A program made the translations under genes and the position numbers. Positions 1-31,407 of a DNA stretch of 31,407 nucleotides are shown here, in pieces. The stretch is from a virus. The stretch is from positions 1-31,407 of IMG/VR virus record IMGVR_UViG_3300008107_001254, one strand, 5' to 3'. The notes under the pieces were generated by a model. That model was not told the origin of the DNA. It made no database searches and saw only the letters and a list, made by a program, of their open reading frames with translations. Position 1 is the stretch's first letter. Each line of letters begins with the position of its first letter.

Positions 1-66
1 GGAACTTTACAAATGGCAATAGGTAATAATTCAAACTTAGATGATATACTTGACCACCTCCATTAA
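1..66 (+). CDS. C-terminal end of an unidentified gene (partial)
   Basis: Reading from the first base gives an open frame of 21 codons (GTLQMAIGNNSNLDDILDHLH) closed by TAA. The start lies outside the window. The length is too short to identify the product. The composition is ordinary for this genome, and the frame ends shortly before a hairpin that also closes the convergent leftward genes. It could be a chance open frame. Confidence 0.3.
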   Translation, partial: GTLQMAIGNNSNLDDILDHLH

Positions 67-109
67 TAAATATATAAAACTATTTGAAAATTCTCAAGGG
101 TAATAAAAA

Positions 110-129
110 AACCCCACCGAAGTGGGGTT
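110..129 (-). terminator. Intrinsic terminator for the leftward genes
   Basis: An 8-bp stem AACCCCAC / GTGGGGTT closes on a CGAA tetraloop (118-121). Read on the minus strand the hairpin is followed by a run of U (TTTTTT, 105-110), the normal form of an intrinsic terminator. It begins a few bases after the stop of the leftward gene at 135. Rightward transcripts from the partial gene at 1-66 would meet the same hairpin but without a good U tract. Confidence 0.75.
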
Positions 130-134
130 GTAAT

Positions 135-296
135 TTAATCTTCATTTTGAAAGTCACTTAACAAATCTACCTTTTCTTTTAAGGTTTTAAATGTCTCCCA
201 TTCTTCTTCACTTTGTTCACCGTAATGGTCTGAACTTACGTCTACACATAACCATAGGATGTGTAGTTCTTCTTCTGTTAACTGTAATGTTTTCAT
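135..296 (-). CDS. Small acidic protein of unknown function (53 aa)
   Basis: Starting at the ATG at 296 gives a 53-residue acidic protein beginning MKTLQLTEEELHILWL and ending DLLSDFQNED. A longer open frame reaches back to 395, but its first 33 residues are hydrophobic, low-complexity and encoded by near-pure A/T DNA, so the internal ATG is preferred. A TATATTTG box at 322-329 (minus strand) matches the Bacteroidota -7 consensus TAnnTTTG, although no matching -33 box is seen. Leu- and Glu-rich helices are likely. It is immediately followed by a strong terminator. No family recognised. Confidence 0.6.
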   Translation of the reverse strand: MKTLQLTEEELHILWLCVDVSSDHYGEQSEEEWETFKTLKEKVDLLSDFQNED

Positions 297-422
297 AACT
301 GTTTGTTTTAAATTGTTTATACAAATATAAATATTATATTCTAATAAAAAAAATAATTTTACAAAAAAAAAGGGAACCCACACCAAGGTCCCCAATTTTG
401 TATATATAGAATGGAAAAAAAA

Positions 423-647
423 TTATTGTTCGGGGAATTTCTCTCTGATAAACTTATCAATGTTATCTACCCTGTTACCAAGTTCTTTGGACCATCCGTT
501 CTGACAGTAGTCCACAATCACGTTGGTGATACCCATAATTTCTTTTATTGTTAATGGACAACCGATTGTACGTTGGTAATCCTGAACGAATTTAAGACTT
601 GATTGTCTAACAATACTGTCTTGTGTTGTTGATTTGTAATCTGACAT
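423..647 (-). CDS. Small protein of unknown function (74 aa)
   Basis: A 74-residue protein starting MSDYKSTTQDSIVRQSSLKF, with a mixed charged and hydrophobic pattern that suggests a small helical fold (for example LTIKEIMGITNVIVDYCQNGW, then DKFIREKFPEQ at the end). Unusually for this window, a purine-rich AAAAAAGGAAG stretch lies a few bases before the ATG and could act as a ribosome-binding site. A leftward promoter with TTTG and TATATTAG boxes lies 39-69 bp upstream. It is probably transcribed together with the small gene at 135-296. The position beside divergent promoters and a palindrome would suit an early or regulatory protein, but that is inference. Confidence 0.7.
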   Translation of the reverse strand: MSDYKSTTQDSIVRQSSLKFVQDYQRTIGCPLTIKEIMGITNVIVDYCQNGWSKELGNRVDNIDKFIREKFPEQ

Positions 648-678
648 TTGCTTCCTTTTTTAAATGTTTAATAATTAT

Positions 679-698
679 TATAGTACTAATATACTATA
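679..698. promoter_or_regulatory. Palindrome overlapping the leftward -7 box (candidate operator)
   Basis: TATAGTA (679-685) and TACTATA (692-698) form a perfect 7-bp inverted repeat around a 6-bp centre. The -7 box of the leftward promoter (686-693) lies inside it, the usual place for a repressor site. The low complexity of A/T DNA makes chance palindromes common, so this is only a candidate. Confidence 0.35.
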
Positions 699-716
699 AA
701 TATCTGAGTTTACAAA
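686..716 (-). promoter_or_regulatory. Leftward promoter, Bacteroidota -33/-7 type
   Basis: On the minus strand TTTG (716-713) is followed after 19 bp by TATATTAG (693-686), which matches seven of eight positions of the family consensus TAnnTTTG. It would drive the leftward genes at 423-647 and 135-296. Its -33 box lies 24 bp from the -33 box of the rightward promoter at 740-771, so the two are back to back. Confidence 0.5.
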
Positions 717-739
717 ATAATTTGATATTTTTTTTTGGG

Positions 740-771
740 TTTGGAACTTTCCAAAAAAATCCGTATATTTA
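740..771 (+). promoter_or_regulatory. Rightward promoter for the candidate structured RNA
   Basis: TTTG (740-743), a 20-bp spacer and TATATTTA (764-771) match the Bacteroidota promoter form with one mismatch in the -7 box. Transcription would start near 777-780, exactly where the first hairpin of the candidate RNA begins. A palindrome, TTTGGAA-CT-TTCCAAA (740-755), covers the -33 box and could bind a regulator. Confidence 0.5.
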
Positions 772-777
772 TTAATG

Positions 778-1070
778 TAGGTCATCTGACAGGAAAAAGG
801 ATGACTATTCGCCCTGAGGTAGCCAGATAGACACGTTAATAATATTCCGTGCATCAGTAAGGGTCTTAATGGTGGAGTAAACTGTGGGATTGAGATAACA
901 TCCAAACATAACGGTTGAGGCGTACCATCTACAAAAAAGGTCAATAACTCGTAATTCAAGTATGGGGCAATTGTTGAGGTTCACATATTAACATAGACTG
1001 GCTTGAAGAAGATTATTGGGTGTGTAGAAACAGGTGTAAAAACCCATAGGAGGAAGAATTGTGCCCATAC
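778..1070 (+). ncRNA. Candidate structured non-coding RNA, family unknown (about 290 nt)
   Basis: This block lies in a 489-bp gap without a convincing protein gene. Its G+C is about 41% by hand count (118 of 290), far above the A/T-rich DNA on both sides. Visible helices: a 5' hairpin GGTCATC (780-786) with GATGACT (800-806); CACG (832-835) with CGTG (848-851); GGAT (887-890) with ATCC (900-903); TGGGT (1017-1021) with ACCCA (1042-1046); and a long closing stem GTATGGG (960-966) with CCCATAC (1064-1070), continued by CAATT (968-972) with AATTG (1057-1061). A promoter sits directly upstream and a second one (1086-1117) lies after it, so the RNA could be an independent transcript. I do not see tmRNA, RNase P, tRNA or 6S signatures. 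There is no clear U-tract terminator, so the 3' end is uncertain. It could also be a long leader. Confidence 0.5.
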
Positions 1071-1085
1071 AAAAGTAACAAAATA

Positions 1086-1117
1086 TTTGGAAATTATATA
1101 AAAAATACTTATATTAG
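1086..1117 (+). promoter_or_regulatory. Rightward promoter for the first early-type gene
   Basis: TTTG (1086-1089), a 20-bp spacer and TATATTAG (1110-1117) repeat the arrangement and the -7 sequence of the leftward promoter at 686-716. The predicted start point is around 1123, leaving a short leader before the ATG at 1137. Confidence 0.5.
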
Positions 1118-1136
1118 TTATATAAATTGAATAGAT

Positions 1137-1391
1137 ATGAATAGAAATAAAGAAAAAAAAATGGTTGGAGGAATACATCTACAACATACCAGCAGATTTA
1201 TTAATGAATTAAATTCTGTTAAACCAAATAAAGAAATAGTAGCATTTAGATTTAGTGATGAAATTTGGTTAATAGGAAAATACAAAGGATTGAAGTTATC
1301 TCAAACACCAGCAAGCTACATAAAATGGGCAATAGAAAATATGAGATTATCTTCAACAAGTTTATCAGTATTGAAAAATTATTGCAACTAA
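1137..1391 (+). CDS. DUF3820 / exonuclease X C-terminal-like small protein (84 aa)
   Basis: An 84-residue protein. Residues 41-70 contain DEIWLIGKYKGLKLSQ followed by TPASYIKWAIENMRL, which resembles the short GKYKG...P.SYI.W motif of the DUF3820 family, a domain also found at the C-terminus of exodeoxyribonuclease X-like proteins. Family members are small and of unclear function in phages; a nucleic-acid role is plausible but not shown. The ATG at 1137 follows a promoter. A second in-frame ATG at residue 9 (MVGGIHLQ) is an alternative start. It leads a run of small early-type genes. Confidence 0.7.
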   Translation: MNRNKEKKMVGGIHLQHTSRFINELNSVKPNKEIVAFRFSDEIWLIGKYKGLKLSQTPASYIKWAIENMRLSSTSLSVLKNYCN

Positions 1392-1407
1392 CTATATATT
1401 TATATAT

Positions 1408-1614
1408 ATGAATATTGAATTAAATAAGAAATGGATTTTAGGTTGCTACAAACATTACATCAATAATGTTGAAGTAGATACTCAATATTGGAATAAATGG
1501 ATGCTTGGTTGCATTAATAAATTTAAAGAAAATGAAAGTAGATATAATACCTCAACGGAGAAATGGTGCTCTGACCTTGAAAGAATTTTATTCTCTCTCA
1601 ACAGAACAATCTAA
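1408..1614 (+). CDS. Small protein of unknown function (68 aa)
   Basis: A 68-residue frame starting MNIELNKKWILGCYKHYINN, rich in Trp, Cys, Asn and Lys. The repeated pattern KKWILGCYK (residues 7-15) and NKWMLGCIN (29-37) hints at two related helices. The ATG directly follows TATATTTATATATATG, a start-region element seen before several other genes here. Its 3' part overlaps by 83 bp the next candidate gene, which reads in another frame, so one of the two may be spurious or the pair may represent a shifted reading frame. No family recognised. Confidence 0.5.
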   Translation: MNIELNKKWILGCYKHYINNVEVDTQYWNKWMLGCINKFKENESRYNTSTEKWCSDLERILFSLNRTI

Positions 1615-1738
1615 TACCTATATTCTGCAACTATTTGAAGTACCAGCAGAACAAAGAACAGATATTGATAAGTTTATTTTGAAGTATTTTAACCTCAAGC
1701 CGGTGCAAACAATTGAAGAATATTTTATTGATTTTTAA
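1532..1738 (+). CDS. Small protein of unknown function (68 aa)
   Basis: From the ATG at 1532 a 68-residue protein reads MKVDIIPQRRNGALTLKEFY and ends with QTIEEYFIDF. The open frame extends upstream to 1505, but the first residues there look like out-of-frame sequence. The middle section (EQSNTYILQLFEVPAEQRTD, then DKFILKYFNLK) has a natural helical pattern, and this is the only frame that covers 1615-1738. No family recognised. Confidence 0.5.
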   Translation: MKVDIIPQRRNGALTLKEFYSLSTEQSNTYILQLFEVPAEQRTDIDKFILKYFNLKPVQTIEEYFIDF

Positions 1739-1791
1739 AATAAAATAGTTTTTTCTAAGATATAAAGTATTTATTGGTATAAAGGAAGCCA

Positions 1792-2280
1792 ATGAATACA
1801 ATAGAAATGAATAACGACCACCGCTACGATGTAGATTTATCGTTAGCCGGTGTAAAAGTTGATGATAATAATTTATTCTCAACAAAAGAAAAAAGTAGTG
1901 TAGATGCATTAAATAAAGTACTCTCAACTACTGTTGAATTAAAATCCAACGATAACGCAATATATAATTTGTTTATAGAATTTAATTGCACCAAAAGGGA
2001 TGGAATAACTTACCCAAGTGGTATTGCAACAACAGAGGCACAAATCTGGCGCATCAATGTTGGTGAGTTAGTATTTGAGTTTCCAACTCACTTCTTGAAG
2101 TGGGTACATCTCAACAGAGTTGCACTTGAAATTAAAGAAAGTCCAATCGTTAATGTAACTGATTTACAGGTAACAGGGATGTTGGTACCAGCATCCGATA
2201 TTCTTAACCTATATCACCAATACAAAAAATCAGAAGATTATAGAAAATATAGAATAAAAAATTTGAATTTGTGGAAATAA
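1792..2280 (+). CDS. PD-(D/E)XK nuclease-like protein (162 aa)
   Basis: The product carries VELKSND (E49, K51) followed by NLFIEF (residues 59-64) and SGIATTEAQIW (76-86). This E-x-K, (N)LxIEF, SGIxTTxAxxW series is typical of a common phage group thought to have a PD-(D/E)XK nuclease fold. The likely metal ligands are an upstream Asp (D13 or D15) with E49, and K51 as the catalytic lysine. Possible jobs include DNA repair, recombination or Holliday-junction processing; none is shown. AAAGGAAG sits just before the ATG, a rare purine-rich start region here. A strong terminator follows the gene, so it ends the first early-type unit. Confidence 0.6.
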   Translation: MNTIEMNNDHRYDVDLSLAGVKVDDNNLFSTKEKSSVDALNKVLSTTVELKSNDNAIYNLFIEFNCTKRDGITYPSGIATTEAQIWRINVGELVFEFPTHFLKWVHLNRVALEIKESPIVNVTDLQVTGMLVPASDILNLYHQYKKSEDYRKYRIKNLNLWK

Positions 2281-2322
2281 TTGCATATATTTATTGTATA
2301 AATTATTCAATATAATTTCACT

Positions 2323-2363
2323 ATCCCGCTAAGGTTCGCTTCCATAACCTGGCGGGATTTTTA
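2323..2363 (+). terminator. Rho-independent terminator after the nuclease-like gene
   Basis: ATCCCGC (2323-2329) pairs with GCGGGAT (2352-2358), and inside it AGGTT (2332-2336) pairs with AACCT (2346-2350). The hairpin is followed by TTTTTATTTT. It closes the unit 1137-2280 and separates it from the zinc-finger gene at 2405. Confidence 0.85.
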
Positions 2364-2404
2364 TTTTAATCTGGCGTTTGCTCAAAATCAAAGTATTTAT
2401 ATAT

Positions 2405-3052
2405 ATGACGTGTAACGTATGTAAACAGGATAAGGAATTAAATCAATTCCAAACATATTGGCACTCTACTCAACAGAAGATGCGAACAAGGAAGCAATGC
2501 ACAGAATGTCTATATCAACTTAAGTTGAAACGTAAGGACCCTAATAAGTTCTATCAGAACAATCCCAACTATAAGAAATGTAATACTTGTAATGATTGGA
2601 AAGAAATTTCTAATTACTATCAAACAACAACAGGTAGAATATATTCCAATAGATGTATAGTTTGTACCAAGAAACAGGATGCAAGTAAAAGGGAAGAAAA
2701 ATTAATTAATAATTGTGGTGGAGAAAAAGTACCACCTCAACCAAATAGATATACCGATAAGTATCAAAAACAATGTACGTTTGAAATGTTGGAAACACTT
2801 GGTTATACATTTGATGAACCAACAGGTATATGGGTTAAGGCTGGTTATAAAGAGATTAAAGATGGTAAACCATACTTCCCAACAATAAAAGGTTGTGTAA
2901 CATCAAGAAATAGAATTGTACCAACCAAATTTGACAAGATAATTATACTAAGGGAACAGGGACTTTCATATGAAAAGATTGCGGAGGAATTAGGAATAAG
3001 TGATACTACCGTATACAAACAAATTAAAAAATGGAAAAGTCAGTCAAAATAG
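2405..3052 (+). CDS. Zinc-finger and helix-turn-helix DNA-binding protein (215 aa)
   Basis: Starting at ATG 2405, which directly follows TATTTATATATATG, gives 215 residues. Four CxxC pairs form two probable zinc sites: C3/C6 with C32/C35, and C59/C62 with C84/C87. Both resemble the zinc part of HNH-type or recruitment domains, but I see no clear HNH catalytic histidine pair. The C-terminal 30 residues (EQGLSYEKIAEELGISDTTV, then YKQIKKWK) form a classic helix-turn-helix like that of resolvases or sigma region 4. A transcription regulator is the most likely role; a homing-type nuclease is the alternative. The end overlaps the next gene by 22 bp. Confidence 0.7.
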   Translation: MTCNVCKQDKELNQFQTYWHSTQQKMRTRKQCTECLYQLKLKRKDPNKFYQNNPNYKKCNTCNDWKEISNYYQTTTGRIYSNRCIVCTKKQDASKREEKLINNCGGEKVPPQPNRYTDKYQKQCTFEMLETLGYTFDEPTGIWVKAGYKEIKDGKPYFPTIKGCVTSRNRIVPTKFDKIIILREQGLSYEKIAEELGISDTTVYKQIKKWKSQSK

Positions 3053-3288
3053 GTGAATTAGAAATACCAACAGATTATTGGACATTAGACCCTCAGAATA
3101 AAAGAGAGTTGTGTTTAACCATAGTTGATGCAATTATAACACTACTTGATAAACTTGTTAATCCCGAATACAATAGAATTACCCTTTTAAATACAATATT
3201 GGAAAGTTCTATTCAGACAAACGAAAAGGAAGAAAATTATGAGATTTGTCAGGTATTAAAAGATATTAAACAAATCATCAATGAATAA
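3031..3288 (+). CDS. Small protein of unknown function (85 aa)
   Basis: An 85-residue acidic helical protein starting MEKSVKIGELEIPTDYWTLD. Its ATG lies inside the end of the zinc-finger gene (22-bp overlap) and its own stop overlaps the start of the sigma-like gene by 8 bp, which suggests translational coupling in one operon. No motif recognised. The position between two predicted DNA-binding regulators could mean an accessory role in transcription, but that is inference only. Confidence 0.65.
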   Translation: MEKSVKIGELEIPTDYWTLDPQNKRELCLTIVDAIITLLDKLVNPEYNRITLLNTILESSIQTNEKEENYEICQVLKDIKQIINE

Positions 3289-3799
3289 AGAGATAGAAAA
3301 ATATATCACAACAAATTACTACGAACTATTAAAAATTGCTAAGAAGATAACAAAGAACCACGATTTAACACAGGACTTATTACACGAGGTTATCTTGCAA
3401 CTATACAACAAAGAGAACATAGTACTACGAGAGTACTGTGACGAACAGATTAAGTATTACATTGTATCTGTCATCAGAATTAACTGGCACTCACAAACAT
3501 CACCATTCTATTATAAGATAAGAAAAGAAAGTAGCAAGTACACCAACATAGATGAGATATATAACCTTGCTGATGATACACAGTTAGAGTTTGAAAAACA
3601 ACAATTATTTGATATATTAGAAGAGAGTTGGACCGAACTTGATTGGTTCCGTAAATCACTATTTGAAATGTATATGACACTTGGTTCAATGAAGAAGGTA
3701 TCAAAACAAACAAGAATACCTGTGTCATCAATAAGTAGATACCTACGTGAAAGCAAAGACCTGATAAAATTAAACATAACAATTAGAACAAATGAATAG
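3281..3799 (+). CDS. Phage sigma-70-like transcription factor (172 aa)
   Basis: Residues 12-70 (YYELLKIAKKITKNHDLTQD, then LLHEVILQLYNKENI) resemble sigma region 2, including the D-L-xQD-L-hxEV-hhxLY pattern of ECF-type factors. Residues 126-156 (SLFEMYMTLGSMKKVSKQTR, then IPVSSISRYL) look like the region 4 helix-turn-helix. Proteins of this type are frequent in Bacteroidota phages and are annotated as sigma-like or transcription factors. It probably redirects host RNA polymerase to phage promoters, perhaps the AATTTATATTTAATAATA elements found before the structural genes. It overlaps both neighbours by 8 bp. Confidence 0.7.
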   Translation: MNKEIEKYITTNYYELLKIAKKITKNHDLTQDLLHEVILQLYNKENIVLREYCDEQIKYYIVSVIRINWHSQTSPFYYKIRKESSKYTNIDEIYNLADDTQLEFEKQQLFDILEESWTELDWFRKSLFEMYMTLGSMKKVSKQTRIPVSSISRYLRESKDLIKLNITIRTNE

Positions 3800-4340
3800 A
3801 GAGATTAAAGGGATTATTCACAACGAAGACCCATCAATCCATTGGGGTTTCTTGCCAGTAGATGGTGAGACCATTCTTGATTTAGGATGTGGTATTAACA
3901 ATAATGAATTTGCACCAACACCTTTGTATTGGATACAGAAGAATGCAAAGATGGTATATGGTGTTGACCCTGGCCAACCATCTTATGATTGGTTTAAACA
4001 AAATCTAAACCTCAAGAACTTTATTAATATAATGGATTGGGTTGACCGTACAGAAAAGTTTGAACTGTATATGAAAGCAACCAAACCAAGTGTAATGAAG
4101 ATTGATGTGGAAGGTAGTGAGATTTTTATGAATGCAATCAAACCTGAGTGTCTTGATGGTATTAGACATATTGGTATTGAATATCATAACCTCGCTTGTT
4201 TATTATCCTGTGAACATCTGTTAAAAGATAATGGGTATGAACTATATTATTATAAGTTTGACCATTTGGATATTGACCATCAAGGTGTGTTGCACGCACA
4301 TAAACGTAATGTAATAACAAAGAAAGCAAATGGGATGTAA
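3792..4340 (+). CDS. FkbM-family SAM-dependent methyltransferase (182 aa)
   Basis: The SAM-binding motif ILDLGCG is at residues 28-34, an acidic motif II (VYGVDPG) at about 55-61, and the hallmark FkbM sequence MKIDVEGSE at 102-110. FkbM enzymes O-methylate sugars or small molecules. In a phage with a GT2 glycosyltransferase 1.7 kb downstream, a role in modifying a glycan on virion or host surface is possible but unproven. The gene overlaps the sigma-like gene by 8 bp and the next mini-gene by 11 bp, so it belongs to the same operon. Confidence 0.75.
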   Translation: MNREIKGIIHNEDPSIHWGFLPVDGETILDLGCGINNNEFAPTPLYWIQKNAKMVYGVDPGQPSYDWFKQNLNLKNFINIMDWVDRTEKFELYMKATKPSVMKIDVEGSEIFMNAIKPECLDGIRHIGIEYHNLACLLSCEHLLKDNGYELYYYKFDHLDIDHQGVLHAHKRNVITKKANGM

Positions 4341-4494
4341 TTGTAAAAAGAATGTCAGACAAGAACCAAAAGTCATAACATCAGAACCAACGCCTACACC
4401 ATCACCAATAAAAGTTCCACAGACACCTGAAGAGTTACACGCACAGGAAATGAATGAATGGAACGGAGGAATTAAACAAGAAACAAATGATTAG
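4330..4494 (+). CDS. Cys-motif mini-protein MGCNCKK (54 aa)
   Basis: A 54-residue frame between the two methyltransferases, overlapping the first by 11 bp and the second by 41 bp. It begins MGCNCKKNVRQEP, runs through a Pro/Thr-rich middle (TSEPTPTPSPIKVP) and ends with an acidic tail. The start resembles that of the protein encoded at 5335 (MGCTTCKKKKV), so the two may share a Cys-containing N-terminal element. Function unknown; the N-terminal cysteines could bind a metal or be lipid-modified, but no lipobox or signal peptide is present. Confidence 0.6.
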   Translation: MGCNCKKNVRQEPKVITSEPTPTPSPIKVPQTPEELHAQEMNEWNGGIKQETND

Positions 4495-5323
4495 TTATAT
4501 CGGTGGTAAAGCACATATTGGTAAGTGGATTAAAGAATTTATCCCAACGGATATAGAAACCTACGTAGAACCATTTTCAGGTATGTTTTGGGTCTTCTTT
4601 AATATGGACCTAAGTAAGTATCCAAATCTAAATACGGTGGTCTACAATGACTTTAATGAGTTAAATTATAATCTTCTACATTGGGTTAAGGTTCCTGATG
4701 TATTTCATAGAGAACTATCCAAGTATCCGTGTCAACAATTAAATGTAACCAACACTCCAAAAGAGTACGAACAAATGTTCAATGAGTATCAGAAAGAGTT
4801 ATTTGACCCTGAGTTTAAGATTACACCAGCAAATTCATTATCATCAGCGTGTAAGTATGCATACGTATTAACACAAGTATTCAGTGGAAGTAAACCTGAG
4901 ACAGCAAAGTATATGGATTATAAAGGTAAATACAAATGTAAACTACTTGTCTTTATGGATAAGTTAAAGAACCTAAAGTACATTGAACACTTCAAGAAGA
5001 TAACCTTCATTGAGAATATGGACTTTGAAGATGTAATAAAGAAATACGATGGGCCAAAAACTTATTTCTATACGGACCCACCATATTGGAAAACCGAAAA
5101 CTATTACTCAAACCACGACTTTGACAGGGAAGACCACGAAAGATTAGCCGGTGTGTTAAAGACTATCCAAGGTAAATTCAGTCTGTCATATTACGATTTT
5201 CCACTATTATCTGAATGGTTACCAAGGAATGAATATAAATGGTATTACAAAGAGTTTACCAAAGCAGCCTCAACAAAGAAACTAAAGAATAAAGGAATTG
5301 AAATTCTAATTAACAATTTTTAA
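4454..5323 (+). CDS. D12-class DNA adenine-N6 methyltransferase (289 aa)
   Basis: MISYIGGKAHIGKWI (residues 12-26) and YVEPFSGMFWVFF (37-49) form the SAM-binding part, and TDPPYW (207-212) is the catalytic motif IV. This order is that of the Dam/D12 class. The length fits (Dam is about 280 residues). The target site cannot be read from sequence; GATC seems to be absent from the whole window, so Dam-like activity on this DNA would have no substrate here. An alternative start is the ATG at 4487, right before the conserved region. No restriction enzyme gene lies next to it, so it is probably an orphan anti-restriction or regulatory enzyme. Confidence 0.85.
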   Translation: MNGTEELNKKQMISYIGGKAHIGKWIKEFIPTDIETYVEPFSGMFWVFFNMDLSKYPNLNTVVYNDFNELNYNLLHWVKVPDVFHRELSKYPCQQLNVTNTPKEYEQMFNEYQKELFDPEFKITPANSLSSACKYAYVLTQVFSGSKPETAKYMDYKGKYKCKLLVFMDKLKNLKYIEHFKKITFIENMDFEDVIKKYDGPKTYFYTDPPYWKTENYYSNHDFDREDHERLAGVLKTIQGKFSLSYYDFPLLSEWLPRNEYKWYYKEFTKAASTKKLKNKGIEILINNF

Positions 5324-5334
5324 TATTTATATAT

Positions 5335-5598
5335 ATGGGATGTACAACTTGTAAAAAGAAAAAGGTAGTTACCAAATTAGAACCTGTGATTGAAGAGACA
5401 ATATCATTCAATCCCGAACAGGTTAAACTCGCATACAGTTTGCTGAGTGGTATTAAAGAAGAAGAAAGACCATTCGTAAACGATGTATATAAATCTATTT
5501 TCAATGAAGCATTTGATTGGGGATGTAAAGCGTGTGTAAATACACAAGCAAGAAAACTCAAGTCATACATTGAGAATGAATTAAAATTAACAATATAA
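5335..5598 (+). CDS. Small paired-CxxC protein MGCTTCKKK (87 aa)
   Basis: The protein opens with MGCTTCKKKK (C3, C6) and has a second pair near the end in DWGCKACVNTQARKLKSY (about C64 and C67). The two CxxC pairs could form one zinc site, with an acidic helical middle between them. The ATG follows TATTTATATATATG, the recurring start-region element. It ends in a TAATG overlap with the terminase small-subunit gene, so the two are probably translated together. Its start resembles that of the mini-protein at 4330. Function unknown; a packaging-related role is suggested only by position. Confidence 0.65.
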   Translation: MGCTTCKKKKVVTKLEPVIEETISFNPEQVKLAYSLLSGIKEEERPFVNDVYKSIFNEAFDWGCKACVNTQARKLKSYIENELKLTI

Positions 5599-5999
5599 TG
5601 GAAAAAGAAAATAATAAAGGTAGAAAGACTAACGTAGCGTCATACGAAGAACGTATACCCGAAGCAATGGAAATGATTTTATATGAAAAACTCTCGTACA
5701 CAGAATTTAGAGAAAAAGGGTCAAAAAAGTGGGGAATTACAGAACGTATGGCTGAGAATGTTTGGAAAGACTGTAAAGATAGATTGCAAAAGAGATTTGA
5801 CGAAAAGACGGAAGAGATTATCTCCGAACAGTTATCAAGGTATTTTGACCTGTTACATAGGGCCAGGACTGACAACAATAAGAGGGTGGAACGTGAGACG
5901 TTAGCCGACATTAATAAACTATACGGATTAGAACAAAGAAAGATTGATATAACATCTAATGGTGAACCCATATCAATTAATATTAATCTAACGGATTAA
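5598..5999 (+). CDS. Terminase small subunit (133 aa)
   Basis: A small, charged, helical protein (133 residues) two genes upstream of the large terminase. The N-terminal half (EAMEMILYEKLSYTEFREKG, then SKKWGITERMAENVWKDCKD) looks like a DNA-binding helix-turn-helix that recognises the packaging site, and the middle (EQLSRYFDLLHRARTDNNKR) like the oligomerisation helices. The C-terminus ends SININLTD and may contact the large subunit. The identity rests on size, fold pattern and position rather than a diagnostic motif. The start codon overlaps the previous stop (TAATG). Confidence 0.7.
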   Translation: MEKENNKGRKTNVASYEERIPEAMEMILYEKLSYTEFREKGSKKWGITERMAENVWKDCKDRLQKRFDEKTEEIISEQLSRYFDLLHRARTDNNKRVERETLADINKLYGLEQRKIDITSNGEPISININLTD

Positions 6000-6051
6000 A
6001 TTTTTTTATATATAATCCCCGTAAAATTTCGTTTTTGACATAGATAGAGAT

Positions 6052-6633
6052 ATGAAAATAGAATTTATAATACCAACTTACTCAAGAGTAAATCATTTAA
6101 TAACCATCATCGGTTCGTTAATGGCACAATCAAATCCTAATTGGAAAGCACACGTGGTTGCAGATTGTCCACCTGATGAGATACAGGACGCAATGAAAAC
6201 CATTGTAGAGTTTTTTAATGATGACAGAATTAAATTAACCATCTTACCTGAGAGACATAATGATTGGGGTCATACACCTCGTCAATATGGATTGGATAAT
6301 GCAACAGAGGAATGGGTTGTAATGACAGGTGAGGATAACTATTACACCCCTGAGTTTGTAGATATAATGTTAGAGGAAAGTAAGAACCATCACTTTGTTT
6401 ATTGTGATATGGTCCATAATTGGATTAACAGGGATTACATTCCATTAATATCCAAACTACAATTAGGTAGAATAGATATAGGAAGTTTTATGGTTAAGAC
6501 CAATATGGGTCAGAAGATTAAATTAAAGAAAGAACACGAGTGGGCTGATTGGTTTTTTGTAGAAGAATTTCAGAAGAAGTATAAGGTTGCAAAGTATAAG
6601 AAGGTAAATAAGATATTATATGTCCACAATTGA
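6052..6633 (+). CDS. Family 2 glycosyltransferase (193 aa)
   Basis: The N-terminus FIIPTYSRVNHLITIIGSL is the nucleotide-binding strand and helix of GT-A fold family 2 enzymes. GHTPRQYGLDNATEEWVVMT is followed by GED (residues 93-95), which takes the place of the usual DxD metal site. The protein is short, essentially a catalytic domain without membrane segments, so it is likely cytoplasmic. It sits between the two terminase genes and overlaps the large subunit by 14 bp. A role in glycosylating virion proteins or modified DNA bases is possible; the acceptor is unknown. Confidence 0.8.
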   Translation: MKIEFIIPTYSRVNHLITIIGSLMAQSNPNWKAHVVADCPPDEIQDAMKTIVEFFNDDRIKLTILPERHNDWGHTPRQYGLDNATEEWVVMTGEDNYYTPEFVDIMLEESKNHHFVYCDMVHNWINRDYIPLISKLQLGRIDIGSFMVKTNMGQKIKLKKEHEWADWFFVEEFQKKYKVAKYKKVNKILYVHN

Positions 6634-7951
6634 TATAACACCCACAAGAAGACAGTCACAAGCGTGGAGATACCTCACAGATGATAAAACTAATATAGTT
6701 TTATTTGGAGGGTCAGCCGGTGGTGGTAAGTCGTGGTTAGGATGTTTATGGATAACAACCCTGTGTTTAAAGTATACAGGTATAAGATGTTTAATAGGAC
6801 GTTCAGTATTAACACAATTAAAACTAACAACATTAAACACATTGTTTGACCTATTAGGTACTATGGGATTTAAGAGTGGTCAACACTTTAATTTCAATGG
6901 TCAGTCAAACGTATTAACATTCTATAACGGTTCAGAGATTATATTCAAGGACCTTGCGTACAATCCATCAGACCCTAACTATGATAGTCTTGGTTCCCTT
7001 GAGATTAGTGCAGCATTTATAGATGAAGCGGCACAGATTACATCATTAGCATTCAGTATAGTTAAATCACGTATAAGATATAAATTAAACGAGTATAACC
7101 TAACACCAAAGGTATTAATGACCTGTAACCCCTCAAACAATTGGATTAAGAAAGACTTTTACTTACCATTCATACAGGAAAGATTACAACATAACCAAGT
7201 ATTCATACCATCATTACCGATGGACAACCCACACTTACCAGCATCTTATATTGAGATGTTAAAAGAGTTACCACCACAACAACGTAAAAGATTGTTAGAA
7301 GGTGATTGGGATTACTTAGAGGATAGTGATAGTTTATTTAAGTTTGAAGAGATTACCAATTCGGTATTTAAATTTGAACCAAATCCTACTGACAAGAAAT
7401 ATATGACGGTTGACGTTGCACGATTTGGTGATGACAGGTCCGTAGTAATGATTTGGGTGGGTATGGTTCTAATATCTTGTCACATCTATAGGAAAGTATC
7501 CACCACAGATTTATCGTCCGAAATTAAGGACTTAATGAGGTTTCACGGTGTACACCCACAACAGGTAATTATAGATAGTGATGGCGTAGGTGGTGGTGTT
7601 GCAGACCAAATTAAAGGAACAAACTTTGTAAACAATGCAAGACCATTACACGAACAGAACTTTACAAACCTTAAATCACAATGTTATATAAAACTATCTG
7701 AAATGTTTAAGGACGGAAAGATAAGTTTAAACCTATTAGAACCGGCCGTGGTAGAAGACTTAACACAAGAACTACTTGCAATTAAACTAAAGGACGTAGA
7801 TAAAGATAATAAGGTTGGTGTAATGAGTAAGGATGAGATGAAAAGAATACTTGGTAAGTCACCTGACTTAAGTGATGCACTTATGATGAGAATGTATCAA
7901 GAAATAAAAGCAAATAAAACAACGGGTAGATATTCAATATCATTCGTTTAA
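6620..7951 (+). CDS. terL: Terminase large subunit (443 aa)
   Basis: DNA-packaging motor. Walker A is GGSAGGGKS (residues 30-38), Walker B AAFIDEAA (131-138) with catalytic Glu, and the coupling motif VLMTCNPSN (165-173). The C-terminal RNase H-like nuclease shows TVDVARFGDD (263-272), VIIDSDGVGGGVAD (316-329) and a late Asp in SPDLSDALMMRMY. Together these give a complete ATPase plus nuclease of usual length. It drives DNA into the prohead through the portal encoded at 29882. The start overlaps the glycosyltransferase gene by 14 bp. The closest family is the Terminase_3/6 type, but the packaging mode (cos, pac) cannot be told. Confidence 0.95.
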   Translation: MSTIDITPTRRQSQAWRYLTDDKTNIVLFGGSAGGGKSWLGCLWITTLCLKYTGIRCLIGRSVLTQLKLTTLNTLFDLLGTMGFKSGQHFNFNGQSNVLTFYNGSEIIFKDLAYNPSDPNYDSLGSLEISAAFIDEAAQITSLAFSIVKSRIRYKLNEYNLTPKVLMTCNPSNNWIKKDFYLPFIQERLQHNQVFIPSLPMDNPHLPASYIEMLKELPPQQRKRLLEGDWDYLEDSDSLFKFEEITNSVFKFEPNPTDKKYMTVDVARFGDDRSVVMIWVGMVLISCHIYRKVSTTDLSSEIKDLMRFHGVHPQQVIIDSDGVGGGVADQIKGTNFVNNARPLHEQNFTNLKSQCYIKLSEMFKDGKISLNLLEPAVVEDLTQELLAIKLKDVDKDNKVGVMSKDEMKRILGKSPDLSDALMMRMYQEIKANKTTGRYSISFV

Positions 7952-7964
7952 AATATACATATAT

Positions 7965-8702
7965 ATGATAAAATTTAAAATAGACGGACAACCGTACCAA
8001 ATCCCTGAGTTTATAAACATAGAAGATTATGTTAAGATATTCAAAGTTAAAGACCTATTTGATGAGGACTACTTTGCAGCAAAACTAATTAGTGTTGTAT
8101 CAGGTGCACCATTAAAAGACTTATTAGATGGAGGATTTGATGAGATTAATTATCTGGCCTCACATATTCTAACCATCATACCTAAACAGGATGAGGTTAA
8201 GTTTATTGATAGGTTTGAATTAAATGGTGTGAAGTATGGTTTCTTTCCTAATTGGAGAGACTTAACCTTTGCTGAGTTTGTGGATATGGATACTATCTCA
8301 ACCAAGAAAACGGATGAGTTATTAGATTTATTACACATACTTGCAGCAATTATGTACAGACCAATTGTAATTGAAAGGGGTGAACACGACTATGACATAG
8401 AGATGTATGACGTTAATACAATGAAGAAACGGGCAGAACTATTCAAAAAACAATTAGATGTGAAGTATATACTTGGAGCACAGTTTTTTTTTATCAAGTT
8501 CGCAAAGAGATATTCAGGTTATTCCCCGCGGTCTTCGACACTGAAGATTGGGATGTGGGACCAAATAAAGATGATATGGCTAATGTGGAGGATGATATTC
8601 AAAATGGGTTCAGTCAAGTCTTTGGGTGGTTTCTTGTCACTAACAAAATCTCTGACAACGACTTTACAAAACACGAATACATCTACAAAAAAAACATCTT
8701 AG
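7965..8702 (+). CDS. Virion-assembly protein, zero-frame product (245 aa)
   Basis: Residues 1-176 read as a natural protein (MIKFKIDGQPYQIPEFINIE ... VKYILGAQFFF). After the T9 run at 8484-8492 the frame continues for 69 residues that look unlike folded protein (runs such as MIWLMWRMIFKM, then LTTTLQNTNTSTKKTS). The -1 frame instead continues smoothly to 8788. The pair therefore looks like one gene read with a -1 shift, giving 274 residues, as known for phage tail-assembly chaperones; here it lies right after the large terminase rather than right before the tape measure. Function not recognised. The ATG follows TATACATATATATG, 13 bp after the terminase stop. Confidence 0.7.
   Translation: MIKFKIDGQPYQIPEFINIEDYVKIFKVKDLFDEDYFAAKLISVVSGAPLKDLLDGGFDEINYLASHILTIIPKQDEVKFIDRFELNGVKYGFFPNWRDLTFAEFVDMDTISTKKTDELLDLLHILAAIMYRPIVIERGEHDYDIEMYDVNTMKKRAELFKKQLDVKYILGAQFFFIKFAKRYSGYSPRSSTLKIGMWDQIKMIWLMWRMIFKMGSVKSLGGFLSLTKSLTTTLQNTNTSTKKTS
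8484..8492 (+). promoter_or_regulatory. Candidate -1 slippery site (T9)
   Basis: Nine consecutive T in the zero frame are read as three TTT codons followed by ATC. Slipping back one base gives TTT then TAT CAA GTT CGC, which opens into the downstream frame. Runs of this sort are known slippery sites. The alternative is one missing T in the sequence. No obvious stimulatory hairpin was identified just downstream, although CCGCGG (8527-8532) lies about 35 bp on. Confidence 0.5.
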
Positions 8703-8788
8703 AGGTACTAAATCAGTTAAACTATTTGGTACAATGGGAAAGAGAACAAGAAAGATTGATGAAAAAGATGCAAAAACAAATTTCATAA
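8492..8788 (+). CDS. Frameshift-accessed C-terminal part of the 7965 gene (98 aa)
   Basis: After the -1 shift the sequence reads YQVRKEIFRLFPAVFDTEDW and continues DVGPNKDDMANVEDDIQNGF to a helical, charged end (QWEREQERLMKKMQKQIS). It looks far more like a real protein than the zero frame. There is no ATG near its beginning; the first possible start is GTG at 8555, which would cut the domain short. This supports expression as a fusion with residues 1-176 of the upstream frame. Function not recognised; a tail-assembly or neck role is suggested by position. Confidence 0.6.
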   Translation, partial: YQVRKEIFRLFPAVFDTEDWDVGPNKDDMANVEDDIQNGFSQVFGWFLVTNKISDNDFTKHEYIYKKNILEVLNQLNYLVQWEREQERLMKKMQKQIS

Positions 8789-8820
8789 TACAATACAAAT
8801 AAATTTATATTTCTTAATAG

Positions 8821-9828
8821 ATGACAAATTATAAACAAATCATACAGGACTTAAGTGGTATGGCGTACTACCATCCACAGATTAACAGTTTCGGTTGCGG
8901 TGACATTACACAAATTACAATGGACATTGAGACCGAGAAAGAACCTGTGTATACCAAGATGTATGTAGTCCCTGGCAATGTCAGATTGGATGAAAACAGA
9001 TTGTTATATGATTTTTCCATTATTATATTAGACCAAATTAATGACGATTACTCAAATCAAAGAGATGTTATGTCTGATACATTGGAAATTGCAAAGGACA
9101 TTTTTACAATTATATACCAATCATACACCGCTGAGTATGGAGATTTTAGTTTATACTACACTCCTGAATGGGGTCCGAATGTTACACCGTTCTTGGAAAG
9201 GTTTGAAACGATACTTGGTGGGTGGACAATGAACATAACATTAGAACAACCATTTGACTATAACATATGTGTCCTACCTATTATGTCAGGATTTACATTA
9301 CCCGTATCAGTCAATGAAGTTAATTACAAACAGATTATAGAAGATTTAGAAGACTTTGCTAATAACCACGAACAAATTAACAGTTATGGTTATGGTGATA
9401 TTACACAACTAACAATGGATATTGAAACGGAAAAGGAACCGAGATATACAAGAATGTATGTTATTCCTGGCGATGTAGTTCTTGCACAGAACGAATTAAT
9501 CACCAACTTTCAAATACTCGTTGTAGACCGACTTAATAATGATTATTCCAATCAAAGGGATGTACTGTCAGATACTTTAGAAATAACTAAAGATATTATG
9601 GCTACGTTCTATTTATCAGAATATGAAACTGTCTGGCCATCAAGTGTTGAACCCATATTAGAAGAATATGAAACGATACTATGTGGTTGGGTAATGAATA
9701 TTCAATTAACACAACCTTTTGATTACAATAGATGTGTTCTACCTGAAAGACCATTCACGCCGGGTAAAAAGTGGTATGAGTTGGCTGAACTGTGGAACGA
9801 AATATCAAAAGATTGGAAGAATGTATAA
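8821..9828 (+). CDS. Tail-associated virion protein with internal tandem duplication (335 aa)
   Basis: Residues 3-153 and 168-308 are clear copies of one another. Each starts NYKQII.DL, passes GDITQ.TMDIETEKEP.YT, then DYSNQRDV.SDTLEI.KDI, and ends QPFDYN.CVLP. A short Thr/Pro/Trp-rich tail follows (PGKKWYELAELWNEISKDWK). The repeat resembles a small tail-completion-type virion protein common in Bacteroidota phages, where I know it mainly as a hypothetical structural gene. The doubled form suggests two domains side by side in a ring. The AAATTTATATTTC element lies just before the ATG. Confidence 0.6.
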   Translation: MTNYKQIIQDLSGMAYYHPQINSFGCGDITQITMDIETEKEPVYTKMYVVPGNVRLDENRLLYDFSIIILDQINDDYSNQRDVMSDTLEIAKDIFTIIYQSYTAEYGDFSLYYTPEWGPNVTPFLERFETILGGWTMNITLEQPFDYNICVLPIMSGFTLPVSVNEVNYKQIIEDLEDFANNHEQINSYGYGDITQLTMDIETEKEPRYTRMYVIPGDVVLAQNELITNFQILVVDRLNNDYSNQRDVLSDTLEITKDIMATFYLSEYETVWPSSVEPILEEYETILCGWVMNIQLTQPFDYNRCVLPERPFTPGKKWYELAELWNEISKDWKNV

Positions 9829-9848
9829 AACTATAAGAATTTATTAAT

Positions 9849-12800
9849 ATGGGTCAATTAACTAACCAATTCGTATCACAATCCTATCAAGGTCTATTAA
9901 ACCTTGCTAATACGAATACAGGATTTACTACTAACTTACAAACCATAACAGATGGTTTGGGTGGAAGTTCTCCATTACAAATATCACAAACACAGGTAAA
10001 CATATCAGGTGCATTTACCGTTAATGGTTTACCTATACAATCTGTTGATACGGGTTCACTTGTAACCACGTCATCATTTAACGCCTACACAAGTTCAGTT
10101 AATATTAAATTGGCTGGTTTAGATGTTGAGACAGGTAGTTTACAAAGTCAGATTAATCAGAAACTTAATACATCAAGTTTTAATGCTTACACAAGTAGTA
10201 ATGATAGTAAGGTTAACTCACTTATATCTCAAACAGGTTCTTATGTAACCGAGACTGAGAGTGGGTCCTTTATGATTACAGGTAGTGTTGCTGGTGATAC
10301 TTTAACATTTACAAAAGGTAATGGGTCACAGTTTAGTTTACAGGTTAATACAGGTTCATTACCATCAGGTGTAATATCAGGGTCACAACAAATTGTAGAC
10401 TTAGGATTTGCAACCACAAGTTCATTAGATACCTTATCAGGTTCTATTGCAACAACAGACTTAGGACAAGATAATAGATTATCTTCAATAGAAGGTAAGA
10501 CAGGTAGTTATGCTACCACAGGTTCTAATGACTTTGTAGGACAACAAAATATAAATGGTAGTGTAAACATAACAGGTAGTCTAAATGTTACAGGTGAAAT
10601 TACAGCACTATCAGCATCAATCACATACTTAGAAACAATATATCAAACATCATCTGTTATATTCTCATCAGGTTCAAACATACTTGGTGATGAAGCGGGT
10701 GATACACAAACATTATATGGTACAGTAAGATTACCAAACGGACCATTAGTTGTAACAGGTAGTGTAACTTCAACAGGAGGTTTCACAGGTTCTTTACAAG
10801 GTACTGCGTCATACGCAACCAATGCATTAAGTAGTTCACACGCAATAAACGCTGACACCGCATCATTTGTTAATAGTGCAGTAACATCATCAATTGCGTT
10901 TGACTTAGTTGTTCTTGGTAAGTGTGATAACCCTGGCGGTTTAACAAGAGGTACTATAGTAAGAATTACAGGTGCGGTTGGTGACAATCCATTATTTAAC
11001 TCAGCAAGTTGGGAAGATGATTTTAACTCAGCAAATACATTAGGTATGTTGAGTGAGAACGTAGCTTATAATGGTTTTGCTAATGTGGTTGTTCAAGGTA
11101 CTTTAATTGGAATTAACACAAGTGGAATGACCGCTGGTGATATGTTATACTTATCATCTTCGGGACAATATACAACATCATCAGTACCAGCACCATATCA
11201 CGAAGTAAGATTAGGTCAAGTATTAAGACCACAATTAAATAATGGTTCCGCATATATTTCCATAGATAATGGTTATAATAACTTTATTGGAACAGAAAAT
11301 ATTACAGGTAGTTTAAATGTATCAGGTTCAGCAAACTTTGTTGGAGATGTTAGTTTAAATCTAATTAAACCAAACGACTTTAAACAAAACTTAGTTTTAT
11401 TAGGAGCTAATAATGCAACCACATCATCAACAAATTTACAAAACTATCTAAATGCAATTACAACATCTTTAGATAATGATGATGTTAATTTTGGATTTAT
11501 TCCTGGCGGAGCTTTATTAGGACCAACAGGTATTTCAAATGTAACAAGTTCAATTTTTATTAGTGGTTCCAATAACTTTCTAATGAACTTAGGTACTACT
11601 TTACCAGCATCATCAGGTAGAAGAAGTGTAATAGGAGGTAATGCAAACTTTGTACAAACAAACATACCAACAATTAACACTTCATCATTAACAATACCAC
11701 AAACAAATAATAACTATTTAGGAGCGGCTTTATCTTTAACTTTAACAACAGGTTCAAATTTAGGTAATGGCGCACACGCATTTAATAGTAATATATTATT
11801 GGGTGGAGGTATAAACTTTAACCATCCATCCGCATCTATAGGTGCAGGTCAAAGTTCAGTGGTTCAATCTAATATAAGTGTTGGTACTGTTCAATCACTT
11901 GCATCAGGTTCATTATTAACAACCCAAGCAAATTTTAGTAATAACATTAATGTAAACCCACAATTAAACCTTAGACATATAAGTGGTTCAATTCAAGCTA
12001 CAAATAATATATTTGGTGGTAATATAATTGATATTAATAACAGATATATTAATACAGGTTCAAATAACTCATTGATTGTATCAGCAAACACATTATTAGG
12101 TCAAGGACTTACTATTAATGCCGCAGGTTCACCAGCAACAAACGTTGCAAGACCTTTGGTTGGTAACTTAATTGGTGGACAATCAATTGGTGTATCTCTT
12201 GAACAAACAGGAACAGATTTAGCCGGTTTAAGAAATTCTATAGTATATGGATATGGTTTAACTATTACGGGTTCACATTCAGTAGGAAATTTAACACAAC
12301 AAGGTAGCTCAATATTTGGTAGATGGAATGGTGAAGATAATGGATTAAATGATAGTGCAAGAACAGTATTTGCAATAGGTACAGGTACAGGTGGAAGTAA
12401 TAGAAGAACAAGTTTATATGTTACTTCAGGTTCATTAGTTGGTGTGAGTGGTTCATTAAATGTTAGTAGAGGAACAAATGTATTTACAGTAACAGGTTCT
12501 GCAACAATAGAACACGTGACTGCAGGTCAACCAGCATTAACATTAATTGCACAATCAATATCACAACCGGCACTTACAGTGTCAGGTTCATTAAACGTAT
12601 CAGGTTCAGGTGACCATTATATTAATGGTAACAGTACAAATATTACAAGTCAATTTAGTGTTAATGGTAACACAAATGTAACAGGTTCATTAAGTGTTTC
12701 AGGTTCATCGGCTGACCATAGTATTATCGGTGCCCGTTTATTCTTAACAGCATCATTAAACGCTTCAAGTTCATTTGACCACAATATTGTTGGTTCACAA

Positions 12801-13466
12801 ATTAACATAACAGGTAATACTTCAATGTATGGTAATGGTGATTTTCCTTTAACTGTTTATGGAACTATAAACTCAAAAAGATTACATTTTAATTCAAATC
12901 CATTTAATAGTAATCCATCATCTAATTTAGCGGCATTAAGATTGGACGGTACTAACCAAACATTCTATTCTACCAATTATGATTTAGCACAAATCACCAC
13001 ACAATCACAAGTATATCAGACAGTTATTACAGGTAGTAATTTAGTTGAGACAGGATTACAATCAAACAATATGGGTTCTGATTACTCATTAAAATTAATA
13101 AATCAATCAGGTACAGGTTCATTACATACTAACGCTAATGTTACTGTAACAGGTTCATTAACTGTGAATGGTAGTACCGTAATAACAGGTTCAGTTCAAG
13201 GTAATGTATTACCATTAACGGTAACATCTAATACCGCATCGTTGAATTTAAATAATGGTAACTTCTTTGAGTTAGCGTTAACAGGTTCATCTGATATTAG
13301 AATTGAACCATCAAACATCAAGCCAGGTCAAACAATAAACATAAAACTAAATACAACGGGTTCAACAACAACAAGTGTCAGCGGCACCACCAAGTCCTTT
13401 CCCATCAGGTTTAACAGTAAACTTATGGCAAGGGAACTATACCGCTGGTTCAACAAGTTGGACTAA
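9849..13466 (+). CDS. Long repetitive tail fibre protein (1205 aa)
   Basis: A 1205-residue protein made of many short Gly/Ser/Thr/Asn repeats of the type (I/L)NVTGS or TGSLNVSGS, with an early region resembling trimeric fibre shafts (SSFNAYTSSV, twice). This pattern suggests a beta-helical or trimeric fibre. The segment FFELALTGSSDIRIEPSNIK followed by PGQTINIKLN near the end is a common C-terminal phage-fibre element. The last about 30 residues (after 13370) read as out-of-frame sequence because the +1 frame there encodes the start of a lectin-like domain. It is the likely host-contact shaft. Frequent ACAGGTTC repeats in the DNA could allow recombination between copies. Confidence 0.75.
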   Translation: MGQLTNQFVSQSYQGLLNLANTNTGFTTNLQTITDGLGGSSPLQISQTQVNISGAFTVNGLPIQSVDTGSLVTTSSFNAYTSSVNIKLAGLDVETGSLQSQINQKLNTSSFNAYTSSNDSKVNSLISQTGSYVTETESGSFMITGSVAGDTLTFTKGNGSQFSLQVNTGSLPSGVISGSQQIVDLGFATTSSLDTLSGSIATTDLGQDNRLSSIEGKTGSYATTGSNDFVGQQNINGSVNITGSLNVTGEITALSASITYLETIYQTSSVIFSSGSNILGDEAGDTQTLYGTVRLPNGPLVVTGSVTSTGGFTGSLQGTASYATNALSSSHAINADTASFVNSAVTSSIAFDLVVLGKCDNPGGLTRGTIVRITGAVGDNPLFNSASWEDDFNSANTLGMLSENVAYNGFANVVVQGTLIGINTSGMTAGDMLYLSSSGQYTTSSVPAPYHEVRLGQVLRPQLNNGSAYISIDNGYNNFIGTENITGSLNVSGSANFVGDVSLNLIKPNDFKQNLVLLGANNATTSSTNLQNYLNAITTSLDNDDVNFGFIPGGALLGPTGISNVTSSIFISGSNNFLMNLGTTLPASSGRRSVIGGNANFVQTNIPTINTSSLTIPQTNNNYLGAALSLTLTTGSNLGNGAHAFNSNILLGGGINFNHPSASIGAGQSSVVQSNISVGTVQSLASGSLLTTQANFSNNINVNPQLNLRHISGSIQATNNIFGGNIIDINNRYINTGSNNSLIVSANTLLGQGLTINAAGSPATNVARPLVGNLIGGQSIGVSLEQTGTDLAGLRNSIVYGYGLTITGSHSVGNLTQQGSSIFGRWNGEDNGLNDSARTVFAIGTGTGGSNRRTSLYVTSGSLVGVSGSLNVSRGTNVFTVTGSATIEHVTAGQPALTLIAQSISQPALTVSGSLNVSGSGDHYINGNSTNITSQFSVNGNTNVTGSLSVSGSSADHSIIGARLFLTASLNASSSFDHNIVGSQINITGNTSMYGNGDFPLTVYGTINSKRLHFNSNPFNSNPSSNLAALRLDGTNQTFYSTNYDLAQITTQSQVYQTVITGSNLVETGLQSNNMGSDYSLKLINQSGTGSLHTNANVTVTGSLTVNGSTVITGSVQGNVLPLTVTSNTASLNLNNGNFFELALTGSSDIRIEPSNIKPGQTINIKLNTTGSTTTSVSGTTKSFPIRFNSKLMARELYRWFNKLD

Positions 13467-14043
13467 TGATGCGCCAGGTTCTACTGCGGTTGTAAGTGCA
13501 ATACCTGTTGGTGGTTACACAAAGAATGCAACAGGTGTGGTATTTTCAGGAACAACAAGAAGTATATTATTTCAAATTAATTCAGATGGTGTTTGGGATA
13601 GTAACGCAGGTTATACAATCATAAGTTATATGCACGTTACATCAACAACTAATAAAACATTTTGGGGTAAACAATCAACAAATAGTAATGGTATGGGTGT
13701 AGATTTTACAAACAATCCATTAATTATAATGAGAGCGCCAGGTTCAAGTCAACAAATAGCAACAACAAATCTCACTACAAGAGGTTCATTAAAATCATAT
13801 GGTTTTACTTCAACAGGTAATACTAATGGTCAATATTATTTGGATGGTAGTAGTGTAGCAACAACAGTTAACACAACAACAACAAACTTTTGGAATAACA
13901 CAAGGAATTTTACATTTGGATATTCATTCCAATGGACTGACCCATCAATACAATGTTATTTAAATAGATTATTAATATTCAATAGAGCATTAACAGGAAC
14001 AGAAATGTCAGATGTATATACGTATATAAACGCTAATCAATAA
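13375..14043 (+). CDS. Lectin-like (LamG/concanavalin A type) domain, probably the fibre tip (222 aa)
   Basis: The frame begins with GTG (13375) and has no ATG until deep inside the domain. Its sequence (PFPSGLTVNLWQGNYTAGST ... YYLDGSSVATTV ... LNRLLIFNRALTGTEMSDVY) shows the beta-rich pattern and the closing IFNRALT..E motif of LamG-like jelly-roll lectins. It lies in the +1 frame relative to the fibre gene, and the overlap (13351-13466) includes an ACA repeat. This suggests a fibre whose C-terminal tip was separated by a frame change, either programmed, by an indel or by a sequencing error. As tip, it would bind a cell-surface glycan. Confidence 0.6.
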   Translation: MSAAPPSPFPSGLTVNLWQGNYTAGSTSWTNDAPGSTAVVSAIPVGGYTKNATGVVFSGTTRSILFQINSDGVWDSNAGYTIISYMHVTSTTNKTFWGKQSTNSNGMGVDFTNNPLIIMRAPGSSQQIATTNLTTRGSLKSYGFTSTGNTNGQYYLDGSSVATTVNTTTTNFWNNTRNFTFGYSFQWTDPSIQCYLNRLLIFNRALTGTEMSDVYTYINANQ

Positions 14044-14047
14044 AATT

Positions 14048-14218
14048 ATGGAAACAACAGCAACAATAACAGGAACATTAACAGGAGATATTAACGGTGA
14101 CTTATCCGTTGATTTATCAGGAATAGTATCAGGTTCAATTGAAGGACCATATACTGTAGAAATAAAATTAATACCAATAAGTGGTGAACCATTATTTGGA
14201 GAAAAAACAATTAACTAA
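14048..14218 (+). CDS. Small beta-repeat protein (56 aa)
   Basis: A 56-residue frame starting METTATITGTLTGDINGDLS and ending FGEKTIN, with alternating hydrophobic residues typical of beta strands. It begins 4 bp after the lectin-domain stop and its TAATG overlaps the next gene. The composition matches the fibre repeats, so it may be a small fibre-associated or chaperone-like protein. No family recognised. Confidence 0.6.
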   Translation: METTATITGTLTGDINGDLSVDLSGIVSGSIEGPYTVEIKLIPISGEPLFGEKTIN

Positions 14219-14727
14219 TGGATTTAAGTAAAGTAGCACCTATTATTGAAGAGATTGTAAAAGAAAGTTTATCTGACAAGGTATATCTATACGGTCGTTT
14301 TCAAAAAAGTTTAACCAGCCGTGTTGCAACAGGGAATTTAAGAAATTCTATTAAAGCAGTGGTTAAGGGAAACAAACAAGGTCTACAAGTTATACAGGTT
14401 CAAGCATTCAATCAACCATTGTCAAATACATACGCATATTGGTTGGCTAATGATAGAAAACCAAATGCCATACAAGAATGGATTAAAAATAAAAAGAGTT
14501 TCAGAATTAGAGATTTTAAAACAGGTAAATTTTTACCTAAGAATGAAAAAAATATAAAGAACACAGCATTTGTAGTTGCTCGTTCAATAGGAAGATTTGG
14601 TTATCAAAACAAACCAAAGAACTTTGTGGAAATATCTTATGATAAGATATTAAAAGACCAAAGGATAACAACCCTAATGGAAGACGCACTATATGATGAT
14701 GTACTAAACGCATTAGAAGGTTTATAA
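14218..14727 (+). CDS. Tail-completion-like structural protein (169 aa)
   Basis: A basic, mixed alpha/beta protein of 169 residues. Its first part (PIIEEIVKESLSDKVYLYGR, then FQKSLTSRVATGNLRNSIKA) resembles HK97 gp10-type tail-completion proteins, in which S-R-V-x-T-G-x-L-R-x-S-I is a typical motif. Those proteins sit at the head-tail joint or tail end. The gene overlaps its upstream neighbour (TAATG) and is followed by the next ATG after 1 bp. Family assignment is tentative. Confidence 0.5.
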   Translation: MDLSKVAPIIEEIVKESLSDKVYLYGRFQKSLTSRVATGNLRNSIKAVVKGNKQGLQVIQVQAFNQPLSNTYAYWLANDRKPNAIQEWIKNKKSFRIRDFKTGKFLPKNEKNIKNTAFVVARSIGRFGYQNKPKNFVEISYDKILKDQRITTLMEDALYDDVLNALEGL

Positions 14728-14728
14728 T

Positions 14729-16315
14729 ATGAGTTTCGGATACCCTACACAATACGCAAATGGACTGAATAGTAGTTCACAATTAAGAAGGTCAACTGAT
14801 ATGATTTATCAAAGAGGTGGTCAGTATGAAGTTATTTTAACAGGTAATACGTATAACGCCTCACTTGAATTACAGGTACAATTGTTTTCTGATGATAGAC
14901 AAGTTGGTTCAATGTCAATTGTTCCATACGATGTTCAACAATCAGGTGCAACCTATACATATAAGTTTAATATCAGACCATATGATTATTTGTCTAACTA
15001 TGTTAAGTCAGAACATTATCAATACTATTATGCAAATGATTGGTATTCAACTTGGGAACACATTAACTTGAATAACCCATATCCTAATAAGATTAAGGCG
15101 AACATTAAATATCGTTATGCATATTTAGCGTCATCAGGATTTACAACACAATCAGGATATACAGATTATAACCATTATACTCAAATACCAATATGTGCAA
15201 CCAACACAGGATTTACTGCAAGTGGTTTTACAAACACAGGAAACTATTTTGATTTATTAGGTGGTTCTTTTCAAATGGGTACAGACAAATATCTGTTACC
15301 AAACTTTGACCAAGAATTAGGTACTGCGGTTGAGAACAATACAATATTAACATTGGATAGTAATAGAACATTATCGCCAATGTCACAATACTATATTGAT
15401 TATCCTAACACTCCACAGATGAGTGATAGTTCAAGATTTTTGACTGATGCTCCACGTATACAATCTATACAATCCAACGAAAATTATGTATTATATTATC
15501 TAAACGGACTAACAGGCGATAGACAATATATGGAAGCAGATTGGGCTAACTTTAGTTTTTATAATGAAAACAATGAGTTGATAACAAACTTTGAACAACA
15601 ACTAAATTGGTCAGGTACAACATATGCTACACCTACAACAGGATATACAGATACCTTAAAGATATTTGCATTACCGTGTGGACCTAAAGATATTCAGAGT
15701 ATATTCAGTAGTTTAAATACAGGTAATGGTAATGTTGCATATTACACCGTACAATTATGTTATGGTCACCCAACATTCTTTGATGATTACACAAGAACAA
15801 CAGCCGGTGGTATTGGACCATCTTCTGAATTGTTTTATTTCTATATAAACGAAAATTGTAAACCTCAAGACACAAGACTTGTGTTCTTAAATCAAAGAGG
15901 TGGATATGACTATTATACATTTACCGCTTATAGACAAGACACAAAAAAGATTACACGTCAGACATTTGACAATAGATATTATAGTACATCACAACAATCA
16001 CCTGACAGAAATGTGGGTAGAACGGTTAAAACCTTTGATACCAACGTAGATAGAGAGTTTGTATTGGAAAGTGATTGGTTAAATGTATCATATGGTAATT
16101 GGTTAGAACAATTATTTATGTCACCACAGGTATACGAAATGTTACCTGATTTTACATCACCATTAGACAGACAAGACAGAATTTATAAAGATTTAAAACC
16201 TATACAGGTTTTATCAACAGAGGTAGAGACAATAACAAAAAAACACCAAAAATTAAACAAGTATAGAATAACTTGTAAGTATGCTGACGGCTACTTTGTA
16301 AGTAAAGGTTTCTAA
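14729..16315 (+). CDS. Large virion protein, probably tail or baseplate (528 aa)
   Basis: A 528-residue protein, rich in Tyr, Asn, Gln and Thr, with beta-type patterns (for example GGQYEVILTGNTYNASLELQ and YTYKFNIRPYDYLSNYV). No enzyme motif, signal peptide or membrane segment was seen. It is the first of three large neighbouring genes that appear to be translationally linked (1-bp gaps or overlaps), upstream of the tape measure. That position suits a distal tail or baseplate component. No family recognised with confidence. Confidence 0.55.
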   Translation: MSFGYPTQYANGLNSSSQLRRSTDMIYQRGGQYEVILTGNTYNASLELQVQLFSDDRQVGSMSIVPYDVQQSGATYTYKFNIRPYDYLSNYVKSEHYQYYYANDWYSTWEHINLNNPYPNKIKANIKYRYAYLASSGFTTQSGYTDYNHYTQIPICATNTGFTASGFTNTGNYFDLLGGSFQMGTDKYLLPNFDQELGTAVENNTILTLDSNRTLSPMSQYYIDYPNTPQMSDSSRFLTDAPRIQSIQSNENYVLYYLNGLTGDRQYMEADWANFSFYNENNELITNFEQQLNWSGTTYATPTTGYTDTLKIFALPCGPKDIQSIFSSLNTGNGNVAYYTVQLCYGHPTFFDDYTRTTAGGIGPSSELFYFYINENCKPQDTRLVFLNQRGGYDYYTFTAYRQDTKKITRQTFDNRYYSTSQQSPDRNVGRTVKTFDTNVDREFVLESDWLNVSYGNWLEQLFMSPQVYEMLPDFTSPLDRQDRIYKDLKPIQVLSTEVETITKKHQKLNKYRITCKYADGYFVSKGF

Positions 16316-16316
16316 T

Positions 16317-18416
16317 ATGGCACAACAACAACAGACAGTATTAAGAGTACAAACGAATATACCATCAGGTATTGAATATACAGGTAATACATCCCTATCG
16401 GTAATAAATCAAACCAACGTTACTTATGGTGGTAGTGGAACAGAAACATCACCAATCACAGGTACAACAACTGGCTCAGGTTTTAGTAGTAGTGATGATT
16501 GGAATATTTTTATGAGAGTATCAGGTGGTACAGGTACATTCTATTACAATGTAAATATGTCACCCTATACAGGTAATAATAGTGATTTATTTTTATTTTA
16601 CGGAATTAGATTTGTTGTATCAAAACCCGATGGAACTATACAAGGTATGGGTGGATTTGACGAATATGGTGTATCAGATTTAATTGGTAGTTTTAAAGTT
16701 TATGATGGTGACAGAATATATGTGGATGCAGGATTATCAATTCCAACAGGTGCAACAATGTCTTATTATGTTTTACCTGACAACACAACAAGTTTTAGTG
16801 AAGTATTAAGTTATGATACTTTAGATTTATATACAGATATTCCATTAAAGTTAAACAAATCATTTGCAGAGTTACAGGACATTGGTAAAAGAAACTCAGA
16901 TTATTCTGTAGGTTTATCCTTGCCAGGTTCTAAAAAGAACAACGCGTTCTTTGAGAACTACTATAATGTAGATACAAACTCATTATACTTTGATGTAACA
17001 AGACGTGTTAACATTGATGTATTATTGAATGATGAAAACTATTTTACGGGTTATATGAGGTTAAATAAGGTGTCAGTACTTAACTCTAAGGTTGAGTATG
17101 ATGTAACCTTATATTCAACCGTAGCGGACCTATATGGTCAAATGGGTAACAACCTATTGAAGGACCTTGATTACAATGATATGGATTGGCACTTCAATCA
17201 CTATTTCAACGTTTATAATACTACAGCATCTTGGTATCAAAATACATTACAGAATGGTAGAATTATACCATCACTTTTTATGTACCCTGTTGTACACAAT
17301 GGTTATGAATATACAGGTGATACAGTTAACTTAAGTGGTAGTACCGTTGCAAGTCAAACAAGATTATATACATCAACAAATCAAATTGGTACATACGCTA
17401 CTTACGCCGCCTATGTTGCTGCAAATGGTACGAGTGCTGATTATAGAATTAACTCACCGTTAAATCCAATATTAGACAATCAGTTAAAACCGGCACTTAA
17501 TATGTACGCCTTGATTAACTTGATGTTTAAAAACTATGGATATACAATTAAATCAAATTTCTTTGAGACACCTTGGTTTAAGTTATTGTATATGTATGGT
17601 TACTATTCATTTGATGGTACTAAGTTCGGTTATAAAACCCCTGTACCACAAACATTACCTTTAGAAGGTGTGGATGTGTTAGTACAAGAAAGTTATGTAG
17701 ATACTACTCAAATTTGTTTGGGTTCACCAAATATTAGAACAGATAGAACTTATACAATTTATGTAGTTAAAAAAGGTACAGGTATACCTGCATTATGTTC
17801 TGACCAAATTAATATAGGGTTTGATTTTGAATTACAACCTTGTTATGGTGGACCTAACTCTCCATATATTGTGTCATTAACAATACCACCAAATACAACA
17901 GGAACAACATATAGTTGGGTAAGTAATCAATTCGTAGATTGTGGTGGTGGAAGTTGTGTTATTGAGATTATCTTTAACTATGGTTTTAATGCATCAGTAT
18001 CTGATGTGGGATTATCTTCAGCACCGCTTGCATATACACCCGCAGCACCTAATACAAATGTAACATTTACAGAAAACACATATGTGGATTTTAGTTTAGT
18101 TATAGATACAAACATTAAACAGATTGATATACTTAGTTCAATTGCTAAGAAATTTAACCTTGTTATTGTTCCTGACCCTGATGTTCCAAATCAGATGATT
18201 ATAGAACCGTATGACTATTATATTGGTAGTGGTGCAATATATGATTGGACAGACAAGTTATCGTTTGATAAAGGATTTACGGTACAACCGGCACTTAACT
18301 TTATTGAGAGTGAATTAATCCTTACAGACCAAGAAGATGGTGATGAGGCAAACAAAACATTTAAAGATAGAAACAAATTAATATACGGAGAGAATAGAGT
18401 TTATAACCAAGATTAA
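16317..18416 (+). CDS. Large virion protein, probably baseplate (699 aa)
   Basis: A 699-residue protein. The N-terminal part (about 1-170) is a Gly/Ser/Thr-rich beta domain. The middle (ADLYGQMGNNLLKDLDYNDM, and NKSFAELQDIGKRNSDYSVG) and the C-terminal part (IKQIDILSSIAKKFNLVIVP) look more like a folded core. It overlaps the next gene by 1 bp (TTAATG). Probable role is a tail-tip or baseplate hub on which the receptor-binding parts are mounted; this rests on gene order. The family is unknown to me. Confidence 0.55.
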   Translation: MAQQQQTVLRVQTNIPSGIEYTGNTSLSVINQTNVTYGGSGTETSPITGTTTGSGFSSSDDWNIFMRVSGGTGTFYYNVNMSPYTGNNSDLFLFYGIRFVVSKPDGTIQGMGGFDEYGVSDLIGSFKVYDGDRIYVDAGLSIPTGATMSYYVLPDNTTSFSEVLSYDTLDLYTDIPLKLNKSFAELQDIGKRNSDYSVGLSLPGSKKNNAFFENYYNVDTNSLYFDVTRRVNIDVLLNDENYFTGYMRLNKVSVLNSKVEYDVTLYSTVADLYGQMGNNLLKDLDYNDMDWHFNHYFNVYNTTASWYQNTLQNGRIIPSLFMYPVVHNGYEYTGDTVNLSGSTVASQTRLYTSTNQIGTYATYAAYVAANGTSADYRINSPLNPILDNQLKPALNMYALINLMFKNYGYTIKSNFFETPWFKLLYMYGYYSFDGTKFGYKTPVPQTLPLEGVDVLVQESYVDTTQICLGSPNIRTDRTYTIYVVKKGTGIPALCSDQINIGFDFELQPCYGGPNSPYIVSLTIPPNTTGTTYSWVSNQFVDCGGGSCVIEIIFNYGFNASVSDVGLSSAPLAYTPAAPNTNVTFTENTYVDFSLVIDTNIKQIDILSSIAKKFNLVIVPDPDVPNQMIIEPYDYYIGSGAIYDWTDKLSFDKGFTVQPALNFIESELILTDQEDGDEANKTFKDRNKLIYGENRVYNQD

Positions 18417-19702
18417 TGTTTAACCTTGGAAACTTATCACCGTTCTTAGATACAGTTGGTGAGAGTTTTAACTTTGGTAGTGCGTTTAGGATTAATAATA
18501 TGTTCTTTAGAATACAACCATCAACGGGTGTAAATCCTGGCGGGCCAGGTCCTGATGGTAATACCTATGCATTAGGTTCATTGGTTAATACCGTTGTATC
18601 ACACACAATGCCATATGGTAACCCTGATAGTAATAAGATTAATAACGATAGTATATGTATTCTATTTAACTCACAGGAACCTGATGACATTGGTTTAGGT
18701 ATACCTACTTTCAATGCGTATACCGACCAAGATATATATGATTTATTTTATTCAAATAGAGTAAATAACTTATATGATAAGAACACAAGATTTTTATCAG
18801 GTCAATTTAATTTAAAACTATCTGATGTTAAAAATCTTAAACCAAATGATTTAATTAAGATACAAGAACAATATTTCTATGTTAATAAGTTAGAAGGTTT
18901 TGATTTGACAAATCCTGAACTTACAATGGTTGAATTGGTACAAACTAATAGTAATGTTAGACCACAACCATATCCAACAAGATACTTTAAGTATGTGTAT
19001 TGTAATGAATTAGGTAATAAAGTTTATAAGTTTAGAACATACTTTAATCCTGAAGAAAATACAATAGGTGTTGTTTATTCTTTCAATGGTGAAGAACCTA
19101 ATTCAATAAGAAGAACATATTACTATTGGTCTATATTTTATGACTATATGGTTGGAGCATTGGGTGGTAGTGTAAGTGGAATTACATCGTCTTATACAGA
19201 TGCAGGATTTGGTACTACTTGGTATTATACAATGACTGAGATTACTGAAGAAGAATATAATGACCCAACTTATTTATTTTGGAATGAGGATGATAATAGA
19301 TTATTATTTATTGATAATGTAAGTTTATCACCAAGTATGAGTGAATATGAAAATGCTCAGAACATATGGTGTCAATCTAATCAATTTGGTATAAATAAAG
19401 CGTTCTTCAATGCGGCCGTAGATTGTGGAACCTTTGCAGGTTATGCTGCGGCTAATGGTGTAACATTGTCACCAGCACCTAACGCAACACCTGTGTCACC
19501 ATATACAACAGGGACAACTTTAAACATAACTGATACAGGTTGGATTAAGTATGACACAGCATCAGGTACAGTATACACTTACTTTGGAAGTTTAGGTGTA
19601 CAAACAATACCTGATTGTGCTGATTGTACAACAATAAGATTTGCATATCCATTTGCTGACTTAGCGAATTGGAACAATGTAGTTTGCGGTAGTCCGTGTT
19701 AA
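18416..19702 (+). CDS. Virion protein with C-terminal Cys module (428 aa)
   Basis: A 428-residue protein that begins directly at the stop of the previous gene. The main body has an alpha/beta mix (DVKNLKPNDLIKIQEQYFYV). The last about 60 residues (TLNITDTGWIKYDTASG ... IRFAYPFADLANWN ... CGSPC) match, with conserved cysteines and the PLADLA-like motif, a module inside the multi-domain protein encoded at 21378 (TLNVTDTGYIRW ... IRSAFPLADLAAW ... TTC). The shared module suggests both proteins carry a transferable surface or receptor-binding element. Function otherwise unknown. Confidence 0.55.
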   Translation: MFNLGNLSPFLDTVGESFNFGSAFRINNMFFRIQPSTGVNPGGPGPDGNTYALGSLVNTVVSHTMPYGNPDSNKINNDSICILFNSQEPDDIGLGIPTFNAYTDQDIYDLFYSNRVNNLYDKNTRFLSGQFNLKLSDVKNLKPNDLIKIQEQYFYVNKLEGFDLTNPELTMVELVQTNSNVRPQPYPTRYFKYVYCNELGNKVYKFRTYFNPEENTIGVVYSFNGEEPNSIRRTYYYWSIFYDYMVGALGGSVSGITSSYTDAGFGTTWYYTMTEITEEEYNDPTYLFWNEDDNRLLFIDNVSLSPSMSEYENAQNIWCQSNQFGINKAFFNAAVDCGTFAGYAAANGVTLSPAPNATPVSPYTTGTTLNITDTGWIKYDTASGTVYTYFGSLGVQTIPDCADCTTIRFAYPFADLANWNNVVCGSPC

Positions 19703-19731
19703 ATAAATTTAAATAAAATATATACATATAT

Positions 19732-21354
19732 ATGAGAGGTTCAGTTTTAATAGCATACGAAGAAGGAAGACAAACTTTTGGTAATCCTTTATACGAAATA
19801 AAAATAAATGGTACAGACACAAGAGATTATCAATGGTCTGAGGCTAATAGTCTTTATAGCACATATATCTTTTCAGGTAATACATTATCAGCATCTGTAC
19901 AAAATGCAGGTTATGGTCAAATACCGTACATAAATGTATTTTTAATCGAATATACCAATGATGATGTTAATGGTGATGGTGGTCTTAAAACAACACAATT
20001 AACAGGTGTAACAGGAAATAATCAATTTGGATATTTAAATGTAAATAATATACCAATTAACCCAAGTGCAAACTGTTATGATTTTATTGTTGTAGTTAGT
20101 ATGGGTGTAACACAAGGATGTGCACCATTTGGTTCATTAACAGGTTTAACAGGTAGTGGTTTTCTTTATACAACAACTTCTGAAATTAAAACTAAATCTG
20201 TTGGTGTAACAGTAGCCGATGATGGTGATGTATATGTTGGTGTCTTTTCACAATTTACAAATACAGGATATATCGGAAGCGTTGGTGGAACAACTCAAAT
20301 TGGTCCTGTTTTAAAAATAGATAGATATTACACACAACCCGATAGTACATTTAACAGTAAGTTGGCATTAGGTACAAGTATTTTTGTTAACGATATTGAA
20401 TTACAAAATGATGGAAAGGTATTAGTTGGTAATGGTGTAACAGGTTCAACGGGTAATGCTTTAAGTAGATTAAATACCGATGGTACATTAGATGGTACTT
20501 TTACAAGGTATACTTTTGAGAGTTTTCTTGGTGGTAGTGAAATGGTTCAAGATGTTGTACAACAAAGTGATGGTAAGATTATCGTGTCAGGAATTTTTCA
20601 AAGAGTTAATAGTCTTGAATATAATTTTTATATTAGATTTAATTATGATGGTACAATAGATAACACTTATTATTCGGGTGGTACAGGAAGTGGATTTAGT
20701 GGACAAGTTAGTTGTCAAATTGATTTACAAGATAGAACATATTTTTTTGGAACAGGTAATAACACTTTTCAAGGTTCAACATTTGGATGTATATTAAGAT
20801 TAACACAAAACGGACAATTAGATACAACATTTAACGGTACAGGTCGTGGAGGTTTTACAAGAACAAGTGCAACTGTTTTAGTTAATAACATATTAATACA
20901 ATCAGATGGTAAAATATTATGTATTGGTCTGTTTGATAGATATAATGGACAACCTTGTTCACAAAACATTGCAAGGTTAAATAACGATGGTACATTGGAT
21001 ACAACATTCAATCCTAACGGTTTAGGGTTATCATCATTATCTCCGGCGTATTTGACTTTTACAACAGAAACATTAAACGAAGATGAAAACAAATATTTAA
21101 TCGTTGGTCAATGGTCAGGTGCAACATATAATGGTGTGTCAATACCAAACGACATTTTCTTTTTAAATACTGATGGTAGTTTGGGTAATAACACAAATTT
21201 AGGTACAGGTATAGTAGGAACACCACAGACCTGTAAACTATTACCAAATGGTAGTTATCTTATTACAGGTCAAATAACAGGTTTCAACGGTACATCAATA
21301 ACTAACGGAGGATTTTTACAAATAAGTTCAACGGGTCAATTACAAAACTGTTAA
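19732..21354 (+). CDS. Delta-60 repeat beta-propeller tail protein (540 aa)
   Basis: From about residue 160 the protein is built from repeats like LNTDGTLDGTF, FNYDGTIDNTY, LTQNGQLDTTF and LNNDGTLDTTF, each followed by strands such as QQSDGKIIVSGIF and IQSDGKILCIGLF. This is the delta-60 repeat (DUF5122 type), a beta-propeller known from bacterial surface and secreted proteins. The first 150 residues form a separate domain. It lies among the tail genes, so it probably helps in host binding or covers the tail tip. An A/T-rich start element (ATATATACATATATATG) precedes it. Confidence 0.7.
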   Translation: MRGSVLIAYEEGRQTFGNPLYEIKINGTDTRDYQWSEANSLYSTYIFSGNTLSASVQNAGYGQIPYINVFLIEYTNDDVNGDGGLKTTQLTGVTGNNQFGYLNVNNIPINPSANCYDFIVVVSMGVTQGCAPFGSLTGLTGSGFLYTTTSEIKTKSVGVTVADDGDVYVGVFSQFTNTGYIGSVGGTTQIGPVLKIDRYYTQPDSTFNSKLALGTSIFVNDIELQNDGKVLVGNGVTGSTGNALSRLNTDGTLDGTFTRYTFESFLGGSEMVQDVVQQSDGKIIVSGIFQRVNSLEYNFYIRFNYDGTIDNTYYSGGTGSGFSGQVSCQIDLQDRTYFFGTGNNTFQGSTFGCILRLTQNGQLDTTFNGTGRGGFTRTSATVLVNNILIQSDGKILCIGLFDRYNGQPCSQNIARLNNDGTLDTTFNPNGLGLSSLSPAYLTFTTETLNEDENKYLIVGQWSGATYNGVSIPNDIFFLNTDGSLGNNTNLGTGIVGTPQTCKLLPNGSYLITGQITGFNGTSITNGGFLQISSTGQLQNC

Positions 21355-21377
21355 TAGAAAAAATTATATTTAATAAT

Positions 21378-22916
21378 ATGAGTAAGAAATATATAGGTCA
21401 GATAGACAATGACAGTTTCGTATTCCCAAATAATAGGGTAGCGGAATATGATGTAGAAATTATACACGATATAAATGATAATTGTGTTAGTGGTCAGGTA
21501 ATTGCTTTTTCAGCAACAACCGTATCTTCTACAGGTATGACCGTTAGTTTTGATTATATATGGGATTTAAATGGTGCAACACCATATGAAAGAAATAGTG
21601 GTGCGGTATCTGTTTTAAGTCTACATATGATGGGACCGACCCAAAATTACTATAAACCATTCTTATGTGTTGGTAGATTTGTTTTTAATAACATACCAAT
21701 TACTCGTATTGAGAGTGGGGTTACGCCGGGTTTTAGTAGATTAAGTTTTGTATTGACACCATCAATGATTGGTGTTCCGTCATTTACAAATGGTACATAT
21801 TACTTTGAGGTTAAGTTTATTGGTGAGAGATGTGTATTCCCTGTTTGTTTTTCACAACAAATTAGTGCAATACCAACACCAACACCTACACCTACACCTA
21901 CAGCAACAAGTACACCGACACCAACACCTACAAGTACACCAACCCCTACACCAACGGTATCAGTATGTTGTGTATCAGGTGGAACACTTAATGTTACAGA
22001 TACAGGATATATTAGATGGACATTATGTAATGGTGATGATGTAGATACATTCTTATCTTCAACAGGTACATATACAATTACTTCTTGTATTCAAGATGGT
22101 TCAATTAGAAGTGCGTTTCCTTTGGCTGATTTAGCGGCGTGGACAGTACTTACTACAGGTACAACTTGTGGTGGAATTTGTGGACCTACACCAACCCCAA
22201 CTGCAACACCTACAAGTACACCAACACCGACCCCAACAAGTACACCTACAGCAACACCATCTAATCCTTGTTATTGTTTCCCAATTGTAGTAACAGGTAG
22301 TACATTACCTCCACCTGAAGGTGGAACAATTGCAACACTTCAATATAATGATTGTGACGGTGTATTAACTGCAAGAGCATTTAGTGTTGGGCCAGGTACA
22401 TATTATCAGTGTATACAAGTTATTAGTAGTGTAGTTCAATATGACCCAATTGGAACAACGGGTATTGACCAATCTTATTTAACATTAACATATTTAACAG
22501 GTAACTGTAATACGGGATATGATTGTTCAGGATACGTACCATCGGGTTCAACACCTACACCTACACCAACAAGTACACCAACAAGTACACCTACACCGAC
22601 ACCAACGTCTACACCTGTAGGTCCAACAGCAACACCTACACCGACACCTACACCAACAATTGCACCTGAAGTATATTCGTTTACAGGATGTGGTTATGGT
22701 AATTCAGTGGCAAATGCTTGTAATGATGCTAGTATAAATAATAGAACATTATATTCTGATTGTACTACAGGTACATTTGGTATTGGGTGTTTTGTTTATA
22801 CTGACACATTCCCTAACGCATTGACAGGTTGGGAAGTTGTATTTATGAATGGTGCGAATTGGGACTTAAACACATCAACAGGTCAAGTAACGGCATTATC
22901 ATCAACACAATGTTAA
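21378..22916 (+). CDS. Modular adhesin-like tail protein with Thr-Pro linkers (512 aa)
   Basis: N-terminal beta domain (residues 1-163), then three Thr/Pro-rich linkers of (PT), (TS) and (TA) steps, alternating with three Cys-rich modules: A (CCVSGGTLN ... GTTCGGICG), B (NPCYCFPIVVTG ... CNTGYDCSGY) and C (YSFTGCGYGNSVANACNDAS ... ALSSTQC). Module A is related to the end of the 18416 product. Such stiff linkers hold binding domains apart; Thr-rich linkers are common sites for O-glycosylation in Bacteroidota. Similar linkers are well known in phages from aquatic metagenomes. Probably a receptor-binding or adhesion protein. Confidence 0.7.
   Translation: MSKKYIGQIDNDSFVFPNNRVAEYDVEIIHDINDNCVSGQVIAFSATTVSSTGMTVSFDYIWDLNGATPYERNSGAVSVLSLHMMGPTQNYYKPFLCVGRFVFNNIPITRIESGVTPGFSRLSFVLTPSMIGVPSFTNGTYYFEVKFIGERCVFPVCFSQQISAIPTPTPTPTPTATSTPTPTPTSTPTPTPTVSVCCVSGGTLNVTDTGYIRWTLCNGDDVDTFLSSTGTYTITSCIQDGSIRSAFPLADLAAWTVLTTGTTCGGICGPTPTPTATPTSTPTPTPTSTPTATPSNPCYCFPIVVTGSTLPPPEGGTIATLQYNDCDGVLTARAFSVGPGTYYQCIQVISSVVQYDPIGTTGIDQSYLTLTYLTGNCNTGYDCSGYVPSGSTPTPTPTSTPTSTPTPTPTSTPVGPTATPTPTPTPTIAPEVYSFTGCGYGNSVANACNDASINNRTLYSDCTTGTFGIGCFVYTDTFPNALTGWEVVFMNGANWDLNTSTGQVTALSSTQC
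21872..21958 (+). repeat. Thr-Pro linker 1 repeat DNA
   Basis: Imperfect hexamer repeats ACACCT/ACACCA encode PTPTPT with TS and TA interruptions between the N-terminal domain and Cys module A of the 21378 gene. The varied third bases suggest that slippage is kept low but recombination with the two other linkers is possible. Confidence 0.8.
22184..22262 (+). repeat. Thr-Pro linker 2 repeat DNA
   Basis: Same type of imperfect hexamer repeat as the first linker, between Cys modules A and B. Encodes PTPTPTATPTSTPTPTPTST and a short tail. Confidence 0.8.
22551..22660 (+). repeat. Thr-Pro linker 3 repeat DNA
   Basis: The longest of the three linkers, between Cys modules B and C, interrupted once by GTAGGTCCA (Val-Gly-Pro). 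Confidence 0.8.
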
Positions 22917-22920
22917 AAAT

Positions 22921-23088
22921 ATGAATATAGAAATAAATAACAAACCTGTTAAGGTTAAAAAAGTAAAACTAAAGAAACCTGAATTAATAGTTCCTGACTT
23001 TAGTTCCATTAATAAATTAAAAGGTAATAAACCTTTATTGGAACATTCGTTTCAAGTTATAAGATATGGTTATTTAAACCTAATTTAA
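22921..23088 (+). CDS. Small basic protein upstream of the tape measure (55 aa)
   Basis: A 55-residue frame from ATG 22921, starting MNIEINNKPVKVKKVKLKKP with nine Lys in its first 20 or so residues and ending VIRYGYLNLI. It ends 1 bp before the tape-measure start, so the two are probably cotranslated. Position just before the tape measure is where many phages place chaperones or small tail proteins. No family recognised. Confidence 0.55.
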   Translation: MNIEINNKPVKVKKVKLKKPELIVPDFSSINKLKGNKPLLEHSFQVIRYGYLNLI

Positions 23089-23089
23089 T

Positions 23090-25249
23090 ATGGCTAAAAA
23101 AGTAGAAGTAGAAGTAGACGTTGATGTAGAACCATCAATTAAAGCGTTAAAAGAGTTAAAGAAACAACTTAAAGAAACCGCAGCCGGTTCTGAGGAATTT
23201 AACAAAATATCCAAAAAGATTAAGGATGTTGAAGATGCGTTAGAAGAAAGTAAAGCGGGTGCAAGAGGTTTCGTTGACCAATTAGAGGCTGCGCCAGGAC
23301 CTGTAGGTTCATTAGCAAGAGGGTTTAGACAATTAGAAATTAGTACCAAGTCATTTGGTATGGCACTCAAAGCAACAGGTATTGGTTTATTGGTTGCCGC
23401 TGTAGGTGGTATTGCCGCTGCATTCTCACAAGTAGAAGGTGCCGGTAAGAAACTTGAACCGTTAATGATTGGATTGGAAAAAATCTTTGGTGGTATTGTG
23501 GAAGTATTCACACCATTATTAGATGCGTTCCTTGAGATGGCATTAACTGCATTACCATATATCACAAAAGGTATTGGTATATTCTATTCTTCTTTAGTGG
23601 GTTTATTTACCTTAATTAAGGAAGTTGGAACGGGTGCAGGTAAAATACTGAAAGGTATATTCACGTTAGATTTTGATAGTTTAAAAGAAGGATATGACCA
23701 ATTGGCTGGTTCGTGGGATAAGACGGTAAAATCATTTACAGATAGTATGGGTCGTTATGACGCTGGTACTAAGAAGATGACCAAGACTGAAAAGGAAAAC
23801 CTTAAAGAAAGGGAAGACGCAAGAAAGGCTGCACTTGAAAAGAGATTGAAAGAGATGGATACTCAGGATAAGTTAGATGCGGTTCGTCTTGAAAAGATGA
23901 AACAAGAAGCATTAAACCTTGCTGAGACAGAACAAGAAAAGTTAGATATAGAAAAGAAATTCTTTGAGTTATCCTATAAAGCAAGATTAAAAGACCTTGA
24001 GGATAAACAAAAATTATACAAGAAGGATAGTGAAGAATTTAAAGCACTACAAATTACCAAGGAAGAATTAGAGAATGAAAATATCATCAAGACAAGAGAG
24101 TTTGGTGAGAAACAAAAAGAATTAAATACAAAGAAGAATAAAGAACTTCTTGATGAAGAGGTTGCAGCACTTAACCTAAAGAAGGCTAAGGGTGAGATTA
24201 AAGAGACAGAATATCAAGAAAGTTTATATAATATAAATAAAAAGTATCTTACTGATAAGAAAGATATTGCACAAAACGAATTACAGTACCAACAATATCT
24301 AAGTGAACAAAGAAAGAAATTAGCGGCTGATGATAGAGCAACCATCAACCTAAATCTTCAAAATCAGATTGATAGTATAGATAGATTAAACGAATTACAA
24401 GAATTTGACTTTGCTGAGGATTTAAGAAGGTTACAAGAAAAGAAGGTATTATTAGAAGAACAAGAAAAGAATGAACTTGCAAACACAGAATTAACTGAGT
24501 TTCAAAAGAATGAAATTAGGACCAAGTACTCTAAAATGAGAACTGACCTGATTACAAAAGAGGTTGCAACTGAGAGAGCGGCTACGGAGGCAAAGTTCCA
24601 AGTTCAATTGGCATACGCACAAGCGTTTCAAGGTCTTGGTTCACTATTCCAAGATATTGCGGGTGAGAATAAAAAACTTGCAATATTAGGTATTGTTATT
24701 GAAAAGGCTGCAGCACTTGCATCTATTGCGATTAACGCTAAGAAAAACTTTATTAAAGATGGTGGTATCAAATCACCATTAGCGTGGGCTAACTTAGCGG
24801 TAGCGGGTGTATCTGCGGCAGCGGTAGTTGTTGCGGCGGTAAAAGGTATTCAATCAATTAATCAAGCATCAGAAGGTGGTAGTGGTGGTTCAGAAGGTGC
24901 TGCACCGGCACCTAATTCAGCAGAAGCATTAGGTAGAAACTATGAGAAAGGTGGTCTATTAAAAGGACCAAGACACGCTCAAGGTGGAATGATGATTGAG
25001 GCTGAAGGTGGTGAAGCGGTAATGACAAGAGGTGCGGTAACAATGTTCCAACCTCTATTATCAGCAATGAACCAAATGGGTGGTGGTACATCATTCGGTA
25101 ATCAGTTATTTATTAGACCTGATGCTGCAAATGTATCTAAACCACAACAAGAACAATCACCTGTAATAATGAAAACATATGTTGTATCAAATGAATTAAC
25201 ATCTGAACAAGAAAAACTGGCAAGATTAAAAGACTTGTCTACATTATAA
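23090..25249 (+). CDS. Tail tape measure protein (719 aa)
   Basis: Length-determining tail protein. The N-terminus is charged and coiled-coil-prone (KALKELKKQLKETAAGSEEF). Hydrophobic segments follow at about 98-120 (TGIGLLVAAVGGIAAAFSQV) and 130-165, then a long Lys/Glu coiled coil (about 225-500), then two more hydrophobic segments (ILGIVIEKAAALASIAINA and WANLAVAGVSAAAVVVAAVK). The end has a Gly-rich stretch with GPRHAQGGMMIEAEGGEAVM, a motif seen near the C-terminus of many tape measure proteins. From the usual rule of about 0.15 nm per residue, the tail would be near 105-110 nm (inference). Whether the tail is contractile is not clear. Confidence 0.85.
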   Translation: MAKKVEVEVDVDVEPSIKALKELKKQLKETAAGSEEFNKISKKIKDVEDALEESKAGARGFVDQLEAAPGPVGSLARGFRQLEISTKSFGMALKATGIGLLVAAVGGIAAAFSQVEGAGKKLEPLMIGLEKIFGGIVEVFTPLLDAFLEMALTALPYITKGIGIFYSSLVGLFTLIKEVGTGAGKILKGIFTLDFDSLKEGYDQLAGSWDKTVKSFTDSMGRYDAGTKKMTKTEKENLKEREDARKAALEKRLKEMDTQDKLDAVRLEKMKQEALNLAETEQEKLDIEKKFFELSYKARLKDLEDKQKLYKKDSEEFKALQITKEELENENIIKTREFGEKQKELNTKKNKELLDEEVAALNLKKAKGEIKETEYQESLYNINKKYLTDKKDIAQNELQYQQYLSEQRKKLAADDRATINLNLQNQIDSIDRLNELQEFDFAEDLRRLQEKKVLLEEQEKNELANTELTEFQKNEIRTKYSKMRTDLITKEVATERAATEAKFQVQLAYAQAFQGLGSLFQDIAGENKKLAILGIVIEKAAALASIAINAKKNFIKDGGIKSPLAWANLAVAGVSAAAVVVAAVKGIQSINQASEGGSGGSEGAAPAPNSAEALGRNYEKGGLLKGPRHAQGGMMIEAEGGEAVMTRGAVTMFQPLLSAMNQMGGGTSFGNQLFIRPDAANVSKPQQEQSPVIMKTYVVSNELTSEQEKLARLKDLSTL

Positions 25250-25250
25250 T

Positions 25251-25379
25251 ATGGCTAAAAGTAAATCACAATCAAGTAATAAAATATCATTTGGTAAACG
25301 TAAATCACAACCAAATGGTCAAAAGTCATTCGGTCCTAAGTCACAGAAACCCAAGAAGTATCGTGGCCAAGGTAGATAA
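25251..25379 (+). CDS. Very basic small protein (42 aa)
   Basis: Starts 1 bp after the tape-measure stop (MAKSKSQSSNKISFGKRKSQ) and ends KKYRGQGR. About a third of residues are Lys or Arg, with only Ser, Gln, Asn and Gly besides; no acidic residue is seen. This composition suits binding of nucleic acid or of acidic head/scaffold proteins. It ends 16 bp before the protease gene and its end overlaps the AATTTATATTTAATAATA element. No family recognised. Confidence 0.55.
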   Translation: MAKSKSQSSNKISFGKRKSQPNGQKSFGPKSQKPKKYRGQGR

Positions 25380-25395
25380 ATTTATATTTAATAAT
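25378..25395 (+). promoter_or_regulatory. Late promoter-like A/T element before the prohead protease
   Basis: AAATTTATATTTAATAAT lies directly before the ATG at 25396. The core TATATTTA (25383-25390) resembles the -7 box. No matching TTTG -33 box is seen at the right distance. If it is a promoter, the transcript would be leaderless or nearly so. Confidence 0.4.
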
Positions 25396-26109
25396 ATGAA
25401 GAAAGATAAAGTATATGAATTAAGAATTGACGAAGAGGATGAAATATCAGGAATTGATAGTATATCCCTCGTTGATGAACCAGCCATTGAGGTAAATTGG
25501 GTAGCATTTAATAAACATAAACATTCAGCAACTGAAGAGTGTTTCCATATCCCTGATGGTGAAGATAGTAAGTATCTTGAACTATTATATACAAAGGGAA
25601 AACCTGAACAGGAATTATTGGATGGTGGTTATGAATTAGTATCCATTGAAGTTAATGGTCAGGAAAGTTTTTTTAATGCACCTAAACCAAATGCACCGTC
25701 ATTTGTGGATGAGGATAGTGAATATCTTATTCGTTACAAATACATCTTAGACCCAAGAATTAAACAAGCACCAATCATTGCAACCACAAGAGATTTTTGT
25801 TCTGATTTATTGAACAAGAACTTTGTATGGAGAGTAGAAGATATGGATGACCTTAGAAACGACTTTGGTCAATCGGCAATGGTTTGGAGAGGTGGTTTTA
25901 ATTGCAGACACAGATGGGCCAAACTTAAATATAAAAAGAATACAACAATTATAAACAAAGGGTCAATAACGACTGGCCGTGTTGCAACTGAAGATTATGG
26001 TGACCTATTAGGTTATCCACAACCTGATACAGTTACAGAAAAAACATTAGGTAATCCATCACCATCAACAAAGAAGAACTTAGGTTTATCTAAAACCATC
26101 ATACGTTGA
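25396..26109 (+). CDS. Prohead protease N-terminal half with MuF-like motif (237 aa)
   Basis: ATG 25396 follows the A/T element. Residues 18-38 (SGIDSISLVDEPAIEVNWVA) resemble the start of XkdF-type prohead proteases. Residues 130-174 (TRDFCSDLLN ... WRGGFNCRHRW) show the R-x-F-C and W-x-G-x-N-C-R-H-x-W motifs of Mu gpF-like head morphogenesis proteins. The frame stops at 26109, but the +1 frame continues without a start codon. Reading TCT AAA then CCA TCA TAC joins them as LSKPSYVDQV, so the original protein is probably 506 residues (25396-26917). The A4 run at 26092-26095 is the likely break. Whether it is real or an error is open. Confidence 0.65.
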   Translation: MKKDKVYELRIDEEDEISGIDSISLVDEPAIEVNWVAFNKHKHSATEECFHIPDGEDSKYLELLYTKGKPEQELLDGGYELVSIEVNGQESFFNAPKPNAPSFVDEDSEYLIRYKYILDPRIKQAPIIATTRDFCSDLLNKNFVWRVEDMDDLRNDFGQSAMVWRGGFNCRHRWAKLKYKKNTTIINKGSITTGRVATEDYGDLLGYPQPDTVTEKTLGNPSPSTKKNLGLSKTIIR

Positions 26110-26917
26110 CCAAGTATCAGGAAAGACAATAGAAAAATCTATTGCGTTTGAAAGTTATACGGATTATCCTGAGAGTGCAAGAAACGCAGCAAAGAGAGCA
26201 TTAGATTGGGCTGAGAAAAATGGATGGGGTTCTTGTGGAACACCTGTGGGTAAAGCTCGTGCAAATCAACTTGCTAAGGGTGAAGCCATCTCAGAAGAAA
26301 CTATATCAAGAATGGCATCATTCGCAAGACATTTACAACATAAAGATGTTCCATACTCAGAAGGGTGTGGAGGTTTAATGGTAGATGCTTGGGGTGGACA
26401 AGCCGGTATTGAATGGGCACAAAACAAATTGGAAGAGATTAACAAAACCAATATGTCCAAACAGAAGTTCCAAACTGATGACGAAAAGAAAATGGTTGTA
26501 GGACCAGCAATGATACCTGACTTAAAGATATTCCGTAGAGACCCATTTGGTAATCCTTACTATGTATTCTTTAGTGCTGACACAATCAAGATGATTGCTG
26601 AAAAGTATATGAGGAATAAGTACATTGACAACAATGATGAGAACCATAATGGTAAAGCGGTGGAAGATGTGTACGTTGTTGAGAGTTGGATTAAAGAAGA
26701 TAAAGAAGATAAATCAAACAAATATGGTTATGGTGACTTACCTGTAGGTACTTGGTTTGTATCAATGAAGGTACGTAATGACCAAGTATGGAAGAAGGTA
26801 AAGAACGGAGAATTGAAAGGATTTAGTGTTTCAGGGTTCTTTGAAGAGATTGCTGACTTTGCAAGAGAACAGATGTTCTTACAACAAGTGGCTGATATAT
26901 TGAAGAATGTAAAATAA
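26096..26917 (+). CDS. Prohead protease C-terminal half, XkdF-like (273 aa)
   Basis: Open from 26084 with no ATG near the beginning (first alternative start GTG at 26246, inside a domain). Two parts are visible. The first (PESARNAAKRALDWAEKNGW, then GSCGTPVGKARANQLAKGEA and SEETISRMASFARH) is a domain seen fused to head proteins of Bacteroidota phages. The second (PDLKIFRRDPFGNPYYVFFS ... NHNGKAVEDVYVVESWI ... GELKGFSVSGFFEE) is the XkdF/Peptidase_S78_2-type maturation protease domain. It should cleave the scaffold (26984) and the capsid protein (27771) during head assembly. The missing start supports the frame break at 26092. Confidence 0.7.
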   Translation, partial: PSYVDQVSGKTIEKSIAFESYTDYPESARNAAKRALDWAEKNGWGSCGTPVGKARANQLAKGEAISEETISRMASFARHLQHKDVPYSEGCGGLMVDAWGGQAGIEWAQNKLEEINKTNMSKQKFQTDDEKKMVVGPAMIPDLKIFRRDPFGNPYYVFFSADTIKMIAEKYMRNKYIDNNDENHNGKAVEDVYVVESWIKEDKEDKSNKYGYGDLPVGTWFVSMKVRNDQVWKKVKNGELKGFSVSGFFEEIADFAREQMFLQQVADILKNVK

Positions 26918-26919
26918 CG

Positions 26920-26955
26920 TTTGGGAATATATATAAAAATTTATATTTAATAATA
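26920..26955 (+). promoter_or_regulatory. Promoter for scaffold and major capsid genes
   Basis: TTTG (26920-26923), an 18-bp spacer and TATATTTA (26942-26949) inside AATTTATATTTAATAATA (26938-26955). Here the element is separated from the start codon by a leader of about 28 bp, which supports it being a promoter rather than only a start-region sequence. Confidence 0.55.
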
Positions 26956-26983
26956 AGAAGAATAAACAAAACAATTTAAGATT

Positions 26984-27745
26984 ATGTCAAAAAATCCAAA
27001 AACAGCAATCCAAGAGATTAAAAAATTGATGGTACAGTTTGGTTTTATGGATGAACCTACATTAAAGTCTTTTAAAACAGAAGATAATACAATAGTTGAA
27101 ACACCCGATATGAAAGTCGGTGAGAAGATTACGAAGATTAACGATATGTTTGAAAGAGTGGCTTTAGATAATGGTTCATACAAATTAGTTGAAAACTTTG
27201 AAATAGAAGTTGTAGACGGTGAAATTAAAACTGTAAAAGAGATTTTCGTTGATGCTAAGTTGGTTGACGGTACACAGATTAAAGTTGAAGGTGACAGTTT
27301 GATGGAAGGTGCTAAAGTTGTTGTAGTAATGGCCGATGGAGAGGTTCCTGCACCTGATGGTGTTCACGAACTTGAAGACGGCACCAAGGTTGAAACCAAG
27401 GAAGGTGTTATTGCAAGAATTGAAGAAAAAGTAGAACCTGAAGTTGAAATTGAACTTGCAGACGAAATGGTAGAGGGACCAAAAGGTTCTGAAGCTGAGA
27501 TTAGTGTTCCTGACCCAATGGCAGAATTTATGGCTTTAGTTAAAGATATGATGGAAAAAATATCTGAGAAAATGAAAGCTATGGAAGATAAAGTACAAAC
27601 TATGAATGCAGACTTTGAAGCATTCAAGAAAGAACCAGCAGGTAAGAAAATATCTGATGGTAAAACAGACTTTAATAAACAATCAAGTTCTGATGATGTA
27701 ATTGCAGAAAGATTAGCAGCAATTGCAGCAATGAGAAAAAAATAA
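26984..27745 (+). CDS. Capsid scaffold-like protein (253 aa)
   Basis: An acidic protein of 253 residues placed between the protease and the major capsid gene. The middle is beta-rich and repetitive with Asp-Gly turns (VDGTQIKVEGDSLMEGAKVV, DGEVPAPDGVHELEDGTKVE), followed by Glu-rich stretches and a C-terminal helical part (KDMMEKISEKMKAMEDKVQT) ending with a basic tail (AAIAAMRKK). Scaffolds are acidic, helical and end with a basic capsid-binding tail, so this fits. It would be digested by the XkdF-like protease. Preceded by a promoter and an approximately 28-bp leader. Confidence 0.7.
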   Translation: MSKNPKTAIQEIKKLMVQFGFMDEPTLKSFKTEDNTIVETPDMKVGEKITKINDMFERVALDNGSYKLVENFEIEVVDGEIKTVKEIFVDAKLVDGTQIKVEGDSLMEGAKVVVVMADGEVPAPDGVHELEDGTKVETKEGVIARIEEKVEPEVEIELADEMVEGPKGSEAEISVPDPMAEFMALVKDMMEKISEKMKAMEDKVQTMNADFEAFKKEPAGKKISDGKTDFNKQSSSDDVIAERLAAIAAMRKK

Positions 27746-27770
27746 AATTAAAAATTAAAAAAATAAAAAA

Positions 27771-28742
27771 ATGAAAATTTTAAAGAAAGAAAACTTTTCG
27801 TATGACGTGTCTACAATTGGTTCATATGTTGACCAAGTAGGTGGTGAGTTGTTATCAAAAGCACTTATTGGTGCTACAACCCCTAAATACGTAAACGTGA
27901 GATTAGGTATCAAGGGAACACAAGCATTGAACCTATTAAACTCTAACATCGTGTTCCAAGCAGGTGAATGTGGATGGGACCCACCAACAGGTACTACTAC
28001 CACTTACACACAAAGAAACATTACAACTTGTGCTGAGAAATATAACGAAGCATTATGTTACCAAGACTTATTTGACACTTATCAATCAATGTTGATGAAG
28101 CCAGGTCAAACTCAAGAAACTGTTCCATTTGAACAACAAATCGCTGATTTGAAAGTTAAACAAATCCAACAAAGAATTGAACAAAAATTATGGCAAGCGA
28201 CAACAGGTGGTGGTGATTGTTTCAATGGTTTCAAAGCGTTAATCGTTACAGGAACTACAGGTGTAGGTAACTCAAGTGGTACTACATTTTCTAACTCAGT
28301 TGCATACGGTACCGCAGGTAACCCTATCACTGAAGTAGATAACTTAATCAACGCATTATCTGATGACGCAATGTCTCGTGATGACTTAAGAGTGTTTATG
28401 TCTTATGCTAACTTCCGTGTTTATGTACAGGCGTTAACTAAAGCAAACTTCTTCAGTAACTACATTGGTTCTTCTGAAATTACAGGTAATATGGAAGCTG
28501 TTCACCCTAACACAAATGTTAAGGTAATCCCTACAATCGGATTGAACGGTTCTAACAAAGTTGTAATCGGACCAGCAGAATATTTCGTAGTAGGTTTTGA
28601 CTTATTGTCTGACCACGAGAAATTAGTAATTTGGTACTCTAAAGATTATGATGAGTTACGTTTGAGAGCAAACTACAACTACGGTGCACAAATCGCATTG
28701 TTCGGTTCAACAGTTTACTTCGCAACTAACAACCTTGCATAA
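27771..28742 (+). CDS. Major capsid protein (323 aa)
   Basis: A 323-residue protein following the scaffold gene. N-terminal part (SYDVSTIGSYVDQVGGELLS, GATTPKYVNVRLGIKGTQAL), helical spine-type section (ETVPFEQQIADLKVKQIQQR) and C-terminal beta part (VIGPAEYFVVGFDLLSDHEK ... NYGAQIALFGSTVYFA) agree with an HK97-like capsid fold. The codons are more regular than in neighbouring genes (more AAC, GAC and TAC), as expected for a highly expressed product. The ATG follows a very A-rich leader (AAAATTAAAAAAATAAAAAA), typical of strong Bacteroidota start sites. A terminator follows. Confidence 0.85.
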   Translation: MKILKKENFSYDVSTIGSYVDQVGGELLSKALIGATTPKYVNVRLGIKGTQALNLLNSNIVFQAGECGWDPPTGTTTTYTQRNITTCAEKYNEALCYQDLFDTYQSMLMKPGQTQETVPFEQQIADLKVKQIQQRIEQKLWQATTGGGDCFNGFKALIVTGTTGVGNSSGTTFSNSVAYGTAGNPITEVDNLINALSDDAMSRDDLRVFMSYANFRVYVQALTKANFFSNYIGSSEITGNMEAVHPNTNVKVIPTIGLNGSNKVVIGPAEYFVVGFDLLSDHEKLVIWYSKDYDELRLRANYNYGAQIALFGSTVYFATNNLA

Positions 28743-28766
28743 TTGTTCTAAAATAGATAAAAAAAC

Positions 28767-28793
28767 TGTGGGGTGAAAGTCCCCACACATTTT
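28767..28793 (+). terminator. Terminator after the major capsid gene
   Basis: TGTGGGG (28767-28773) pairs with CCCCACA (28781-28787) around a 7-nt TGAAAGT loop, followed by CATTTTAATAA. The short T tract suggests partial termination, which would lower transcription of later genes relative to the capsid gene. Confidence 0.75.
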
Positions 28794-28825
28794 AATAAAC
28801 AGAAAAACAAATAATATAAAATAAT

Positions 28826-29371
28826 ATGAGTTGTTATATATCAAGCGGAGTGGCTTTAGGTTGTTCAGATGGTATCGGTGGTATTAAGACTATCTATGTT
28901 CTTGGTGCTACAGGTTCTACAACACCCGATGTTTCATCCGTATCAATATCAGGCTCTACGGGTCCTATTACAGGTATCACAGGAGCAGGTACTTGGTTCC
29001 AATTTGAATTGAAACGTAACACTTCTTCATTGTCACAGAACGTAACCAAATCTTTTGAGAATGGTACAATCTACTTTGAGCAAGTATTAACTGCGGTTCT
29101 TTACAAATATGACCAAGACAAACGTAATCAATTGAAATTGTTATCACAAAACGACGCTATTCAAATTATTGCTGTTGACCAAAATGATGTACAATACTAT
29201 TTAGGACAAGTAAATGGTATGTATCTATCAGGTGGTAGTGCAGCAACAGGTGTAGCGTTAGGTGATAGAAACGGTTTTGAATTGATTTTCACAGGTCAAG
29301 AACCACAACCAGCAAACGTAATTTCAGGTGTATTATCATCTATCTTTACTGCGGGTGGTTTCAATGACTAA
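28826..29371 (+). CDS. Virion protein, candidate tail tube (181 aa)
   Basis: A 181-residue beta-rich protein starting MSCYISSGVALGCSDGIGGI and including GTWFQFELKRNTSSLSQNVT, ENGTIYFEQVLTAVLYKYDQ and GVALGDRNGFELIFTGQEPQ. Its length and the even spread of strands fit a tail tube subunit, and it has its own terminator, as do major structural genes. Similar proteins are frequent beside the capsid gene of Bacteroidota phages, mostly annotated as hypothetical structural proteins. The tail tube assignment is tentative. It could instead be a head decoration or stabilising protein. Confidence 0.5.
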   Translation: MSCYISSGVALGCSDGIGGIKTIYVLGATGSTTPDVSSVSISGSTGPITGITGAGTWFQFELKRNTSSLSQNVTKSFENGTIYFEQVLTAVLYKYDQDKRNQLKLLSQNDAIQIIAVDQNDVQYYLGQVNGMYLSGGSAATGVALGDRNGFELIFTGQEPQPANVISGVLSSIFTAGGFND

Positions 29372-29424
29372 GACAGGGAAAAAGTAGGTCTGTTGTGGAC
29401 TGAATTTCTATATCTCTATTCTAT

Positions 29425-29449
29425 AAAGAGGGGCGTGAGCCCCTTTTTT
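29425..29449 (+). terminator. Strong intrinsic terminator
   Basis: AAAGAGGGGC (29425-29434) pairs with GCCCCTTTTTT (29439-29449) around a GTGA tetraloop of the GNRA type, ending in a T tract. A textbook terminator for the 28826 gene. Confidence 0.85.
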
Positions 29450-29454
29450 ATTAT

Positions 29455-29479
29455 TTCCCATTTCAATTTGGGAATTTTT
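29455..29479 (+). terminator. Second, weaker terminator-like hairpin
   Basis: TTCCCA (29455-29460) pairs with TGGGAA (29469-29474), followed by TTTTT (29475-29479). It comes 6 bp after the first terminator, so the two act in tandem or the second is a relic. The T tract runs into the A/T promoter-like element. Confidence 0.45.
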
Positions 29480-29494
29480 ATATTTAATTATATA
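29477..29494 (+). promoter_or_regulatory. Late promoter-like A/T element before the portal operon
   Basis: TTTATATTTAATTATATA with core TATATTTA (29479-29486) lies 10 bp upstream of the ATG at 29505 and directly after two terminators, where a new promoter is needed. No -33 TTTG box is seen at proper distance. Confidence 0.45.
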
Positions 29495-29504
29495 GAGTAA
29501 AATT

Positions 29505-29879
29505 ATGTTAATATTACAAAAAGGACAACAAAACGAATTGGTTTTAAATATCAATAACAATTCAAGGGCCGACTTTTCGGGCTATACTCTTACTTTTACA
29601 CATACTCTATCACAGGAAGTAAAATCGTACACTATTAGTACATCCAACCCTGCAGAGTTTGGTGAGAATATAAGATACTGTGAGATTGTTTTGAATTTAC
29701 AATTACCTGGCCAAGACTTAAATTATGAGGGTCAATATCAATTACAAATATTTGGTAATGGTACTACTTTAGTTTATACAGGTCTTGCAAGATTAGATGG
29801 TACTTCAGAAAATAACACAATTATTTCATACGTTTCTAATAACGAAGAAAATGAAAATTACATATATATACAAGATTAA
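29505..29879 (+). CDS. Small beta-rich structural protein (124 aa)
   Basis: A 124-residue protein with alternating hydrophobic residues (KGQQNELVLNINNNSRADFS ... NYEGQYQLQIFGNGTTLVYT), reminiscent of an Ig-like beta sandwich. It lies between the 28826 gene and the portal gene and is probably cotranscribed with the portal (ATG 2 bp after its stop). It may be a head decoration or neck protein. Not recognised. Confidence 0.55.
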   Translation: MLILQKGQQNELVLNINNNSRADFSGYTLTFTHTLSQEVKSYTISTSNPAEFGENIRYCEIVLNLQLPGQDLNYEGQYQLQIFGNGTTLVYTGLARLDGTSENNTIISYVSNNEENENYIYIQD

Positions 29880-29881
29880 TT

Positions 29882-31234
29882 ATGAGTGAAATACAAAAAT
29901 ACCAATTAGGTAAAATCAACTTTACACAAGAACCGTTACTTCCTATATTCAGTGAAGTATTCAATCGTTATCCTTGGGTATGGTATGGTGAGAACAACTT
30001 GATGCCACAGTATCTAATTAGTAGATACAACAACTGTGCAATACATAAAGCGGTGGTAATCTCAAAGAGAGAACAAATAATGGGTGATGGTCTTGTATCA
30101 TTAAACAACCCAATGGCTACAGTCAACCTTGTTAACAAGAGTGAGAACGTATCTGATGTAATGAAAAAATGTGCATTGGATTTAATTTTATTTGGAGGTT
30201 ATGCATTGAATGTAATATGGTCAAGAGACAGAAAGAACATTGCAGAGATTTATCACTTAGACTTTAGTAGAGTTAGATGTGGTAAGTTGAATGATGATGA
30301 TGAAATTGAAAAGTATTATTATTCACCTGATTGGTCTAATATAAGAAAATATGTACCACAAGAATATGATGCATTTAATCAAGAAGATGGTGGACCATCA
30401 CAGATATATTATTATAAACAATATCAACCAAGCAATAGTTACTATCCTCAGCCTGATTATAGTGGCGGTCTTGCTGCAATTGAGATTGATGTAAATATAA
30501 AAGAGTTTCACGCAAACAACCTAAAGAATGGTATGATGCCATCTTTATGGATTAATATGAACAATGGTATTCCTGGCGAGGAAGAACAAAGATTGGTTAC
30601 AAGAGCATTGGAAAGTCAGTTTACATCTGTAAACAATGCGGGTAGACCAATTATATCATTTAACGAAAGTAAAGAACTATCCCCTGAAATTACACAAATA
30701 CAAACATCTGCAAATGATGGTTACTATGCAGCAATCTATGATGACATTGTACGTACTATATTGTCCTCTCACAGGGTTTCTTCAGGTGAACTATATGGTA
30801 TATCCACCGCAGGTAAATTAGGGTCAAGAAACGAAATTGTGGACCATTCTGAGTACTTTAGAAAGATGGTTATCCAACCATACCAAAAAGAACTATTGGG
30901 ATGTTTTGACAAGTTAATGTCAATGAAGTTTGAAAAACCAACATCATTTGAAATTAAACCATTGTCAATTTATCTAACGGGTGACGTTACAGATAATCCA
31001 GCGGTGATTGACAAACCTGTTACACCTGTTGAAGCGGAAAGTGAAAAGATGGTTATCAACGAAAACATCAAAGGTTTAAAAGGTCGTGAGTACCAAAACC
31101 TAATGAGAATTGTTCGTGAATACAATAAAGGAAAAATTTCAAGACAACAAGCAGCACAAATGTTAATGGCCGGTTATGGTCTAACAGAAGAAGAATGTTT
31201 TGTTTGGTTGGGAGAAGATGAAGAAAACGATTAA
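29882..31234 (+). CDS. Portal protein (450 aa)
   Basis: The 450-residue protein has the usual portal layout: an N-terminal part (RYPWVWYGENNLMPQYLISR, then YNNCAIHKAVVISKREQIMG), a central part (DLILFGGYALNVIWSRDRKN, and FHANNLKNGMMPSLWINMNN), a stem and helical crown (TILSSHRVSSGELYGISTAG, DHSEYFRKMVIQPYQKELLG) and a C-terminal acidic helical tail. This is the dodecameric channel at one head vertex through which the terminase (6620) packs DNA. The gene is located after the capsid gene and far from the terminase, the reverse of the usual order. Confidence 0.85.
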   Translation: MSEIQKYQLGKINFTQEPLLPIFSEVFNRYPWVWYGENNLMPQYLISRYNNCAIHKAVVISKREQIMGDGLVSLNNPMATVNLVNKSENVSDVMKKCALDLILFGGYALNVIWSRDRKNIAEIYHLDFSRVRCGKLNDDDEIEKYYYSPDWSNIRKYVPQEYDAFNQEDGGPSQIYYYKQYQPSNSYYPQPDYSGGLAAIEIDVNIKEFHANNLKNGMMPSLWINMNNGIPGEEEQRLVTRALESQFTSVNNAGRPIISFNESKELSPEITQIQTSANDGYYAAIYDDIVRTILSSHRVSSGELYGISTAGKLGSRNEIVDHSEYFRKMVIQPYQKELLGCFDKLMSMKFEKPTSFEIKPLSIYLTGDVTDNPAVIDKPVTPVEAESEKMVINENIKGLKGREYQNLMRIVREYNKGKISRQQAAQMLMAGYGLTEEECFVWLGEDEEND

Positions 31235-31242
31235 TTAAAACT

Positions 31243-31407
31243 ATGGCTAACAAATTATTAATATCAGAAAACAAATTAAAGTCATTTACCAATATCAATA
31301 AGAATGTTGATATTGATGCAATCAGAGCCGAGATTGGAATTGCACAAGACATTCATCTACAACCGTTATTGGGAACAAAGTTTTATGACCATTTATTGGA
31401 CCAAATT
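31243..31407 (+). CDS. Head-tail connector protein, N-terminal part (partial)
   Basis: From ATG 31243 the frame stays open to the window end (55 codons): MANKLLISENKLKSFTNINK, then NVDIDAIRAEIGIAQDIHLQ and PLLGTKFYDHLLDQI. Portal-adjacent proteins with LISE..LK.FT and QDIHLQPLLGTKFY are known in Bacteroidota phages as head-tail adaptors (DUF6712-like). Beginning 9 bp after the portal stop, it fits that role. The gene continues outside the window. Confidence 0.7.
   Translation, partial: MANKLLISENKLKSFTNINKNVDIDAIRAEIGIAQDIHLQPLLGTKFYDHLLDQI

Follow-up and report, generated by a model that had tools for sequence, protein, structure and literature searches.

A previously undescribed family of structured RNA behind a divergent promoter of tailed phages

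A G+C-rich island between divergent genes

We analysed a window of 31,407 bases, the whole of an IMG/VR virus record from a tailed phage, with the terminase gene at 6620–7951 and the portal gene at 29882–31234. Among named phages, its terminase is closest to that of Flavobacterium phage 11b (45% identity). Two genes of unknown product diverge within it: a minus-strand gene of 74 amino acids (423–647), which served to find relatives, and a plus-strand gene of 84 amino acids (1137–1391). Between them, at 776–1070 on the plus strand, lies the element described here, which we call the class A RNA. Its G+C content is 41%, compared with 19% in the 100 nt upstream and 12% in the 60 nt downstream, and a step of this kind is present in all homologues (39–42% in the RNA versus 13–25% upstream).

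No protein-coding signal was apparent in the island. When the window copy was compared with 12 homologues, substitutions were spread evenly over the three codon positions (281, 275 and 274), and indels were mostly not multiples of three, with gap lengths such as 1, 2, 5, 13, 14 and 20 breaking every frame; a protein frame within the island was ruled out on these two grounds. Neither could the element be assigned to a known RNA family. Rfam 15 (4,227 families) gave no match at the gathering cut-off anywhere in the window, nor at the RNA in five homologous loci (L038, L046, L087, L090 and L099), and permissive scans (down to E values of 5–10) returned unrelated chance matches only. ARAGORN found no tRNA or tmRNA genes in the window. 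An initial annotation, made from the sequence alone, had proposed that divergent promoters flank a structured RNA whose family was not recognised, in a G+C island of about 41% with A/T flanks, without a convincing protein gene and without a tRNA, tmRNA, RNase P or 6S signature. These claims held: the structure through covariation (see below), the G+C contrast as measured above, the absence of a gene through even codon phases and frame-breaking indels, and the lack of a known family through the absence of any Rfam, tRNA or tmRNA match.

The predicted stability of the fold contributes nothing to this assignment. The fold energy of 776–1070 was no better than that of dinucleotide shuffles (z = +0.28); across homologues, z for the whole RNA ranged from −2.5 to +1.9, with only L087 below −1 and 13 of the 14 copies at chance. 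With z near 0 in most homologues, we dropped minimum free energy as evidence for an RNA; the case for the class A RNA rests on conservation and covariation. Composition had been a good hint where an energy test would have failed.

Fourteen homologues in varied gene contexts

Searches seeded with the two neighbouring proteins and with DNA patterns from the island gave a set of 14 distinct homologous copies, about 234 to 295 nt long, from phage contigs of IMG/VR: those of the window, L002/L031 (99%), L006/L040, L007/L037, L038/L039, L042, L043, L046, L087, L090, L093, L099, L110 and L125. They have invariant blocks in common and differ by replacement of stems and by peripheral arms that are wholly gained or lost. 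A covariance model built from them (R1) hit 15 records, each exactly once, and gave no hit in 17 related records; because records were gathered with patterns from the RNA itself, their number is no measure of its abundance. Fourteen sequences are a small set, some of them close to one another, all are from metagenomic contigs and no expression data accompany them.

A blastn search against named phages and plasmids gave no relative, and model R1 found nothing in Flavobacterium phage 11b or Cellulophaga phage phi10:1, the two named phages whose terminases are nearest to that of the window. For cellular genomes of Bacteroidota the search used only a single pattern, which misses some known variants; two hits from this genome scan (L083 and L084) were rejected as chance matches without homology. 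The literature that we searched holds no description of the class A RNA, although both that set and Rfam are finite and an unpublished or unindexed description is not excluded.

Some homologues occupy the same locus and others lie at different ones. The first gene 3′ of the RNA varies (84, 68, 71, 132 and 159 amino acids, among others), and at 13 loci there was no common class of downstream gene (families F12, F9 and F7, plus unclustered genes), so that what would be expected of a riboswitch or gene-specific leader was not met. In the contigs that have both in order (the window, G002, G003, G007, G008, G010, G013, G014 and G015), the RNA lies on the terminase strand, 3.7–5.5 kb upstream of the terminase gene; G006 and G011 would match this order if, as we infer, their contigs are circular permutations. 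The copies in L087 and L099 have other genes around them, and the terminase of the window was not found in these two records, which are perhaps fragments. As the first genes vary and the context of L087 and L099 differs, the class A RNA is not bound to a single neighbour.

Two further genes of the window deserve mention. A 172-amino-acid protein (3281–3799), kept near the RNA in several records, is weakly similar to a family of phage sigma factors (E = 1e-4) and could possibly be a late transcription factor. A 540-amino-acid protein with DUF5122 beta-propeller repeats is encoded in the structural region (19732–21354).

Promoters and transcript ends

The RNA is preceded by a promoter of the Bacteroidetes type (740–771, plus strand), with a −33 element TTTGG (740–744) and a −7 element TATATTT(A) (764–771). 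The published consensus is TTTG/TAnnTTTG, with the last base of the −7 element at −5 (PMC6847099). By this numbering we predict that transcription starts at about 776, the first base of the outermost helix; in 13 of the 14 homologues, 5–6 nt separate the end of the −7 box from the RNA. On the basis of promoters and terminase, we infer that the hosts of these phages are probably Bacteroidota.

A second promoter of the same type, belonging to the downstream gene, follows at 1086–1116 (TTTGG at 1086–1090 and TATATTA at 1110–1116, plus strand). In most copies such a promoter is found 11–50 nt past the conserved end of the RNA; the summed downstream promoter score over 13 homologues was 128, versus 34 ± 11 in resampled sequence, and none of 500 resamplings scored as high. 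Four loci (L006, L046, L087 and L099) have no clear second promoter, only weak ones.

How the transcript ends is less well defined. There is no intrinsic terminator (hairpin plus U tract) near 1070, a U-rich stretch follows the RNA in L099 only, and the 3′ boundary is set by conservation alone, so the 3′ end is not shown. Without a terminator at this point, the RNA may continue into the next gene. Terminator-like sites are also scarce further along: between 1000 and 14000 we found one weak site on the plus strand (three sites in total, fewer than the 5.6 expected), and the strongest plus-strand sites appear only at 28.8–29.5 kb.

A proposed fold of seven nested helices, supported by covariation

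Comparison of the 14 aligned copies shows seven nested helices, of which P0 to P3 form a 5′ domain with a four-way junction and P6, P4 and P5 stack in a 3′ arm. P0 (776–780/929–933) encloses P1, P2 and P3 and closes the junction; TGTAG/CTACA in the window is replaced by TGTGG/CCACA in L090 and L125. P1 is a hairpin adjoining P0 (781–805; stem 781–786/800–805) with a conserved loop (YGACAGRAAAAG), changes on both sides in four of its six pairs and 100% of cells paired. The initial annotation had placed a hairpin at the transcription start; this held, with P1 coming after P0 and the RNA beginning two bases before the previously given 778. The P2 arm (812–863; 812–815/860–863) has a variable inner stem, and 82% of its cells are paired in the MAFFT alignment. 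The last pair of its CCCN/NGGG stem covaries (T-A, C-G and A-U), N being mismatched in four sequences. The P3 arm (869–928; 869–873/924–928), with an inner stem of variable length, has 100% of cells paired; AT, GT, CA, TC or CT followed by GGT stands opposite ACC and the corresponding partners.

The two domains are separated by an invariant A-rich joint, AAAAAGG (934–940; alignment A1). P6 (941–946/1014–1019) was absent from our first model and emerged from an unsupervised helix scan of all column pairs. P4 (955–960, TTCAAG; 1002–1007, CTTGAA) is the helix that covariation supports best: all six pairs covary, the homologues carry 11 distinct helices (for example TTCAAG/CTTGAA, TACAGA/TCTGTA, CTTGAA/TTCAAG, ATAAGA/TCTTAT and TATGAA/TTCATA), 64 of 66 pairs are intact and none of 5,000 strand shuffles was as good. 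Within P4 lie an invariant segment, TATGGGGCAA (961–970), and the P5 hairpin (973–992; 973–977/988–992), whose stem reads GTTGA/TCAAC, GTTGG/CCAAC, ATTGA/TCAAT, ATTAA/TTAAT or CTATT/ATTAG in different homologues. Near the 3′ end is a conserved segment (1047–1066) in which a Shine–Dalgarno-like GGAG is kept and is followed by AATTGTGCCC; GGAG is found in the last 40 nt of all 14 copies and aligns at one place in 13. We also observed a GTG about 7 nt after GGAG (1047–1063 in the window), kept in 13 of the 14 homologues; the frames that follow have no common length, and a GGAG–GTG arrangement is unexpected in a phylum that makes no use of Shine–Dalgarno sequences.

Statistical controls supported this model. 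With a tentative pseudoknot counted along with the nested helices, 96.1% of alignment cells were in standard pairs, compared with 82.4% in shuffles, and 87 cells were changed on both sides, compared with 27.6. The covariation score was 0.450 versus 0.176 when shuffled, a value that none of 500 shuffles reached. These shuffles ignore relatedness among the sequences, whereas a slide control keeps it; moving the partner by 1–3 columns left only 34–47% of cells paired. Compensatory changes thus exceed both shuffled and slid controls without a codon signal, which meets the criterion for a structured non-coding RNA. In the helix scan, P4 (2.42), P6 (1.76), P1 (1.50), P3 (1.31) and P5 (1.04) scored above the maximum of 0.64 from 60 column-shuffled alignments; P0 and P2 are weaker helices that on their own fall short of that maximum in the unguided scan. 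Unguided RNAalifold recovered P0, P1, P3, P6, P4 and P5, and P2 with its register off by one. Over the nested pairs, read on the plus strand, we counted 46 G-U cells and 5 A-C cells, the latter being G-U if the opposite strand were the RNA; a single invariant U-G column pair accounts for 14 of the 46, and setting it aside leaves 32 to 5. As G-U outnumber A-C, and together with the position of the promoter, the plus strand is the RNA.

The 3′ domain may also be pseudoknotted. Positions 964–966/1064–1066 (GGG/CCC) and 968–970/1059–1061 (CAA/TTG) are mostly complementary across homologues, which would pair the invariant GGGGCAA with the 3′ end across P4. The only changes are one-sided, from G-C to G-U, alongside broken cells, and GGGGCAA itself does not vary; we regard this pseudoknot as plausible, perhaps probable, on weak inference, and it is not proven. 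A second candidate, between the P5 loop (CACA) and a TGTG after P6, was paired in 16 of 20 cases, equal to shuffles, and is unsupported.

Of the pairings proposed initially, a closing stem (960–972/1057–1070) held in part, since its inner parts recur with one-sided support only and cross P4, whereas what had been offered as a possible crossing helix (955–959/1003–1007) proved to be the strongest of all, P4. Among inner helices, P2, P3 and P5 held; P6 had not been listed and was found by both scan and RNAalifold. Of the checks that had been suggested, compensatory changes among homologues were found, and a conserved protein frame through the region was not.

Other RNAs in the same slot

In relatives with the same divergent 74-amino-acid gene, the slot is occupied by an unrelated RNA of about 95 nt, which we call class B. 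Its two hairpins are joined by an 8-bp pairing between their loops, and the second ends in a U tract (a terminator). The fold is strongly supported by covariation (99.6% of cells paired; 50 double-sided changes versus 12.7), and class B is absent from Rfam. Alignment A2 holds the copies L003:762–855, L011:1242–1335(−), L021:902–995(−), L046:2506–2600(−) and 14 more. Class B lies directly before different genes, often of replication type. The two classes have the same kind of promoter, the +1 start and the slot in common, but neither sequence nor fold. Only one record, that of L046, holds both, and there they are divergent.

Several further elements were observed. A related contig carries a diverged class B copy (L025:2015–2108(−); 41.7 bits with model R2), and the records of L044 and L052 have second, weaker class B copies. 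L014 and L016 have a third type of non-coding element in the slot, upstream of the divergent gene on the minus strand of the locus; with two copies only, the element starts with GTAGATGGCGCAGAATATC in L016, and CTTCAGGTAAACTCCTGTTGGACCGTGTAAAA is found in both. In L022, on the reverse strand and upstream of the match, the leader of the divergent gene has an insert with a strong hairpin (GTGATAGG...CCTATCAC) that is missing from its close relative L023 and is possibly another leader RNA.

Comparison with known RNAs

GOLLD and ROOL, which occur in phages and prophages, are large ornate RNAs of unknown function, with lengths from about 600 to more than 800 nt (PMC12286853). Like them, the class A RNA is phage-encoded and non-coding, with an elaborate fold, likely pseudoknots and no known protein partner (PMC12286853). 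It differs in its size of about 234–295 nt, short of the roughly 600 nt or more of that group, in having no Rfam match, in the lack of an adjoining tRNA island (there is no tRNA in the window) and in heading an operon behind a promoter. The HK022 put RNA, which makes polymerase resist termination (PMC9378689), is likewise structured and opens a long phage transcript. HK022 put consists of two stem-loops; the class A RNA is far larger and of different architecture, its operon is almost without terminators and a second promoter follows it. 6S-flavo (RF01685) and Flavo-1 (RF01705) are structured RNAs of Bacteroidetes (PMC2864571), a setting that the class A RNA resembles, but it matches neither down to E values of 5–10 and is built around a four-way junction rather than one long hairpin, the shape of 6S RNA. 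The packaging RNA of phi29 (pRNA) is also a small structured phage RNA, and class A lies on the strand of the packaging genes; it has no Rfam match and is 3.7–5.5 kb from the terminase gene.

Discussion

We conclude that 776–1070 is almost certainly a working RNA, because diverse related phages keep its fold with matching changes in the stems, although there are no transcript data. As no match was found in the Rfam and literature sets searched, we take it to encode a structured non-coding RNA whose family, carried by tailed phages, had not been described before. The initial annotation claimed no function for it. Our main reading, that this new family is a stand-alone RNA made by the host polymerase and probably acting in trans, is one we favour by a modest margin (probability of roughly 0.55), with both its transcription and its trans action inferred. 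In this reading, unmodified host polymerase would make the RNA without a phage factor, an inference from a promoter of host housekeeping type. The RNA would be its own transcription unit, as suggested by the separate promoter behind it in most homologues and by the differing first downstream genes. It would then act in trans through its fold, with host or phage machinery as its target; we infer this because a cis-acting antiterminator would face almost no terminators, and this part of the reading rests on an absence.

A ribosomal target is only weakly suggested, by nothing more than the kept GGAG. In hosts of this phylum, mRNAs lack Shine–Dalgarno sequences and the anti-Shine–Dalgarno is retained (PMC6847099). 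A bolder reading, which we infer and consider unlikely, is that GGAG pairs with the free anti-Shine–Dalgarno end of 16S rRNA, left unused by host mRNAs; if that were true, the RNA would redirect or block translation at the start of infection.

The alternative that survives best is a leader that opens the rightward operon and acts in cis, the nascent RNA either binding the elongating polymerase and making it processive, as the HK022 put RNA does, or controlling the genes behind it. This remains possible. In its favour, the RNA begins at +1 and comes first in the operon running towards the terminase, no terminator closes it, and the leader RNA that relatives carry in this slot is a different one, closed by a terminator immediately ahead of a gene. 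Against it stand the second promoter 11–50 nt after the RNA in most homologues, the varying first downstream gene and the scarcity of plus-strand terminator-like sites (one weak site between 1000 and 14000), which leaves little to antiterminate. We consider a catalytic RNA, a self-cleaving or self-splicing ribozyme, unlikely. The long invariant unpaired stretches (CTACRAAAAAGGT, TATGGGGCAA and ACTGG) around a possibly pseudoknotted 3′ domain would suit one, but no Rfam ribozyme or intron family matches, and with its place between genes rather than within one, the RNA has no exons to join. Even less probable is a DNA element, such as a replication origin or packaging site, with the fold acting as single-stranded DNA: the location is the divergent point of the genome and replication-type genes adjoin the slot in class B relatives, but the 46 to 5 excess of G-U over A-C fits a plus-strand RNA and not DNA, and the element is fixed to the +1 of a promoter. 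A decayed protein gene or composition artefact, for which one could cite the protein gene behind the same promoter in L003 and L004 and the fold energy at chance, is all but excluded by the lack of codon periodicity, the conserved paired columns, homologues in other contexts and covariation.

We see the novelty in the family itself, as phage RNAs of unknown function, such as GOLLD and ROOL, are already known. A defined architecture and a covariance alignment are now available for this new RNA family, which diverse phages carry at one promoter slot. Energy-based screens would overlook it, the fold being no more stable than that of shuffled sequence. The filling of the same promoter slot by a different structured RNA in relatives raises the question of why these phages begin a transcript with a folded RNA.
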